Source of the DNA: Carnobacterium divergens DSM 20623
GTDB lineage: Bacteria > Bacillota > Bacilli > Lactobacillales > Carnobacteriaceae
Assembly: GCF_000744255.1 (NCBI RefSeq)
Contig: NZ_JQLO01000001.1
Span: forward strand, 868,001-932,000
Direction of reading: 5' to 3'
Length of the DNA stretch: 64,000 bases
The notes beneath the pieces were generated by a model, which saw only the letters and a program-made list of their open reading frames with translations, was not told the origin of the DNA and searched no databases. Positions 1 to 64,000 of this stretch are shown here, in pieces. The translations under genes were made by a program, and so were the position numbers. Positions within the stretch are counted from its first letter, which is position 1; each line of letters opens with the position of its first letter.

Positions 1-1
1 A

Positions 2-640
2 AACTTTATCATTACTGAAACAGACAATGGAGAAGATGCTCTTTTTCTAGCTCTTGAAAATGATTATGACTTAATTTTACTTGATTTGATGCTTCCTAAA
101 ATGGACGGTATTGAGGTTGCTAAACAACTACGTGAAAAAAAAGAAACGCCAATTATGATGTTGACAGCAAAAGGTGAAGAAACGAATCGGGTTCAAGGCT
201 TTGAAGTTGGTGCAGATGATTATATTGTAAAGCCGTTTAGTCCAAGAGAAGTTGTCTTACGAGTAGCCGCAATTTTGAAACGAACACAATTAGCAAAACC
301 TAAAAAACAAGAAAATCCAGATTTAATTATTTTTCCTCATCTAGAAATTGACAATCAGGCTCATCGCGTTTTATCTGATGGAAAACCTGTCAATTTAACA
401 CCGAAAGAATACGACTTACTTCTTTATTTAGCACAAGCTCCTGATCAGATTTTTGGCAGAGAACAATTGCTTAGAGAAGTTTGGAAATATGAGTTTTTTG
501 GTGATTTAAGAACAGTGGATACTCATGTAAAACGTTTGCGTGAAAAACTAGCACAACAATCAGAAGTAGCCTCTAAAATGATTGTGACTGTCTGGGGCTT
601 AGGTTATAAGTTTAATTCTCACTACGAGAATAAGGAGTAG
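2..640 (+). CDS. resD: OmpR-family response regulator, 5'-truncated by window edge
   Basis: This is the 3' part of a two-component response regulator. The window opens inside its receiver domain, in frame from base 2, so the start codon is missing. The phospho-acceptor aspartate lies in LLDLMLPKMDG. The conserved Thr and Lys follow in MMLTAKG and DYIVKPFSP. A winged-helix DNA-binding domain fills the C-terminal half, with TVDTHVKRLREKL and VWGLGYKF as recognition helix and wing. The kinase gene starts 7 bases after its stop, so the two are an operon. The kinase architecture and the ribU-fer-ypbB-recQ genes that follow suggest a ResD/SrrA regulator of respiration and redox genes. The symbol is inferred from similarity and context; another OmpR-type pair is possible. 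Confidence 0.75.
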   Translation, partial: NFIITETDNGEDALFLALENDYDLILLDLMLPKMDGIEVAKQLREKKETPIMMLTAKGEETNRVQGFEVGADDYIVKPFSPREVVLRVAAILKRTQLAKPKKQENPDLIIFPHLEIDNQAHRVLSDGKPVNLTPKEYDLLLYLAQAPDQIFGREQLLREVWKYEFFGDLRTVDTHVKRLREKLAQQSEVASKMIVTVWGLGYKFNSHYENKE

Positions 641-647
641 TAACCTT

Positions 648-2471
648 ATGACTAAACTAAACAGCATTGTGTTTCGAACGTGGCTAGTGACGATGGCAAT
701 TGTTGCATTCTGTTTGATTTCTAGTACAGTAATTTATTCATACATTTATCAAAAACACGTTCAAGAAATCTATTTAAGTGATTTTAAAGACGCCATTAAA
801 AGTATTGAAAAGCGGGTAATCGATGATCCGCTTTTTGTTTTAGAAAATACAGATAAATTTACTTCTTATGATTCACATTTGTTTTTTTATCTTGAATATG
901 ATGATCAAAAAGCAGTTTTTTATAATGATTTCTATAACGAACTACCTAAAAATTATTTGACGCAATTATTGAATCGTAAAGATGTAAAAGAAATTATTCA
1001 TTCTGGTAAAGACAGTGTGTTGTTAGAAGAGGAAAGCGATAAAGAAAGTAAAAATGGTTCTTTTATTCTAAAAATAAATTTCTTTGAACACGATGGTAAG
1101 CGTGGCGTTCTCTATTCGTACGGTGATTTATCTTTCTTAACAAAGATTGATAAAAAAATGACGGAGTGGACGGCTTTTATTTTTGTGATGCTCCTCATGT
1201 TATCTGTGCTGTTTTATCAATTCCTTAAATATAGAATTGGTACTCCGTTAGCAAAAATGCGTGATATTGCTTTTGAATACGCCAAAAATGACTTTTCACA
1301 TCAAGTGCCTGTTAACTCCAAAGATGAGTTGTCACAGTTAGCACTAGCGATGAATAAAATGGGGAAATCATTGGAAGCCATTGGAATGTCTACCAAACAA
1401 GAAAAAGAATTATTAGCTCATATTGTGTCTTCCATGACAACGGGTATTTTGTATTACAATCGAGATAAAACACTTTTAACTTCCAATCCAACAGGAGATG
1501 AATTTTTAAATCGTTGGCGCTTAAATGGTCAATATCATGAAAGTGAAATTCTTCCGTATGTCTTAGATGGGAAAATAGACGAAGTAATCGAAAAAAGAAA
1601 TGGATTGAGTTTCGAATTAGAGATTGATGATGCTTATTTTACTTTAAACTTAGTACCCCTTTTCAGTGAAGCGCCTTGTATTGTTCGTGGTGTGTTGATT
1701 ACGATTCAAAACATGACAAAAGAACGTCGATTAGACACGATGAGAGTGGATTTTATTAACAATGTGTCTCATGAATTAAGAACACCCTTAGTGATGATAA
1801 GAGGTTATAGCGAAGCAATACTAGATGATGTTGCTGAAACAAATGAAGAAAAACATGAAATGGCAAAAATTATCTGGGAAGAATCAGAACGAATGAGCCG
1901 GATGGTTAACGAGATGTTAGATCTGTCAAGAATGGAAGCAGGCTATATTGAGTTAACAAAAACAGAGGTCGATTTATACGAATTTTTTAAAGACCTCTTG
2001 ACGAGATTTAGCCAATTAGCGGAATCTAATCATGTCCGTCTTGAATTAGATATCCAAGATGGCATGACGAGTTATTGGATGGATGAAGATAAAATGAATC
2101 AAGTTTTATTTAATTTAATCAATAATGCCATTCGCCACACAAGTTTAGCTGAACCAATTGATGGAATACGTTATGTTAAATTATTGATTCATTTAGATGA
2201 AGTTATGGACGAATTGTTAATTGAAATTATCGATAATGGAACTGGAATTCCAAAACAAGATTTGCCCTTTATCTTTGAACGTTTTTACAAAGCTGATAAG
2301 GCCCGAGTGATGAATAAACAAAATCAAACGGGAACTGGAATTGGCTTATCAATCGTTAAAAATATCGTTGAAGAACATGATGGCTATATGGAAGTTCAAA
2401 GTGAAGTTAATACTAAGACACGTTTTATCATTCACTTGCCTTACTTGGATGAACAAGACAAACACGAATAA
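648..2471 (+). CDS. resE: Sensor histidine kinase, ResE/SrrB-like
   Basis: This membrane histidine kinase of 607 residues is the partner of the preceding response regulator. A membrane segment near residues 12-34, an extracellular domain of about 135 residues, a second membrane segment near 171-193 and a HAMP linker are followed by a PAS-like region. The phospho-acceptor histidine is in FINNVSHELRTPL, near residue 375. The ATPase domain shows the N box (QVLFNLINNAIRHT), G1 (DNGTGIP), F box (FERFYK) and G2 (GTGIGLSIV), so it looks fully active. AAGGAG at 632-637 sets the ATG. The long extracytoplasmic part and PAS-like domain match ResE/SrrB, which sense respiratory or redox state; the signal sensed here is unknown. 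Confidence 0.8.
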   Translation: MTKLNSIVFRTWLVTMAIVAFCLISSTVIYSYIYQKHVQEIYLSDFKDAIKSIEKRVIDDPLFVLENTDKFTSYDSHLFFYLEYDDQKAVFYNDFYNELPKNYLTQLLNRKDVKEIIHSGKDSVLLEEESDKESKNGSFILKINFFEHDGKRGVLYSYGDLSFLTKIDKKMTEWTAFIFVMLLMLSVLFYQFLKYRIGTPLAKMRDIAFEYAKNDFSHQVPVNSKDELSQLALAMNKMGKSLEAIGMSTKQEKELLAHIVSSMTTGILYYNRDKTLLTSNPTGDEFLNRWRLNGQYHESEILPYVLDGKIDEVIEKRNGLSFELEIDDAYFTLNLVPLFSEAPCIVRGVLITIQNMTKERRLDTMRVDFINNVSHELRTPLVMIRGYSEAILDDVAETNEEKHEMAKIIWEESERMSRMVNEMLDLSRMEAGYIELTKTEVDLYEFFKDLLTRFSQLAESNHVRLELDIQDGMTSYWMDEDKMNQVLFNLINNAIRHTSLAEPIDGIRYVKLLIHLDEVMDELLIEIIDNGTGIPKQDLPFIFERFYKADKARVMNKQNQTGTGIGLSIVKNIVEEHDGYMEVQSEVNTKTRFIIHLPYLDEQDKHE

Positions 2472-2473
2472 TA

Positions 2474-2516
2474 AAAAAACAATTCCTAAAAATAAGTAGG
2501 GATTGTTTTTTTGCTT
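2474..2516 (+). terminator. Intrinsic terminator after resE
   Basis: AACAATTCCTA pairs with TAGGGATTGTT (one G-U pair) across a short A-rich loop and is followed by a run of T. It starts directly after the kinase stop codon and ends the resDE operon. Confidence 0.8.
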
Positions 2517-2536
2517 ACTATTTGTTAGCATTTCTG

Positions 2537-2565
2537 TTGCTAATTAAATTAAAATTGTGTATAAT
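2537..2565 (+). promoter_or_regulatory. Sigma-A promoter of ribU leader
   Basis: The -35 box TTGCTA at 2537-2542 and a perfect -10 TATAAT at 2560-2565 are separated by 17 bases. Transcription would begin near 2572, about 30 bases before the FMN aptamer, so the whole riboswitch is in the leader. Confidence 0.65.
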
Positions 2566-2603
2566 GTTACTTGTACATGAGAGTGTATAAAATAATACAA
2601 TGA

Positions 2604-2726
2604 TTCGTCTTCAGGGGCAGGGTGAAATTCCCGACCGGTGGTAAAGTCCACGAACTGATTGTTTCGGCAATTGGTTGAATTGGTGTAATTCCAATACCGA
2701 CAGTAAAGTCTGGATAAAGAAGATGG
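2604..2726 (+). promoter_or_regulatory. FMN riboswitch (RFN element)
   Basis: The segment carries the hallmark conserved blocks of the FMN aptamer: CTTCAGGGGCAGGGTG, AATTCCCGACCGGTGG, TAAAGTCCACGA, then after a variable arm ACCGACAGTAAAGTCTGGAT and the closing AAGAAGA strand. It senses flavin mononucleotide and lies directly upstream of ribU. The terminator that follows suggests premature termination when FMN is plentiful. The 380 bases between resE and ribU hold only the resE terminator, the ribU promoter, this riboswitch and its expression platform. Confidence 0.97.
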
Positions 2727-2747
2727 GGCTTATTTGAGTGAATTCAA

Positions 2748-2806
2748 TGGCTCTGTTTAACTTTTTTTCTGAAGAAAAAGTTAGGCGGGTTTTTTATTTT
2801 TCTCAA
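2748..2806 (+). terminator. Riboswitch expression-platform terminator
   Basis: AACTTTTT pairs with AAAAAGTT around a small loop. The stem extends outward by wobble pairs between CTCTGTTT and AGGCGGG and is followed by TTTTTTATTTTT. Its position between the aptamer and the ribU ribosome binding site makes it the likely off-switch hairpin. Confidence 0.8.
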
Positions 2807-2851
2807 CTATTCCATAATCGCTCTAGATGAATCCTTTTAGGAGGATTTTTT

Positions 2852-3427
2852 ATGAAAACCAGTAATACCAAAAGGTTAGTCGGGATCGCAATGCTAGGGG
2901 CAATTGCCTTTGTGCTGATGTTTTTTGCTTTTCCAATCTTACCAAGTGCCAGTTTTATGAAAGTCGATTTTAGTGACGTGCCAGTCTTAATGGGGATGTT
3001 TTTATACGGACCTATTGGAGGTGTACTAGTGGCGCTAATTAGAACCGTCCTTCACTATATTCAAACAGGTGGAGATATGGGGTATCCAATTGGCGATATT
3101 GCGAGTTTTATTGCGAGTTTAGCATATGCAATGCCAATTTATTTTATTGTCACTAAGCAACAGCGTTATGATATGAAAACGCTAGTAATGGCTAATATTG
3201 TTGGAACTGTCTCTTTAACTACAGTTTTATCAATTGCAAATTGGTTTGTTATTACACCATTGTATATTACAATCATGGGCTTTAATTTAGGGCCAGTGAA
3301 AGAGATTGTTTTATATGGCGTAGTGCCTTTTAACATTTTAAAAGGACTAGTGGTGGGAATTGTCTTTATTGGACTATTTGCAAAATTAAAACCCTTTATT
3401 TTAAGAAATCAATTACGAAATTATTAA
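2852..3427 (+). CDS. ribU: Riboflavin ECF transporter S component
   Basis: RibU is the substrate-binding membrane subunit of the energy-coupling-factor transporter that imports riboflavin, working with the shared EcfA/EcfA'/EcfT module encoded elsewhere. The 191-residue protein is very hydrophobic, with about six predicted membrane segments and the family features FPILPSASFMKVDFSDVP, MFLYGPIGGVLVALIR and NILKGLVVG. The ribosome binding site AGGAGG at 2840-2845 fits the ATG. The FMN riboswitch in its leader independently supports the substrate. The gene is monocistronic, ending at a terminator. Its place before fer and ypbB-recQ matches B. subtilis ypaA/ribU. Confidence 0.95.
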   Translation: MKTSNTKRLVGIAMLGAIAFVLMFFAFPILPSASFMKVDFSDVPVLMGMFLYGPIGGVLVALIRTVLHYIQTGGDMGYPIGDIASFIASLAYAMPIYFIVTKQQRYDMKTLVMANIVGTVSLTTVLSIANWFVITPLYITIMGFNLGPVKEIVLYGVVPFNILKGLVVGIVFIGLFAKLKPFILRNQLRNY

Positions 3428-3434
3428 TCTACTA

Positions 3435-3480
3435 AAGAAATGTTGTTAAATTTAATCCATTTAACAACATTTCTATTTTT
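3435..3480 (+). terminator. Terminator after ribU
   Basis: GAAATGTTGTTAAA and TTTAACAACATTTC form a long perfect stem around a 9-base loop, followed by TATTTTT. On the other strand it could also help end fer transcription, although the U-run there is short. Confidence 0.8.
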
Positions 3481-3505
3481 ATGAAATTCAAATAAACACA
3501 GCAAA

Positions 3506-3534
3506 TTGACTTCTATACCAGTTTTTACTACTAT
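3506..3534 (+). promoter_or_regulatory. Promoter reading antisense through fer toward ypbB
   Basis: TTGACT at 3506-3511, exactly 17 bases, and TACTAT at 3529-3534 form a good sigma-A promoter on the plus strand. Initiation near 3541 would transcribe the full length of fer in antisense and reach ypbB at 3819. No equally good plus-strand promoter fits in the 41 bases between fer and ypbB. I infer that it drives ypbB-recQ; transcript mapping would be needed to confirm it. Confidence 0.55.
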
Positions 3535-3546
3535 GAAATAGAGGGA

Positions 3547-3777
3547 CTAGTCTATAGAAAATGGTGTAGTGCTTCTAACGATTGCGCCAGTTGGACAAGC
3601 TAGGTAGGCTGCTTTAAAAGATTCCACGTCCTCTTTGCCTAAAGGGAGAGTTCCTTTATTATTATCTGAAATTGTATAAGCAATACCCTCTTCGTTATAA
3701 TTAAATACTTGTGGTGCTTTGATTTGACACAAGCCACAAGCAATGCATTTCTCTTGATCCACTTTTGTATAATACAT
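3547..3777 (-). CDS. fer: Ferredoxin, single [4Fe-4S]
   Basis: This small acidic electron carrier has 76 residues and one iron-sulfur site: CIACGLC supplies three cysteines and ACPTGAI near residue 61 the fourth. This is the Bacillus Fer type, which holds one [4Fe-4S] cluster and donates electrons to reductases and P450-like partners. AGAGGTT precedes the ATG on the minus strand. It lies divergent to ypbB-recQ, as in B. subtilis, with very little space between them. A possible minus-strand promoter (TTGAAA, 17 bases, TACTCT; plus coordinates 3839-3867) lies inside the start of ypbB, so the 5' ends of the two transcripts would overlap. Confidence 0.93.
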   Translation of the reverse strand: MYYTKVDQEKCIACGLCQIKAPQVFNYNEEGIAYTISDNNKGTLPLGKEDVESFKAAYLACPTGAIVRSTTPFSID

Positions 3778-3818
3778 AATTTAACCTCTTTTTATTTTAC
3801 TTGGAAGGAATGAACCAA

Positions 3819-4886
3819 TTGGAATCATCACTTTATTTAGAGTACCTCTTCTTAAGTTTATTTTCAAGAAAAGAAGCAAGAAAACCGATATCTGTCTTTC
3901 ATATTCTGACTGGAAAGCGCACGGCATCAATCTTATATGTAGCAGAAAGCTATCAATTAAAGCATTTTTTTAGTTGTTTTCGTCACTTGAAAAAAGAGGA
4001 ATACCTCAAAAAAATGGATATCCTAATCGAAAGAAATGAATTAAAGACAACATCAGACAGCCTTGTCTATTTGACTGAAAAAGGTGAAAAGGCGGTCGCT
4101 AATTTTTTTGAAAATCATTATTATCCTACCCATTTTAACGGTTTATTAGAGGGAAGAAGTTTAAAATCATTTTGGAGGTTATTAACCTTTGTCACTCAAG
4201 TACTTTCTGAAATGAGCCATGAGAATGTTCGTTACTTGCCAATTGAAAAAGAATGGAAACAGCAAATCTGGTTAAAGAGTTGGTTGCAAATGCAAAAAAA
4301 AATGCTTTCAAAAGAAATGTTAAGTCAAAGTTTTGCAAAAGAATGGATGGCGTTGTTAGCAATGATAGAACCCATTGGAGCAACTGTTATTAGCTTGAAA
4401 CTGACGGGCTACAAAACCTATGGAAAAACAGCAAAACAAATTTCAATTCTTTTAGAACGGGAATTAGATGAAATCCAAGTAATTTTAACAGATGGCTTGT
4501 TTCAGTGTATTAAATACATCAAAGAATCAAATGAGTTCCCGCTTTTCTTAGAACTTTATCTAGAAAGTATTCGCAAAATCAGTTTATTCAATCAAAGTAC
4601 GCTAGAGACTAAAAAATTAATTGACGAAGGAAGCTCTCTTGATGAAGTTGCGACAAAACGTGGGTTGAAACTCAGTACCGTTTCTGAGCATTTAATTGAA
4701 TTAGCAATTCTTGATGAAACTTACCCAATTAAAGAACTAATACCTGAGCGTGACTATCGACAAATAATGGGATTATTTGAACTAAATCCAACAATTGGTT
4801 ATTATGAGATAGAAGAACAAGGTTACCAAATTCCTTTTTACATCTATCGTTTACTTCAAATTGAAAGAAGGCGAACAAATGGTTGA
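3819..4886 (+). CDS. ypbB: YpbB-like helix-turn-helix protein, RecQ partner
   Basis: This protein of about 355 residues belongs to the YpbB family, always encoded directly before the RecS-type RecQ helicase. The C-terminal third (KLIDEGSSLDEVATKRGLKL, then STVSEHLIEL) is a helix-turn-helix of the kind found at the ends of RecQ-like helicases, so YpbB may supply a DNA-binding module that the short RecQ next door lacks. Biochemical function is unproven. TTG at 3819 is preferred because GGAAGGA lies 9 bases upstream; the ATG at 3810 abuts that site and a further in-frame TTG at 3801 has none. The end overlaps recQ by 8 bases, which suggests translational coupling. Confidence 0.85.
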   Translation: MESSLYLEYLFLSLFSRKEARKPISVFHILTGKRTASILYVAESYQLKHFFSCFRHLKKEEYLKKMDILIERNELKTTSDSLVYLTEKGEKAVANFFENHYYPTHFNGLLEGRSLKSFWRLLTFVTQVLSEMSHENVRYLPIEKEWKQQIWLKSWLQMQKKMLSKEMLSQSFAKEWMALLAMIEPIGATVISLKLTGYKTYGKTAKQISILLERELDEIQVILTDGLFQCIKYIKESNEFPLFLELYLESIRKISLFNQSTLETKKLIDEGSSLDEVATKRGLKLSTVSEHLIELAILDETYPIKELIPERDYRQIMGLFELNPTIGYYEIEEQGYQIPFYIYRLLQIERRRTNG

Positions 4887-6339
4887 GCCAATAATCTTGA
4901 AAAAAACATTGAAAGCCTATTTTGGTTACGATTCATTTAGAGATGGGCAAGAAGAAACGATTACTGCCGCATTAAAAGGACAAGATACATTGGTGTTATT
5001 GCCAACAGGAACAGGAAAATCAATTTGTTACCAGTTAACCGGTTATTTATTAGAAGGCACTGTTGTCATTGTTTCACCACTACTTTCATTGATGCAAGAT
5101 CAAGTGGAGCAATTGCAATTATTAAAAGAAAAAAGAGTGGCTGCATTAAATAGTTTGCTAGATTATTCAGAAAAAGAATTCATTATCCGTCACTTAAATG
5201 AGTATAAATTTTTATTTCTATCTCCTGAAATGTTACAAAATGAACGTATTCTAGCAGCATTGAAACAACTAAAGATTTCGTTATTTACAATTGATGAGGC
5301 TCACTGTATTTCACAGTGGGGCATGGATTTTAGACCTGATTATTTGGAACTTGGAAAAATCAGAGCAGTATTAGGGAATCCTCTTACGATGGCATTGACT
5401 GCGACAGCTAATCGTCAAGTTAAAGAAGATATTTTAGCCTGTTTAAAATTAGATCCACTTCAAACAACTCAAATCGTACATTCTGTTGATCGAAAAAATA
5501 TTGCTCTTGTAACAATTACGTGTGATAAAGACAAAAAAGAGCAATTGCTCAAGCAAGTTAAGAAATTAAAAAAACCGGGAATTATTTATTTTTCAAGTAA
5601 AAAAATGGCTGATGACATGGCTGATTTTTTAAGGAAAAGCTTAGCAATTCGTGTTGCTAGTTACCACTCTGATTTAGAAACCGCCGATCGGATTTTGTTG
5701 CAACAACAGTTTATTTATGATGAAATTGATGTGATATGTGCGACAAATGCATTTGGTATGGGTATTAATAAAAAAAATATTCGTTTTGTAATCCATTATC
5801 ATATGCCAGCAAGCGTCGAAGCTTATTTACAAGAAATCGGGCGTTGTGGTCGTGATGGAAAGCCTAGTGTTGCCATCTTGCTCTATGAGCCCGGTGATGG
5901 ATATATACAAGTGCGATTACAAGAAAATGATTTGCCAACAGAAGCGATGTTAGAGCATGTTTATCGAAAGAATATCGTGCTTGAAGGAAGTTGCAGTGTT
6001 AGTCAGCAAAGGCTGTTAGAAAATTATTTAGCTTCAAAAATCCCACTTGCTCAGGCTAAACAACAGTTAAGAGCCAGAGTGATTCGTAAAGAAGAACAGT
6101 TGCGTTATATGATTACTTATGCAGAAACAAAAGAATGCAAAAGAAGAGTGCTTCTACACTATTTTGAAGAAAAACTTAATAAAACGGTAGAAAATTGTTG
6201 TAGCAATTGTGGCATTGATGAAGAAATTTATGAGATAGATGAAAAAAACCTTGAAAACAGAGCGTTTTCCAGTGTTGATTCTTGGGAAAAAATTTTGCAA
6301 GAGATGTTTTCGTTAGAAACTTTTAAAAGACAAGACTAA
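4879..6339 (+). CDS. recQ: RecQ-family ATP-dependent DNA helicase, short RecS type
   Basis: This is a 3'-5' DNA helicase of 486 residues for recombination and repair. It shows Walker A TGTGKSICYQL, DEAHCISQWGMDFRP with the RecQ aromatic-rich loop, TATANRQVKEDIL, and motifs V/VI in NAFGMGINKKNIRF and QEIGRCGRDG. A cysteine cluster near the C-terminus (one Cys, then CCSNC about 20 residues on) is the zinc site. There is no full winged-helix RQC or HRDC domain, which matches RecS rather than long RecQ. ATG at 4879 is chosen over the upstream TTG because GAAGG lies 8-10 bases before it. Confidence 0.92.
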   Translation: MVEPIILKKTLKAYFGYDSFRDGQEETITAALKGQDTLVLLPTGTGKSICYQLTGYLLEGTVVIVSPLLSLMQDQVEQLQLLKEKRVAALNSLLDYSEKEFIIRHLNEYKFLFLSPEMLQNERILAALKQLKISLFTIDEAHCISQWGMDFRPDYLELGKIRAVLGNPLTMALTATANRQVKEDILACLKLDPLQTTQIVHSVDRKNIALVTITCDKDKKEQLLKQVKKLKKPGIIYFSSKKMADDMADFLRKSLAIRVASYHSDLETADRILLQQQFIYDEIDVICATNAFGMGINKKNIRFVIHYHMPASVEAYLQEIGRCGRDGKPSVAILLYEPGDGYIQVRLQENDLPTEAMLEHVYRKNIVLEGSCSVSQQRLLENYLASKIPLAQAKQQLRARVIRKEEQLRYMITYAETKECKRRVLLHYFEEKLNKTVENCCSNCGIDEEIYEIDEKNLENRAFSSVDSWEKILQEMFSLETFKRQD

Positions 6340-6347
6340 CTGAACTA

Positions 6348-6356
6348 TGGTACAAT
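6348..6356 (+). promoter_or_regulatory. Extended -10 promoter of LysM gene
   Basis: TGGTACAAT is an extended -10 element with a weak -35. It sits 9 bases after the recQ stop and 32 bases before the next start, giving the LysM gene its own transcription. Confidence 0.5.
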
Positions 6357-6387
6357 AAAAGCGAACTATTTTTAGGAGGAAGTCTAA

Positions 6388-6972
6388 ATGAGTAAAAATA
6401 AATCAAATGACCCATCGAAAGAAGCGTGGTCGCGTAAATTCAGTGAAGAAGAAGGAACGACTGAAGGCAATTATTCTAGAACGGCGCGTAAAAAATCTAA
6501 GGGTGGAATTTCTCCAATCCTAACTACTTTATGTGTATTTTTGGCCTTATTAATTATTCTGCCAATTGCAACTTATTGGTGGTATACAAATGCAGCTTCA
6601 TCTGAAGATCCAAAATCCAATGATGATCAAGTAACGATGAGCAGTAGCAGTGAAAGCAGTAAAAAAGAAAGCTCTACTTCAAAAGAAGAAAGTTCTAAAG
6701 AAGAGGTATCTTCAAGTGAGGAAGCTGTTTCACAAGAGCAGCCACCAGCTGAGTCTTCATCAGAAGAAGTGACTCCGCCAGAGGAATCAACTCCACCTCC
6801 AGCAAGCGAAGAACCACCTGCAACAGAAACGTCAAAAACTCATATTATTCAACAAGGAGATACTTTATACAGTATTGCAAAAAATAATGGGTTAACAGTT
6901 GATCAGTTAAAAGCATTGAATCAATTAACTTCAAATAATGTGCCTGTTGGTACTGAATTAAAGTTAAATTAA
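6388..6972 (+). CDS. ypbE: LysM-domain membrane-anchored cell wall protein (YpbE-like)
   Basis: A cytoplasmic N-terminus of about 45 residues is followed by one membrane segment (about 47-67), a long low-complexity Ser/Glu/Pro linker, and a C-terminal LysM domain (HIIQQGDTLYSIAKNN through PVGTELKLN) that binds peptidoglycan. The topology places LysM outside the cell, tethered to the membrane. No catalytic domain is present. Position after recQ and before cmk matches ypbE of B. subtilis. AGGAGG at 6375-6380 fits the ATG. The role is unknown; LysM tethers usually localise wall enzymes or sense the wall. Confidence 0.85.
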   Translation: MSKNKSNDPSKEAWSRKFSEEEGTTEGNYSRTARKKSKGGISPILTTLCVFLALLIILPIATYWWYTNAASSEDPKSNDDQVTMSSSSESSKKESSTSKEESSKEEVSSSEEAVSQEQPPAESSSEEVTPPEESTPPPASEEPPATETSKTHIIQQGDTLYSIAKNNGLTVDQLKALNQLTSNNVPVGTELKLN

Positions 6973-6978
6973 TTTCTT

Positions 6979-7008
6979 AAAGCCGTCAGATATGGCGGCT
7001 TTAATTTT
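6979..7008 (+). terminator. Terminator after LysM gene
   Basis: AAAGCCGTC and GGCGGCTTT pair (one wobble) around AGATAT and are followed by AATTTT, a short U-rich end. Confidence 0.7.
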
Positions 7009-7045
7009 GTGAAAAAGTTGATTTTTAAGAGAAAGAAGGCACATT

Positions 7046-7720
7046 ATGAATCCAAAAAAATTACGAATTGCAATTGACGGTCCTGCTTCTGCTGGGAAGA
7101 GTACCGTTGCTAAAATAGTGGCAAAAGATTTAGGCTATGTTTATTGCGATACTGGAGCGATGTATCGTGCGTTGACTTACTATGCGTTACAAAATGGTGT
7201 CACGCCAGAAGATGAAGCAGGGCTTGTTGAACTATTAAAAAAAATGAAGCTACGTTTCGATCCAAGTACAGCCATCCAAAAAGTATTTATCAACAATGAA
7301 GAAGTAACAGAGGCTATTCGACAACCAGATGTGACGAATAATGTTTCAGCCGTTTCAGCTCATGGAGAAGTTCGAAAACAATTAGTTAAGTACCAACAAC
7401 TTATTGCAGCTGACGGAGGTATCGTAATGGATGGACGCGATATTGGAACGGCGGTTTTACCTGATGCTGAAGTGAAAATATTTATGGTTGCAAGTGTTTC
7501 CGAACGAGCAGAACGTCGGTTTAAAGAAAACACTGAAAAAGGCATTATGACCCCTCTTGAAACTATCGAAAAAGAAATTGCAGAACGCGATTACAAAGAT
7601 TCAACGAGAGCCGTTTCGCCTTTAATTCAGGCAGAAGATGCCTTTTTAGTTGACACAACAAGCCTGTCAATAGATGGAGTCGTTGCTAAAATCAAAGAGA
7701 TTATCGCAAAACAGCAATAA
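7046..7720 (+). CDS. cmk: Cytidylate kinase
   Basis: Cmk phosphorylates CMP and dCMP with ATP in the cytoplasm, recycling RNA-derived pyrimidines. The 224-residue protein has the P-loop [14 protein letters not shown], the nucleoside-binding [16 protein letters not shown], the [19 protein letters not shown] signature and the lid arginines in SERAERR and [14 protein letters not shown]. Length and motifs are typical of the long (Cmk type 1) enzyme. AGAAAGAAGG upstream provides a ribosome binding site. As in most Firmicutes it is followed by the S1-domain gene, about 100 bases on. Confidence 0.96.
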
Positions 7721-7822
7721 TATCAAAAGAATTGCTTTAAAATAGTGATGTTTTAGTGGCATTATTTTAAAATATTCGTTAAAATAGGTAAGAAGGACTT
7801 TAATAGCTGTTAGGAGGATTTA

Positions 7823-9046
7823 ATGATGACAGAACATGTAGAAAAACAAGAAGTAGAAGCAACAGAAACAATGATGGATGCAATGAATAGTGTCCAAGAA
7901 GTTAATATTGGGGATATCGTAAAAGGTGAAATCCTAAAAATCCAAGATAATAAACAAGCAATTGTTGGGATTATTGGAGGAGGCGTTGAAGGCGTAATTC
8001 CTTTCAACGAATTATCAGCTTCACCATTTGAAAATGTAACAGATATTGTGAATGTTGGGGATGTTGTTGATTTAGTTGTTATTAAACCAATCATGGACAA
8101 AGAGAATGGAAGCTTTTTACTTTCTAAACGCCGCATTGACGCTAAAAAAGTATGGGAAGACATCCAAAAAGACTTTGAAAATGGAACAATTATCGAAGCA
8201 CCCGTTACAGATGCAGTTAAGGGTGGACTAGTAGTGGACGCTGGCGTACGTGGATTTGTCCCAGCTTCAATGGTAGATGCACACTTTGTTGATGATTTTT
8301 CAGTATATAAAGGTCAAACACTACGTTTCAAAATCGTTGAAATTGAACCAAGTGAAAATCGTTTGATTTTATCTCATAAAGCAGTTGTTGAAGCTGAAAA
8401 AGAAGTTGCTAAAAAAGAAGTATTAGCTAAATTAGTTGAAGGCGATACTGTGACCGGAACGGTTGCACGCTTAACAAACTTTGGTGCTTTTATTGATTTA
8501 GGTGGCGTGGACGGTTTGGTTCATATCTCACAAATCTCTTACGACCACGTTAAAAATCCAGCAGATGTATTAACTGTTGGCGATTCAGTCGAAGTGAAAA
8601 TCCTTTCAATTGATACTGAAACTGGACGCATCTCATTGTCAATCAAAGATACACAACCAGGACCTTGGGATAATATTGAAGAACGTGCAGCAGTTGGAAC
8701 AACTCTAACAGGAACAGTGAAACGTTTGACAAGTTTTGGTGCATTTGTTGAAGTATATCCTGGTGTTGAAGGTCTGGTTCATATCTCACAAATTTCTCAC
8801 AACCATATTGCAACACCGCATGAAGTGTTACATGAAGGTGATGAAATTAAAGTGAAGGTCTTAGATGTTAACCCTGGTGATCAACGTTTATCTTTAAGCA
8901 TTAAAGCGTTGCAAGAAAAACCAGCTGGACTTAAAGAAAAAGAAGAAGTAGTAGATTATGAATTGCCAGAAGAAGATACAGGTTTTACTTTAGGAGATAT
9001 TCTAGGGGAACAACTTTCTGATATGACAACTGAAGACGATCAATAA
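7823..9046 (+). CDS. rpsA: 30S ribosomal protein S1 homologue (four S1 domains)
   Basis: This acidic RNA-binding protein of about 407 residues has four S1 (OB-fold) repeats: the first starts near residue 28 (IGDIVKGEIL), the second near 115, and the last two are the most canonical (GTVARLTNFGAFIDLGGVDG; GTVKRLTSFGAFVEV), each followed by GLVHISQIS. Proteobacterial S1 has six repeats; the four-repeat form is the Firmicute YpfD type, whose necessity for translation varies. AGGAGG at 7811-7816 can serve ATG at 7823 or 7826. The cmk-rpsA-der-hup order is conserved in Bacillus. Confidence 0.92.
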   Translation: MMTEHVEKQEVEATETMMDAMNSVQEVNIGDIVKGEILKIQDNKQAIVGIIGGGVEGVIPFNELSASPFENVTDIVNVGDVVDLVVIKPIMDKENGSFLLSKRRIDAKKVWEDIQKDFENGTIIEAPVTDAVKGGLVVDAGVRGFVPASMVDAHFVDDFSVYKGQTLRFKIVEIEPSENRLILSHKAVVEAEKEVAKKEVLAKLVEGDTVTGTVARLTNFGAFIDLGGVDGLVHISQISYDHVKNPADVLTVGDSVEVKILSIDTETGRISLSIKDTQPGPWDNIEERAAVGTTLTGTVKRLTSFGAFVEVYPGVEGLVHISQISHNHIATPHEVLHEGDEIKVKVLDVNPGDQRLSLSIKALQEKPAGLKEKEEVVDYELPEEDTGFTLGDILGEQLSDMTTEDDQ

Positions 9047-9049
9047 TAA

Positions 9050-9092
9050 AAAAAAGAGAAGCGTTAAAAAGCGCCTCTCTTTTTTTAAATGG
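9050..9092 (+). terminator. Terminator after rpsA
   Basis: AAAAGAGAAGCG pairs with CGCCTCTCTTTT (one mismatch), followed by more T residues. Confidence 0.85.
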
Positions 9093-9201
9093 AAAAGTTC
9101 TAATGAAGCGAGTACTTCCTATAAGAAAAGCTTGCATGTTGAAAGGTTATTCTATAAACTACTAGATGGAACAGTAAAAAAACTAAGCTAGAAGTTTATC
9201 C

Positions 9202-9239
9202 TTGAAAGAGAATTCGTACTTTTAAAAAGTGTCTTTCAA
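9202..9239 (+). repeat. Nested hairpin in der leader
   Basis: TTGAAAGA at 9202-9209 pairs with TCTTTCAA at 9232-9239 and encloses a second palindrome, ACTTTTAAAAAGT. It lies about 90 bases before der in a 240-base AT-rich spacer that otherwise holds only the rpsA terminator. No T-box or known leader motif was recognised. Confidence 0.5.
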
Positions 9240-9329
9240 TGGACATGTGGGAAACAAGGGAACATTAAATAATTGCTTAGCACTCATTTTGATCCAATAA
9301 AATAAAAGAAAAAGAAGGAGGCTAAATCT

Positions 9330-10643
9330 ATGGCAAAACCAGTTATCGCCATTGTGGGTCGTCCAAATGTAGGAAAATCAACAATCTTTAATCGTATCGT
9401 AGGTGAACGTATTTCAATCGTAGAAGATGTATCAGGAGTGACTCGTGACCGTATTTATTCGCAAGGAGAATGGTTAGGTAAAGAGTTTAATATTATTGAT
9501 ACAGGTGGAATCGATATTGGAGACGAACCATTTTTAGAACAAATTAAACAACAAGCAGAAATTGCAATTGACGAAGCCGATGTTATTATTTTTATTACAA
9601 GCGGTAGAGAAGGCGCAACCGATGCAGATGAAAATGTTGCAAAAATTTTATATCGTACTCACAAACCAGTGTTATTAGCTGTTAACAAAGTGGATAACCC
9701 TGAAATGAGAAATGATATTTTTGACTTTTATTCATTAGGATTAGGCGATCCTTATCCAATCTCAGGAAGCCATGGTTTAGGCATCGGGGATTTACTAGAT
9801 GCGGCAATCAGCCATTTTCCAACGGAAGAAGAAGAAGAATATGATGAATCTGTTATTAAATTCAGTTTCATTGGTCGACCAAATGTAGGTAAATCATCAC
9901 TTGTTAATGCTATTCTTGGTGAAGAGCGTGTGATTGTATCTGACGTTGCTGGAACTACCCGTGATGCGATTGATACAAAATTTGAATCAGCTGATGGAAC
10001 AGAATTTGTCATGATCGATACAGCAGGTATGCGTAAACGTGGGAAAGTTTATGAATCGACTGAAAAATACAGTGTGTTACGTGCGTTGAGAGCGATTGAA
10101 CGTTCAGATGTGGTTCTTTGTGTGTTAGACGCAGAAGAAGGCATTAGAGAGCAGGACAAGAAGGTAGCAGGATTTGCCCATGAAGCGGGTAAAGGGGTTA
10201 TTATTGTTGTAAATAAATGGGATACCCTAGAAAAAGACAACAGCACAATGAAAAAATTCGAAGAAGATATTCGTGAATCATTTGCTTACCTAAGCTATGC
10301 ACCAATCGTTTATGTTTCTGCTAAAACAAAACAACGTCTGCATACATTGCCAGAAGTTATTGAACGCGTTAGCATGAGTCAAAACTTGCGTATTCAATCA
10401 GCAGTCCTAAATGATGTTATTATGGATGCTGTTGCAATGAATCCGACGCCAACAGATAAAGGCAAACGTTTGAAGATTTATTATGCAACTCAGGTTGCTG
10501 TAAAACCACCTACTTTTGTCATTTTTGTTAATGAACCTGAAATGCTTCATTTTTCATATTCACGTTTCTTAGAAAACCGTATTCGTGATGCCTTCACCTT
10601 TGAAGGAACACCAATTAGAATCATTGCTAGACAAAGAAAATAA
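9330..10643 (+). CDS. der: Ribosome assembly GTPase Der (EngA)
   Basis: Der is an essential GTPase that binds the 50S subunit late in assembly. The 437-residue protein carries two tandem G domains: GRPNVGKST with DTGG and NKVD in the first, GRPNVGKSS with DTAG and NKWD in the second, separated by an acidic linker (EEEEEYDES), then a C-terminal KH-like domain. GGAGG at 9317-9321 precedes the ATG. Length and order of domains are standard. Confidence 0.97.
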
Positions 10644-10905
10644 GCATTTTAACACATTCGAGACGTCATTTCAAATAATTTGAAAAAAATGGAAGAAATG
10701 ATTAAAAAATGCGCTTAAAATAGTAAAAATCATTGCAGTATCAGCATTTGTATGATATCTTTTTAGAAGAAATGTTGTTTCTGAATTTCAGTTCAATAAT
10801 TTCTTTCAAGCCAATTTTGGACCACTCAATTTTGGTATTATCGATGTATATTTGCTTATATTAAACAAAGCATTTATTCTTCTTTTCGAGGGAGGTGAAA
10901 TACAC
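10644..10905. other. 262-base intergenic leader of hup
   Basis: The stretch is AT-rich and holds several short inverted repeats (TTCAAAT/ATTTGAA near 10672; CTGAA/TTCAG near 10785) and two copies of CAATTTTGG near 10814 and 10828. TGGTATTAT near 10834-10842 could be an extended -10 for hup. No gene or known RNA was recognised. Confidence 0.4.
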
Positions 10906-11181
10906 ATGGCTAACAAAGCAGAATTAATCGAAAGCGTTGCAACTTCTACAGGTTTAACTAAAAAAGATGCAACTGCAGCAGTTGATGTAGTATTTGAAAC
11001 TATCCAATCTACTCTAAGTGCGGGTGAAAAAGTTCAATTAATCGGTTTTGGTAACTTTGAAGTGCGCGAACGTGCTGCACGTAAAGGTCGTAACCCTCAA
11101 ACAGGGGAAGAAATCCAAATCGCTGCAAGCAAAGTACCTGCATTCAAACCAGGTAAAGCTCTTAAAGATGCAGTTAAATAA
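10906..11181 (+). CDS. hup: DNA-binding protein HU
   Basis: HU is a small histone-like nucleoid protein that bends DNA as a dimer. The 91-residue sequence is canonical: [12 protein letters not shown] start, [20 protein letters not shown] for the DNA-gripping arm and [14 protein letters not shown] at the end. GGGAGGTG at 10890-10897 fixes the ATG at 10906; a reading frame open further upstream (from 10852) adds residues not found in the family. Confidence 0.98.
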
Positions 11182-11186
11182 GACTA

Positions 11187-11240
11187 AAAGTGAAAGGTTA
11201 CTGTACTTGTACGGTAGCCTTTTATTCTATTTTTTGTTAT
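11187..11240 (+). terminator. Terminator after hup
   Basis: AAAGGTTACTGTAC pairs with GTACGGTAGCCTTT (two wobble pairs) around TT, followed by TATTCTATTTTTT. Confidence 0.85.
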
Positions 11241-11284
11241 ACATAGTTGTAAAATTATTAAAGAAGTGAGAGGATGGGTGTCAT

Positions 11285-12340
11285 TTGCAGCAGCAGATTC
11301 ATCAAGTCGATGGTGTCTCCACGATTTTTTTTGCAGAAACGCTAAATAAATTGGTTGTTGATTACATGCCACGATTTAAAAACATTGAGCAACTAATGAT
11401 TATTACGAACCAAACCACATATGAACGTTACTATGAGAAGCTAACGCTACTTTTTAAACAGCAAGAATTACTTTGGTACATTTGCCCGAATTCATTAGAG
11501 GCTAAAAGTTTTAAAGAACTTTTAGCCTTGATGACTTATTGTGATGAAGTTGATTTGAATGAACAATCTTTGATTGTAGCTATCGGTACTGAACCCGTTA
11601 TTCAATTAGGAAATTTTTTTGCTCATCTTTATTTTAAAAAATATCCACTAGTAGCCATTCCAACGAGTTTAGAAGCACTTAGTGGAAGTATCAGTGGAGA
11701 AGCTTACCTAACTCAAGACGGGAAAGTGACTGGTCTAGTTAATCAAACCATTTCTACTATTTTTTTAGATGGTCGTTTGCTCTCAATAGATGATCTGGAA
11801 GAAGCTCAAAGAGGTTTTGCTAGTTGGTTACAAGTAGCAATTAGTCACAACAAAGCTTTGTACGCTCAATTACTAAAAGGCTTTAACGATTCAAAGGATT
11901 TACAAGAGAATAGTATGATTCCTTATTTATCGACATATCTAGCTACAGTGAATGAGCTTCATCAAAAAAAAGCATCAATGAAATTGTTAGGGCTAGATTT
12001 TCAAAAGGCATTAACGACCTTTAATGGCGAAAAACGATTGACAACAAATAGTGATACAATTATTGGAATAACATTAGGATTCATTGCTTCTCAGCAACGA
12101 AATGGATTTTCAGCAGAACTAGAAATTTGGCTTAAACAAATTCAATGTCTGGGTTATCAACTAGATTTACCGGAAAATTGGTTTGTAACGGATATCGTTG
12201 AAAATCTACATCAGCATTCTGCTCAGTTTTATGTACTGTCAAAAGATGGGAAATTGACAAGGGAAGAGTTTCAAAAATCAGAGTTATTAACAATAATCAT
12301 GAAGTACCAAGAATTATCAAAAAGGAGTTTTTATAGATGA
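11285..12340 (+). CDS. 3-dehydroquinate-synthase-like protein lacking catalytic signatures
   Basis: The 351-residue length and motif order resemble AroB. A nucleotide-binding segment IVAIGTEPVIQLGNFFA (residues 97-113) stands where AroB has a GGGVxGDLxGF motif. PTSLEALSGSISGE (126-139) stands where AroB has PTTLLxQVDSSVGGK. FLDGRLLSIDDLEEAQRGFA (160-179) matches the stretch leading to the metal-binding glutamate. The key residues are changed: the lysine of GGK is Glu139, the glutamate of the AEVIK motif is absent in GFASWLQV, and neither metal-binding histidine motif (GHTFGHA, LHGEAV) is visible downstream. Dehydroquinate synthase activity is therefore unlikely. TTG start with GAGAGG upstream; the stop overlaps the TPR gene by 4 bases. 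Function unknown. Confidence 0.7.
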   Translation: MQQQIHQVDGVSTIFFAETLNKLVVDYMPRFKNIEQLMIITNQTTYERYYEKLTLLFKQQELLWYICPNSLEAKSFKELLALMTYCDEVDLNEQSLIVAIGTEPVIQLGNFFAHLYFKKYPLVAIPTSLEALSGSISGEAYLTQDGKVTGLVNQTISTIFLDGRLLSIDDLEEAQRGFASWLQVAISHNKALYAQLLKGFNDSKDLQENSMIPYLSTYLATVNELHQKKASMKLLGLDFQKALTTFNGEKRLTTNSDTIIGITLGFIASQQRNGFSAELEIWLKQIQCLGYQLDLPENWFVTDIVENLHQHSAQFYVLSKDGKLTREEFQKSELLTIIMKYQELSKRSFYR

Positions 12341-13602
12341 GTTATGGAGAACAAATGATTGCGGCACTACAAGACAATCAGTTAATGGAAGCACAAGACT
12401 ATTTTCAAGAAGCTTTGGCAAAGGATTTACCAGATGAGTTGTATATTCTAGCAGATACATTATACGAATTGGGATTTTTAGATGAAACAAAAGCAATCTA
12501 TGAACAACTATTAAAAGAATTCCCAACAGACGATGAATTAAAAATCGGTTTAGCTGAAATTTCAATTGAATCAGATGAGATTGATGAAGCAATGGATTGG
12601 CTGTTAGAAATTGAAGAAGACAGTCCAGCATATCCGCAAGCATTACTTGTCTCTGCTGATTTATATCAAGTTCAAGGTTTATATGAAGTTAGTGAGCAAA
12701 AGCTCTTACAAGCAAAGGAAATCCTTCCTGAGGAGCCTATTTTAACATTTGCCCTAGCGGAGCTTTATTTTACAATGGGGAAATATGCGCAAGCAATTCA
12801 TGGTTATGAAGAGTTATTAGCGCAAGGAATTGACGATATGACAGGAATTAATCTATCTGCTCGTTGTGGAAGTGCCTACAGCGCGGTAGGCGACTTTGAA
12901 CAAGCGATTCCTTATTTAGAAACAGGTGTTGAAGAGAATGAATCCACCGATTTATTATTTGAACTGGGTTTCACTTATTTGCAAAATAAAGAATTTCGTC
13001 GAGCAAGTGAAACTTTATTTAAGTTAAAAGAATTAGATCCGAGTTATACCTCGCTTTATCCGTATTTAGCTAAAAGTTTAGAAGAAGAAAATCAGTTAGA
13101 TAAAGCTTCAGAAGTAATTCGAGAAGGTTTACGAGTAGACCAGTTTAATCATGAACTTTTCTACTATGCTGCTCAAATCTTCTTAAAATTAGACAACGAA
13201 GAGCAAGCAGAAACTTATTTAGAAGAAGCCTTGGCTCTTGAACCTGAGAGCGAAGTGATTCAACTTGCTTTGACTAATTTGTTTATCAAACAAGAGCGCT
13301 TTGAAGAGAGTGTTGTAGCTATTCAAAAAGCGTTGATTAACGAAGAAGCAGATCCACAATTTTACTGGAACTTAGCGATTGCCTATGAAAACCTTGAAGA
13401 GTACGATGCTGCGAATGAAGCGTATCAAAAAGCCTATGAAGCATTTAAACAAAATAAAGATTTTCTTAAAGCCTATGCGCTTTTCTTGAGAGAAGAAGGC
13501 AATCTGAAGTTAACAAAAACAGTATTATCTGAATACCTTGCACTTGAACCAACCGATGAAGAAATGATCTTACTCTTAGATGAAATCAATAGCGAATATT
13601 AA
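12337..13602 (+). CDS. ypiA: TPR-repeat protein (YpiA-like)
   Basis: This 421-residue cytoplasmic protein is built almost entirely of tetratricopeptide repeats of about 34 residues (for example LADTLYELGFLDETKAIYEQ, then FALAELYFTMGKYAQAIHGY and NLAIAYENLEEYDAANEAYQ). It has no catalytic domain and is strongly acidic. TPR proteins are scaffolds; no partner is known here. AAGGAG at 12321-12326 serves the ATG, which overlaps the stop of the AroB-like gene, so the two are coupled. In B. subtilis ypiA also follows aro genes and precedes ypiB. Confidence 0.85.
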   Translation: MSYGEQMIAALQDNQLMEAQDYFQEALAKDLPDELYILADTLYELGFLDETKAIYEQLLKEFPTDDELKIGLAEISIESDEIDEAMDWLLEIEEDSPAYPQALLVSADLYQVQGLYEVSEQKLLQAKEILPEEPILTFALAELYFTMGKYAQAIHGYEELLAQGIDDMTGINLSARCGSAYSAVGDFEQAIPYLETGVEENESTDLLFELGFTYLQNKEFRRASETLFKLKELDPSYTSLYPYLAKSLEEENQLDKASEVIREGLRVDQFNHELFYYAAQIFLKLDNEEQAETYLEEALALEPESEVIQLALTNLFIKQERFEESVVAIQKALINEEADPQFYWNLAIAYENLEEYDAANEAYQKAYEAFKQNKDFLKAYALFLREEGNLKLTKTVLSEYLALEPTDEEMILLLDEINSEY

Positions 13603-13676
13603 TCAAATACGTTATAATAAATGGAATCAAGCAATGACTATCCTATGCGATTGCTAAGAATAGGGGGACGCCCAAG

Positions 13677-14234
13677 ATGAGTACAAAAGTATCACTAGAA
13701 ACCAAAAAAGCTTTTTTAAGTTTATTTTTAGATCGCTATCAGTTGAAGAGAAGAGAATCTATGTGGATCATCAACTATTTACTCAATCATGATGTTATTT
13801 TAAGTCGGGTGCATTTTGTTGAAGCTGTTGAAACAACTCCTAGAGGAATGGCATTATCTACTATTGGAATGCAAGAAGCGCCTTTTCAATTTTATAAAGA
13901 AGGAACAATTTTTAATGACCCCGAGCAAGCTTTTCATGAAGTCCGCTTGAATTGGAATGACGATTTATATGTCGAATTGTTTTTTCAAGATCAATGGCAT
14001 GTACCAGAATATTTAGCTGTTTTGGAAGATAATCCATTCCATCGTTGGAATGATACAATTAGCGACCAAATAAAAGCGGAGGTTGAAGAAGCACTCTTTA
14101 GTTTGACGTTAGCCAAGCAAAAAACAGAATTGTTAAAAAAAATTGACGATGCGCTAGAAAGTCAAAATAAAGAAGAGTTTATAGAATTATCTGCTGCATT
14201 AAATTCACTTGAAAAAGAAATCAGTCGTTTTTAA
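13677..14234 (+). CDS. ypiB: UPF0302 / IDEAL-domain protein YpiB
   Basis: The 185-residue protein has the UPF0302 N-terminal region (WIINYLLNHDVILSRVHFVE; GMALSTIG; HRWNDTIS) and a C-terminal IDEAL domain (LLKKIDDALESQNKEEFIEL) of the type seen in ComK and YpiB relatives. The family has no proven enzymatic role in lactic bacteria. GGGGGAC about 10 bases before the ATG serves as ribosome binding site. A possible -10 TATAAT at 13613-13618 could give it separate transcription from ypiA. It is followed by a strong terminator. Confidence 0.88.
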   Translation: MSTKVSLETKKAFLSLFLDRYQLKRRESMWIINYLLNHDVILSRVHFVEAVETTPRGMALSTIGMQEAPFQFYKEGTIFNDPEQAFHEVRLNWNDDLYVELFFQDQWHVPEYLAVLEDNPFHRWNDTISDQIKAEVEEALFSLTLAKQKTELLKKIDDALESQNKEEFIELSAALNSLEKEISRF

Positions 14235-14244
14235 TCTTACAAGC

Positions 14245-14298
14245 AAAACTATCTAGCCAACGCGCCTTTTGGGAAGTTTGCTAGATAGTTTTTTAGTC
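14245..14298 (+). terminator. Terminator after ypiB
   Basis: AACTATCTAGC and GCTAGATAGTT form a perfect stem around a 22-base loop, followed by TTTT. Confidence 0.85.
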
Positions 14299-14299
14299 T

Positions 14300-14327
14300 T
14301 TGAAAACATGAAATAGTTTGTTACTAT
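14300..14327 (+). promoter_or_regulatory. Promoter of ypjD-dapB-cca operon
   Basis: TTGAAA at 14300-14305, 16 bases, and an extended -10 TGTTACTAT ending at 14327. It follows the ypiB terminator and precedes ypjD, so it probably drives the four overlapping genes to 17053. Confidence 0.6.
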
Positions 14328-14363
14328 AAAAGAGTAGCAACATACTAAATTGAGGTGATTATG

Positions 14364-14693
14364 ATGGTTGATAAAACATTAAAACAAATGCAAGATGAGG
14401 TTGATGGGTACATTACTCAATTTAAGACTGGCTATTTTTCGCCACTAGGTCAAATGGCAAGATTGACTGAAGAAGTTGGTGAATTGGCAAGAGAGGTCAA
14501 TCATTATTATGGTGAGAAACCAAAAAAAGCGAGTGAAGAAGCGAAAGAAATTGCAGAAGAACTGGGCGATTTATTATTTGTCACAATTTCAATGGCTAAT
14601 TCATTAGACATTGATTTAACGCATTCATTCAATCAAGTGATGGAAAAATTTAATCAACGGGATAAAAACCGTTTTGAAAGGAAAGAAAATTAG
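14364..14693 (+). CDS. ypjD: MazG-like nucleotide pyrophosphohydrolase (YpjD)
   Basis: This 110-residue all-alpha NTP pyrophosphohydrolase has the metal-binding helix pairs [10 protein letters not shown] (EExxEL type) and [15 protein letters not shown] (ExxD type) that coordinate magnesium in MazG and dUTPase-2 folds. It likely removes non-canonical nucleotides; the substrate is not known. Of the possible starts at 14355, 14361 and 14364, the last has the best spacing (6 bases) from GAGGTG. It is the first gene of the operon with dapB, which starts 1 base after its stop, as in B. subtilis. Confidence 0.88.
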
Positions 14694-14694
14694 G

Positions 14695-15486
14695 ATGATT
14701 AAAATAGTAGTAGCAGGTTTCAAAGGGAAAATGGGATTGACAGCCACTAAGATGGTAATAGAAAATGAGAAATTTGAATTAGTAGGCGTCTTAGATCCAA
14801 TGGCAACGGAAGCGAATTTAAATGAATTACCAGAGTTTGTTCAATTGGATATCCCTGTGTTTCATCAAAAAGAAGAGCTTGTAAAACAAGTGAAGCCAGA
14901 CGTTTGGATTGATTTTACCATTCCTAAAGTAGCGTATCAGCACACTTTATTTGCTGTTGAGAATGGCATTCGACCAGTTGTAGGAACAACAGGTTTTACT
15001 GAAAGCCAAGTAGCAGGGTTGATTACACAAACAAAAGAGCAACAGCTAGGTGGATTAATCGCCCCTAATTTTGCCATTGGAGCCATTTTAATGATGCAGT
15101 TTGCAGCAAAAGCAGCAGAATACTTTCCAGATGTTGAGATTATGGAACTACACCACGACCAAAAATTAGATGCCCCAAGTGGAACAGCGATTAAAACAGC
15201 AGAAATGATAGCTGAAGTTCGAGGGTACCATCAACAAGGAAATCCAGCTGAAAAAGAATTAATTAAAGGAGCACGTGGAGCAGATTTTGAAGGCATGAAA
15301 ATTCATAGTGTTCGCTTACCAGGCTTAGTAGCACATCAACAAGTTCAATTCGGTAGTGCAGGTGAAGGGTTAACGATTCGCCATGATTCCTATGACCGCG
15401 CGTCCTTTATGACAGGTGTTGCATTAGGTTGTGAAAAAGTGATGGAATTGGATCAGTTAGTTTATGGGTTGGAAAATCTTTTATGA
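14695..15486 (+). CDS. dapB: 4-hydroxy-tetrahydrodipicolinate reductase
   Basis: DapB carries out the second step of the lysine/diaminopimelate branch, reducing hydroxy-tetrahydrodipicolinate with NAD(P)H. The Rossmann motif [10 protein letters not shown] opens the 263-residue protein. [19 protein letters not shown] and [15 protein letters not shown] carry the catalytic His/Lys and substrate loop. The start is ATG 14695, with AAAGGAAAG upstream; open frame before it has no family match. Its last bases overlap cca by 4. The product feeds peptidoglycan and lysine. Confidence 0.96.
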
Positions 15487-16691
15487 GAAAATTAGATTCT
15501 GAATTTATGAAGGCTTTGCCTGTTATCCAAAAAATTCAAGAAGCAGGATATGAAGCGTATTTTGTAGGCGGAAGTGTGCGGGATAGGATTTTAAAAAAGC
15601 CAATTGCTGATGTGGATATTGCAACAAGTGCATTTCCTATGGAAGTCAAAGAAATTTTTCCTAGAACGGTAGATGTTGGGATTGAACATGGTACGGTGAT
15701 GGTTCTATTTGAAGGCGAAGGCTATGAAGTCACCACGTTTAGAACAGAGTCGACTTACCAAGATTATCGACGACCAGATACGGTTACCTTTGTTCGTTCA
15801 TTAGAAGAAGATTTAAAACGTAGAGACTTTACGGTAAATGCGTTAGCCATGAATAGTGAAGGAGAGCTAATTGATTATTTTGGCGGTTTGAAAGATATTG
15901 AAAAAAAAATAATCAAAGCGGTCGGATCTGCTTCGGAGCGTTTCCATGAAGATGCGTTACGAATGATGCGAGGCGTTCGCTTTGTTAGTCAATTAAATTT
16001 TTCAATGGAAACTAAAACCGAATTGGCTATAAAAGAGCACCATGCTCTTTTAGAAAAAATTGCAGTTGAACGTATCCAAGTTGAATTTGTCAAATTATTA
16101 TTGGGACAGGGTCGACAAATAGGGTTAAGAAAAATGATTGAAACAGAGTTGTATCAATTTTGTCCAGGATTAGCGTCTAAAAAAGTGGGATTAACCACTT
16201 TTGCAAAATTTGAAACGCGATTAGTGACGTCAACTAGTGCTTGGACTTTATTAACTTATTTTATTGAATTACCGGTTTCAGAAATTGAGCACTTTTTAAG
16301 AAATTGGAAATGCTCTAAAAAAGAAATTAAGCATATAATCAAAGAACGGATTGCCTTTGATCAAAGGCTAGAATCTTTTTGGAATAAAGAGCGATTGTAT
16401 CAAGCAGGTCTTGACATTGCATTGGAAGTTGAAACCTTAGTTGACGGTTTTCAGCAAGAAAGCCAATTAGAGACTGTTCAAGAGCTATATGAGGCTTTGC
16501 CAATCAAAGAGCGTCAAGAGATGAACGTGAGTGGGAGCGACTTAATAACAGCCTTAAAACGACCTGCTGGTCCTTGGTTAGGAGAATTGTTAGCAAAAAT
16601 TGAGTATCAATTATTAATTGGGGCCATTCCAAACCAACAACAAGCGATTCTTGAATGGGCTTTAGAGGCTGTAAAAGGAGAAGAAGCATGA
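15483..16691 (+). CDS. cca: CCA-adding tRNA nucleotidyltransferase
   Basis: This enzyme adds or repairs the 3' CCA of tRNAs using CTP and ATP without a template. The 402-residue protein is class II: the head has [12 protein letters not shown] and the catalytic [10 protein letters not shown] (DxD), then [11 protein letters not shown], the [14 protein letters not shown] neck and the nucleotide-selecting [12 protein letters not shown] region. Its ATG overlaps the dapB stop and its stop overlaps the next gene, so all are coupled. Confidence 0.95.
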
Positions 16692-17053
16692 TGATGGAAG
16701 AACAAAGTAAACGATTTTTAGTGAAAAATGAAGATACTGCTTTGGCTTTTGGATCGGGAGATTTACTTGTCTTAGCCACGCCACGTTTAATTGCAATGTT
16801 AGAAAACACAGCAAAAGAAATGCCTTTAGAGCTTCTGAAAGATGATGAGACGACAGTTGGCATCGAAATGAACTTAAAACATTTAAAAGCTACAGCAGTT
16901 GGAAAAGAAGTTGTGTGCTTTGCAAAGCTGACAGAAATAAAAAAATCAATTTTATTTTTTGAGATAAAAGCAACTGTTGGTGAGGATGTTATTGCAACTG
17001 GAACTCATATTCGCGCTATCGTAAATAAACAGCTTTTTATGAAAAAAATTTAA
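16688..17053 (+). CDS. FlK-like hot-dog thioesterase
   Basis: This is a single hot-dog-fold protein of 121 residues resembling fluoroacetyl-CoA thioesterase FlK. From ATG 16688 the sequence keeps, at a constant offset of 11 from FlK numbering, the catalytic Thr31, Glu39 and His65 plus Gly58 and Arg109 (TPR, LENTA, VGIEMNLKHLKATA, GTHIRAIV). The two FlK phenylalanines that form the substrate lid (33 and 36) align with Gly22 and Asp25, so fluoroacetyl specificity is not expected; it may hydrolyse another short acyl-CoA. AAAGGAG before the triple ATG and a 4-base overlap with cca set the start. The FlK numbering is from memory. Confidence 0.7.
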   Translation: MMMEEQSKRFLVKNEDTALAFGSGDLLVLATPRLIAMLENTAKEMPLELLKDDETTVGIEMNLKHLKATAVGKEVVCFAKLTEIKKSILFFEIKATVGEDVIATGTHIRAIVNKQLFMKKI

Positions 17054-17059
17054 ATTTAA

Positions 17060-17108
17060 TTAAAAAAAGAGTTGGTTGTTCTTTTAACAGCCAACTCTTT
17101 TTTTTATT
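17060..17108 (+). terminator. Terminator of ypjD-dapB-cca operon
   Basis: AAAGAGTTGGTTGTT and AACAGCCAACTCTTT pair (one wobble) around CTTTT, then a run of eight or more T. Confidence 0.92.
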
Positions 17109-17178
17109 GCTAAATAACTAGGTATTTTCTTTGTAGTAACAAGGGTTTTATTTTTTTTGAAAATTTAATTACAAAAAA

Positions 17179-17235
17179 TAAGTAAAAAGTCTTTACTTAC
17201 TAAAAGAAAGATGTTAACATATTGTTTGTAAGTAA
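17179..17235 (+). promoter_or_regulatory. Promoter with TAAGTAA operator sites before nitroreductase
   Basis: A perfect inverted repeat, TAAGTAAA-5-TTTACTTA (17179-17199), overlaps the -35 TTTACT (17192-17197). The -10 TAACAT lies 17 bases on (17215-17220). A third half-site GTAAGTAA (17228-17235) lies at the expected transcription start. Sites on both sides of a promoter suggest repression by a dimeric regulator, perhaps of the MarR or HxlR type that often controls nitroreductases; no regulator gene is adjacent. Confidence 0.6.
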
Positions 17236-17255
17236 CTAAGAGGAGGAAACAAATT

Positions 17256-17855
17256 ATGTCAAACCAATACACAGAATTATTAAAAAATCGTCGTTCAATT
17301 TATGGATTAGGTAAAAATGTTTCATTATCAAATGACAACATCGTTTCATTAGTAAAAGAAGCAGTAAAAGAAAGTCCATCTTCATTTAACTCACAAACTT
17401 CACGAGTGGTTGTTTTATTTAATGAATCTCATGATAAATTATGGGATATCGTTGAAGCAGCACTTCGCAAAGAAGTACCAGCAGATGCCTTTGAAGCGAC
17501 TTCAAATAAATTAGCTTCATTCCGTGCCGGAAAAGGAACGATTCTTTATTTTGAAGATATGGATATTGTTAAAAATCTACAAGAACAATTTGCATTATAT
17601 GCGGATAACTTCCCAGTATGGTCTGAACAAGCAAGCGGAATTGCACAACATTCAGTTTGGACTGCATTAGCAGTAGAAAACATTGGTGCTAGCTTGCAAC
17701 ATTACAACCCATTAATCGATGACGCTGTTAGAGCTGAATTTGATTTACCAGCTTCATGGAACTTAAGAGCGCAAATGCCATTTGGTTCAATTGAACAAGC
17801 CGCTGGCGAAAAAGAATATATGGATGATGCAGCACGTTTCCGTGTATTTAACTAA
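17256..17855 (+). CDS. Nitroreductase-family FMN oxidoreductase
   Basis: This is an NAD(P)H-dependent flavoprotein of 199 residues of the nitroreductase fold. The FMN-binding start LLKNRRSIYGL, the SPSSFNSQTSRVVVL substrate and flavin loop, the helix with HSVWTALAVENIGASLQHYNP and the C-terminal MPFGSIEQAAGEKE are typical of the subgroup found in Lactobacillales and related to yeast Frm2/Hbn1. GAGGAGG at 17240-17246 fits the ATG. It is monocistronic between terminators and under its own palindromic operator, which fits induction by quinones, nitro compounds or fatty-acid stress; the inducer is not known. Confidence 0.85.
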   Translation: MSNQYTELLKNRRSIYGLGKNVSLSNDNIVSLVKEAVKESPSSFNSQTSRVVVLFNESHDKLWDIVEAALRKEVPADAFEATSNKLASFRAGKGTILYFEDMDIVKNLQEQFALYADNFPVWSEQASGIAQHSVWTALAVENIGASLQHYNPLIDDAVRAEFDLPASWNLRAQMPFGSIEQAAGEKEYMDDAARFRVFN

Positions 17856-17868
17856 TAAATGATTTTTC

Positions 17869-17911
17869 AAACACCTTCATAACAGAATTGTTATGAAGGT
17901 GTTTTTTTGTA
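17869..17911 (+). terminator. Terminator after nitroreductase
   Basis: ACACCTTCATAACA and TGTTATGAAGGTGT form a perfect 14-bp stem around GAAT, followed by TTTTTT. Confidence 0.93.
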
Positions 17912-18037
17912 TTTATTCATGAATTGTTTTTACTGAAGCAATTTTCATGAAGGTATGTTAAAATAATAATGTGAGGAAGCTTAATTCGTTAACGCTAACA
18001 CTCTAATTCTAGCTGGAAAGCAAAGGAGATCAGACTT

Positions 18038-18511
18038 ATGAAAAAAGAAGTAACAGCACTTAAATTTATTTTCCGCAATGGTGAAACTTGGACAATTGAA
18101 AAGCAACACATTGGGGATCTTTGGATCAAACAAATTACAACAAGTTTTGGACGTATTGGAGACAGTGATTTCCAAGAAATTCATCCTTGTGAATCATTAA
18201 GAATTGAAATTGCTCAAGAAGCCGATCACGTTCATACAGATGATATCAACTTAGGTGGTTTGGAATTAGGCATGTTCGAGCGTGCAACACAGTACCCTGA
18301 TATTGAAATGATGGACATCTTATATAAAGATGCTGATCACCCATTATCAAATGTTATCGTCGCAACAGACCGTGTCTATTTCCCATATAAAGCAAAAGAC
18401 GTGGATGGAAATGACAATGAATTCCAAAGTGCATTTATTGCAAATAAAAATTTATATGTTGTGATTGATCCAACTAAAACAGCAAAAGAAATTTATTCTG
18501 ACAAACTTTAA
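18038..18511 (+). CDS. Conserved-looking acidic protein of unknown function
   Basis: I do not recognise this 157-residue protein. It is acidic and soluble, with no signal peptide or membrane segment. It is predicted to be mostly beta (KFIFRNGETWTIEKQHIGDL; VIVATDRVYFPYKAKD) and has a His/Asp-rich stretch ADHVHTDDIN. It has one cysteine. AAAGGAGATC upstream is a strong ribosome binding site and TGTTAAAAT near 17956-17964 a likely extended -10, and a terminator follows. It is therefore a real, well-expressed single gene. Codon use looks like its neighbours (few rare codons), so recent transfer is not suggested. Confidence 0.75.
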   Translation: MKKEVTALKFIFRNGETWTIEKQHIGDLWIKQITTSFGRIGDSDFQEIHPCESLRIEIAQEADHVHTDDINLGGLELGMFERATQYPDIEMMDILYKDADHPLSNVIVATDRVYFPYKAKDVDGNDNEFQSAFIANKNLYVVIDPTKTAKEIYSDKL

Positions 18512-18520
18512 TCCTGTATT

Positions 18521-18556
18521 CGCAACTAAGCTGAAAAGCTTAGTTGTTTTTTTGTT
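18521..18556 (+). terminator. Terminator after the 18038-18511 gene
   Basis: CAACTAAGCT and AGCTTAGTTG form a perfect stem with a GAAA tetraloop, followed by TTTTTTTG. Confidence 0.93.
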
Positions 18557-18646
18557 TTAAAGTGAACGCATTTTTGTAATTTTCTTCGCTTCATAGTATG
18601 ATGAGAGATGACGAAAACATAACGAATCAAGAATTAGGTGAAAAAA

Positions 18647-21448
18647 GTGAAAACGAAGACAACATATGCAGTTGTGGACATTGAAACAACTGGTGGAAAT
18701 GCCTTAAATGGAGATAAAATTATCCAATTTGGCTGCGTTTTAATAGAAGATGGAAAAATTGTTCAACAATTTGCAACAGATATTAATCCCTTGATTCGCA
18801 TCCCAAAACAAATTGAGCATTTAACTGGAATTACAACAAAACAGGTAGCAAATGCGCCGTATTTTGAAGATGTTGCAACAACGATTTACAATTTATTAGA
18901 AGGTTGTATTTTTATTGCTCATAATATTCAATTTGATTATCAATTTTTAAATAATGAATTTAAACAAGCGGGTTATCCTCCGCTAACGCTAAAAGGAATG
19001 GATACAGTTGAACTAGCTCAAATCTTATTGCCTACAGCTCCTAGTTTTAGGTTAACCGATTTAGCGAATCAATTTCATTTTCAACACAGTAATCCTCATC
19101 AAGCAGATAGTGATGCTTATGTGACGGGAGAGTTATTTTTAATGTTGCAGCAAATAGCGATGAATTTGCCCTTGGTTACATTGGAAAAAATGGTGGAATT
19201 AGCTCTTTTTTGTTCAATGAATACAAATGAATTTTTTATTGATTGTCTTGAAAAAGTACGCAGTGAAATTCCTCCTTTACCGGAAGCTTTGATGATTAAG
19301 GATGGGTTAGCACTTCAAAAAAAAGAGATTCAATTGGAACAAGTTGGCAACTGGGAAGAAACAAAAAACTATCCACTGTCATTAGTAGAAAAGGAGCAAT
19401 TATTTGCCGATCATTTGGTTATTCGTGAAAGCCAAGTGACTATGATGGATCGAGTTTACGATACTTTCCAAAAAGATTCGAATGCACATCTAGCAATTGA
19501 AGCCGCTACTGGCGTGGGGAAAACGTTAGGTTACCTAATTCCATTAGCGTATTTAGCCGATCATAAAAGACCAGTTGTGATTAGCACTTATACGACATTG
19601 TTGCAAAAACAACTGATTGAAAAAGATATTGTTCAATTAAATAAATTAGTGCCTTTTAACGTAAATGCAGCTATTTTGAAAAGTAAAAATCATTACCTTC
19701 ATTTATCACGTTTTGCTGAGGAAATAAAATCAGAAACCTTAAACAAGAATGACGCTCTTTTAAAAATGCGTTTACTAACTTGGTTAACACAAACAGTAAC
19801 TGGCGATTTAGATGAACTAAATATGACCAACTTTAACGGAATCTTTTGGAAGAAAGTTTGTCACCATGGCTGGTTAAACGATCCTAGAGAGGATCCTTGG
19901 TATAATGAAGATTTTTATTTATTTGCCAAAAAAGTCGTGCAACAGGCGAGCATTATTATCACTAATCATGCTTTTTTATGCCATGATTTTAAACGAGAGG
20001 TACCGGAACTTCCTGAAGTAGATCGATTTATTATTGACGAAGCGCATCATTTATCGGATGTAGCAGTTGCTGCTTCTAGTGAGACGTTTAGCTACTACCA
20101 AGTGCACCACGCTTTGAAGTTGATCGGGCGTATTGATAGTGAAGATAGTTACTTAAATCAATTTGAAAGTTTGTCAAAAAAAGTAAAAAGTATTTATGCG
20201 TATCAATTAAGTAATATAGAAATGAGCGGGTTGTCTTTAAGTGAAGAACTAGCGGAATTTTTAGATGAGTTGTTATTGATTTGTCATCAAATGGCTACAA
20301 AAAAATTGGATAAAAGTGAAGAAATTAATGTAATGCTGAGTGACACAATCCAGTGGTCTCTTGAAAATAAACGAAAAATAAAAAAAATTAGTGCACAATT
20401 TACGGAAATTTGTCAGCTTGGTTTTGAATTGGTTCAGCAGCTAATACGTGAGCCAGAAACATTAAGTTTAACAGAAAGTTATTTTGTTGAAGATTTCAAT
20501 GTGTTGTTAACTAGTATAGAGCAACAGGGGACAATGTTTAAAACTATTTTTAACAATGAAAATCCCTATGCAGTTACTTGGTTTTCTTATAAGGAAAAGA
20601 GTCCTAAAAATAGTTTTAAAATCAAACGCTCTACTATTAATAGTGCGGAATTTTTAAAAGAACATTTGGTTGAACAGGCCAAACAGATTGTCTATACAGG
20701 AGCAACACTGGAAATCAGAGGAACATTCGATTATTTTGAGGAACAAATTGGTGAAAAAGAGTTAGATACATTAATATTAGCATCCCCTTACGATTACAAA
20801 AACCAAGCAAGACTCTATTTACCCACTGAAATGGGAAGCATTAAATCAATGTCGAAGAAGCATTACGTAGAATCGATTGTAGCACAATTAATTCAATTGA
20901 TTGAAAATAGCCAAGAAAATATTATGGTTTTATTTAATGCCTTTGAACCTTTGCATGATGTGTATCGCTTGTTACAACAAAACCATTTATTTAATCAACG
21001 TGAAATTTTAGCTCAAGGAATTTCAGGAAGCCGAGAACGAATTTTAAAACGCTTCTTTCATGCGAATGGCGGCATTTTATTAGGTGCAGATAGTTTTTGG
21101 GAAGGCGTGGACTTGCCAGGGAAATCATTAAGAATCATCATTGTGACCCGATTGCCTTTTGATTCACCAGAACAACCCTTTGTAAAATCAAAATACCATT
21201 ACCTTGAAACATTAGGTGAAAATCCTTTTTCAGTTGAAGCATTGCCCAAAGCTACGTTACGTCTAAGACAAGGATTAGGTCGTTTGATTCGTTCAGAAAC
21301 CGACAGAGGAATAATGTTGGTTTTAGATGACCGCTTATTTAAAACAAACTACGGCAAACAAATGTTGCACTCATTGCCGACAGACTTGCCTAAAAAAGAA
21401 CTCCCTATGACTGAAATCGTAACTGAAATTCAAGATTTCTTAAGCTAA
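18647..21448 (+). CDS. dinG: DinG-type helicase/3'-5' exonuclease
   Basis: This large fusion protein (933 residues) has an N-terminal DEDDh exonuclease domain (VDIETTGG; HNIQFDYQFL; HQADSDAYVTGELF) and a superfamily 2 helicase domain (Walker A EAATGVGKTLGYL; DEAHHLSD; GADSFWEGVDLPG; LRQGLGRLIRS). This is the Gram-positive DinG architecture; the iron-sulfur cysteines of E. coli DinG are not evident in the helicase part. It likely acts in DNA repair; in staphylococci the homologue is mainly a nuclease. GTG 18647 is preferred over GTG 18638 because AGGTGA lies 5-6 bases before it. Confidence 0.9.
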   Translation: MKTKTTYAVVDIETTGGNALNGDKIIQFGCVLIEDGKIVQQFATDINPLIRIPKQIEHLTGITTKQVANAPYFEDVATTIYNLLEGCIFIAHNIQFDYQFLNNEFKQAGYPPLTLKGMDTVELAQILLPTAPSFRLTDLANQFHFQHSNPHQADSDAYVTGELFLMLQQIAMNLPLVTLEKMVELALFCSMNTNEFFIDCLEKVRSEIPPLPEALMIKDGLALQKKEIQLEQVGNWEETKNYPLSLVEKEQLFADHLVIRESQVTMMDRVYDTFQKDSNAHLAIEAATGVGKTLGYLIPLAYLADHKRPVVISTYTTLLQKQLIEKDIVQLNKLVPFNVNAAILKSKNHYLHLSRFAEEIKSETLNKNDALLKMRLLTWLTQTVTGDLDELNMTNFNGIFWKKVCHHGWLNDPREDPWYNEDFYLFAKKVVQQASIIITNHAFLCHDFKREVPELPEVDRFIIDEAHHLSDVAVAASSETFSYYQVHHALKLIGRIDSEDSYLNQFESLSKKVKSIYAYQLSNIEMSGLSLSEELAEFLDELLLICHQMATKKLDKSEEINVMLSDTIQWSLENKRKIKKISAQFTEICQLGFELVQQLIREPETLSLTESYFVEDFNVLLTSIEQQGTMFKTIFNNENPYAVTWFSYKEKSPKNSFKIKRSTINSAEFLKEHLVEQAKQIVYTGATLEIRGTFDYFEEQIGEKELDTLILASPYDYKNQARLYLPTEMGSIKSMSKKHYVESIVAQLIQLIENSQENIMVLFNAFEPLHDVYRLLQQNHLFNQREILAQGISGSRERILKRFFHANGGILLGADSFWEGVDLPGKSLRIIIVTRLPFDSPEQPFVKSKYHYLETLGENPFSVEALPKATLRLRQGLGRLIRSETDRGIMLVLDDRLFKTNYGKQMLHSLPTDLPKKELPMTEIVTEIQDFLS

Positions 21449-21494
21449 ATTAAAGAATTTTTTAGCATTTTCAAACCGCAAAAGTAAAAAAGTT

Positions 21495-21503
21495 TGGTAT
21501 AAT
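21495..21503 (+). promoter_or_regulatory. Extended -10 promoter of ypmB-aspB-asnS
   Basis: TGGTATAAT is a perfect extended -10 with a poor -35. It lies about 46 bases before ypmB. Confidence 0.6.
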
Positions 21504-21548
21504 AAGACGACTGAAGAAAGATCTTCTAATGTAAAGTAGGTGAAAAAA

Positions 21549-22025
21549 ATGAAAAAATGGTTTGTGTTAATTTTAACCATTATAATGGCAACGATTGTAG
21601 TTGGCGCTGCAACGATTTATTATCAAGGGAATCACCCAATGTCAAAAGCGAAATCAGAAGCAATCGAGATTGCTAAAAGTGAAACAGATTTAAAAGAAGT
21701 GGATAACTTCTATTGGTACAATGGCAAGGAAACCTATTTTACAGTAACGGGTAAAACGAATAAAAATAAAGCGATTATTGTGATTATTGCAAAAAAAGGT
21801 GGAAAAACAACGGTAATCGATGCAGATAAAGCAATTTCTGAAGGACAAGCTCGAAGCATGACAAGAGAAGCTAAAAATCCAGAAAAAATATTAGAATCAC
21901 GAATTGGAATGGATAAAAAAGTCCCAATTTGGGAAGTAGCTTATCAAGAAAAAAATGGTCGACTAGGCTATCATGTGATAACCTTAGAAGATGGCGAATA
22001 CATTCGTGATATCGGCAATATTTAA
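21549..22025 (+). CDS. ypmB: Membrane-anchored PepSY-like protein YpmB
   Basis: One N-terminal membrane segment (about residues 4-26) is followed by an extracytoplasmic domain of about 130 residues with two PepSY-like repeats (SKAKSEAIEIAKSE; GQARSMTREAKNPEKI). Such proteins are thought to modulate exported proteases or wall enzymes, but no activity is shown for YpmB. ATG 21549 is used because TAGGTG at 21537-21542 lies 6 bases before it; the upstream GTG overlaps that site. As in B. subtilis it sits between dinG and aspB. Confidence 0.87.
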   Translation: MKKWFVLILTIIMATIVVGAATIYYQGNHPMSKAKSEAIEIAKSETDLKEVDNFYWYNGKETYFTVTGKTNKNKAIIVIIAKKGGKTTVIDADKAISEGQARSMTREAKNPEKILESRIGMDKKVPIWEVAYQEKNGRLGYHVITLEDGEYIRDIGNI

Positions 22026-22041
22026 CTAGGGGGGAATTGAC

Positions 22042-23235
22042 ATGAGCAAATTAGCTAAAAGAATGGAGCATATTTCCGAATCCATTACGTTAGCAACATC
22101 AGCAAAGTCTAAAAAATTGATTGCTCAAGGCATTGACATCATTGGTTTAGGAGTAGGGGAGCCTGATTTTCAAACAGCTGATACGATTAAAGTAGCGGCA
22201 ATTGAAGCCATTCAAAATGGACGGGCAAGTTATTATACACCCACAGCGGGCTTGCCTACATTACGAGATGCAGTTAGAGAGCGAACGTTACTAGATACTG
22301 GATTGGTTTATTCTGATGCAGAAGTTATTGTAACGGATGGAGCAAAAAATGCACTTTATAATCTATTTCAAGCTATCCTCAATCCTAAAGATGAAGTGTT
22401 GGTTCTCGCGCCGTTCTGGGTGAGCTATACGGAACAAGTCAAGTTAGCAGAAGGAACTCCCGTTTTGGTCAATGGACGACCTGAAAAAGACTATAAAATC
22501 ACAGTTTCAGAGTTAGAAGAAAAGAGAACAAACCAGACCAAAGCACTTATTTTAAATTCTCCTTCAAATCCTACAGGGATGATTTACACGAGAGAAGAAC
22601 TGCTAGAAATTGGCAATTGGGCAGTAAAACATAAAATTCTTATTATTTCTGATGAAATTTATGGTAAACTCATTTATAATGGACATGAGTTCATTTCAAT
22701 TGCGACTTTATCTGATGAAATCAAGCGACAAACTATTTTGATTAACGGCGTTTCTAAAACGTATGCAATGACAGGGTGGCGAATTGGTTATGCTCTAGGA
22801 GACAGAGACATTATCAAAGGCATGATTGATGTTGCAAGTCATTCTACCAGTAACCCAACTGCAGCCAGCCAATATGCCGCAATCGAAGCCTTAAATGGCA
22901 ATCAAGAAATTGTCGAAACAATGCGTCTTGCTTTTGAAGAACGTTTAAATATTGCGTATCCTTTATTAGCAGCCATTCCAGGATTTGAAGTGATTAAGCC
23001 CCAAGGAGCTTTTTATCTGTTTCCAAATGTTAAAAAAGCAGCAACAGCGTGTGGTTTTGATTCAGTAGATGCTTTTGTTGACGGTATTTTAGAAGAAGCC
23101 CATGTAGCCGTTGTTCAAGGATCTGGATTTGGCGCAAAAGATAATTTTAGAATCAGCTATGCAGCGGATTTAGAAACACTTAAAACGGGAATTGCAAGAA
23201 TTCATCAATATGTACTAAAAAAAATGAATAACTAA
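22042..23235 (+). CDS. aspB: Pyridoxal-phosphate aspartate aminotransferase
   Basis: This fold-type I aminotransferase of 397 residues interconverts aspartate and oxaloacetate with 2-oxoglutarate. It shows [11 protein letters not shown], the SPSNPTGM loop, [10 protein letters not shown] for cofactor contact, the Schiff-base lysine in [16 protein letters not shown] and an arginine in FRISYA for substrate carboxylate. GGGGGGAA before the ATG gives strong translation. It shares an operon with asnS, 32 bases on, making aspartate available for asparagine-tRNA charging and biosynthesis. Confidence 0.95.
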
Positions 23236-23267
23236 ACTATAGTTTAACTAAAAGGAGTATACAAAAC

Positions 23268-24566
23268 GTGAAAAGAATTACAATTAACGAAGCCAAACAC
23301 CATGTTGGAGAAACAGTTGAAATTGGCGCATGGGTTGCCAACAAACGTTCAAGCGGTAAAATTGCGTTTTTACAATTACGTGATGGATCTGCCTATTTTC
23401 AAGGAGTTGTCGTAAAAAGTGAAGTTGGAGATGATATGTTCCAACTAGCAAAAGGACTAAACCAAGAAACATCGATTTTAGTAAGAGGGGTTATCCAAGA
23501 AGACAGCCGTTCAAAATTTGGTTATGAAATGACGGTTACAGATGTGGAAGTTGTTGGAGAAAGTCAAGATTACCCAATTACACCAAAAGAACATGGAACT
23601 GAATTCTTAATGGATCATCGTCATTTATGGTTGCGTTCATCTAAACAACACGCCATTATGCAAATTCGTAACGAAATCATCCTTGCGACTTATGTCTTCT
23701 TTAATGACAATGGATTTATCAAAATTGATCCACCTATTTTAACGGCAAATGCTGCTGAAGACACAACAGAGCTATTCCATACTGAATACTTTGATCAAGA
23801 TGCATTTCTTTCTCAAAGTGGCCAATTGTATATGGAAGCTGCAGCAATGGCCTTTGGGAAAGTCTTCTCATTTGGACCAACTTTTAGAGCAGAAAAATCA
23901 AAAACACGTCGTCATTTAATTGAATTTTGGATGATTGAACCAGAAATGGCCTTTATGGACCAAGATCAAAGTCTTGAAGTTCAAGAACAATATGTAGCTT
24001 TCTTAGTTCAAAGAGTGTTAGATAACTGTGAACACGCATTGCATGTCTTAGATCGTGACGTTGACTTATTGAAAAAATATACTGAACTGCCATTCCCACG
24101 TATCTCTTATGACGATGCTGTCGTTTTATTAAAAGAAAATGGATTTGAAGACATTGAATGGGGAGATGATTTTGGATCGCCTCATGAAACTTTTATCGCT
24201 AGCTCATTTGACAAACCTGTCTTCATTTTAAACTATCCAAAAGCAATTAAACCATTCTACATGAAACCACATCCAGATCGTGATGATGTTGTTTTATGTG
24301 CAGATATGATCGCTCCAGAAGGTTATGGTGAGATTATTGGTGGTAGTGAACGTGAAGTTGATTTTGATAAACTTCAAGAAGCTATCAAAAAATTTGGTTT
24401 AGCAGAAGAAGATTACTCTTGGTATTTAGACTTACGTAAATATGGAACAGTTCCTCACTCTGGTTTTGGCTTAGGCTTAGAAAGAGCAGTAACTTGGATT
24501 TGTGGTACAGAGCATATTCGTGAATCTATTCCATTCCCACGTCTATTAAACCGCATCTACCCTTAA
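23268..24566 (+). CDS. asnS: Asparaginyl-tRNA synthetase
   Basis: AsnS charges tRNA-Asn. The 432-residue class IIb enzyme has an N-terminal OB-fold anticodon domain ([28 protein letters not shown]), motif 2 in [20 protein letters not shown] and motif 3 in [16 protein letters not shown]. Glutamate and aspartate choices near [10 protein letters not shown] fit AsnS rather than AspS. GTG start with AAAGGAG upstream is at 23268. No T-box is visible; the gene depends on the ypmB-aspB promoter. Confidence 0.95.
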
Positions 24567-24581
24567 TCTAAAAAATAAATC

Positions 24582-24632
24582 TAGCAATTTTCAGGCTTCC
24601 ATAAGAAGTGTTGGAAATTGCTATTTTTATTG
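24582..24632 (+). terminator. Terminator after asnS
   Basis: TAGCAATTTTC and GGAAATTGCTA pair around a 20-base loop and are followed by TTTTTATT. Confidence 0.8.
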
Positions 24633-24703
24633 ATTGATTTAGGATTGTCTTCCTTAAAAAAATAGCGTACTATAATAAGTGACGTAAGGAGATTGATAAC
24701 ATC

Positions 24704-25423
24704 ATGGATAATCATATTTTACAGAGTTGGTTAAAGGCGGGAAATACGTCTATTTCGAATCTCTTATTAAAGCACTATCATAAAATTGGTTTAACGAATA
24801 ATGAACTAATTTTAGTCATTCAATTAAAATCATTAATGGATGAAGGGATTTTATTTCCAGACACACAAGAAATCGCAATGCGCATGAATGAGTCCACAGA
24901 TGGCGTTTTTCATGGGATTCACCAACTGATTCAAAAGAAAGTTCTTGCCATTGAGACAGACAAAACAGCTGATGGAAAAACACAAGATGCGTATAGTTTA
25001 ACGCAACTTTGGGATAAATTAGCATTGCTACTTATAAAGACGGAAACAGAAACTGTCAAAGTTGAAGAAGTTCAAAATGAAAAAGAGTTGTTTCAGCAAT
25101 TTGAATCCGAATTTGGCAGACCTTTATCCCCTATTGAAATTGAAACAATCGGCATGTGGCTTGATGAGGATCATTATCCAATCGATTTAATTGAGCTGGC
25201 TCTTCGAGAAGCCGTCCTCAGCCAAGTGTACAATTTAAAATATGTTGATCGAATTCTTTTAAATTGGGAACGAAAAAATATTCGAACAAAAGATCAAGTA
25301 GTAAAAGAGTCTACAAAACATCGACAAAGTCAAGTTAAACAAAGCCAAAATCCAACCAATGAATCTGCAAAAAATACAACAAAAGTACCGTTGCACAATT
25401 GGTTGAATAACGACTCATTTTAG
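24704..25423 (+). CDS. dnaD: Primosomal protein DnaD
   Basis: DnaD is part of the Gram-positive primosome that, with DnaB and DnaI, loads the replicative helicase. The 239-residue protein has the N-terminal winged-helix oligomerisation domain (NNELILVIQLKSLMDEGI; MNESTDGVFHGIHQLI) and the C-terminal DnaB/DnaD domain (FESEFGRPLSPIEIETIGMW; YNLKYVDRILLNWERKNI, the YxxxIxxxW motif). A disordered Lys/Gln tail follows. It starts with GTAAGGAG upstream and forms an operon with nth, 22 bases on. Confidence 0.93.
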   Translation: MDNHILQSWLKAGNTSISNLLLKHYHKIGLTNNELILVIQLKSLMDEGILFPDTQEIAMRMNESTDGVFHGIHQLIQKKVLAIETDKTADGKTQDAYSLTQLWDKLALLLIKTETETVKVEEVQNEKELFQQFESEFGRPLSPIEIETIGMWLDEDHYPIDLIELALREAVLSQVYNLKYVDRILLNWERKNIRTKDQVVKESTKHRQSQVKQSQNPTNESAKNTTKVPLHNWLNNDSF

Positions 25424-25444
25424 AAATAAAAAGGAGGATACCGT

Positions 25445-26089
25445 TTGTACTCAAAAATAAAAACCATTCGCGCAATTGATGTGATGGGGGAGATGTTTCC
25501 AAATGCAAAATGTGAATTGGTACATGACAATGCATTTCACTTGCTGATTGCAGTAATGCTAAGCGCTCAAGCAACGGATATTTCAGTGAATAAGGTTACA
25601 CCAAACCTTTTTAAAAAATATCATACCCCAGCTGATTTTTTATCTGTTCCTGTAGAAGAACTAATGAATGACATTAAAACGATTGGTCTGTATCGAAATA
25701 AAGCCAAACATATTCAAGGCTGTTGTCGAAAATTAATTGAAGAATTCAATGGTGAAGTACCTCAAACGAGAGAAGAACTGATGAGTTTACCTGGAGTTGG
25801 TCGAAAGACGGCTAATGTGGTTTTAGGAGATGCATTTGGGATTCCGGCAATTGCTGTAGACACTCATGTTGAACGAGTGACAAAGCGTTTAGGTATTTGC
25901 CGAATTAAGGATAGCGTGCTGCAAGTAGAAGAAACGATGATGGAAAAACTGCCTGCAAAAATGTGGGTAGATGCCCACCATCGATTGATTTTTTTTGGGC
26001 GCTACCATTGTACTGCAAGAAGTCCAAAATGTGATATCTGTCCATTATTAACTCAATGTAGAGAAGGAAAACAACGTATGGGACTATAA
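25445..26089 (+). CDS. nth: Endonuclease III
   Basis: Nth is a DNA glycosylase/AP lyase that removes oxidised pyrimidines. The 214-residue protein has the helix-hairpin-helix LPGVGRKTANVVLGDAFG with the catalytic lysine, the Asp in VDTHVERVTKRLG, and the [4Fe-4S] loop C-x6-C-x2-C-x5-C in CTARSPKCDICPLLTQC. TTG start is supported by AAGGAGGAT at 25431-25439. All active residues are present. It follows dnaD, as in B. subtilis. Confidence 0.95.
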   Translation: MYSKIKTIRAIDVMGEMFPNAKCELVHDNAFHLLIAVMLSAQATDISVNKVTPNLFKKYHTPADFLSVPVEELMNDIKTIGLYRNKAKHIQGCCRKLIEEFNGEVPQTREELMSLPGVGRKTANVVLGDAFGIPAIAVDTHVERVTKRLGICRIKDSVLQVEETMMEKLPAKMWVDAHHRLIFFGRYHCTARSPKCDICPLLTQCREGKQRMGL

Positions 26090-26097
26090 ATATCAAA

Positions 26098-26148
26098 TTT
26101 AAAAAGAGCGATTTAAGAATAACTCATTCTTAAATCGCTCTTTTATTT
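26098..26148. terminator. Bidirectional terminator between nth and ponA
   Basis: AAAGAGCGATTTAAGAAT and ATTCTTAAATCGCTCTTT form a perfect 18-bp stem, with U-runs on both sides when read from either strand. It serves the converging nth and ponA transcripts. Confidence 0.92.
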
Positions 26149-26151
26149 GTA

Positions 26152-28749
26152 TTACTTTAGATTGAAAATCCATAAAAATTTCCCTAGAGAACTAAAATTC
26201 TTACTTCGGGTGCTTCGAGGAACAACTGTCGAAGAAGAATCAGAACCATTTCCGCCAGAACTAGTGTCTGGTGGAGGTGTACTGGAACTTGTTTCACTAC
26301 TACTTGATTCAGGCGGAACGATTTCAGAGCTAGCTTCACTACTAGCAGGTGGTTCAGTAGAATCTATTACAGACTCACTGGAGCTTTCAGCTTCCTTTGA
26401 ATCTACCTGAACACTAGTTGAAGCTGTTGCGCTTCTTTGTCCACTAACAGAAGCAACCAATGAAATAGAGTTTGTACCACTCGTTGGTTTTTGAACCGTG
26501 TAGGAGAGATCACTTGTTTCATAAGTTTGTCCATTAACATTTAATAGATAACTCACTTTAGCATTTTTACTTGAAGATTTATAACTATCCCAAGAGATTG
26601 AGATAGCATCTGTTTCTTTGTTGTAACTTGCAGTTAAACCAGTCGGAGCAGGTAATGTTTCAGGTGTGTTGCCAGTACCATTTGATGTATTTGTCGGTGC
26701 TGTTCCTTTTACAAATAATTCAGTTACAATATTACTACTTGGAACATTTGGACCAGGTTTAGCAGCAGGATTACTTCCGTTTAAGACAGGTGAAGAAACA
26801 ACGGTTGCAGGTTTCTTCCAGTCTTTTGTTTCAATATCTTTTGAAACATGAGTCATTAATTCTTTATAAATACGAGCAGGTAATTTTTGAGAATTTGGAT
26901 TTAAATCATGATTATCTGCATTTGGATCATCATATCCAACCCATACAGAGATAGAGTAGTTCGTTGTATACCCACTAAACCAAGCGTCTGGTGAGGAAGT
27001 ACTAGGAAACTTATCTGCGATTTTATCATCATAATTCGTTGTACCAGTTTTACCAGCTTGAGCTAAGCCTGGGATTTCAGCAGCTGTACCCGTTCCTTTT
27101 TTAATAACGTCTTTTAACATGTCCGTCATCATATAAGCAGTAGAATCTTTCATAGCTGTTTCACCTTTTGACGTTAAATCAATTTCTTGATTGTTTCGTA
27201 AAACAACTTTGTTGACAGCATATGGTTGATAATAGGTACCACCATTTGCAAAAGCTGCATAAGAAGCAGACAATTGAACAGGTGTTACATCGCCACCAAT
27301 TGCATTTGATTCAACAAGCCCCTCATAGCCATCAGGTTGTTTGATGTTGATGCCAACTTTTTTCAAAAATTCATTGGATTTATCTAAACCAACTGTTTGC
27401 AATGTTTTTAAAGCTGGAATGTTACGAGAATCAGTAATTGCTTCTCGAATGGACATCTGACCTTTATAAGCTTTGTCATAGTTTTTGATTTGTGTTTTCC
27501 CATCTGAGTAGGTGTATGGCGCGTCAACTACTTGTTGGTAAGTTGAATAATTCAGATTTTCAATTGCTGGAGCATAATCTGCTAGAGGTTTCATTGTTGA
27601 GCCGATACTTCGTTGCAAGTCAGTTGCGCGATTAAGTCCAAGCTGCGCAGTTTGTTTACGACTTCCGCCAAGAGCTTTGATTTGGCCAGTATTGACGTCA
27701 ACCATTGAAACACCCGCTTGAATTTGATCATCGGGGTATTTAACATAGTTTTCAGTATTTAAGGTATCATATAAATGTTGTTGTGCATCCATATCAAGAT
27801 TGGTATGAACAGTGACGCCGTCGGTATAAATATCTACATCAGTTTTCTTTGATACTTCTTCAATAACTTCTTTCAAATAAGCATCAATTACTAGATTATC
27901 AGCACTTTCTTCCGTGTGATCTACTAAACCGCTATTAATAGGTTCTGCTTTAGCAGCATCTCGTTCTGCTGCAGTGATTTTTTCATTACTTGCCATAGCA
28001 TCCAGTACCATATTTCGACGAGCTAACGCTTCATCTGGATTTGTATAAGGATTGTAACTGTTTGGAGCTTGAGGCATCCCAGCAAGTAGCGCTGCTTGAG
28101 AGAGACTGATTTCATTCAAGGGTTTACCAAAATAATATTGACTGGCTTTTCCAACACCGTAAACATTATTCGCCAAGTAAACTTTATTGATATAGAATTC
28201 TAAAATTTGTTCTTTTGAGTATTTACGCTCTAATTTTAGTGATAACCATGCTTCTTGAGCTTTTCTTTTCAACGTTTGATCGGAGGATTTTGTTGAGAAG
28301 ACAGAAAGTTTTACTAATTGTTGGGTTAAAGTACTCCCACCTTGTGAGGCAAAACCGCCTTTTAGGTTAGCAAGGACCGCACCACCAATACGAATTGGAT
28401 CGATTCCGATATGTTTATAGAAGCGTCGGTCTTCAATTGAAATGACTGCGTCTTTTAACGATTGTGGAATTTGCTCTCCTTCTACGATTTCTCTATTTTC
28501 GCCACCGATTTCTTTAAAGACATTTCCTTTACTATCTAAAATTTTAGATGAAAAGGAACCGTTTAGTTCTTTTTCTGTTAAATTAGGTGCAGAAGAAGCA
28601 TAATAGGCAAATAATCCGATTCCTGCTAATAGCACAAGAACGCCAATTCCAATTAGTGAAAGTAGGATTTTTTTCCATAATTTCATTTTTCCACCTTTTT
28701 TTGGTTTTTTATTTGCAACACGTGACATTTCTTCATTATCGCTTGTCAT
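26152..28749 (-). CDS. ponA: Class A penicillin-binding protein 1A
   Basis: PonA polymerises and cross-links peptidoglycan. The 865-residue protein has a short cytoplasmic basic N-terminus, one membrane anchor (about 29-51), the GT51 transglycosylase domain (EDRRFYKHIGID with catalytic Glu; GGSTLTQQLVKL) and the transpeptidase domain (SIGSTMKP with the active Ser, SRN, KTGTT). A fibronectin-III-like domain (about 685-780) and a Ser/Pro/Glu tail follow. The last 19 residues (from TRSKNF) are basic and hydrophobic and run to the terminator. AAAGGAG fits the ATG. Coupled to recU by a 14-base overlap; GpsB encoded close by is a known partner of PBP1. Confidence 0.95.
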   Translation of the reverse strand: MTSDNEEMSRVANKKPKKGGKMKLWKKILLSLIGIGVLVLLAGIGLFAYYASSAPNLTEKELNGSFSSKILDSKGNVFKEIGGENREIVEGEQIPQSLKDAVISIEDRRFYKHIGIDPIRIGGAVLANLKGGFASQGGSTLTQQLVKLSVFSTKSSDQTLKRKAQEAWLSLKLERKYSKEQILEFYINKVYLANNVYGVGKASQYYFGKPLNEISLSQAALLAGMPQAPNSYNPYTNPDEALARRNMVLDAMASNEKITAAERDAAKAEPINSGLVDHTEESADNLVIDAYLKEVIEEVSKKTDVDIYTDGVTVHTNLDMDAQQHLYDTLNTENYVKYPDDQIQAGVSMVDVNTGQIKALGGSRKQTAQLGLNRATDLQRSIGSTMKPLADYAPAIENLNYSTYQQVVDAPYTYSDGKTQIKNYDKAYKGQMSIREAITDSRNIPALKTLQTVGLDKSNEFLKKVGINIKQPDGYEGLVESNAIGGDVTPVQLSASYAAFANGGTYYQPYAVNKVVLRNNQEIDLTSKGETAMKDSTAYMMTDMLKDVIKKGTGTAAEIPGLAQAGKTGTTNYDDKIADKFPSTSSPDAWFSGYTTNYSISVWVGYDDPNADNHDLNPNSQKLPARIYKELMTHVSKDIETKDWKKPATVVSSPVLNGSNPAAKPGPNVPSSNIVTELFVKGTAPTNTSNGTGNTPETLPAPTGLTASYNKETDAISISWDSYKSSSKNAKVSYLLNVNGQTYETSDLSYTVQKPTSGTNSISLVASVSGQRSATASTSVQVDSKEAESSSESVIDSTEPPASSEASSEIVPPESSSSETSSSTPPPDTSSGGNGSDSSSTVVPRSTRSKNFSSLGKFLWIFNLK

Positions 28750-29383
28750 GATTGTTCGACTCCTTTGAAAAGCTTTTTTCTATTAAAACATCTACCACAT
28801 CTAAAAATGGAATACGTGGTGATAATCCATAATACAGTTCATAACCATTTTTTTCAAGTTCTTCTAATGGAATTGACTTTCTACCTTCATTGTTTTTTAA
28901 ATCCCAATAGTCAATCAAAACGCGAGCTTCTAATAAAAAAAGCCGATTAACGCTGGTAAATCTCATAATTACAAAACAAATAGCCTGTTGAGCTAAACAT
29001 TGCTTCATGTGCAAAATTTGGTGTTCATGAAAGTTTTTTAATGGAAAAGAGCGTTTGTTTTGTGTTTCTTTTGCCTCGAAATCTAAGTAGAAACCTTGAT
29101 AAACACCATTATAATCCGTAGTGGAAGCTTGTCTGAAATAGGCTTCTTTAATAACTGCGGCACTTCGTTTTGGGTAATCAACTTGTACAATTTGGACGGG
29201 CGTTGGTTTTTTATGGATGACCGCTTTGTTTCGAGATAAATAAGTTTCATTACTGGCGTTAATGTCATCTTCTAAAGACATTCCTCTTTTGGAAAAAGAA
29301 TGGGCTGTCTTTTTTACTTGATTTTTTTTGTTATTTTCGGCACTATGAGAATAGCTTTTACCATTTGGATATCCAATTGCCAA
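28736..29383 (-). CDS. recU: Holliday junction resolvase RecU
   Basis: RecU cuts Holliday junctions in recombination and chromosome segregation. The 215-residue protein has MSLEDDINASNETY, the catalytic Asp/Glu/Lys set in QGFYLDFEAKET and the stalk region before it. The family partner PonA/PBP1 follows it in the same operon in almost all Firmicutes. TTG start (plus-strand 29381-29383) with AGGAG 11 bases upstream; an ATG 7 bases earlier is out of frame. Confidence 0.93.
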   Translation of the reverse strand: MAIGYPNGKSYSHSAENNKKNQVKKTAHSFSKRGMSLEDDINASNETYLSRNKAVIHKKPTPVQIVQVDYPKRSAAVIKEAYFRQASTTDYNGVYQGFYLDFEAKETQNKRSFPLKNFHEHQILHMKQCLAQQAICFVIMRFTSVNRLFLLEARVLIDYWDLKNNEGRKSIPLEELEKNGYELYYGLSPRIPFLDVVDVLIEKSFSKESNNHDKR

Positions 29384-29455
29384 TAGTCATCACACTCCTA
29401 GTAGCTTATTATATCAAATAAACTAGGCGATTGGAAAGTAGAAAGGAGCATGCTT

Positions 29456-29992
29456 ATGGCAAATTTAGTAATTAGCGGTTATCGTTCTTTTGAATTAGGT
29501 GTTTTTAAAGAAGACGATCCTAAAATTGCAGTTATAAAAAAATGTTTATCACAAGAAATTACACAGTTAGTTGAAAATAATCAAGTTGAATGGATTCTGA
29601 TTGGGGGACAATCAGGCGTTGAACAATGGGCAGCAGAAGTTGTACAGGAATTAAAAAAAGACTATCCTCAAATAAAATATAGCGTTATTTTTCCGTTTTA
29701 TGAATTCGGATCAAATTGGAATGAAGCAAATCAATTAAAATTGCAAAAAATCAAACAAGCAGCCGATTATACTGACAGTACCTCTCATAAACCATATGAA
29801 AATCCAGCGCAATTAAAAAATCACCAGCAATTTTTATTAGATCATAGTGAGTTAGCGTTACTTGTTTACGACCCTGAATTTGAAGGGAAAACAAAATACT
29901 TATATGAAGCAATCCAAAGAAAACAAGAAAAAACAACGTACGAATGTTTGCTAATCGACTTCGATCAATTGCAAAATCAGACATTTGAATAA
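29456..29992 (+). CDS. ypsA: YpsA, SLOG-superfamily protein
   Basis: This 178-residue Rossmann-like protein of the SLOG/DUF1273 family has MANLVISGYRSFELGVF and GGQSGVEQWAAEVV, both predicted to bind a nucleotide-like ligand. In B. subtilis and S. aureus YpsA affects cell division and works with GpsB, whose gene follows here. ATG 29456 is chosen because AAGGAG at 29443-29448 is 7 bases upstream, whereas ATG 29450 is only 1 base away. Divergent from recU. Confidence 0.9.
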   Translation: MANLVISGYRSFELGVFKEDDPKIAVIKKCLSQEITQLVENNQVEWILIGGQSGVEQWAAEVVQELKKDYPQIKYSVIFPFYEFGSNWNEANQLKLQKIKQAADYTDSTSHKPYENPAQLKNHQQFLLDHSELALLVYDPEFEGKTKYLYEAIQRKQEKTTYECLLIDFDQLQNQTFE

Positions 29993-30050
29993 AGAAATTA
30001 GTTTTTTTTTTCGATAATTTTTGATACAATAGGAAAAAGTATTGAATTTA

Positions 30051-30059
30051 TGCTATAAT
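30051..30059 (+). promoter_or_regulatory. Extended -10 promoter of gpsB
   Basis: TGCTATAAT is a perfect extended -10, 34 bases before gpsB. The -35 is weak. Confidence 0.55.
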
Positions 30060-30092
30060 GAAATAGCGACAGTATAAAAATGAGGTGTAACC

Positions 30093-30422
30093 ATGGCAAA
30101 TAGAAACTTAACAACTAAAGATATCTTACAAAAAGAATTTAAAACAAGCATGCGTGGCTATAGTCCGGCAGAAGTCGATGAATTTTTGGATAATGTGATT
30201 CGAGATTATGAATCTTACAATAAAGAAATCACGCAGTTAAAAGCTGAGCATGAACGTCTTTTAAGTAAAGTCGATGAGTTGACAAAACAAGCAACAATTG
30301 CAAAACCAGCATATTCTTCACAACCTAACAATACTGTAACAAACTTTGACATTCTGAAACGTTTATCTAATCTAGAACGACATGTGTTTGGTTCAAAATT
30401 AGATGAAAATGAAGAAGTCTAA
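30093..30422 (+). CDS. gpsB: Cell division protein GpsB
   Basis: GpsB is a cytosolic coiled-coil adaptor that shuttles PBP1 between septum and side wall. The 109-residue protein has the DivIVA-type membrane-binding N-terminus ([20 protein letters not shown], then [11 protein letters not shown]), a coiled coil to about residue 70, a flexible linker and the C-terminal trimerising helix [23 protein letters not shown] precedes the ATG. ponA lies nearby on the opposite strand. The RNase P RNA starts 17 bases after its stop. Confidence 0.95.
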
Positions 30423-30438
30423 GCTTAGATAGAAACTA

Positions 30439-30833
30439 TTTGTAAATTTTGGGTAATTGCGGTCTAGCTTGACTAGGCTGAGGAAAGTCCATGCTCGCAC
30501 AAGCTGAGATGCTTGTAGTGTTCGTGCTTAGCGAAACCATAAGCTAAGGCCTTTATCAAATGATAAAGTAACGGCGGAAAAAATAGCTAAGGTTGTAAAA
30601 CTATGCTTGAGTATTCCTGAAAAGTGCCACAGTGACGAAGCCATTATGGAAACGTAATGGGTGGAACGCGGTAAACCCCTCGAGCGAGCAACCCAAACTT
30701 TGGTAGGGGCACTCTTTCTAAGGAAATGAACGAGAGAAAGAGGCAAGTAATTGCAGACAGATAATTACCTCGGGAGTGTGCAGTCACCTGACTCGCATTC
30801 CCTGACAGAACATGGCTTACAGAAATTTACAAA
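30439..30833 (+). ncRNA. rnpB: RNase P RNA, type B
   Basis: This catalytic RNA of about 395 nt matures tRNA 5' ends with the RnpA protein. The P1 helix is perfect: TTTGTAAATTT (30439-30449) with AAATTTACAAA (30823-30833). The universal motifs GAGGAAAGTCCATGCTCGCAC, AGTGCCACAGTGACGAAG, GGAACGCGGTAAACCCCTCGAGCGAG, CCCAAACTTTGGTAGGGG and ACAGAACATGGCTTACAGAA are all present. The layout follows the Bacillus type B form. It occupies the 599 bases between gpsB and the next gene, with a terminator and a likely promoter for the methyltransferase. Confidence 0.97.
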
Positions 30834-30842
30834 TTCAGGTAA

Positions 30843-30879
30843 GAATTCCATCTTCATTTGAAGGTGGAATTTTTTTATT
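30843..30879 (+). terminator. Terminator after rnpB
   Basis: AATTCCATCTTCA pairs with TGAAGGTGGAATT (one wobble) around TT, followed by TTTTTTATT. Confidence 0.9.
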
Positions 30880-31021
30880 ATTTAAATAAAAAATTTAACA
30901 GACGATCTGTATTTTTATGAAAATTAAAGGATTTAATGGTATACTAAAAAAGACTATTTTTTAAGGTTCGTTTAAAATATAGAGACTGTTCAAAACTAAT
31001 AAATAGAAGTGAGGAAATAGA

Positions 31022-32167
31022 ATGAAAAATTTTCAACTTGTTGCGACTGCAGCTAGTGGAATCGAAGCTTTAGTAGGCAGAGAGATCAAAGATTTAGGGT
31101 ATGAATGTCAAGTGGAAAACGGGAAAATATTTTTTGAAGGTGGCATGCGTGATATTGCTAAAACCAACTTATGGTTGCGTACGGCCGATCGTGTGAAAAT
31201 TATCGTTGGTGAATTTAATGCCTATGAGTTTGATGAGTTGTTTGAAAAAACAAAAGCATTGCCGTGGGAAGACTTATTGCCAATGGATGCCTGTTTCCCA
31301 GTTGCTGGTAAATCAATCAAATCTAAATTATATAGCGTTTCAGATTGCCAAGCTATCGTAAAAAAAGCAATTGTAAACCGACTAAGTGACGTGTATCATC
31401 GTAATACACGTTTACCAGAAACAGGTGCATTGTATCAGTTAGAAGTGGCTTTATTAAAAGATAAAGTAACAATTACATTAGATACAACTGGACCAAGTTT
31501 ATTTAAACGAGGATACCGTACTTCAAAAGGTGGCGCACCGCTAAAAGAAAATATGGCTGCAGCTTTAGTATTATTAACATCTTGGAGAAAAGACCGTCCA
31601 TTTTATGATCCTGTATGTGGGAGTGGTACAATTCCAATCGAAGCAGCGTTAATTGGTCATAACATTGCACCAGGATTCAATCGCAGTTTTGCTTGTGAAG
31701 AATGGGATTGGTTTGACGAGGAGATTTTTAAAGAAGTTCGTACAGAAGCTGAATCTTTAGCAGATTACGATATTGAGTTAGATATTGTGGGAAGCGATAT
31801 TGATGGGAAAATGATTGAATTTGCAAAAGAAAATGCGATTGAAGCAGGTCTAGGAGACAGCATTACCTTTAAACAAATGCAATTAAGTGATTTTACCACA
31901 GATAAAGAATATGGTGTAATTATAGCAAATCCACCATATGGTGAGCGTTTAGGAGAAGAAGAAGCCGTTCAAACGCTATACAAACAAATGGGTACAACCT
32001 ATCGTCCGTTAAAAACATGGAGTAAATATATTTTAACAAGCGATTTAACATTTGAAAGTTACTATGGAGAACGAGCAACGAAAAAACGTAAGCTTTATAA
32101 TGGCGCACTTCGTACCGATTTCTTCCAGTATTGGGGCGAACGTCCACCAAGAGCACCAAGAACTTAA
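31022..32167 (+). CDS. ypsC: RlmL/YpsC-like 23S rRNA guanine-N2 methyltransferase
   Basis: This enzyme of 381 residues probably methylates the N2 of a guanine in 23S rRNA with S-adenosylmethionine. An N-terminal THUMP RNA-binding domain (about 1-155) precedes the Rossmann methyltransferase: DPVCGSGTIPIEAAL for SAM binding, VGSDIDGKMIEFAKENA, and the catalytic NPPYGERLG. GAGGAAATAG precedes the ATG. It follows rnpB as in B. subtilis (ypsC); the exact target site is inferred from family. Confidence 0.9.
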   Translation: MKNFQLVATAASGIEALVGREIKDLGYECQVENGKIFFEGGMRDIAKTNLWLRTADRVKIIVGEFNAYEFDELFEKTKALPWEDLLPMDACFPVAGKSIKSKLYSVSDCQAIVKKAIVNRLSDVYHRNTRLPETGALYQLEVALLKDKVTITLDTTGPSLFKRGYRTSKGGAPLKENMAAALVLLTSWRKDRPFYDPVCGSGTIPIEAALIGHNIAPGFNRSFACEEWDWFDEEIFKEVRTEAESLADYDIELDIVGSDIDGKMIEFAKENAIEAGLGDSITFKQMQLSDFTTDKEYGVIIANPPYGERLGEEEAVQTLYKQMGTTYRPLKTWSKYILTSDLTFESYYGERATKKRKLYNGALRTDFFQYWGERPPRAPRT

Positions 32168-32181
32168 AGGAGTGAATTTAG

Positions 32182-33681
32182 ATGGGGGAACAAGAAAAAG
32201 GTTTTTTAGAATTAACTAAAGAAATTGCTTTACTAAATGAAGCAGTTGCGCTGTTAGAGTGGGACTCATTAACTGGAATGCCTGAAGAAAGCAGTTCTTA
32301 TCGTGGTGAATTGGTAAGTTATCTAGCGAGTCATGCATTTGAAAAATCAACTTCCACTGAAATGGCTCATTATTTAAGTGAACTTCACAAAAATCAAAGC
32401 GAACTGTCTAATGAGTTAAAAAAAATGGTGGAAAAAGTTCAAAAAGAATATGATTTAAATCATAAAATTCCACAAAATGAATACAAAGATTTCATCAAAG
32501 TAACGAGTGAAGCGGATGCAACCTGGAAAAAAGCAAGAGAAACCCAAGATTTCAAGGTATTCTTGCCATCGTTAGAAAAAATTATTGCTTATGAAAAGAA
32601 ATTTATTACCTATTGGAAAAAAGACGAAGCAACAAATTACGATGTTTTATTAAACCAATATGAACCAGGCATGACGGTTGCTAAGTTAGATAAATTATTT
32701 TTTGAACTAAGAGAAGGAATTCTAGCAATTTTAGCCAAAATCAAGGAAAATGGGACACCCCCTAAAACTGATTTTTTAACTCGTTTTATGAGTAAAGAAA
32801 ATCAAAAGGCTTTTTCTACAGCAGTCGTAAAAAAAATGGGGTACCGTTTTGAAGCTGGAAGACTGGATGATACAATTCATCCGTTTATGCAAAGTATGAA
32901 TCGTAAAGATGCTCGAATTACAACTCGGTGGGATGAACATAATTATAAAATGGCAATTTTTGGTATTATTCATGAAGCCGGACATGGAATTTATGAACAA
33001 AATATTTCTGGAAAATATGATTACACGCCGTTGAGTGGTGGTGTTTCAATGGGAATTCATGAGTCACAATCCTTGTTTTATGAGATTGTTATGGGTAGCG
33101 ATAAACTATTCTGGTTAGATAACTACTCATTGTTGCAAAGCTATGCAGACGGCGAGCTAGATGATGTTGATTTTGAAACATTTTACAAGGGATTGCATGA
33201 AACTAAATCTTCCTTGATTCGAATTGAAGCTGATACATTAACGTACCCCATTCACATTATTATTCGTTATGAAATTGAAAAAATGATTTTTAATGAGGAG
33301 GTTGATGTGAAGGACTTGCCTCAAATTTGGAATCAAAAATATCAGGAGTACCTTGGAGTAACACCAACCAATGATTCTGAAGGGATTTTACAAGATGTCC
33401 ATTGGAGTGGCGGTAGCTTTGGTTATTTCCCATCCTATGCTCTAGGCTTTATGTATGCAGCGCAATTGCAACATACTATGGCAAAAGAAATTGATTTAGA
33501 AGCAATTTATAAAACTGGCGACTATGAACCCATCCGTCAATGGTTAACGGCGCACATCCATCAATATGGTGCCTTTAAAGAGCCGAATGAATTGATTTTA
33601 GAAGCAACAGGAGAAGCCTTAAATCCTCGCTATTTACTAGAATTGCAAGATAGAATTTACCAAATGGTTTATGATTATTAA
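32182..33681 (+). CDS. ypwA: Carboxypeptidase Taq (M32 metallopeptidase)
   Basis: This is a zinc carboxypeptidase of 499 residues of family M32 that trims C-terminal residues of peptides in the cytoplasm. The zinc motif HExxH is in IIHEAGHGIYEQ near residue 267, and HESQS about 30 residues on gives the third ligand. DXRXT-like and GxxQDxHW (GILQDVHWSGG) motifs are typical. AAAGGAGTG at 32166-32173 serves the ATG, so it is in an operon with ypsC, 14 bases apart. A strong terminator follows. Confidence 0.95.
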   Translation: MGEQEKGFLELTKEIALLNEAVALLEWDSLTGMPEESSSYRGELVSYLASHAFEKSTSTEMAHYLSELHKNQSELSNELKKMVEKVQKEYDLNHKIPQNEYKDFIKVTSEADATWKKARETQDFKVFLPSLEKIIAYEKKFITYWKKDEATNYDVLLNQYEPGMTVAKLDKLFFELREGILAILAKIKENGTPPKTDFLTRFMSKENQKAFSTAVVKKMGYRFEAGRLDDTIHPFMQSMNRKDARITTRWDEHNYKMAIFGIIHEAGHGIYEQNISGKYDYTPLSGGVSMGIHESQSLFYEIVMGSDKLFWLDNYSLLQSYADGELDDVDFETFYKGLHETKSSLIRIEADTLTYPIHIIIRYEIEKMIFNEEVDVKDLPQIWNQKYQEYLGVTPTNDSEGILQDVHWSGGSFGYFPSYALGFMYAAQLQHTMAKEIDLEAIYKTGDYEPIRQWLTAHIHQYGAFKEPNELILEATGEALNPRYLLELQDRIYQMVYDY

Positions 33682-33726
33682 GTAAAAGATCCTAAGAATC
33701 GATGATTCTTAGGATCTTTTTTTTTA
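33682..33726 (+). terminator. Terminator after ypwA
   Basis: AAAAGATCCTAAGAATC and GATTCTTAGGATCTTTT form a perfect 17-bp stem with a 3-base loop and a run of T. Confidence 0.95.
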
Positions 33727-33738
33727 ACAATATTAGCA

Positions 33739-33811
33739 TTGACTTTCTTTAAAAAAAAGATTAAACTTAAAATAACTTAAAAATAATAATAAAAAAACTT
33801 AGTTTAACTTA
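33739..33811 (+). promoter_or_regulatory. nagR-nagA promoter with phased AACTTA repeats
   Basis: TTGACT at 33739-33744, 17 bases, and TAAACT at 33762-33767 form the promoter. AACTTA occurs at 33764, 33774, 33796 and 33806, that is, two pairs each spaced 10 bases with 32 between equivalent bases, so all lie on one face of the helix. The first copy overlaps the -10. Direct repeats are usual for DeoR-family operators, so autorepression is likely. Confidence 0.6.
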
Positions 33812-33827
33812 AAAAGAGGTGGTATAA

Positions 33828-34589
33828 ATGAATCAAAAAGATCGTTTGAAAACTATTCTTGAGTTATTAGAAGAAAGAAAAGAACTCTCAACAGAAGAGC
33901 TGATAGAAGAATTGGCCGTTTCAAAAGATACCATTCGACGTGATATTTTAGTTTTACTCAATCAAGAATTAGTTGAGCGCTATCGGGGAGGTATTTCTTT
34001 ACCCGTTATGAAAGAAAAAATTCAAACGTATACCGATAGAATGATTGCAAATGCTAAAGCAAAAAATGCAATTGCCTTAAAAGCGATTGAGGAAATAAAA
34101 CCACATCAAGTTCTTTTTTTTGATGTCTCCACCACTGTTCAAATGATTGCAGATCACTTAAACCATGAGCAATTAATGATTGTCACTCAATCGGTTGACA
34201 ATGCTTTCGTTCTTTCCAAAAAAAATAAAACCAATGATGTTTTTTTACTGGGTGGATTATTTGATGCTCAGTCGCACTTGATTTATGGAGAAGCAACCAT
34301 TGAACAATTGTCTACTTTTTTATTTGATTGTGCCTTTATTGGTGCTGCAGGGATTTCCACTAACGGTGTCTTTTATTCGGAGTTAACGGATATTCAAATG
34401 AAGAAGGCTATTATAAAAAATGCTAAAAAAGTATGTTTAGTCGTTGATTCTTCAAAAATGGCTGTTGAAACTTCTTTCAAATTAGCATTTAGCGGAATTG
34501 ACTTGATTATTTCAAATCGACCGTTTTCAAAAGAACTAAAAAATAAACTAGAAGATTATAACATTCAAATAATCATTACAGAGGAGTGA
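33828..34589 (+). CDS. DeoR-family regulator, probable nagA operon regulator
   Basis: This 253-residue regulator has an N-terminal winged helix (RLKTILELLEERKELSTEEL; VSKDTIRRDILVL) and a C-terminal DeoR sensor domain of the sugar-isomerase fold (DVSTTVQMIADHL, VTQSVDNAFV, GAAGISTNGVFYSE, VVDSSKMAVET) that binds a phosphorylated sugar. GAGGTGG before the ATG. Its stop lies just before the nagA start, so amino-sugar phosphate is the likely ligand; AgaR and GlcR subfamilies are alternatives. Confidence 0.88.
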   Translation: MNQKDRLKTILELLEERKELSTEELIEELAVSKDTIRRDILVLLNQELVERYRGGISLPVMKEKIQTYTDRMIANAKAKNAIALKAIEEIKPHQVLFFDVSTTVQMIADHLNHEQLMIVTQSVDNAFVLSKKNKTNDVFLLGGLFDAQSHLIYGEATIEQLSTFLFDCAFIGAAGISTNGVFYSELTDIQMKKAIIKNAKKVCLVVDSSKMAVETSFKLAFSGIDLIISNRPFSKELKNKLEDYNIQIIITEE

Positions 34590-34594
34590 GCTTG

Positions 34595-35734
34595 TTGAAT
34601 CTACTAATAAAAAATGCCCATATTATTGAAGAGGGAACAAGAAAAAAAGTAACCATTGAAATTGAACACCAATGTATTAAGCAAATTACTACAGAAAACA
34701 TTGAATATTTGGAAGATACAGTTATTATAGATGCTAAAAATCAACTTGTTATTCCTGGAATGGTGGACGTTCATATTCATGGTGCCAATAATTTTGATAT
34801 GATGGATGGCACAACCGAAAGCATTCAGGTAGTTTCGAAAAAATGTGCCGAGACAGGCTGTACCAGTTTTTTAGTTACTTCAGTTAGTTCCTCACTAGAA
34901 TCTCTTCTTAAGATGATTCGTAGCACTAAAGAAGTGATTGGAAAAGAAGAAGGTGCTAAAATTGCTGGAATCCATCTAGAAGGTCCCTATTTAAATGTAT
35001 TAAAAAAAGGCATGCAAAATGAAAAGTATCTACGCCATCCTAATTTTGAAGAAATGGATCTTATTTTTAAAGAAGCAGGAGACTTAATTAAAATGGTAAC
35101 CATCGCTCCAGAATTGCCAGGAGGAATTGACTTGATCCACTATTTAACAAAGCGCAATGTAGTGGTGGCAATTGCTCACTCAAATGCGACTTATGAAGAA
35201 GCAACGCAAGCTTTTGAAGAAGGTGCTAGTCATATTACTCATTGTTTCAATGCAATGCCCGTAATTCATCATCGTGCCCCAGGATTGGTAGCAGCCGCTT
35301 TAGAAAATGATGGTGTTAGTTTGCAAGCCATAGTTGATGGAGTACATTTACATCCAGGTATTATTCGCTTGATGCATAAAATCAAAGGGCCCAATAAAAT
35401 CGTGTTGACTACAGATGCCTTACAAGCAATGGGTGTGGGAGATGGTGATTATGTATTCGGCGGACATCAAGTATCCGTTAAAGAGGGCATTGCCAGACTT
35501 CAAGATGGAACGCTAGCTTCTAGTACCATTACAATGAACCGCTCATTAAAACTAAGTAGTGATTTTGGCATTCCGCTTTCTGATAGTATTAAAATGGCAT
35601 CCACTACGCCAGCAAATATACTAGGGCTCAATTCTATTGGGGAAATTAAAGAGGGCTACGTTGCTGACTTAGCAATGTTAGATGATCAATTTAACGTAAC
35701 TCAAACCATTATTAATGGAGTGGTTTATTCGTAA
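34595..35734 (+). CDS. nagA: N-acetylglucosamine-6-phosphate deacetylase
   Basis: NagA removes acetate from GlcNAc-6-phosphate, which feeds amino-sugar use and wall recycling. The amidohydrolase barrel shows GMVDVHIHGANNFDMMDG, the metal-binding GIHLEGPYL, AIAHSNATYEEA, THCFNAMPVIHHRAPG and the catalytic Asp in TTDALQAMG. Length of 379 residues is normal. TTG 34595 is preferred because GAGGAG ends 8 bases before it; GTG 34586 overlaps that site. It forms an operon with the DeoR regulator. No nagB is in the window. Confidence 0.94.
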   Translation: MNLLIKNAHIIEEGTRKKVTIEIEHQCIKQITTENIEYLEDTVIIDAKNQLVIPGMVDVHIHGANNFDMMDGTTESIQVVSKKCAETGCTSFLVTSVSSSLESLLKMIRSTKEVIGKEEGAKIAGIHLEGPYLNVLKKGMQNEKYLRHPNFEEMDLIFKEAGDLIKMVTIAPELPGGIDLIHYLTKRNVVVAIAHSNATYEEATQAFEEGASHITHCFNAMPVIHHRAPGLVAAALENDGVSLQAIVDGVHLHPGIIRLMHKIKGPNKIVLTTDALQAMGVGDGDYVFGGHQVSVKEGIARLQDGTLASSTITMNRSLKLSSDFGIPLSDSIKMASTTPANILGLNSIGEIKEGYVADLAMLDDQFNVTQTIINGVVYS

Positions 35735-35747
35735 ACAGGCACATGTA

Positions 35748-35788
35748 TTGTAAAGCTTAGTAGTTATCTACTAAGCTTTTTCTTTTAA
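35748..35788. terminator. Bidirectional terminator between nagA and rnhA
   Basis: AAAGCTTAGTAG and CTACTAAGCTTT form a perfect stem around TTAT with U-runs on both strands. The last codons and stop of rnhA lie inside the stem. Confidence 0.9.
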
Positions 35789-36184
35789 CTTTAATTGTAG
35801 AGCTTGTCTAGCTAAGTGGTCAGCGCCTTTATTTTGTGCTTCAGGAATCCAATTAATAAAGAACAGTTCTATTTGATTTAAAATATGATGAATGGGTTTT
35901 AAATAAGTCGCGAATTGATCATTTTTAGCATAATTACGTTCAACTGAATTCGCTACGATTTTACTATCGGTATAAATCATGACCGTTTCAGTTAAAAGAT
36001 GTTGTTTTTCTATATGTTGTAAGGCAATTAAAAGAGCCTGGAATTCAGCTTCGTGGTTGCTACAGTTTTCTTGTAAGGGAATGGCTAATTGTTGGTACAA
36101 TTGTTTGGGGCCAGAAATGACAATGCCAACGCCGCTTGGACCGGGATTGCCTTTTGTTGCAGCATCTGTATAAATTTTAAGCAT
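35771..36184 (-). CDS. rnhA: Ribonuclease HI family protein
   Basis: This is a ribonuclease of 137 residues that cuts RNA in RNA-DNA hybrids. The four acidic catalytic residues are all visible: YTDAATKGNPGPSG, NHEAEFQAL, YTDSKIVANSV and the terminal NKGADHLARQ. The protein lacks the basic loop of E. coli RNase HI and an N-terminal HBD domain, as in the short Firmicute forms (YpdQ-like), some of which have low activity. It reads opposite to its neighbours. RNase HII is encoded separately at 51780. Confidence 0.9.
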   Translation of the reverse strand: MLKIYTDAATKGNPGPSGVGIVISGPKQLYQQLAIPLQENCSNHEAEFQALLIALQHIEKQHLLTETVMIYTDSKIVANSVERNYAKNDQFATYLKPIHHILNQIELFFINWIPEAQNKGADHLARQALQLKLKEKA

Positions 36185-36244
36185 GACAAAAAGAGTCTCC
36201 TTTTCAATTTTATAAGTTTCTTAATAGCTTCCCAAATTAATCTA

Positions 36245-36253
36245 TGATACTAT
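36245..36253 (+). promoter_or_regulatory. Extended -10 promoter of EbsA-like gene
   Basis: TGATACTAT is an extended -10, 35 bases before the TTG start. Confidence 0.5.
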
Positions 36254-36287
36254 AGAATCATCCTAACAATAAAAGGAGGAATCCTGG

Positions 36288-36767
36288 TTGAAGAACGAAG
36301 CAACAATAAGGTATCGTCTTTCTTTGGAGCCTGCTTATCAAATTATTTATTGGTCTATTAGTTGGACTACTTTTTTTATTAGTTTAATAGGTATTTTAGA
36401 GATTCAACGGGTAAATGTAGTAAGTATTCTTGCAGCAATTATTTTTATTTTAACAGCCTACATTGGACTAGGATCTTATCTAACGATCAATCATACGAAT
36501 ATGGAATTTTCATATTTAAGAGGTATGAAAAAAGAAAGTATTCCACTTGAATCGATTAAAAAAATTAAGGGGCATCATTTAAGTCAACAAATTGATTTTA
36601 AAACAGAACGTCCGAAGTTTTGGTTTTATTTCTTTAATAAAAAAATAAAAACGCAATTTTATCAACATTTCGTAACGGATTATCCAGCGATTCCTTTATC
36701 TGAAGAATTTATTAAAACCCCAACGTATATGGATACATCGGTCTTTCAAAACGATCAAAGAGATTAA
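36288..36767 (+). CDS. ebsA: EbsA-like two-helix membrane protein
   Basis: This 159-residue protein has two adjacent membrane segments (about 18-38 and 43-66), then a cytoplasmic basic domain with a PH-like pattern (NMEFSYLRGMKKESIPLESI, then IKKIKGHH). It resembles EbsA of enterococci, once linked to aggregation-substance expression or wall permeability; true function is unknown. TTG 36288 is set by AAAGGAGGA at 36272-36280. It stands between rnhA and csp, an arrangement I recall in other Lactobacillales. The assignment is by pattern only. Confidence 0.6.
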   Translation: MKNEATIRYRLSLEPAYQIIYWSISWTTFFISLIGILEIQRVNVVSILAAIIFILTAYIGLGSYLTINHTNMEFSYLRGMKKESIPLESIKKIKGHHLSQQIDFKTERPKFWFYFFNKKIKTQFYQHFVTDYPAIPLSEEFIKTPTYMDTSVFQNDQRD

Positions 36768-36773
36768 GTGATT

Positions 36774-36814
36774 TAAAAAACGATACCTGATAAAGGGTAT
36801 CGTTTTTTTATTCA
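36774..36814. terminator. Bidirectional terminator between ebsA and csp
   Basis: AAAACGATACC pairs with GGTATCGTTTT around TGATAAAG; runs of A before and T after make it work on both strands. Confidence 0.9.
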
Positions 36815-37008
36815 ATCGTTACTTTAGTAGCTTGAGGACCTCTAGTTCCTTCAACAATCGTAAAGACGACTGTTTGTCCTTCATTTAATGTTTTAAATCC
36901 ATCGCCTTCAATTCCAGTGAAGTGTACGAAAATATCTTCCCCATCATTGTATTCAATAAATCCGTATCCTTTGTCATTACTAAACCATTTTACAGTCCCA
37001 GTTTCCAT
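36808..37008 (-). CDS. cspC: Cold-shock protein (CspA family)
   Basis: This is a 66-residue single-strand nucleic-acid chaperone. The RNP-1 motif KGYGFI and RNP-2 motif DIFVHF are intact, and the whole protein matches the CspA/B fold from METGTVKWF to VTIE. AGGGGGAC precedes the ATG. The promoter at 37071-37099 gives a leader of about 55 bases, shorter than in E. coli cspA, so a large thermosensor is unlikely. The gene name within the family is arbitrary. Confidence 0.95.
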
Positions 37009-37070
37009 ATGTAACGTCCCCCTCTAGTTTAGAATCCAACGTCACCAAAATTAATATATGGCTTATTCTT

Positions 37071-37099
37071 ATTATAGAAATATTCTATGAATTCGTCAA
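37071..37099 (-). promoter_or_regulatory. Promoter of csp
   Basis: On the minus strand TTGACG (plus 37094-37099), 17 bases, and TATAAT (plus 37071-37076) form a near-consensus sigma-A promoter. Confidence 0.75.
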
Positions 37100-37163
37100 A
37101 TATAAATAGCTAAAATAACGTTAACTTATAAAAATTAAGTTTCTTTTTCGGTCACAATTGTTG

Positions 37164-37169
37164 TATAAT
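37164..37169 (+). promoter_or_regulatory. -10 box of fhs promoter
   Basis: TATAAT at 37164-37169 is a perfect -10; the -35 region (TTCTTT) is poor. The fhs leader would begin near 37176 and include the PurBox. Confidence 0.5.
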
Positions 37170-37176
37170 TAAAGTG

Positions 37177-37220
37177 AGATAAGAACGAATTAAACATTAA
37201 TTGATTTAATGTTCGGATAT
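37177..37220 (+). promoter_or_regulatory. PurBox pair upstream of fhs
   Basis: On the minus strand bases 37208-37220 read ATATCCGAACATT, a full match to the PurR consensus AWWWCCGAACWWT. A degenerate inverted partner with the GAAC core lies at 37177-37189, 18 bases away, near the 16-17 base spacing known in Bacillus. The boxes lie downstream of the -10, as expected for repression. AACATTAA-5-TTAATGTT (37193-37213) is a further dyad between them. Confidence 0.65.
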
Positions 37221-37240
37221 AATAGGGAGGAATTCATAAA

Positions 37241-38917
37241 TTGACATTAACAGACATTGAAATTGCGCAAGCAGCTGAACTAAAACCAATTCAAGAAATT
37301 GCACAAAAAGTAAAATTAGATTCGGATGACTTAGAACTATACGGTAAATATAAAGCAAAAATAGACTTTACTACAACAAAACGTCTTGCTGGTCAAAAAA
37401 ATGGCAAGTTAATCTTGGTAACAGCAATCAACCCAACTCCAGCTGGTGAAGGAAAATCAACTGTAACGATTGGATTAGCAGATGCGCTTTCATCTTTAGG
37501 GAAGAAAACAATGATAGCTTTACGTGAACCGTCGCTAGGGCCTACAATGGGCGTAAAAGGAGGGGCTTGTGGTGGTGGATATGCTCAAGTGATTCCAATG
37601 GAAGATATTAACTTGCATTTTACAGGGGATATGCACGCTATTACAACAGCAAATAATGCGTTATCAGCTTTTATTGATAATCATTTATTTCAAGGGAATC
37701 TCTTACAAATCGATTCAAGAAGAGTGATATGGAAACGCGTTGTTGATTTAAATGATCGCGCGTTGCGTCATGTGACGATTGGTTTAGGTGGACCAATGCA
37801 AGGCGTTCCAAGAGAAGACGGATTTGATATTACGGTTGCAAGTGAAATTATGGCGATTTTATGTTTAGCAACAAGTTTAACAGATTTAAAAAAACGCTTA
37901 GCTCGAATTGTAATAGGCTACACCTTTCAAAAACACCCTGTGACGGTTGCGGACTTAAAAGTAGAAGGCGCGTTAACGTTGTTATTAAAAGATGCGTTAA
38001 AACCAAATCTCGTACAATCAATTGAACACACGCCGGCTCTGGTTCATGGCGGTCCCTTTGCCAATATCGCTCATGGTTGCAACAGCGTATTAGCCACGCA
38101 AACAGCTATGAAATTAGCCGATTACACGGTTACTGAAGCAGGATTTGGTGCGGATTTAGGTGCTGAGAAGTTTTTAGATATTAAAGTTCCGCAGCTTGAA
38201 AAAGCACCAGATGCAATTGTTGTTGTCGCAACAATTCGTGCACTAAAGATGCATGGTGGTATTTCTAAGGATCAATTATCTACTGAAAATGTTGAAGCTG
38301 TAAAAGTGGGGTTTAGTAATTTACAAAAGCATATTGAGAATATGCAGTCTTATGGTTTGCCTGTAGTTGTAGCGATTAATGAATTCAGCAGCGATACAAA
38401 AAATGAAACACAATTAGTTAAAGAATTATGCCGTAAATTAGGCGTTGAGGCAGCGTTGACAGCTGTCTGGGAAAAAGGTTCAAACGGTGGCGTAGAGCTA
38501 GCCAACGCTGTTTTAATGGCGATTGAATCAAGTTCAGAAGGATTCCAACCATTGTATAATGCAGAAGAAACGTCAATTGAAGAAAAAGTCACTAAAATTG
38601 TTCAACAAATTTATGGTGGAAGTAGAGTTTTATTTTCTAAAAAAGCGTTGACACAGTTAAAAACATTTAAAACTTATGGATGGGAAAAATTACCTGTTTG
38701 TATGGCAAAAACACAATATTCATTATCAGATGATCCTTCTCTTTTGGGTAGACCAACTGATTTTGATGTGACGATTCGAGAATTTGTACCTAAACTAGGA
38801 GCTGGCTTTATCGTTGCGTTAACAGGAGATGTTATGACGATGCCAGGCTTACCTAAAAGCCCAGCAGCTTTAAATATGGATGTTGATGCTGAGGGGAAAG
38901 TTTCGGGTTTATTCTAA
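37241..38917 (+). CDS. fhs: Formate--tetrahydrofolate ligase
   Basis: Fhs makes 10-formyl-tetrahydrofolate from formate, THF and ATP for purine synthesis and initiator-tRNA formylation. The 558-residue protein is full length, with the P-loop [38 protein letters not shown] and the family signature around [16 protein letters not shown] start with GGGAGG 10 bases upstream. The PurBox in its leader supports co-regulation with purine synthesis, as known for lactococcal fhs. A terminator follows. Confidence 0.96.
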
Positions 38918-38926
38918 AAAATAGAG

Positions 38927-38961
38927 GTATGGGACGTAACGATGTCTCATATCTTTTTTAG
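38927..38961 (+). terminator. Terminator after fhs
   Basis: TATGGGAC and GTCTCATA pair (one wobble) around an 8-base loop and are followed by TCTTTTTT. It ends 17 bases before the next gene. Confidence 0.75.
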
Positions 38962-38977
38962 GTCAGGAGTGAAAAGA

Positions 38978-39622
38978 ATGGAAACAGCATTGACGAAAGA
39001 GCTAATAAGATTAGGAAAAGAGCGTGTTAAGAATTTACCAGTTGAAGGTTTTGTACCAGGACAAGGATCGTTACATCCATTGTTTATGTTGATTGGTGAA
39101 GCACCTGGTGAAACTGAAATTGGAAATTTAATTCCGTTTAGTGGGCGTGCAGGGAAAGAATTAATGAAATTTTTTGATAGGTTAGAAGTTTCAAGAGAAG
39201 ATGTTTATATAACGAGTACCGTGCGAAGTAGACCTTATAAAATTAAACAAAAAGTGAGTGTGAAAACAGGAGAAAAAACAATCCGAAAATACAATCGTCC
39301 TCCAACAAAAAAAGAAATCATTGCGCACGCCCCATTGTTAGATGCAGAAATTCAAACTGTAAATCCGCCGATTATTTTGACTATGGGGAATATCGGATTA
39401 AAAAGAATCCTTGGGAATGTCGGGACGGTTACAGAGCTTCATGGCCAGCTCTATACGGGACCCATTCAAAAATTACAATCGCTAAATTCAAACCAGTTTA
39501 TATGGACAGAAAAAAACTATCGAGTCTTTTCAACGTTTCATCCTGCTGCTATTTTTTATAACCGCCAGTTGCAGTCGCTGATAATGGAAGATTTAACAAC
39601 ATTTAAAAGGCTGATTCATTAA
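38978..39622 (+). CDS. Family 4-like uracil-DNA glycosylase without cysteines
   Basis: This 214-residue protein has the UDG-superfamily motif GEAPGETEIGNLIPFSGRAG, with the ITSTVRSRP region and the C-terminal FSTFHPAAIF motif that flips and holds the base. Family 4 enzymes bind a [4Fe-4S] cluster with four cysteines, but this protein contains no cysteine at all, and the usual KCRPP is RSRPY. It is thus either a cluster-free glycosylase or a non-catalytic relative. ATG 38978 is chosen because AGGAGTG lies 7 bases before it; the upstream frame from 38942 lacks family similarity. Confidence 0.8.
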   Translation: METALTKELIRLGKERVKNLPVEGFVPGQGSLHPLFMLIGEAPGETEIGNLIPFSGRAGKELMKFFDRLEVSREDVYITSTVRSRPYKIKQKVSVKTGEKTIRKYNRPPTKKEIIAHAPLLDAEIQTVNPPIILTMGNIGLKRILGNVGTVTELHGQLYTGPIQKLQSLNSNQFIWTEKNYRVFSTFHPAAIFYNRQLQSLIMEDLTTFKRLIH

Positions 39623-39725
39623 GGAAGTCTTCATCAATTCGATTTAGACTATTTACCGATGAAGATCCATGTTAGAATGAGAAAGACTGAATTTTGGAAA
39701 TGAATAAAGAAAGTGGCGAATAGAA

Positions 39726-41612
39726 ATGAAAGATTTAAAAGTAATTGGCTTAACGAAAACCTATGGAGAAAAAGTTCTCTTTGACGATATTTCCTTTACT
39801 ATAAAAGAGGGAGACCGCGTAGGATTGATTGGAACGAACGGAACTGGAAAATCAAGCTTATTGCGAGTACTGACAGAACGAGACGGCAGTGAAGCAGGTG
39901 AAATTCAAATGCCAAAAGATTATCGAATTGGCTATTTGGAACAACAAACACAATTAAATCCAGAACAATCAGTATTTGATGCAGTTTTTGAAGGCGATAC
40001 TCCGATATTAAAAGCCCTTCGTCACTATGAAATAGCTTTAGAAAATTTAACGTTAGATTCAATGAATGAAGCCTATCAAAGAGCCTATTCAAATGCTGAA
40101 CAAGAAATGAATCGTGAAGATGCGTGGACAGCGGATACAAATGCTAAAACGATTTTAAATCAATTGGGTATTCATGATTTAGAACAAAAAGTTGCAACGC
40201 TTTCTGGTGGGCAAAAGAAACGTGTTGGATTAGCTCAAGTATTGATTCAAGCACCAGACTTATTGATTTTAGATGAACCAACTAACCATCTTGATTTTGA
40301 AACGATTACTTGGCTAGAGAAATATTTAAGTAATTACAAAGGCTCGTTGCTACTTGTAACACATGATCGTTATTTTTTAGATCGTGTTGTGAATCGCATG
40401 ATTGAATTAGCTCACGGTAAAATCACTACGTATACAGGAAACTATGAAGTTTATGTTAAAGAGCGCGCAGAGCGAATGCTTGAAATGGAAAAGCAAGATC
40501 AAAAGAGAAAACAAATGTACCTAAAAGAACTAGATTGGATGCGAGCTGGAGCAAAAGCAAGAACCACCAAACAACAAGCTAGAATTGATCGATTCCACGA
40601 TTTAGAAGGAAATTTAAATCAAGCTAAAACAGATGGGTCTGTTGAGATTGTAATGGATGGAAGTCGCTTAGGAAAACGTGTTTTTGAATTAGTAGATGCG
40701 GGGTTAACTCTTGAAAATCATGTTATTTTAAATAACTTTAATTTATTAGTGCAAACCAAAGATCGAATTGGAATCAGTGGACTAAATGGTGCGGGGAAAT
40801 CAACTTTATTGAATGTGCTAGCTGGCAGAATGATTCTGGATAGTGGGAAATTAGTAGTTGGCGAAACGGTTAAAATTGCTTATTATACTCAAATGACAGA
40901 AGACATGGATCCTAACAAGCGCCTAGTTCAGTACCTTCAAGAAGTAGGAGAAGAAATTGAAACTACCAATGGAGAAAGAGTAAGTGTTACTGAGCTGTTA
41001 GAGCAATTCTTATTTGAACGTCACATGCATGGTGCGTTAATTGGAAAATTATCAGGTGGCGAAAAACGTCGTTTGTATCTATTGAAATTATTGATGGAGC
41101 GCCCAAATGTGTTATTATTAGATGAACCAACAAATGATTTGGATATTGCAACATTAACAGTCTTGGAAGATTATATTGAAACCTTCCCTGGTGCTGTGAT
41201 TTCTGTTTCTCACGATCGTTACTTTTTAGATAAATCAACGAATAAACTACTGATGTTTGAAGGCAACGGGCAAGTTACACCTTACTACGGAAGTATCACT
41301 GAATTTTTAAAAGAAGATCGAACGTTAAAAGTGGAGGCAGTTGTGCCAACAAAAACTATCAATCAAGTCAATTTAGTAGAGAGTGAAACCAAAGAAAAAA
41401 AGAAATTAACCTTTGTAGAACAAAAAGAATGGGACACGATTGAAGACGATATTGCTAAAATAGAAAAAGAGATTGAAGAGTTAAAAGAAGCAATGGCACA
41501 ATCAAATAGCGACTTTACAAAACTACAAGAATTACAAGAAAATGTCACTCATTTAGAGGAAGAGCTTGAAGCTAAAATGGACCGTTGGGAATTTTTAAGT
41601 CAATTTGCATAA
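39726..41612 (+). CDS. uup: ABC-F ATPase Uup
   Basis: This cytosolic ABC-F protein of 628 residues has two ATPase cassettes: [12 protein letters not shown] with [13 protein letters not shown] and [12 protein letters not shown], then [12 protein letters not shown] with [13 protein letters not shown] and [11 protein letters not shown], joined by the [13 protein letters not shown] linker. A C-terminal coiled coil (about 555-625) is the DNA- or ribosome-binding arm typical of Uup. Such proteins act on ribosomes or branched DNA, not on transport. A promoter TGTTAGAAT near 39671 fits. It has no membrane partner gene nearby. Confidence 0.9.
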
Positions 41613-41644
41613 AAAAGAAAGATCGATTAACTGGAGGCGTTCAT

Positions 41645-42592
41645 GTGGAAAAAGAGTATTTAGCATTAGGAAAAAGAGTATTGGAAACTGGAAATGTAAA
41701 AACAGATCGTACAGGAACTGGCACAAAGAGCATCTTTGGCCATCAAATGCGTTTTGATCTGTCAAAAGGGTTTCCACTGCTTACAACTAAAAGGGTTCCT
41801 TTTGGATTAATAAAAAGTGAATTATTATGGTTTATTAAAGGCGATACCAATATTCGTTATCTACTAGAGCATAATAACCATATTTGGGATGAATGGGCAT
41901 TTGAACGCTTTGTAAAAAGTGCAGATTATTCAGGACCGGATATGACAAATTTTGGTCGTCGTGCAGTTACAGATGCCGATTTTAATGAAATCTACCAAGT
42001 AGAATTAAAAAAATTCTGCGAACGCGTTTTAACAGATGATGACTTTGCTAAAACATATGGTGAACTGGGAAATATTTATGGTTCTCAGTGGCGTCATTGG
42101 AAAACAACTCAAGGAGAAACCATTGATCAATTAAAAGATGTGATTCAAATGATCAAAGAAACGCCTGATTCAAGACGTTTGATTGTTTCTGCTTGGAATC
42201 CAGAAGATGTTCCATCAATGGCATTGCCTCCATGTCATTCGATGTTTCAATTTTATGTAGCAGACGGGAAATTAAGTTGTCAATTGTATCAACGAAGTGG
42301 AGATATCTTTCTAGGAGTTCCTTTCAACATTGCGAGTTATGCGTTGTTAACACACTTGATTGCCCATGAAGTAGGCTTAAAAGTGGGGGATTTTGTGCAC
42401 ACAATTGGGGATGCACATTTATACTCGAACCATATGGATCAAATGAACCTGCAATTGTCTCGAAGTATTCGCGAATTTCCGACGTTACAATTAAATCAAG
42501 AAAAAACAAGTATTTTTGATTTTGATGTAGCGGATATTCAAATTGAAGATTACAACCCACATCCAGCAATTAAAGCACCGATTGCTGTTTAA
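41645..42592 (+). CDS. thyA: Thymidylate synthase
   Basis: ThyA makes dTMP from dUMP with methylene-THF. The 315-residue enzyme has the catalytic Cys in [27 protein letters not shown], and [21 protein letters not shown] for folate and dUMP. Its length, with an insert of about 50 residues after RFVKSADY, is the long lactococcal/enterococcal form. GTG 41645 is set by GGAGGCG 7 bases before; the overlapping ATG at 41643 is out of frame. folA, 25 bases on, regenerates the folate it oxidises. Confidence 0.96.
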
Positions 42593-42616
42593 TCAATAGA
42601 AAAGAGGGGAAAATTC

Positions 42617-43105
42617 ATGATTGCGTATTTATGGGCACAAGATGAAAATGGTACAATTGGGTATCAAGGCACGTTACCTTGGCGTTTGCCGAATGATCTA
42701 AAATTTTTTAAAGAAAAAACAATTCATAATGCAGTTGTGATGGGCAGAAAAACCTTTGAAGGAATGGGGAAACGCCCATTACCAAATCGCATAAACATTA
42801 TTTTAACTACAGATCCGACTTATGAAGCAACTGGTGTGACTGTGATGCACAGTCGCCAAGAAGTACTGGATTTTGCTAAAACCTATGAAAAAGATACGTT
42901 TATCACTGGTGGTACAGGAGTATTTAAAGACTTTTTGGAGGATGCTGATGTTTTGTATCGCACAATCATTAAAGGTGAATTTAAAGGAGATACTCAATTT
43001 CCACCTTTAAATTGGCAAGAATGGAAAATCATAGAAGCAACTCCAGGTATTTTAGACGAAAAAAACCGTTATCCTCATGTTTTTGAAACATATGTTAGAA
43101 AATAA
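42617..43105 (+). CDS. folA: Dihydrofolate reductase
   Basis: This enzyme of 162 residues reduces dihydrofolate to tetrahydrofolate with NADPH and is the trimethoprim target. It has AQDENGTIGYQGTLPWRLP with the catalytic acid, VVMGRKTFEGMGKRPLPNR for NADPH and FITGGTGVF. The protein is chromosomal in type, with no sign of an acquired resistance gene. AGAGGGGAAA precedes the ATG. It forms the thyA-folA operon, as in Bacillus, and ends at a long terminator. Confidence 0.96.
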   Translation: MIAYLWAQDENGTIGYQGTLPWRLPNDLKFFKEKTIHNAVVMGRKTFEGMGKRPLPNRINIILTTDPTYEATGVTVMHSRQEVLDFAKTYEKDTFITGGTGVFKDFLEDADVLYRTIIKGEFKGDTQFPPLNWQEWKIIEATPGILDEKNRYPHVFETYVRK

Positions 43106-43148
43106 AAAAATGGCAACTTCAATTTGAAGTTGCCATTTTTTATCAATT
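43102..43148. terminator. Bidirectional terminator between folA and hlyIII
   Basis: AAAAAATGGCAACTTCAA and TTGAAGTTGCCATTTTTT form a perfect stem of about 18 bp; U-runs exist on both strands. Confidence 0.95.
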
Positions 43149-43155
43149 TTATTTT

Positions 43156-43815
43156 TTAAGCATACAACAGAATTGAAAAATACATAAATCCTGTGCCAAG
43201 CATCACGAATAGATGCCATAAAACATGCATAAATCGAACGGAGCGCATGCTGTAAACCAGAGCTCCGACGGTAAATGAAACGCCGCCTGCTACTAATAAC
43301 CAAAAACCAATCGGGCCTAAACCGCTATACAAAGGTTTCATTGCAATTAAGCATAGCCATCCCATAATAATATAAATGACCGTTGATGCATTTTGATATT
43401 TTCCTAACCAAATGCATTTGTAAACCACCCCTAGAATAGCCATCAACCAAATCACACCGAACAATGACCAACCTAGTGGACCGCCAACAGTAACCAAACA
43501 GTAAGGAGTATAGGTTCCGGCAATTAAAAGGTAAATACTGCTATGATCAAAAATTTGAAAAATCTTTTTTGCTTTTGTGAACATTAGGCTATGAAAAAGA
43601 GTGGACGCAAGGTAAAGTAAAATCAACGTTGTTCCGTAAATTGCGTAAGAGACAACTTCTAGTGCTGAACCATTTTGGGTTCCTTTGATTAATAATAAAA
43701 CTAAACCAGCAATGCTTAAACCAACTCCGATTCCATGAGTAATCGCATTGAAAACTTCGTTGACAATTAAGTAACTTTTAGAAAAATGTTGTGTTGTGTT
43801 TGTTGTTTCCTTCAA
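43156..43815 (-). CDS. yplQ: Hemolysin III / PAQR-family membrane protein
   Basis: This 219-residue protein has seven predicted membrane segments. It carries PAQR/HlyIII marks: HGIGVGLSIAG, STLFHSLMF, DHSSIYLLIAGTYTPY and HVLWHLFVMLGTG, with conserved His and Asp that may bind zinc in the membrane as in adiponectin-receptor ceramidases. The hemolysin name is historic; bacterial function is uncertain. It lies next to thyA-folA as in B. subtilis (yplQ). GGGGGG upstream of the ATG is its ribosome binding site. Confidence 0.9.
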   Translation of the reverse strand: MKETTNTTQHFSKSYLIVNEVFNAITHGIGVGLSIAGLVLLLIKGTQNGSALEVVSYAIYGTTLILLYLASTLFHSLMFTKAKKIFQIFDHSSIYLLIAGTYTPYCLVTVGGPLGWSLFGVIWLMAILGVVYKCIWLGKYQNASTVIYIIMGWLCLIAMKPLYSGLGPIGFWLLVAGGVSFTVGALVYSMRSVRFMHVLWHLFVMLGTGFMYFSILLYA

Positions 43816-43885
43816 TTAAATCCCCCCGATAAGTTAAAACTTTAAAAAATCTCACGTTTCCCTAGTGTACGAAAATATGAGAATC

Positions 43886-43894
43886 TGTTATACT
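43886..43894 (+). promoter_or_regulatory. Extended -10 promoter of degV
   Basis: TGTTATACT is an extended -10. The leader of about 110 bases to degV holds a small stem (TCACTT/AAGTGA near 43924). Confidence 0.5.
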
Positions 43895-44010
43895 ATTTTA
43901 ATAAGAATAAAATAGCGCTAGGTCACTTTTAAGTGATTCACTTATTTGTTTTAATCATTATAACATGAACCTATCTATTTTTGCAGAAGAAAGAGTGGGA
44001 TTAATAAAAA

Positions 44011-44853
44011 ATGAAGAAATTTAAAATTGTAACAGATTCATCTGCTGAGTTAGGACCAGATGAAATTAAAGAATTAGCGATTCATGTTTTGCCTTTAACA
44101 GTGATGATCGATGATGTTGTATATGTTGACGGGGTCACATTGCAAAAAGAAGAATTTATGGAAAAAATGCAACAAGCAAAAGCTTTACCAAAAACAAGTC
44201 AGCCACCAATTGGACAATTTGTTGAACTGTATGATGAATTAGGAAAAGATGGCAGTGAGGTTATTTCTATTCACATGACAGAAAATCTTAGTGGAACCGT
44301 TAATACCGCTCGTCAAGCAGCTCAATTATCGACAACAGAAGTTACGGTTATCGATAGTGATTTTACGGATCGCGGCTTGTCTTTCCAAGTAATTGAAGCA
44401 GCCAGAATGGCTTTAGCGAACGCCGATAAAGAAGCTATTTTAAAACGAATTGACGAAGTGAGAGCCAATACTAAATTATATATTTGTGTTGTGACATTAG
44501 AAAATCTTGTAAAAGGTGGTAGAATTGGTCGTCTGGCAGGAGCATTGTCAAGCTTTTTAAATGTAAAAGTGATGATGGAGCAAGTAAAAGGACAATTAGA
44601 ATTACGTGTTCGTGGACGCGGAATGAAACCAGTTAATAAGTGGCTTGTTGAATTACAAGAGAAATTAAAAGAAACACCTAATATTCGTGAAGTATCATTT
44701 TCATATGCAGACGATGAAGAGGCTTGCGAAGAAATTAAAAATCAATTTCAAGCAACATTACCTGACGTACCAATGCGCGTTAGATTAACCAGCCCAATTA
44801 TTTCAACCCATGCGGGTAAAGGTGCTTTTGCAGTCATGTACTATACCGATTAG
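44011..44853 (+). CDS. degV: DegV-family fatty-acid-binding protein
   Basis: This cytosolic protein of 280 residues binds a fatty acid in its pocket. It has the DegV marks KIVTDSSAELGPDE, PKTSQPPIGQFVELYDEL, SIHMTENLSGTVNTARQAA, DSDFTDRGLSFQV and ISTHAGKGAFAVMYY. Relatives (FakB) present fatty acids to FakA kinase for phospholipid synthesis. No fakA is in the window. The ribosome binding site is weak (AAAGAGTGGG, about 11 bases before the ATG). Confidence 0.9.
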   Translation: MKKFKIVTDSSAELGPDEIKELAIHVLPLTVMIDDVVYVDGVTLQKEEFMEKMQQAKALPKTSQPPIGQFVELYDELGKDGSEVISIHMTENLSGTVNTARQAAQLSTTEVTVIDSDFTDRGLSFQVIEAARMALANADKEAILKRIDEVRANTKLYICVVTLENLVKGGRIGRLAGALSSFLNVKVMMEQVKGQLELRVRGRGMKPVNKWLVELQEKLKETPNIREVSFSYADDEEACEEIKNQFQATLPDVPMRVRLTSPIISTHAGKGAFAVMYYTD

Positions 44854-44881
44854 TAAGTATCCTGCATAATTATTTATGGAC

Positions 44882-44916
44882 AGATTCTACTATAAGTAGA
44901 ACTGTTCTTTTTAAAT
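44882..44916 (+). terminator. Terminator after degV
   Basis: ACAGATTCTACT pairs with AGTAGAACTGT (one mismatch) around ATA, followed by TCTTTTT. Confidence 0.8.
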
Positions 44917-44933
44917 TAAGAAAGGAAAAATAA

Positions 44934-45803
44934 ATGAAACAGTTAAAATCACTAATAGGCGTACTCCTTTTTTTAGCAGTAGCGACATTTGTTGTTTTTC
45001 AAGTGCTGAATTTTTTAAGTGGCAATGAGACAGCAACTCAAAAGGCAGTTACAAAGATTACGAATAAAGTACAAAAAAAAGATATTTCCATTGTTGCAGT
45101 AGGAGATTCTTTAACAGAAGGCATTGGCGACGGGACCTCAACTGGAGGGTACGTTTCAAGAATTGCTGACTTATACGCAACAGATAAAAAAATCAACGAT
45201 ATTACAACGGCTAATTATGGGATATCAGGCAATACAAGTACGCAAATTCTAAAACGAATTCAAACGAAAACAGATATTCAAGATTCTTTGAAAGACGCAG
45301 ATGTCATTGTTTTAACTTTTGGTGGGAATGATTTAATGAAAGTGATTAAATCCCAACTATTAAAAGTAACAGAAGACAGTTTTGCAAAGCCAGAAGCAGC
45401 ATATAAACAACGAGTAGAAACTATTTTTTCAGAAACTCGAAAGTTAAATAAACAAGCGCCGATTTATGTTTATGGTATTTACAATCCTTTCTATCTATAC
45501 TTTTCAGATGTTCCTGAAATGCAGACAGTGGTAGATTCATGGAATGATGCAACGAAATCCGTTGTTGATGAGCAAAATAAAGCACACTTTATTCCAATCA
45601 ACGACTTACTTTCTAAAGGAAACCAAGTTGAGTCTACTGAAAATGAAGATACCTCATCTACTTCTTCTCATCAAAAGGCTGAAATTGTCAATGATTTATT
45701 ATTTGAAGAAGACAGTTTTCATCCTAATGAGGAAGGCTATGACATAATGGCAAAAGCACTTTACGAAAATATGCAGAAAACAAAAACAGAATGGCTTCCG
45801 TAA
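44934..45803 (+). CDS. ypmR: Membrane-anchored SGNH/GDSL hydrolase (YpmR-like)
   Basis: The 289-residue protein has an N-terminal membrane segment (about 7-26) and an extracellular SGNH esterase domain. Block I is VAVGDSLTEGIGDGTS with the nucleophile Ser, then YGISGNTSTQIL, TFGGNDLM and the catalytic Asp/His in DSFHPNEEGYDIMA. A variable Ser/Thr-rich insert (about 225-245) precedes the last block. It probably de-esterifies a lipid or wall glycan. AAGAAAGGAAAA precedes the ATG. With ypmS, msrA and yozE it forms a tight cluster as in B. subtilis. Confidence 0.9.
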   Translation: MKQLKSLIGVLLFLAVATFVVFQVLNFLSGNETATQKAVTKITNKVQKKDISIVAVGDSLTEGIGDGTSTGGYVSRIADLYATDKKINDITTANYGISGNTSTQILKRIQTKTDIQDSLKDADVIVLTFGGNDLMKVIKSQLLKVTEDSFAKPEAAYKQRVETIFSETRKLNKQAPIYVYGIYNPFYLYFSDVPEMQTVVDSWNDATKSVVDEQNKAHFIPINDLLSKGNQVESTENEDTSSTSSHQKAEIVNDLLFEEDSFHPNEEGYDIMAKALYENMQKTKTEWLP

Positions 45804-45830
45804 AAAGTAAATAGAGAAAGCAGTGAGGAA

Positions 45831-46460
45831 ATGGTAGAAGAAACCAAACAAAGAAAACAATTCAAACGTCCTATTAATCCATGGAAATGGGCATTTTTAA
45901 TTTTAATAGCTATATTATTAGGAATCGGTATTTGGGGTGGAACGAAAATTTTTGTACCTGTTAATACTGTAACTGAGCAAAAAAAAGTGCAGAAAACAGA
46001 AGATGTTTCATTTGAAGTGAGTACTCATAAAAAAGAAGTCAATGAAATCGTTGCTCATGGGATTGATCGCTTTATAAAAAAAGGAGACATCCAATATCAG
46101 TTAGTGTTCAATGAACAAGCTGAAGTAATCGGCACGTTTAAACTCTTTAATCATGATGTTCATTTTTATCTATATTTAGATCCCTTTGTAATGGAAAACG
46201 GCAATGTTCAGTTAAAAGCAACGAATCTAAGCATTGGAAAGTTAAATTTACCGATCGGGTACGTGATGAATTTGATTTCCAAACAATATAACTTGCCTAA
46301 ATGGGTACAAATCGATAGTAAAAAACAATTAATTGTTTTAAACTTGGATGAGTATAAGTTAGAAAATGGCTTGAAAATAAAAGCTAAAAAATTCGATTTG
46401 AAAAATGACGACATTCGATTTAGTGTCTATTTGCCATTAGAAGAACTTGTTAAGAAATAA
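45831..46460 (+). CDS. ypmS: YpmS-like membrane-anchored protein (DUF2140)
   Basis: This 209-residue protein has one membrane segment (about 17-37) after a basic tail and an extracellular domain with long beta strands (EVIGTFKLFNHDVHFYLYLD; LGIGIWGG in the anchor). It is the DUF2140 family, always paired with the ypmR hydrolase, so it may act with it at the cell surface; function not known. GTGAGGAA before the ATG is the ribosome binding site. The gap to ypmR is 27 bases. Confidence 0.85.
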   Translation: MVEETKQRKQFKRPINPWKWAFLILIAILLGIGIWGGTKIFVPVNTVTEQKKVQKTEDVSFEVSTHKKEVNEIVAHGIDRFIKKGDIQYQLVFNEQAEVIGTFKLFNHDVHFYLYLDPFVMENGNVQLKATNLSIGKLNLPIGYVMNLISKQYNLPKWVQIDSKKQLIVLNLDEYKLENGLKIKAKKFDLKNDDIRFSVYLPLEELVKK

Positions 46461-46472
46461 GGGGGACTGTTA

Positions 46473-46994
46473 ATGAAGGAGACAGCGATTTTTGCTGGCG
46501 GCTGCTTTTGGTGCATGGTAGCGCCTTTTGATCAGATGAAAGGGATTGAAAAAGTGATTTCTGGATATACGGGAGGGCACGTAGAAAATCCAACGTATGA
46601 AGAAGTTCTAACAAAAACAACGGGTCATACGGAAGCTGTTGAAATTACTTTTGATCCAGACCTGATTAGTTATGAAGAATTGGTGGATATTTACTGGAAT
46701 CAAACAGATCCAACCGATGCCATGGGGCAATTTCAAGACCGAGGTGATAATTATCGACCTGTGATATTTGTGAAGGATGGCAAACAACGTAAAATAGCAG
46801 AAGCTTCTAAGCAACGTTTAGTTGAAAGTAAGATGTATTCGAAACCTATTGTCACACAAATTCAACCAGTAGCGCCTTTTTACCCTGCTGAAGATACGCA
46901 TCAAGATTTTTATAAAAAGAATCCAGCGCGATACCAAGCAGAACAAAATGAACGACAATCCTATCAATTGAATAAAGGAGCTGAATTAAAATGA
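46473..46994 (+). CDS. msrA: Peptide-methionine (S)-S-oxide reductase
   Basis: MsrA repairs methionine-S-sulfoxide in proteins with thioredoxin. The 173-residue protein has the catalytic [32 protein letters not shown] and [17 protein letters not shown]. The motif has GCFWC with two cysteines, while resolving cysteines near the C-terminus are absent, so recycling probably uses the second Cys of the motif. Its stop overlaps yozE by 4 bases. No msrB is in the window. Confidence 0.95.
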
Positions 46995-47230
46995 GGCAGT
47001 CTTTCTTTCACTTTTTAATGACAGAACGAGACCCTCATAAAAATGATGAAGTCACAAAGTTTGCTAATGATGTTTACTTGGATGTCAGCTTTCCAAAACA
47101 ATCAGAAAATTATCAAGAAATAAGTGATTATTTAGAGTTTTATGGGGACTATTTAAGTTCAATGAGTGTCTTTGACAACGCGTGGGAGCGATATCTTGAA
47201 CGTAACCAAACATTAAGCAGTTCAAATTAG
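46991..47230 (+). CDS. yozE: YozE/UPF0346 SAM-like protein
   Basis: This small cytosolic helical protein has 79 residues ([27 protein letters not shown]-like [20 protein letters not shown]) of the YozE SAM-like family, a sterile-alpha-motif fold with no known partner. It begins on the ATGA overlap with msrA, which suggests translational coupling. Confidence 0.9.
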
Positions 47231-47245
47231 GGAGGAAATAACAAA

Positions 47246-47959
47246 ATGAGTATTCATATTGAAGCATCACAAGGACAAATTGCAGAAACGGTATTATTGC
47301 CAGGGGATCCATTACGAGCAAAATATATTGCTGAAACATTTTTAACAGATGTTGAACAATACAACCGCGTTAGAAATATGTTTGGCTATACAGGCTTATA
47401 CAAAGGCGAGCGTATTTCTGTTCAAGGTACGGGAATGGGCATTCCGTCGATGATGATTTATGCTGATGAGCTAATGAATAGTTACAATGTTCAAAATCTA
47501 ATCCGTGTAGGCACGGCAGGTGGAATGCAAGCAGACGTTAAAGTACGAGATATCGTTTTAGGACAAGGGGCAACAACGGATTCTTTTATTAACCGACAAG
47601 CATTTGATGGGAAAGTAGATTTTGCTCCTTTAGCTAATTTTGACCTTTTAAAAACTGCTTACGATATTAGTACTGAAAAAGGATTATCAGTTAAAGTTGG
47701 AAATATTTTATCAGCAGATCGTTTTTATAACGCAGAACTTGATAAAGTAAAATTAGCGGATTACGGCATTTTAGCTGTTGAAATGGAAGCAGCTGGCTTA
47801 TACACACTAGCAGCAAAATATAACCGTAAAGCTTTAGCGATTCTAACGATTAGTGACCATATTTTCACAGGTGAAGAAACTTCTTCAGATGAGCGTGAAC
47901 GTACATTTAGTGACATGATGATTGTAGCATTGGAAACAGCTCTTAGACAAAAACAATAA
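47246..47959 (+). CDS. deoD: Purine-nucleoside phosphorylase, DeoD type
   Basis: DeoD cleaves purine (deoxy)nucleosides with phosphate to base and (deoxy)ribose-1-phosphate. The 237-residue hexameric-type enzyme has [16 protein letters not shown], the phosphate arginine in [44 protein letters not shown] and the general acid Asp in [21 protein letters not shown] precedes the ATG. It is part of the run from ypmR and 18 bases before ctpA. Confidence 0.95.
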
Positions 47960-47977
47960 AACAGTGGAGGTGTTCCT

Positions 47978-49444
47978 TTGAATCAAGAACCGAATGATTT
48001 AAAACCTAAGAAAACTAAAAAGAACATTACTTTAAGTGTGTATGTCACATCTCTTATCTTGGTCGCGGTATTAGCGGTGGGTGGAACTTATTTCCTAACT
48101 GAAAAAAACCAAAATCAAGTAGCCGTTGATTCTTCAAATGCGGCTAAAGTAGATCAGAATTTCAACAAATTACAAGAAGTCTATTCGAAGTTATCGACTC
48201 AATTTTACAAAAAAGTCGACAGTACTAAACTATTAGAAGGAGCCTTGTCTGGCATGGTAAATGCGACAGGGGATCCTTATACGCAGTACCTAGATGTTGC
48301 AGAGGCAACGGATTTAGACAGCACGATTTCAGCTTCTTTTGAAGGAATTGGTGCGGAAGTAATGAATCAAAATGACGCCATCACCATTGTTTCTCCAATT
48401 GCGGGTTCGCCAGCTGAAAAAGCAGGACTTTTGCCAAATGATGTTATTTTAAAAGTAGACGATCATGAGATGGCAGGTCTGACTTTAAATAAAGCAGTTT
48501 CGTATATTCGTGGTGAAAAAGGGACCGACGTTGTCTTGAAAATCCAAAGAGGAACAACTACCTTTGATGTAACGTTAAAACGTGATACGATTCCAGTTGA
48601 AACAGTAAAAAGTCGTCTGGATGAAAAAGATCCAACAATTGGATATATCCAAATTACGAATTTTTCACAACCAACTGCTTCTGAAGTTGAAAAAGCAGTC
48701 AAAGATTTACGTGGAAAAGGTGCAAAATCCTTTATACTAGATGTTCGTGGAAATCCAGGTGGTTTATTAGATCAAGCATTAAAAATTTCTAACATGTTTG
48801 TAGAGGATGGCAAAGTCTTGATGCAAACGAAAGAACGAGACAAAAAAGCAGATATTATGAAAGCTGATGCAACATTAGGCGACTTTAAAGTAACAGAACC
48901 TATCACATTGTTAGTAGATGAAGGGAGCGCTAGCGCTTCTGAAATTTTAGCAGGTGCTTTAAAAGAGTCAGCGAACACGACCATCATTGGTACGAAAACC
49001 TTTGGTAAAGGAACGGTTCAAACAGTAGCAACTTTTGATGATAAGAGTGAATTGAAAATGACAATTGCTAAATGGTTAACACCATCTGGTCAATGGATTA
49101 ATAAAAAAGGCATCGAACCCACAATTGCCATTGATTTGCCAACTTATACAAAATTATTACTAATTGATCCAAAGAAAACCTATCAACAAAATGATGTGTC
49201 AGATGAAGTGAAGAACTTGCAAAGTGTTTTAAACGCATTAGGTTTTACTTCTAATGACGCAAATGGTTACTTTGGAACAGGAACAACCGAAGCGGTTAAG
49301 GCCTTTCAAACTGTCCATAATTTACCTTCTGATGGCATTGTGACAGATAAAACATCTACCGCATTAATCGAAGCATTACGAGAACTAATGAAACAAAATG
49401 ACACGCAATATGAAAAAGCTGTTTCTTATTTACAAACAAAATAA
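47978..49444 (+). CDS. ctpA: C-terminal processing peptidase (S41), CtpA-like
   Basis: This is an extracytoplasmic serine protease of 488 residues. One membrane anchor (about 19-42), a helical cap, a PDZ domain (about 110-190; SPAEKAGLLPNDVIL) and the S41 catalytic core with Ser/Lys dyad (DEGSASASEILAGAL and GTKTFGKGTVQT) are followed by a C-terminal peptidoglycan-binding domain (about 410-475; LQSVLNALGFTSNDANGYFG). TTG start with GTGGAGGTG upstream. Substrates are unknown; relatives trim wall or signalling proteins. Confidence 0.93.
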   Translation: MNQEPNDLKPKKTKKNITLSVYVTSLILVAVLAVGGTYFLTEKNQNQVAVDSSNAAKVDQNFNKLQEVYSKLSTQFYKKVDSTKLLEGALSGMVNATGDPYTQYLDVAEATDLDSTISASFEGIGAEVMNQNDAITIVSPIAGSPAEKAGLLPNDVILKVDDHEMAGLTLNKAVSYIRGEKGTDVVLKIQRGTTTFDVTLKRDTIPVETVKSRLDEKDPTIGYIQITNFSQPTASEVEKAVKDLRGKGAKSFILDVRGNPGGLLDQALKISNMFVEDGKVLMQTKERDKKADIMKADATLGDFKVTEPITLLVDEGSASASEILAGALKESANTTIIGTKTFGKGTVQTVATFDDKSELKMTIAKWLTPSGQWINKKGIEPTIAIDLPTYTKLLLIDPKKTYQQNDVSDEVKNLQSVLNALGFTSNDANGYFGTGTTEAVKAFQTVHNLPSDGIVTDKTSTALIEALRELMKQNDTQYEKAVSYLQTK

Positions 49445-49445
49445 T

Positions 49446-49498
49446 AAAAAAAGAGCTCTATTTTCTAGAATTTAATTAGGAAATAGGGTCTTTTTTTG
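49446..49498 (+). terminator. Terminator after ctpA
   Basis: AAAAAGAGCTCTATTTTCTA pairs imperfectly with TAGGAAATAGGGTCTTTTT around GAATTTAAT, then more T. Confidence 0.85.
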
Positions 49499-49603
49499 AA
49501 GGATTAAAAAAAAAAAAATGAAATGTAGTAAAATAATAGTTATTTCAGTCATTTTCTTGTATGATAGAAGGTAGTAAAGTTTACAAGTTTGGAGCGAAAG
49601 GAC

Positions 49604-50143
49604 ATGAAAAAAACTTGGAGAGATCATTTATGGGATTGGTTTAAAGCCGCTGTCTTAGCGATTGTCCTCACTGCTATTTTAAGAAATTTTATTTTTATTC
49701 CAATGAATGTACAAGGATCATCTATGATTCCAACACTGCATCAAGGAGATCAAATGGTCGTTGAATCATTTTCAAAAATGAAACGTTTTGATATTATTGT
49801 TTTTAAGGATGCGTCTAATCGAACCTTAGTGAAAAGAATTATTGGACTACCGGGTGAATCGATTGCCTATCGTAATGATCAACTTTATATTAATAATCAT
49901 AAAATCAACGAGCCTTTTTTAAAAAATAAACTAGTAACGCAGGCTGGAGAAACGTGGACATCTGATTTTGAATTACAGCAATTGACAGGTGAGAAAAAAG
50001 TTCCTGAAAATGAGTATTTTGTTTTAGGGGACAATCGTAGGTCAAGCAATGACAGTCGTGTTTTTGGATCGATTGCCAAAGATGAGATTATTGGGAAAAC
50101 GATTTTAGTGTATTTTCCGTTTAATAGAATAAGTGTTTATTAA
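49604..50143 (+). CDS. sipA: Type I signal peptidase (first of two)
   Basis: This membrane peptidase removes signal peptides outside the cell. It has a membrane segment at residues 13-32, the catalytic Ser in GSSMIPTLHQGD, the general-base Lys in LVKRIIGLPGES, and VLGDNRRSSNDSR (box E). It has 179 residues. ATG 49604 is chosen because GGAG (49591-49594) is 9 bases upstream; the frame open from TTG 49589 has no site. It sits 27 bases before a paralogue that is about 40 residues longer, so the two are a tandem duplication. The symbol is provisional. Confidence 0.93.
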   Translation: MKKTWRDHLWDWFKAAVLAIVLTAILRNFIFIPMNVQGSSMIPTLHQGDQMVVESFSKMKRFDIIVFKDASNRTLVKRIIGLPGESIAYRNDQLYINNHKINEPFLKNKLVTQAGETWTSDFELQQLTGEKKVPENEYFVLGDNRRSSNDSRVFGSIAKDEIIGKTILVYFPFNRISVY

Positions 50144-50170
50144 TGCTGATAAAAGAAAGTAGGAAATGAT

Positions 50171-50827
50171 ATGAGTAGAACGAATTATTCAGATGGACGA
50201 GATGAATCTGCAGAAATTTTTGAGCCTCGTAGTAAGGCACATCATTCTAAAACAAGAAAAAAAAGGTCAAAAAAAGGCAAAAAAAATGAAATTCTAAGTA
50301 CCTTTGTTTATATTGTCGTGGCATTAGCGATATGTTTGTTGATTCGTCAGTTTTTATTTGCACCAGTAAGTGTAGATGGAGAGTCAATGATGCCAACGCT
50401 AAAAAACCATGACCGCTTGATTTTAAACAAAATAAAAAAAGTGGATCGGTTCGATATTATTGTTTTCCCAGCACCTGACGCACCAGACAAAGAATATATT
50501 AAACGTGTGATCGGCTTGCCAGGGGATGAAATTTCGATGCAAGATGATGTTTTGTATTTGAATGGCAAAGCGGTTCAAGAGCCTTATCTAGATCAATACA
50601 AAAAGAAATTGAAAGAAAAAGGGCAACTATTAACTGGTGACTTTACGTTAATGGGGAAAACGGGTGTTGCTAAAGTCCCAGAAAATGAATATTTTGTAAT
50701 GGGAGATAATCGAGGCAATTCAAAAGATAGTCGTATTTTTGGGTTTGTGCATATTGATACGATTTCTGGAACGACAGATCTTCGCATTTGGCCGTTTACT
50801 CATTTTGGAACACTAAAAACTGAATAA
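50171..50827 (+). CDS. sipB: Type I signal peptidase (second of two)
   Basis: This second signal peptidase I (218 residues) has a long, very basic cytoplasmic tail (SKTRKKRSKKGKKNE) before its single membrane segment (about 43-62). Catalytic residues are intact: Ser in VDGESMMPTLKNHD and Lys in EYIKRVIGLPGDE, with MGDNRGNSKDSR. Core identity to the gene before is moderate, so the two may differ in substrate range. TAGGAAAT before the ATG is the ribosome binding site. The symbol is provisional. Confidence 0.93.
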   Translation: MSRTNYSDGRDESAEIFEPRSKAHHSKTRKKRSKKGKKNEILSTFVYIVVALAICLLIRQFLFAPVSVDGESMMPTLKNHDRLILNKIKKVDRFDIIVFPAPDAPDKEYIKRVIGLPGDEISMQDDVLYLNGKAVQEPYLDQYKKKLKEKGQLLTGDFTLMGKTGVAKVPENEYFVMGDNRGNSKDSRIFGFVHIDTISGTTDLRIWPFTHFGTLKTE

Positions 50828-50837
50828 TTTAGTGAAT

Positions 50838-50868
50838 GAAATGACAGCTTTTAGGTCATTTCTTTTAC
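50838..50868 (+). terminator. Weak terminator after the signal peptidase pair
   Basis: GAAATGAC and GTCATTTC pair around a 9-base loop, followed by TTTTAC. Confidence 0.6.
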
Positions 50869-50913
50869 TGATGTTCGCTAACCGATAAATTTTAAGTATA
50901 GAGGAGCAACAAC

Positions 50914-51777
50914 ATGACAATCCAATGGTTTCCTGGTCATATGGCCAAAGCAAGAAGAGAAGTATCCGAAAAATTAAAATTAGTAGACGTCGTTTTTGAG
51001 CTAGTAGATGCTAGACTACCACTTTCAAGTCGAAATCCAATCTTGGATGAATTAATTGGACAAAAACCGCGTGTTATTATTTTGAATAAAAGTGATTTAG
51101 CTGATGAAAGACAGACTAAAGCATGGGTTTTATATTTTAAAGAGCAAGGAATTTCTGCTGTTCCAATTATTGCGCAAGAAGGCAAAGGCATGCAAAAAGT
51201 AATGGCTGAAGCGAAATTGCTATTAAAAGAAAAATTTGATCGTATGAAAAGTAAGGGGATTAATCCACGAGCGATTCGTGCTATGAGTATTGGAATTCCA
51301 AACGTTGGGAAATCAACGTTAATCAATCGTTTTATCAAAAAAAATATTGCTAAAACCGGGAATAAGCCTGGGGTCACAAAAGGGCAACAATGGTTGAAAT
51401 TAGGCAAAGAATTGGAATTGTTAGACACTCCAGGAATTCTATGGCCCAAATTTGAAGATCCTGAAATCGGAAAAAAATTAGCTTTAACGGGAGCAATTAA
51501 AGACAATCTATTACAAATGGATGATATTGCTCTATACGGCTTAAATATTATGAGAACTTATTACCCACAACAATTGATGAAGCGTTTTAAAATCAACCAA
51601 GAAGAATTAGCTTTAGATTTACCAGAATTATTGATGCTAATTAGTGAAAAACGGGGTTTTAGAGATGATTACTCTAGAGCAAGTGAAATGATTGTCTATG
51701 AAATTCGAAGTGGTAAAGTGGGACGCTATACATTGGATCATGCGCCAGTTCATTTTGAAACAATAGAAGAGGCGTAA
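50914..51777 (+). CDS. rbgA: Ribosome biogenesis GTPase RbgA (YlqF)
   Basis: RbgA is an essential GTPase for late 50S assembly. It is circularly permuted: NKSDL (G4) precedes the P-loop GIPNVGKSTLINR, then GVTKGQQW (G2) and DTPGILWPK (G3). The N-terminus TIQWFPGHMAKARREV is the family signature. The 287-residue C-terminal helical domain binds rRNA. GAGGAGC precedes the ATG. It forms an operon with rnhB 2 bases on, as in B. subtilis. Confidence 0.97.
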   Translation: MTIQWFPGHMAKARREVSEKLKLVDVVFELVDARLPLSSRNPILDELIGQKPRVIILNKSDLADERQTKAWVLYFKEQGISAVPIIAQEGKGMQKVMAEAKLLLKEKFDRMKSKGINPRAIRAMSIGIPNVGKSTLINRFIKKNIAKTGNKPGVTKGQQWLKLGKELELLDTPGILWPKFEDPEIGKKLALTGAIKDNLLQMDDIALYGLNIMRTYYPQQLMKRFKINQEELALDLPELLMLISEKRGFRDDYSRASEMIVYEIRSGKVGRYTLDHAPVHFETIEEA

Positions 51778-51779
51778 GT

Positions 51780-52562
51780 ATGAATAAAAAATTGACTATC
51801 CTAGAAGTGAAAGAACTATTAAAAACGATTAATACGACAAATGATCCGTTATTTGAACGTTTAACTAATGATGAGCGTAAAGGTGTTCAAATCGCGATTA
51901 AAGCCTGGCATAAAAAACAAGCCGATGCACTTAAGCTAGAGGAAAAACATCAAGAAATGTTGCAGTTTGAAGAAGAATTATGGCAAAAAAATTGTCTTCA
52001 TATTGCAGGTATTGACGAAGTCGGCCGTGGTCCATTAGCTGGTCCAGTTGTCGCAGCAGCAGTTATTTTACCTAAAAATTTTCATGTATTAGAAATCAAT
52101 GATTCTAAACAATTATCTGAAGCGAAACGTGATGCTTTATTTGAAAAAATTAAGGATGAAGCATTGGCGATTGGAGTTGGGATTAAAGACGAGTCCACTA
52201 TTGATCAAGTAAATATCTATCAAGCTACTAAATTGGCGATGATTGAAGCAGTTGAAAACTTAACAATTGATCCTCAACATCTATTAATTGATGCGATGCA
52301 ATTAGATCTCCCTATTCCACAAACAAGTATTATTAAAGGAGATGCTAGAAGTTTGTCAATTGCAGCTGCAAGCATTGTAGCAAAAGTGACCAGAGATCGA
52401 ATGATGAAAGATTATGACGAGCAATATCCTGGATACGGATTTGATAAAAATGCGGGTTATGGAACAAAAGTGCATTTAGAAGGTATAGAAAAGTATGGAG
52501 TTACCCCGATTCATCGGAAAACCTTTGCTCCAGTTAAAAATCAATTATTGAAAGAAAGATAA
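51780..52562 (+). CDS. rnhB: Ribonuclease HII
   Basis: RNase HII cuts single ribonucleotides in DNA and RNA-DNA hybrids. The 260-residue protein has an N-terminal extension of about 70 residues and the core with DEVGRGPLAGPVVAAAVIL (the first two acidic residues), DSKQLS, DAMQLDLP and SIAAASIVAKVTRD. All catalytic acids are present. GAGGCG precedes the ATG. The last codons form the left arm of a terminator hairpin. Confidence 0.96.
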   Translation: MNKKLTILEVKELLKTINTTNDPLFERLTNDERKGVQIAIKAWHKKQADALKLEEKHQEMLQFEEELWQKNCLHIAGIDEVGRGPLAGPVVAAAVILPKNFHVLEINDSKQLSEAKRDALFEKIKDEALAIGVGIKDESTIDQVNIYQATKLAMIEAVENLTIDPQHLLIDAMQLDLPIPQTSIIKGDARSLSIAAASIVAKVTRDRMMKDYDEQYPGYGFDKNAGYGTKVHLEGIEKYGVTPIHRKTFAPVKNQLLKER

Positions 52563-52592
52563 AGAGAAATTCTCTTTGTCTTTCTTTTTTTA
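52551..52592 (+). terminator. Terminator overlapping the end of rnhB
   Basis: AAAGAAAGATAAAGAGAA and TTCTCTTTGTCTTTCTTT form a near-perfect stem (one wobble), followed by TTTT. The rnhB stop codon lies inside the left arm. Confidence 0.85.
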
Positions 52593-52610
52593 AATGAATG
52601 GACTCTTTTT

Positions 52611-52618
52611 GGCGAATA
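52611..52618 (+). promoter_or_regulatory. Cin-box-like element before dprA
   Basis: GGCGAATA follows CTTTTT and resembles the streptococcal ComX box TACGAATA (last six bases identical). It is 36 bases before dprA. No good sigma-A promoter was seen here. AATAGT/ACTATT (52615-52636) forms an overlapping dyad. Tentative. Confidence 0.35.
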
Positions 52619-52654
52619 GTAAGAATATACACTATTAAAAAGGGAGATACGCAT

Positions 52655-53518
52655 ATGAATGTAACAGAATTAAATGAATGGTTGTTTCATCTGGCACATT
52701 GTCATGGAGTTGGAGCAAGTAGCAGCATTCGAATGGTTGCAGAATTAATGGAGAATCCATCCTTGTCATTATTTGAGTTAGCATTTAGTGCTAATTTAAG
52801 TTCAAAAAACATGAAGTTATTTTATGAAAGCTATGAAAAAATAGATCGTCAAGCGGCTCTTAATTATTATAAAGAAAAAAATATTAATTGGATTACTATC
52901 TTAGACGACGATTATCCAAGCTATTTAAAAGAAATTTACAATCCACCAGCCCTACTTTTTTATCAAGGGGATAAAGACTTATTAAAAGAAAATTTATTAG
53001 CAATTGTAGGTTCGCGTTTAAAAACAGCATATGGAAGTGCCGTTTTAAATTTATTTTTACCGAAATTGCTTAAACATCAAATTGTTACTGTAAGTGGATT
53101 AGCTAAGGGAATCGATGCTGAAGTTCATGAAAAAACAATTAACTTAAAAGGCAAAACCATTGCAATAGTCGGAACGGGTTTAGACTTAGCTTACCCAAAA
53201 ATCAATAAGGATTTGCAACTGGAAATTGCGAAAAATCATCTATTGGTATCAGAATATCCCATGGGATCAGCTCCAGAAAGACATCATTTTCCATTAAGAA
53301 ATCGTATTATAGCAGGTATAAGCTTAGGAACATTAGTTGTTGAAGCTAAAAAAAGAAGTGGTAGCTTAATTACTGCTAATTTAGCTTTACAAGAAGGGCG
53401 CGAAGTTTTTTCAGTTCCTGGAAGTATTTTAAGCTCTTATTCAAAAGGAACCAATGAACTTCTTTTAAATGGAGCAAAATGTGTTGTAGATGCCGAACAA
53501 ATCTTAGAAGATTTGTAA
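52655..53518 (+). CDS. dprA: DNA-processing protein DprA
   Basis: DprA binds incoming single-stranded DNA and loads RecA during transformation. The 287-residue protein has the Rossmann-fold core: AIVGSRLKTAYGSAVL, VTVSGLAKGIDAEVHE, TIAIVGTGLDLAYP, SEYPMGSAPERHHFP and RNRIIAGIS, then EAKKRSGSLITANLALQEGR. No C-terminal winged helix is present. ATG 52655 is set by AAAGGGAG; the open frame before it (from 52598) covers the spacer. A topA gene follows, as in Bacillus. Confidence 0.95.
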   Translation: MNVTELNEWLFHLAHCHGVGASSSIRMVAELMENPSLSLFELAFSANLSSKNMKLFYESYEKIDRQAALNYYKEKNINWITILDDDYPSYLKEIYNPPALLFYQGDKDLLKENLLAIVGSRLKTAYGSAVLNLFLPKLLKHQIVTVSGLAKGIDAEVHEKTINLKGKTIAIVGTGLDLAYPKINKDLQLEIAKNHLLVSEYPMGSAPERHHFPLRNRIIAGISLGTLVVEAKKRSGSLITANLALQEGREVFSVPGSILSSYSKGTNELLLNGAKCVVDAEQILEDL

Positions 53519-53648
53519 AAATAATAAAAAAATTTTTTAAAAATTAAATAAAGGCTGGAAACACCTTAATATCAACGTCGTTATCTATTAGAACCTCTTT
53601 ATTTTTAATTTTTCCTACTATATAAATACAAAATTTTAGAACAGTTAG

Positions 53649-53678
53649 TTGACAAAGTGCTACTAGATGGCATAAGAT
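53649..53678 (+). promoter_or_regulatory. Promoter of topA
   Basis: TTGACA at 53649-53654 is a perfect -35; TAAGAT at 53673-53678 is the -10, with 18 bases between. Confidence 0.65.
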
Positions 53679-53740
53679 GATAAACGATTTCAGTTTTTAA
53701 TTTATCATTAAATAAAAGCTCATTCGAAAGGAGCAACTTT

Positions 53741-55819
53741 GTGGCCTATAAATATTTGGTGATTGTTGAATCACCTGCAAAAGCAAAAACTATTGAAAAA
53801 TACCTAGGGAAAAATTATAAAGTAGTCGCTAGTCTAGGACATATTAGAGATCTTCCAAAAAGTAAAATGGGTGTTGACGTTGAAAATAACTATGAACCTC
53901 ACTATATCTCAATTCGAGGTAAAGGTGACTTAATTAAGGAATTAAAAAAGTTTGCTAAAAAAGCAGACAAAGTTTATCTCGCAGCCGATCCAGATAGAGA
54001 AGGGGAAGCTATCGCATGGCACCTTTCACACTTACTGAATCTGGATATTGAAGATAAAAATAGAGTGGTTTTCAATGAAATTACTAAAGAGGCTGTTAAA
54101 GAAGCATTTAAAGAACCTCGTTCGATTAATATGGATTTAGTCGATTCACAACAAGCTAGACGTATCTTAGATCGATTAGTAGGTTATACAATCAGCCCTA
54201 TTTTATGGAAAAAAGTAAAAAAAGGACTTAGTGCAGGTCGCGTTCAATCCGTTGCATTAAAATTGATTATTGACCGTGAAAAAGAAATTATCGCTTTTAA
54301 ACCAGAAGAGTACTGGACGATTGGTGGAAATTTCAAAAAAGGAACGAAAAAGTTTAAAGCGAATTTTTATGGCTTAAAAAACAAAAAAGTAGCCTTGAAA
54401 AATACTGAAGAAGTACAAGAAGTTATTAAAAGATTAGATGGTCCTGATTTTGAAGTTACTAATGTTACAAAAAAAGAACGCAAACGAAATGCAGCTCTTC
54501 CTTTTACAACAAGTAGCTTACAACAAGAAGCTGCACGTAAATTAAACTTTAGAACAAGAAAAACGATGATGGTTGCCCAACAATTATACGAAGGAATTTC
54601 ACTTGGACGTGGCGGTGCAGTTGGTTTGATTACTTATATGAGAACCGATTCAACTCGAATTGCAGATAGCGCTAAAGCTGAAGCAGCTGAATTTATCGTA
54701 AAAGAATATGGTGAGGAATATTCTGCAACCAAATTTAAAAAATCAAAAAATGCTCAAGGTGCGCAAGATGCCCATGAAGCGATTCGTCCTTCAAGTGTGC
54801 TTAGAACACCTACAGAATTAGAAAAGCATCTATCAAAAGATCAATTAAAACTTTATAAGTTAATTTGGTCGCGATTTGTAGCTAGTCAAATGACACCAGC
54901 AGTTTTTGACACAATGAAAGTTGATTTGGTTCAAAATGATGTCTTATTTAGAGCAAATGGTCAAAAAATTAAATTTGCAGGATTCACTAAAGTTTATATT
55001 GAAGGCAATGACGAAGGTAAAGAAGAAAAGGACAATATTCTTCCTGAGATGGAAAAAGGGGATACTGTTAAATCAGTTGATATTGAACCTAAACAACACT
55101 TTACTCAACCACCTGCTCGTTTTACTGAAGCAACCTTAATTCGTTCTCTTGAAGAAAATGGCGTAGGGAGACCTTCCACATATGCACCTACATTAGAGAC
55201 GATTCAACGTCGCTACTATGTAAAATTACAAAGCAAACGTTTTGAGCCAACAGAACTAGGCGATATCGTAAATACCATGATTGTGGAGTTTTTCCCACAA
55301 ATTGTTGACATTCATTTCACTGCTGAAATGGAACAACAGCTTGATCATGTGGAAGAAGGCAAAGAAAACTGGGTTGGCGTAATTGATCGATTCTATAAAC
55401 CTTTTGCGATTGAAGTTGAAAAAGCAGAAGAAGGAATTGAAAAAATTCAAATCAAAGATGAGCCAGCAGGATTTGATTGTGAATTATGTGGCCATCCGAT
55501 GGTAATCAAATTAGGCAGATACGGTAAATTTTATGCTTGTAGTAATTTTCCTGAATGTCGAAATACAAAAGCCATTGTAAAAGAAATTGGCGTAACATGC
55601 CCTACTTGTAAAAAGGGTAATGTCATTGAGCGTAAATCGAAGAAAAATCGTTTGTTCTATGGGTGTGACAAGTACCCAGAGTGCGAATTTGTATCATGGG
55701 ATAAACCAGTTGGACGCGATTGTCCTAAATGTGAGCATTATTTAGTTGAGAAAAAATTAAAAGGCGGCAAACAAGTTGTTTGTAGCAATTGTGATTACCA
55801 AGAAGCGGTTCAAAAATAA
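53741..55819 (+). CDS. topA: DNA topoisomerase I
   Basis: TopA relaxes negative supercoils. The 692-residue type IA enzyme has the TOPRIM domain ([31 protein letters not shown]), the active Tyr in [12 protein letters not shown], and three C-terminal zinc-ribbon repeats with Cys4 (CELCGHPM and [15 protein letters not shown] and [15 protein letters not shown] and CSNC). GTG start with AAAGGAGC upstream at 53727-53734. Its own promoter lies in the 222-base AT-rich gap after dprA, where I see no other feature. Confidence 0.97.
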
Positions 55820-55830
55820 TTTATTTAGGG

Positions 55831-55863
55831 AAAAAAGAAGTTTTTGCTTCTTTTTTTCTTTAA
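55831..55863 (+). terminator. Terminator after topA
   Basis: AAAAAAGAAG pairs with CTTCTTTTTT around TTTTTG, followed by TCTTT. Confidence 0.8.
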
Positions 55864-55899
55864 TCTTTTAATGGAATAAGATGAAAGAAGGTAATATTA

Positions 55900-57222
55900 T
55901 TGGTTGAAACAAGTTTTGTAAACGTTATCGGAGCCGGATTAGCAGGAAGTGAGGCGGCTTTTCAGATTGCTGAAAGAGGAATTGAGGTTCATCTTTATGA
56001 AATGCGTCCAGTAAAAAATACAGAAGCTCATCATACGTCAGATTTTGCTGAGTTAGTTTGTAGCAACTCATTGAGAGCGAACCAGCTAACGAATGCAGCG
56101 GGTTTATTAAAAGAAGAGATGCGACAATTTAATTCGCTTATCATTAGTGAAGCAGATCAAAATGCAATTCCTGCAGGCGGAGCATTAGCTGTTGATCGAG
56201 ATAAATTTTCGCAAGGTGTAACGGAAAGAATTAAAAAGCATCCATTGATAAAAATTTTTTCTGAGGAAATCAAAACATTACCGAAGGGACCGACTGTTGT
56301 TGCAACAGGCCCGTTAACATCTGTTGCTCTAGCAAAAGAGATTGCAGAATTTACCGAATCAGATGGACTCTATTTCTATGATGCGGCTGCACCAATTATT
56401 GATAAAAATAGCATTGATTTTGATAAAGTATATTTAAAGTCCAGATATGATAACGGTGAGGCTGCCTATTTAAATTGTCCAATGAATGAAGAAGAGTTTA
56501 ATCGCTTTTATGATGAATTAATTGGAGCTGAAGTAGCACCGTTAAAATCGTTTGAAAAGGAAAAATTCTTTGAAGGCTGTATGCCTGTTGAAGTGATGGC
56601 CAAACGTGGACGTAAGACATTGCTATTTGGCCCGTTAAAACCCGTTGGCTTAGAAGATCCTAAGACAGATAAGCGGCCATTTGCAGTTGTACAATTACGG
56701 CAAGATAATGCGGCAGGGTCTCTTTATAATTTAGTTGGTTTCCAGACGCATTTAAAATGGGGAGAGCAAAAACGGATTTTGCAATTGATTCCAGGTTTAG
56801 AACAAGCCGAAATTGTTCGATATGGAGTTATGCATCGAAATACGTTTATTAAATCTCCTGACTTATTAAAAGCAACCTATCAGTCAAAAAAACGTTCAGA
56901 TTTGTTTTTTGCTGGACAAATGACCGGCGTAGAAGGATATGTAGAAAGTGCCGCAAGTGGTTTAATTGCGGGAATGAATGCAGCTAAGCTAGTTTTAGGA
57001 GAAGAATTAGTAACTTTTCCTATAGAAACTACGCTTGGCAGTATGGCTTATTATATTACCCATGCCGATAGCAACTATTTTCAACCAATGAATGCAAATT
57101 TTGGTTTGTTTCCACCCTTACCAGAAAAAATTAGAGATAAAAAACTTCGAAATGAAGCGTATGCAAATCGGGCATTAGAAAGTATTTTAAATTTAAAGAA
57201 AATTCTCTCAATAGAGGTCTGA
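55900..57222 (+). CDS. trmFO: tRNA (uracil-54-C5) methyltransferase, folate/FAD-dependent TrmFO
   Basis: TrmFO makes m5U54 in tRNA with methylene-THF and FAD. The 440-residue protein has the FAD site [52 protein letters not shown] with the active Cys, [15 protein letters not shown], and [19 protein letters not shown] start with AAGAAGG 8 bases upstream. As in B. subtilis (gid) it precedes the codV operon; its likely terminator overlaps the next gene's ribosome binding site. Confidence 0.96.
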
Positions 57223-57230
57223 ATAGATTG

Positions 57231-57288
57231 AATTCTCTTTGTTGATATGATAAAGTATCTTTGTCGTATCAACAGGGGGGATTTTTTT
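57231..57288 (+). terminator. Terminator-like hairpin covering the xerC ribosome binding site
   Basis: Bases 57231-57255 (AATTCTCTTT then GTTGATATGATAAAG) pair continuously with 57259-57283 (CTTTGTCGTATCAAC then AGGGGGGATT), about 25 pairs with several G-U, around loop TAT. The right arm holds the Shine-Dalgarno AGGGGGG (57274-57280). It is followed by T residues up to 57288, which include the first two bases of the xerC start TTG at 57287. It looks like the trmFO terminator but may also gate xerC-hslVU-codY. Confidence 0.65.
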
Positions 57289-58186
57289 GGATGAGTCACA
57301 ATGGATTTCTATTTTTTTACAGTATTTAATGATTGAAAGACATTACTCTGAATTAACAAAAAAAGCCTATGAAGAAGATATTCTAGAGTTTAAAAAATTT
57401 CTTGAAGAAACTGGTGAAGCTTCTTTCAAAGCAGTTACGCTTTCTGACGTTCGAATTTATTTAGGTTTATTAAATGAAAAACAATTAAGTCGCAACTCAG
57501 TTTCAAGAAAAATATCAAGTATGCGAGCGTTCTATCAATTTTTATTGAAAGACCAACTAGTAGAAGACAATCCTTTTTCATATATTCATTTGAAAAAAAA
57601 ATCACTAAGATTGCCACGCTTTTTTTATGAAAAGGAAATGGAAGCCCTGTTTACAGCCGTAAAAGGAGATAGACTGTTAGATTTTCGGAATGAAGCTTTA
57701 TTAGAAGTATTGTATGGTACTGGTATTCGAGTTAGTGAGTGTAGCAATATCCAAATCAAAGACTTAGATTTTGAATTAGGGGTGCTGCTAGTTCATGGGA
57801 AAGGCAACAAAGAACGTTACGTTCCATTTGGGCATTATGCAGCAATTGCGATTAAAGAGTACCTTGAAAAATGCCGAACACCTTTAATGACAAAATACCA
57901 TAAAGAACATCCCTATTTATTTGTAAATCATTATGGCGATCAGATAACGCCAACTGGAATTGAATATGTATTAAACCAAGTAATAAAAAAAAGCAGTTTA
58001 ACCTCTAATATTCATCCTCACATGTTGCGCCATACATTTGCTACTCATTTATTGAATAATGGTGCAGATATGCGAACTGTTCAGGAATTATTAGGTCATG
58101 CAAGTCTTTCTTCGACACAAATTTATGCTCATGTAACGAAAGAGCATTTACAAAAAAATTACCGACAATTTCATCCAAGAGCGTAA
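57287..58186 (+). CDS. xerC: Tyrosine recombinase XerC/CodV
   Basis: This is a site-specific recombinase of 299 residues that resolves chromosome dimers at dif with XerD. N-terminal SAM-like domain ([19 protein letters not shown]), then catalytic residues Arg in [41 protein letters not shown] with Tyr. All six active residues are present. TTG 57287 matches the family N-terminus; the ATG 4 bases on is out of frame. It heads the operon with hslV, hslU and codY, and its ribosome binding site is in a hairpin. Confidence 0.94.
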
Positions 58187-58224
58187 TGCTTTAAGAAGAA
58201 ATGAATTAATAGGAGGAATAAACA

Positions 58225-58767
58225 ATGACAACAACTTTTCACGCAACAACGATTTTTGCAGTGAGTCATAACGGGGAATGTGCAATGGCTGGCGATGGTC
58301 AGGTAACGATGGGAGAATCTGTTATCATGAAAGGCACAGCACGTAAAGTTCGTCGTATTTATAACGGTGAAGTGCTAGTTGGATTTGCTGGAAGTGTAGC
58401 AGATGCTTTTACATTAGAAGAAAAATTTGAAGCTAAATTAAATGAATACAAAGGCAATTTAAAACGAGCTGCAGTAGAGCTAGCTCAAGAATGGCGTACA
58501 GATCGTGCAATGCAAAAACTTGAAGCATTATTAATTGTCATGAATAAAGATGAAATGCTAATGGTGAGTGGCGGTGGTGAAGTGATTGAACCGGATGATG
58601 GTATCTTAGCGATTGGCTCTGGTGGGAATTATGCACTTTCAGCAGGCCGAGCATTAAAAAAACACGGTCAACATTTAAGTGCAAGTGAAATTGCCAAAGA
58701 GAGCTTAACGGTAGCAGCAGATATCTGTGTCTTTACCAATCATAATATTATCGTGGAAAAACTTTAA
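58225..58767 (+). CDS. hslV: HslV protease subunit (ClpQ/CodW)
   Basis: HslV is the peptidase of the HslVU proteasome-like complex. The 180-residue protein matches the family ([44 protein letters not shown]). The N-terminus is [11 protein letters not shown]: the internal ATTI matches the usual catalytic Thr-Thr, but in Bacillus CodW the residue after the initiator Met (Ser) is reported to act; here this residue is Thr. AGGAGG at 58211-58216 fits the ATG. It lies 15 bases before hslU. Confidence 0.95.
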
Positions 58768-58782
58768 AAGGAAGTGTCTACA

Positions 58783-60201
58783 ATGAATACAACTATTAAT
58801 ATGACTCCTAGAGAAATCGTTCAAGAACTTGATAAATACATTATTGGACAAAATGAAGCTAAAAAATCGGTTGCGGTAGCTTTACGTAATCGTTACCGTC
58901 GCCTACAGTTAGAAGAAGAAATGCAACAAGAAATTACGCCCAAAAATATGTTAATGATTGGGCCTACTGGCGTAGGTAAAACGGAAATTGCACGTCGTTT
59001 AGCAAAAATCGTCAATGCGCCTTTTATCAAAGTAGAAGCAACAAAATTTACTGAAGTAGGCTATGTTGGACGTGATGTGGAATCGATGGTTCGTGATTTA
59101 GTTGAAGTTAGTATCCAAATTGTTCAAAAGCAACAATATTCAAATGTCTATTCACAAGCTGAAAAACGCGCAATTGATCGTGTAGCCAAATTACTTGTTC
59201 CAGGAATTAAAAAGGAAAAGAAAAAGGCTGCTAATTTAAATCCTTTTGAAAATATGTTTCAAAATATGGGTGTTGATATGGCTCAATTTAATCAAGAAGA
59301 GGTCGAGGAAGAAGTGACCGAAACGATTTCATCAAATCGTGAAACAATGAAGCAACAAATTCGGGATGGCTTGCTAGATCAAAGAGAATTAACAATTGAA
59401 GTGAATGAGAGTAAAAAACCGGTCAATTCTCCTATGGGAGCTGGCCTTGAACAAATGGGGATTGATTTGAATGATACCTTAGGAGCCTTAACTCCAAAAC
59501 GCAAAATCAAACGGACAGTGACTGTTCAAGAAGCAATTAAAATCTTTATCCAAGAAGAATCTGAAAAGCTCGTTAACCCAGAAGACATTCATTCACAAGC
59601 CATTAAACTTGCTCAAAATACAGGGATTATCTTTATTGATGAAATTGATAAAATAACTTCTAAAGCAAGTCAGTCTGGAGAAGTCTCTCGTGAAGGTGTG
59701 CAGCGCGATATTTTACCAATTGTCGAAGGATCACAAGTCAACACAAAATATGGCACAATCCAAACAGATCATATTCTATTTATTGCTTCAGGTGCGTTCC
59801 ACGTTTCTAAACCAAGTGACTTGATTCCAGAATTGCAAGGACGTTTTCCAATTCGTGTAGAACTGAATGATTTAGATGCAAGTGATTTTGTTAAGATTTT
59901 AACAGAACCTAATAACGCATTGATTAAACAATACATTGCAATGCTTGGAACGGAAAATATCAAAGTAACCTTTACCTTTGAAGCGATTGAGCGTTTAGCA
60001 GAGATTGCCTTTAAGGTGAATCACGAAACCGATAATATTGGCGCACGCCGTCTGCATACAATTTTAGAAAAATTATTAGAAGATTTATTATTTGAAGCTC
60101 CAGATATGCATATGGGAGAAATTACAATTACAGAAAACTATGTGAACGATAAAATTGACTATATTGTCCAAGATAAAGACTTAAGTCGTTATATCTTATA
60201 A
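58783..60201 (+). CDS. hslU: HslU ATPase subunit (ClpY/CodX)
   Basis: HslU is the AAA+ unfoldase that feeds HslV. The 472-residue protein has [20 protein letters not shown], Walker [15 protein letters not shown], the pore GYVGRDVE, the inserted I domain (about 120-235), Walker [11 protein letters not shown], sensor GRFPIRVEL and [13 protein letters not shown]. The C-terminus RYIL docks into HslV. ATG 58783 follows AAAAGGAAG by 9 bases; GTG 58774 is too close. Confidence 0.95.
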
Positions 60202-60219
60202 GAGCTGGAGGAAAAACGA

Positions 60220-61017
60220 GTGAACAATTTACTTCTTAAAATGCGTAAAATCAGCAGTATGCTGCAACAAAAAGGCGGTGTAGCGTCGGTTTCTGATCGT
60301 TTGCCATTTAACAATATGGCAGAGATATTAGGAGATACTCTAGATGCGAATACCTACTTGATTAGTGAGAACGGAGTATTACTTGGATACAATGAAAAAC
60401 ACGGGATTAACAATGAGCGAGTGAAACAAATGCTTGTTGATGAAAAATTCCCAGCAGATTATACAGCTAACATGTTAGGTATTACTGAAACAAAATCGAA
60501 TATAGGTGTAGAAAGTGACTATACAGCTTTTCCAATTGAAAATCGTGACCTATTTGCTGAAGGGCTAACAACGATTGTCCCCATTCGTGCTGCTGGCGAA
60601 CGATTAGGAACGATTATATTAGCACGTTTGCATTCGGCGTTTGATGATGGAGATTTAATTTTAGCAGAATACAGTGCAACTGTGGTGGGAATGGAAATTT
60701 TATACCACAAATCAAATCAAATCGAAGAAGAAACAAGAAGTTTGGCGATTGTTCAAATGGCGATTAAAACACTTTCTTATAGTGAACTAAAAGCCGTTAA
60801 AGCCATATTTAATGAACTAGATGGCTTAGAAGGACGTCTAACGGCATCTAGTATTGCTGATAAAATTGGCATCACTCGTTCAGTTATTGTTAACGCATTA
60901 AGAAAACTTGAATCAGGTGGGATTATTGAATCTCGTTCACTTGGAATGAAAGGGACCTATATTCGGGTAAATAATCCAAAATTTATAGAAGCCCTTGCTA
61001 AAGAATCTGTTTATTAA
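60220..61017 (+). CDS. codY: Global nutritional repressor CodY
   Basis: CodY represses amino-acid synthesis and transport, and other stationary-phase genes, when branched-chain amino acids (and GTP in some species) are abundant. The 265-residue protein has the N-terminal GAF sensor domain ([31 protein letters not shown]) and the C-terminal winged helix ([20 protein letters not shown], then [14 protein letters not shown]). GTG start at 60220 with GGAGG 8 bases before. Last gene of the codV operon; terminator follows. Confidence 0.97.
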
Positions 61018-61018
61018 A

Positions 61019-61058
61019 CAAAAATGATTTCGATAAAGTTTATCGAAATCATTTTTTA
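61019..61058 (+). terminator. Terminator after codY
   Basis: AAAATGATTTCGATAAA and TTTATCGAAATCATTTT form a perfect stem around G, followed by TTATT. Confidence 0.92.
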
Positions 61059-61154
61059 TTTAAATTTACCTAAAAGCTGAAAATGGTTTCAAATAAAGAG
61101 TTAAACTATGATATAATCAATTTTATTGAATGCATTAAAAGGAGGGAAAGGATT

Positions 61155-62030
61155 ATGATCAAACTTGAAAATGATACATTAACCGTTACTATTTTAACTA
61201 AAGGCGCAGAACTTACCAGTATTAAAAGAAAAGACAACAAGATTGAGTATTTATGGCAAGCAGATCCCAAATACTGGGGGAGACATGCTCCTGTTCTTTT
61301 CCCATTTGTCGGACGTTTAAAAGAAGACCGCTACGAAGTGGCTGGAAAAACATACCCAATGGGTCAGCACGGATTTGCACGAGATTGTGAATTTGAAATA
61401 ATGCATCAAACAGATAGCACCGTGACATTGAAATTATCAGATAGTCCAAGTACTAAAGAGCGCTACCCATATGCGTTTCATTTGCTGATTACGTATACTT
61501 TAACTGGGAATACTGTGACAACAGCCTATCATGTTGAGAATCCAGCTTCTGATGAGCCACTTTATTTTTCAATTGGCGCACATCCTGGATTTAATATTCC
61601 GTTGACAACTGATACGAAGTTTGAAGACTATTATTTTTCTTTTTCACCAAGAAAAACCAGAACAACGATTCCGTTGTCAGGAGCGTATTTAAATACACCA
61701 TGTAAAACATTGGCTCAAACAAATACAGATATTGCTTTGACTCGTAGTTTATTCGATAATGATGCAATGATTTATGAAACGAAAGGTGAAAATATTTTTA
61801 CCATTAAATCTGAAAAAACAGAACATTCTGTAGCTGTTCGATTCGTTGACTTTCCGTATGTGGGCATTTGGTCGCCACCCCAAACGGACGCTCCTTTTGT
61901 TTGCATCGAACCATGGTTTGGAATTGCAGATGATATGAATGCTACCGGCAAGATTGAAGAAAAATTAGGCATTCAAACATTGGCCCCTCAAAAATCATTT
62001 GAAGCAGCTTTTGAAATAACTGTAAATTAA
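61155..62030 (+). CDS. Aldose 1-epimerase family protein (LacX-like)
   Basis: This 291-residue protein has the aldose-mutarotase beta-sandwich: KGAELTSIKRKD, YWGRHAPVLFPFVGRL, GQHGFARDCEFE and the catalytic His of SIGAHPGFNIPL, with Glu in CIEPWFGIAD. It belongs to the LacX group of lactic bacteria rather than classical GalM; its sugar is not known. ATG 61155 is set by GGAGG at 61141-61145; the frame open from 61083 has no family match before it. Single gene. Confidence 0.88.
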   Translation: MIKLENDTLTVTILTKGAELTSIKRKDNKIEYLWQADPKYWGRHAPVLFPFVGRLKEDRYEVAGKTYPMGQHGFARDCEFEIMHQTDSTVTLKLSDSPSTKERYPYAFHLLITYTLTGNTVTTAYHVENPASDEPLYFSIGAHPGFNIPLTTDTKFEDYYFSFSPRKTRTTIPLSGAYLNTPCKTLAQTNTDIALTRSLFDNDAMIYETKGENIFTIKSEKTEHSVAVRFVDFPYVGIWSPPQTDAPFVCIEPWFGIADDMNATGKIEEKLGIQTLAPQKSFEAAFEITVN

Positions 62031-62031
62031 T

Positions 62032-62080
62032 AAAAAACCTCTTATGGATTGAATTGTTCAATCCATAAGAGGTTTTTGCT
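62032..62080. terminator. Bidirectional terminator between epimerase gene and plsY
   Basis: AAAACCTCTTATGGATTGAA and TTCAATCCATAAGAGGTTTT form a perfect 20-bp stem with a 3-base loop and U-runs on both strands. Confidence 0.96.
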
Positions 62081-62690
62081 AGTTTTTAGTTGTTTTCTTA
62101 TAGCCTAAGCCAAAAGGTACTTTATTTTCAGTGCCATTTTTAATGCGCTTAATATTGTCTTTATGACGATACGTAATGAAAAATAATAAAATAAAAGCAA
62201 TGGTTGTTAAAATCCAATCGTGATATACGAGACTAAGTGGGGCAATAATCAACATTCCCAACATACTTGATAGGCTCACCATTCGAGTCAGGTAAATCAG
62301 TGTGACAAATAGGCAAGCGCAGATAATGAAATATTGTGGATTATAAGCTAGCAATGTCCCAGCACTTGTCGCAACGGCTTTGCCACCTTTAAATTCAGCA
62401 AAAATTGGAAATGTATGACCAATAATGGCGCCTAGTCCAATAATCAATGGGTTAATGTCACTATGAAAGAAATAAGGCAAACTTGCAGCCAACGTTCCTT
62501 TTAAAATATCCATCGCTAAAACAATAGTTCCAGCTGTTTTTCCTAAAACACGGTACGTATTCGTTGTTCCAGAATTGCCACTACCAAATTGGCGAATGTC
62601 TTTTTTATAAAATAATTTTCCAATCCAGACACCAGACGGAATCGATCCTAATAAATAGGCGATAACAAACATAATTATGATTTTCAGCAA
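62079..62690 (-). CDS. plsY: Acyl-phosphate glycerol-3-phosphate acyltransferase
   Basis: PlsY transfers the acyl group from acyl-phosphate to glycerol-3-phosphate, the first step of phospholipid synthesis. The 203-residue protein has about five membrane segments and the active motifs [36 protein letters not shown] and [21 protein letters not shown] start (plus 62688-62690) with AAGGAG 9 bases upstream. It is divergent from parE, as in B. subtilis (yneS). Confidence 0.95.
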
Positions 62691-63074
62691 ATGAATTCGC
62701 TCCTTATAACTTCAAAATATCCTTCACTCGCAATATTTTAGCATTTTAGCGTAGTCTTTACTAGTTAAATTACTGAAATTCACGATTTAGATTTGCTTTT
62801 TTCAAAAGAATGCGTTAGATTAAAGAAGCAGTTCATGTTAGATGAACGTATAAAAACACTGTGCTTTAACCTTATTTAGTAATGTGAATTTAAATCAAAT
62901 TACATAAAAACTGAAAATAAAAGTTTTCTCAAATAAAGCGAACGTATTTTCGATAGTTTAGTAAAAAAGATGATTTTCGCTTTCCATTACTTGAAAGATA
63001 GAGTATCATTGTGTAGATGCGCCAGTTATACAAGTAATATGCGCCTATTTTCTATGGTCTAAGGAGTTTTGAGA
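62691..63074. other. plsY-parE intergenic region with dyads
   Basis: These 384 bases hold no gene that I can support. Visible are GTTCAT-5-ATGAAC (62831-62847) inside a wider TTAAAG/CTTTAA dyad, AAAGCGAA (near 62935) with TTCGCTTT (near 62977-62984), direct ATGCGCC copies at 63017 and 63039, and a candidate parE promoter TTTCCA (62981-62986), 17 bases, TATCAT (63004-63009). AAGGAG at 63061-63066 serves parE. Confidence 0.5.
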
Positions 63075-64000
63075 ATGCCAAAAAAAATAAATATGGAATA
63101 CAACGATGAAGCAATCCAAGTTCTAGAAGGACTGGAAGCTGTCAGAAAACGCCCAGGAATGTACATCGGTTCAACCGATAGTAGAGGGTTGCATCACTTA
63201 GTCTATGAAATTGTAGACAATTCAGTAGACGAAGCTTTATCCGGTTATGGAACTGAAATCACTGTAACTTTACACAAGGATAATAGTGTAAGCGTTAAGG
63301 ATAATGGACGTGGGATGCCAGTTGGGATGCATGCTTCAGGAATTCCAACCGTACAAGTAATCTTTACGGTGTTACATGCGGGAGGAAAGTTTGGACAAGG
63401 TGGTTATAAAACGTCAGGTGGACTTCACGGTGTTGGTGCCAGCGTTGTAAATGCTCTATCAGAATGGCTAACAGTTACCATCGTTCGTGATGGTGTAATG
63501 TATCAACAAAAATTTAAAAATGGCGGAATTCCCGCAGATACATTAAAAAAAGTTAAAACCACAAAAGAAAAAAATGGAACAATCGTGCACTTTAAACCAG
63601 ATGAAACTATTTTCTCGACAGTTAAGTATTCATACGATATTTTATCTGAACGTTTAAGAGAATCTGCTTTCTTATTAAAAGGTTTAAAAATTGAGCTAAT
63701 TGATGAGCGAACTGAAAAACAAGAGATTTTCCATTACGAAGAAGGCATCAAAGAATTTGTTGAGTATTTAAATGAAGAAAAAGATACATTAAATCCAGTT
63801 GCTTATTTTTCTGGCGAAAACAACCAAATCGAAGTTGAATTTGCTTTTCAATACAATGATGGCTATTCAGAAAATATCTTGTCTTTCGTTAATAATGTGC
63901 GAACAAAAGATGGTGGTACTCACGAATCGGGTATGAAAGCGTCTTTAACAAAAGCCTTTAATGAATATGCTCGCAAAGTAAGTTTATTAAAAGAAAAAGA
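63075..64000 (+). CDS. parE: DNA topoisomerase IV subunit B, 3'-truncated
   Basis: The first 308 residues of ParE, the ATPase subunit that with ParC decatenates chromosomes, run off the window edge. The GHKL ATPase motifs are complete: YIGSTDSRGLHHLVYEIVDN, VKDNGRGMPVGMH, KTSGGLHGVGASVVNAL and VNNVRTKDGGTHESG. MPKKINMEYNDEAIQVLEGL and position after plsY point to ParE rather than GyrB. ATG 63075 has AAGGAG 8 bases upstream. parC is expected next, outside the window. Confidence 0.95.
   Translation, partial: MPKKINMEYNDEAIQVLEGLEAVRKRPGMYIGSTDSRGLHHLVYEIVDNSVDEALSGYGTEITVTLHKDNSVSVKDNGRGMPVGMHASGIPTVQVIFTVLHAGGKFGQGGYKTSGGLHGVGASVVNALSEWLTVTIVRDGVMYQQKFKNGGIPADTLKKVKTTKEKNGTIVHFKPDETIFSTVKYSYDILSERLRESAFLLKGLKIELIDERTEKQEIFHYEEGIKEFVEYLNEEKDTLNPVAYFSGENNQIEVEFAFQYNDGYSENILSFVNNVRTKDGGTHESGMKASLTKAFNEYARKVSLLKEK

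Follow-up and report, generated by a model that had tools for sequence, protein, structure and literature searches.

Known leaders that hide the ribosome-binding site in read-through RNA

In IS10 and IS50, RNA that reads in from outside the element folds back and hides the ribosome-binding site of the transposase, whereas RNA initiated at the element's own promoter leaves it accessible; it is the inverted end of the element that supplies the stem. We know of no description of this stem as a terminator that carries the start codon. In phage T4, the long upstream RNA of gene e (lysozyme) buries the Shine-Dalgarno (SD) sequence in a helix, and late promoters are located in the DNA of the 5′ strand of that helix; RNA that starts from them lacks this strand and is translated (PMC3014915). 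Burial of the SD in long upstream RNA has also been reviewed for I-TevI, soc, 49, and mobE of phage Aeh1 (PMC3014915). The translational half of the design described here is therefore already established from gene e of phage T4 and its relatives.

The leader of xerC (codV) in Carnobacterium divergens DSM 20623 was analysed within a stretch of 64,000 nt (contig NZ_JQLO01000001.1, positions 868,001 to 932,000), hereafter the window. Like gene e, this leader is predicted to hide its SD in read-through RNA and has a predicted promoter in the DNA of the 5′ arm. Unlike in gene e, the promoter looks vegetative, the operon it serves (xerC-hslVU-codY) has cellular housekeeping functions, and the helix is at the same time shaped like an intrinsic terminator whose U-run contains or precedes the start codon. 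With the IS10/IS50 fold-back it shares the prediction of being closed in read-through RNA and open in RNA from its own promoter. Its stable stem, the U-run that directly follows, and its place after trmFO or topA are those of an ordinary intrinsic terminator between operons; unlike such a terminator, it has the SD as its 3′ arm, a tail with the start codon, and a promoter nested inside. The element is likely to be a promoter folded into an intrinsic terminator, which would isolate the xerC-hslVU-codY operon from the upstream gene. No phage DNA similar to it was found, and, as far as tested, it does not appear to belong to the phage family through common ancestry. In the open-access literature, we found no description of a fusion of SD burial with an intrinsic terminator or of this element before xerC-hslVU-codY, and nothing usable on the start sites of xerC, hslV, or codY or on promoters within terminators.

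Structure of the xerC leader

The hairpin upstream of xerC consists of 26 uninterrupted pairs that enclose a loop at positions 57256 to 57258 (Table 1) and folds at −31.1 kcal/mol (RNAfold, positions 57228 to 57300). No fold of this stability was obtained among 200 dinucleotide shuffles (z, −6.95), and longer windows give a z of −5.0. An earlier note, made from the sequence, had described about 25 pairs (57231 to 57255 with 57259 to 57283), all of which are contained in this stem, and had proposed RNA folding as a check, which yields this single stem with a z of about −7. It also placed the only SD in the right arm and saw the U-run behind the stem merge into the TTG start codon, and the sequence reads accordingly: the SD is followed by A57281 and T57282 to T57288, and the start codon occupies positions 57287 to 57289. 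A stable hairpin with an immediate U-run is the hallmark of an intrinsic (Rho-independent) terminator, and the leader has this form (26 pairs, then an A and seven U residues); a consensus scan likewise classes it as terminator-like. Apart from this stem, there is no terminator-like hairpin between trmFO and the xerC promoter. In all the xerC leaders compared in this work, the upstream neighbor of xerC, wherever it could be assigned, is trmFO or topA on the same strand.

Table 1. Positions in the window of the xerC leader element and of the genes around it
Feature	Position	Strand	Basis
Upstream gene trmFO	55900..57222	+	ORF; identity from the earlier note and the conserved location between topA and xerC
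TTGAAT (predicted −35 hexamer), at the base of the left arm	57228..57233	+	Sequence; family invariance; motif counts
Left (5′) arm, comprising the promoter spacer and most of the −10	57230..57255	+	RNAfold; family alignment and pair counts; arm-swap test
Predicted extended −10 TGATAAAGT (hexamer TAAAGT, 57251-57256)	57248..57256	+	Family-invariant TGATAA(A/G)GT
Right (3′) arm	57259..57284	+	RNAfold
Predicted transcription start G, 7 nt past the −10, in the right arm	57263	+	Spacing from the −10; invariant G
SD of xerC (AGGGGGG), within the right arm	57274..57280	+	Sequence; SD unpaired probabilities
U-run of the terminator, overlapping the start codon	57282..57288	+	Sequence; terminator scan; U-run in 36 of 37 nested leaders
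xerC/codV, first gene of the operon, TTG start, 299 codons	57287..58186	+	ORF
Downstream operon genes hslV, hslU, and codY	58225..61017	+	ORFs 58225-58767, 58774-60201, and 60220-61017; names from the earlier note and recognition, without a profile search

A strong SD-containing stem with a U-run is found in the window only at the xerC leader, and the element is present in a single copy in the genome. Rfam gave no match to this leader even at E ≤ 5 and none at the gathering score across the window, and the element thus does not belong to a riboswitch, T-box, or other curated leader RNA family of that collection. The other SD-stem match in the window (2840 to 2852) is a short and weak stem behind an FMN riboswitch; the region as a whole (2603 to 2852), in which the riboswitch is followed by this SD-burying stem, a U-run, and the ATG codon of an ECF-type membrane protein, has the makeup of an ordinary expression platform. 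A strong stem of 20 pairs at 62033 to 62077, with U-runs on both strands, lies between two convergent genes and looks like an ordinary bidirectional terminator.

A predicted promoter within the left arm

The left arm of the hairpin contains a feature absent from the earlier note: TTGAAT and TAAAGT separated by 17 nt (57228 to 57256), with TG at the extended −10 position. A −35 hexamer at a distance of 16 to 18 nt and a TG one base upstream of the −10 are the marks of a vegetative (SigA-type) extended −10 promoter, and both are present here. The TTG of the −35 at the 17-nt spacing and the sequence TGATAA(A/G)GT are invariant in a family set of 18 genomes from six genera, in which the element precedes xerC. 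The −10 hexamer TAAAGT matches the consensus at only four of six positions, and a simple scan did not list the promoter. The G at the predicted start is also invariant in the 18 genomes, yet pairs only as G-U in every stem. Because an A would pair better at this position, the G is probably kept for a reason other than pairing, for example as the start site. The same promoter is found without the hairpin in Enterococcus leaders, where the extended −10 is TGCTAAAGT; promoter and hairpin can therefore be separated, and the latter seems to have been built around the former.

Because the predicted start (near 57263) lies beyond the left arm, RNA initiated there would not contain that arm and would need no opening factor; it folds at only −6.2 kcal/mol. 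The computed probability of the SD being unpaired is 0.002 in the read-through RNA of C. divergens versus 0.36 in the predicted-start RNA, and the respective medians are 0.005 and 0.52 in the 37 leaders of the same design described below. The SD in the short C. divergens RNA is thus predicted to be open, but only in part. By these predictions, the long RNA hides the SD and the short RNA does not, as in T4 gene e, and the promoter, judged by consensus only, falls in the DNA encoding the 5′ arm or separating the two arms.

According to the earlier note, the operon can be expressed only if it is opened by a factor, a promoter within trmFO, or an alternative fold; this view gives way to a best-supported promoter located inside the hairpin itself. 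The corresponding model is a regulated attenuator, in which promoters farther upstream would supply most of the xerC-codY mRNA and opening of the stem, by a factor or an alternative fold, would switch the operon on. A stem that closes the only SD, ends in a U-run, and is predicted to be closed in read-through RNA would fit such a device, but with a conserved promoter within the element there is no need for opening, no antiterminator or aptamer with signs of conservation was seen upstream of the element, the rest of the leader is short (about 60 to 70 nt in genus g1) and differs in sequence from genus to genus, and no Rfam family matches the leader, which together make an attenuator improbable.

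Conservation in the family and across the order

In the family alignment of the stem, 85.9% of the cells are paired, compared to 48 to 56% for slid partners, and six pairs have changes on both sides. The wider set comprised xerC leaders from 101 genomes in six families of the order. For each leader, the duplex between the −35/−10 region and the downstream region through the start codon was evaluated with the native left arm and with left arms swapped between genera. The nested design, with differing arm sequences, is present in 37 of the 101 leaders, from 20 genera in four families (f1, f4, f6, and f9), counts that refer to related genomes and depend on cutoffs for “nested” and “separate terminator” that were chosen following an initial pass. 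The native duplex in these 37 leaders is far better than those obtained by arm swaps between genera. Even with swaps restricted to other nested leaders, whose left arms are likewise pyrimidine rich, the native arm was unmatched in 22 of the 37 and in the top tenth in 33. Arms that have changed and still match are exemplified by CTCCAACAT/ATGTTGGAG (L149), CCTCCGTAC/GTACGGAGG (L244), and GCCTCCTCTAA/TTAGAGGGGGC (L232). The alignment that the earlier note had suggested as a check on the stem thus reveals conservation with compensating arm changes.

Carriers of the element include Lacticigenium naphthae and two Trichococcus species, and in the nested leaders of families f4 and f9, the −10 sits in the loop. 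A U-rich stretch at the start codon accompanies 36 of the 37 nested leaders versus 8 of the 64 others. The motif TTG-17-nt spacer-TGnTAnnnT occurs in 27 of the 37 nested leaders (0.06 expected from dinucleotide shuffles) and in 38 of the 64 others (0.49 expected).

The good conservation of the inner dyad within the family, as well as the occurrence of AAAGTTACTTT in Enterococcus leaders that lack the long stem, could also reflect a DNA operator, i.e., a dyad ATGATAAAGTNACTTTGTCAT across the −10 that binds a repressor, with the RNA hairpin being incidental. This is very unlikely: pairing of the outer stem persists as its sequence changes, G-U pairs, at which the DNA is not symmetric, are frequent (one of them is invariant), and leaders of f4 and f9 lack the dyad yet keep the SD stem. 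An operator regulon was also sought by scanning the genome for the dyad with up to 3 mismatches; it yielded 21 matches versus 13 with the reversed control, no clear excess.

Exchange with a separate terminator

A separate hairpin with a U-run between topA or trmFO and the promoter is found in none of the 37 nested leaders versus 48 of the 64 others (Fisher P = 3.4 × 10−15; 1.4 × 10−8 by genus; 1.3 × 10−7 for gaps of at least 110 nt only; 3 × 10−5 with genus units permuted within families), in a comparison where the nested junctions are shorter and leave less room for a second terminator. Neither the nested stem nor a separate terminator is present in 16 leaders. Both states occur within single genera (f4g9 and f4g58), and in genus g3 of family f1, which has a topA terminator of its own, the stem is weaker and the U-run is interrupted. 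Of the available evidence, this exchange speaks most strongly for a terminator function of the nested stem, and it is from this pattern that we infer termination.

The same mutual exclusion, together with a U-run that tracks the stem in all but one of the nested leaders, points to termination as the selected property. It would also be expected under a narrower form of the promoter-in-terminator explanation, in which the terminator of trmFO or topA simply uses the SD for its G-rich arm and closure of the SD is a by-product without a selected function. Such economy is possible but rather doubtful as the whole explanation, as it accounts for the placement of the stem on both the SD and the promoter, in unrelated arm sequences, only through short spacing.

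Proposed mechanism

In the preferred reading, that of a promoter folded into a terminator, the promoter spacer and −10 would form the 5′ arm of the hairpin, the SD of the operon would form the 3′ arm, and the U-run would carry or precede the start codon. Polymerase arriving from trmFO (topA in many relatives) would transcribe both arms, and most such RNA would end at the U-run; in RNA that passes the terminator, the SD would be locked in a stem of about −31 kcal/mol, and little or no protein would be made from read-through. Polymerase that binds the nested promoter would start near 57263, within the 3′ arm, and its RNA would form no stem, escape termination, and expose the SD. A single stretch of 60 bases could thus serve three uses, as a stop for the upstream gene, a start for the next operon, and a ribosome-binding site. 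The simplest account is that the hairpin sorts RNAs by origin, those initiated at the promoter being open and those that read through being terminated and closed.

The claim of the earlier note that read-through from trmFO is mostly terminated and translationally closed agrees with this account, indirectly, through the position of the SD in the 3′ arm of the terminator, the conservation of the stem, and its replacement of a separate terminator. Transcripts that lack the left arm, which that note would have taken as a refutation, would count only against the notion that every transcript is closed and not against the role of the stem toward read-through.

Somewhat more tentatively, although on balance still favored, this may be a recurrent junction of Bacilli, possibly including Bacillaceae, in which promoter, terminator, and SD share one hairpin, the origin of the RNA decides both termination and translation, and the design has repeatedly come and gone, trading places with an ordinary terminator; it may also exist at other genes. 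Such junctions illustrate how an operon for a global regulator and a protease (CodY and HslVU) could be shielded from the gene upstream without additional DNA, and the nested leaders represent natural designs in many genera. Annotation tends to treat terminators, promoters, and ribosome-binding sites separately, and could therefore miss this class. Should the start site prove to lie in the 3′ arm, one and the same sequence would have opposite readings depending on where the polymerase began.

Related designs and other leaders

Inspection of a short list suggests a related design, built from other sequence, at four loci of Bacillaceae type: L315, L316 (Neobacillus terrae), L317 (Jeotgalibacillus sp.), and L319 (Cytobacillus horneckiae). 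In each of them, a stem encloses the −10 region in a trmFO-codV gap of 63 to 66 nt with no other hairpin; the −35 TTGCAA is part of the stem, the SD is located at the stem's base or immediately beyond it, and there is no clear U-run. In L317, the stem reaches up to a perfect 15 to 19 pairs. Relatives without such a stem (L312, L318, L321 to L326, and L333) have long gaps with hairpins of their own.

The xerC leaders of Enterococcus and Vagococcus (L107 to L126 and L291 to L297) contain a conserved AAATTCTGACAATT just upstream of the −35, which we take to resemble the CodY box (AATTTTCWGAAAATT). This putative box suggests that CodY controls its own operon in these genera.

A pattern scan of 395 genomes for SD stems with T-runs returned mostly apparent ordinary terminators, at least one TPP riboswitch leader, and a few candidate nested cases before other genes. 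A similar layout of an SD within a stem, a U-run, and a start codon precedes other genes in L166 (G330:C18:183375-183435), L268, L273, and L281, one of which looks like radC; these are possible further cases of the architecture. In L286, a TPP riboswitch with an SD-burying stem and a U-run lies upstream of a membrane protein gene, probably for a thiamine transporter, and looks ordinary; the hairpins of L287 to L289 are similar to it.
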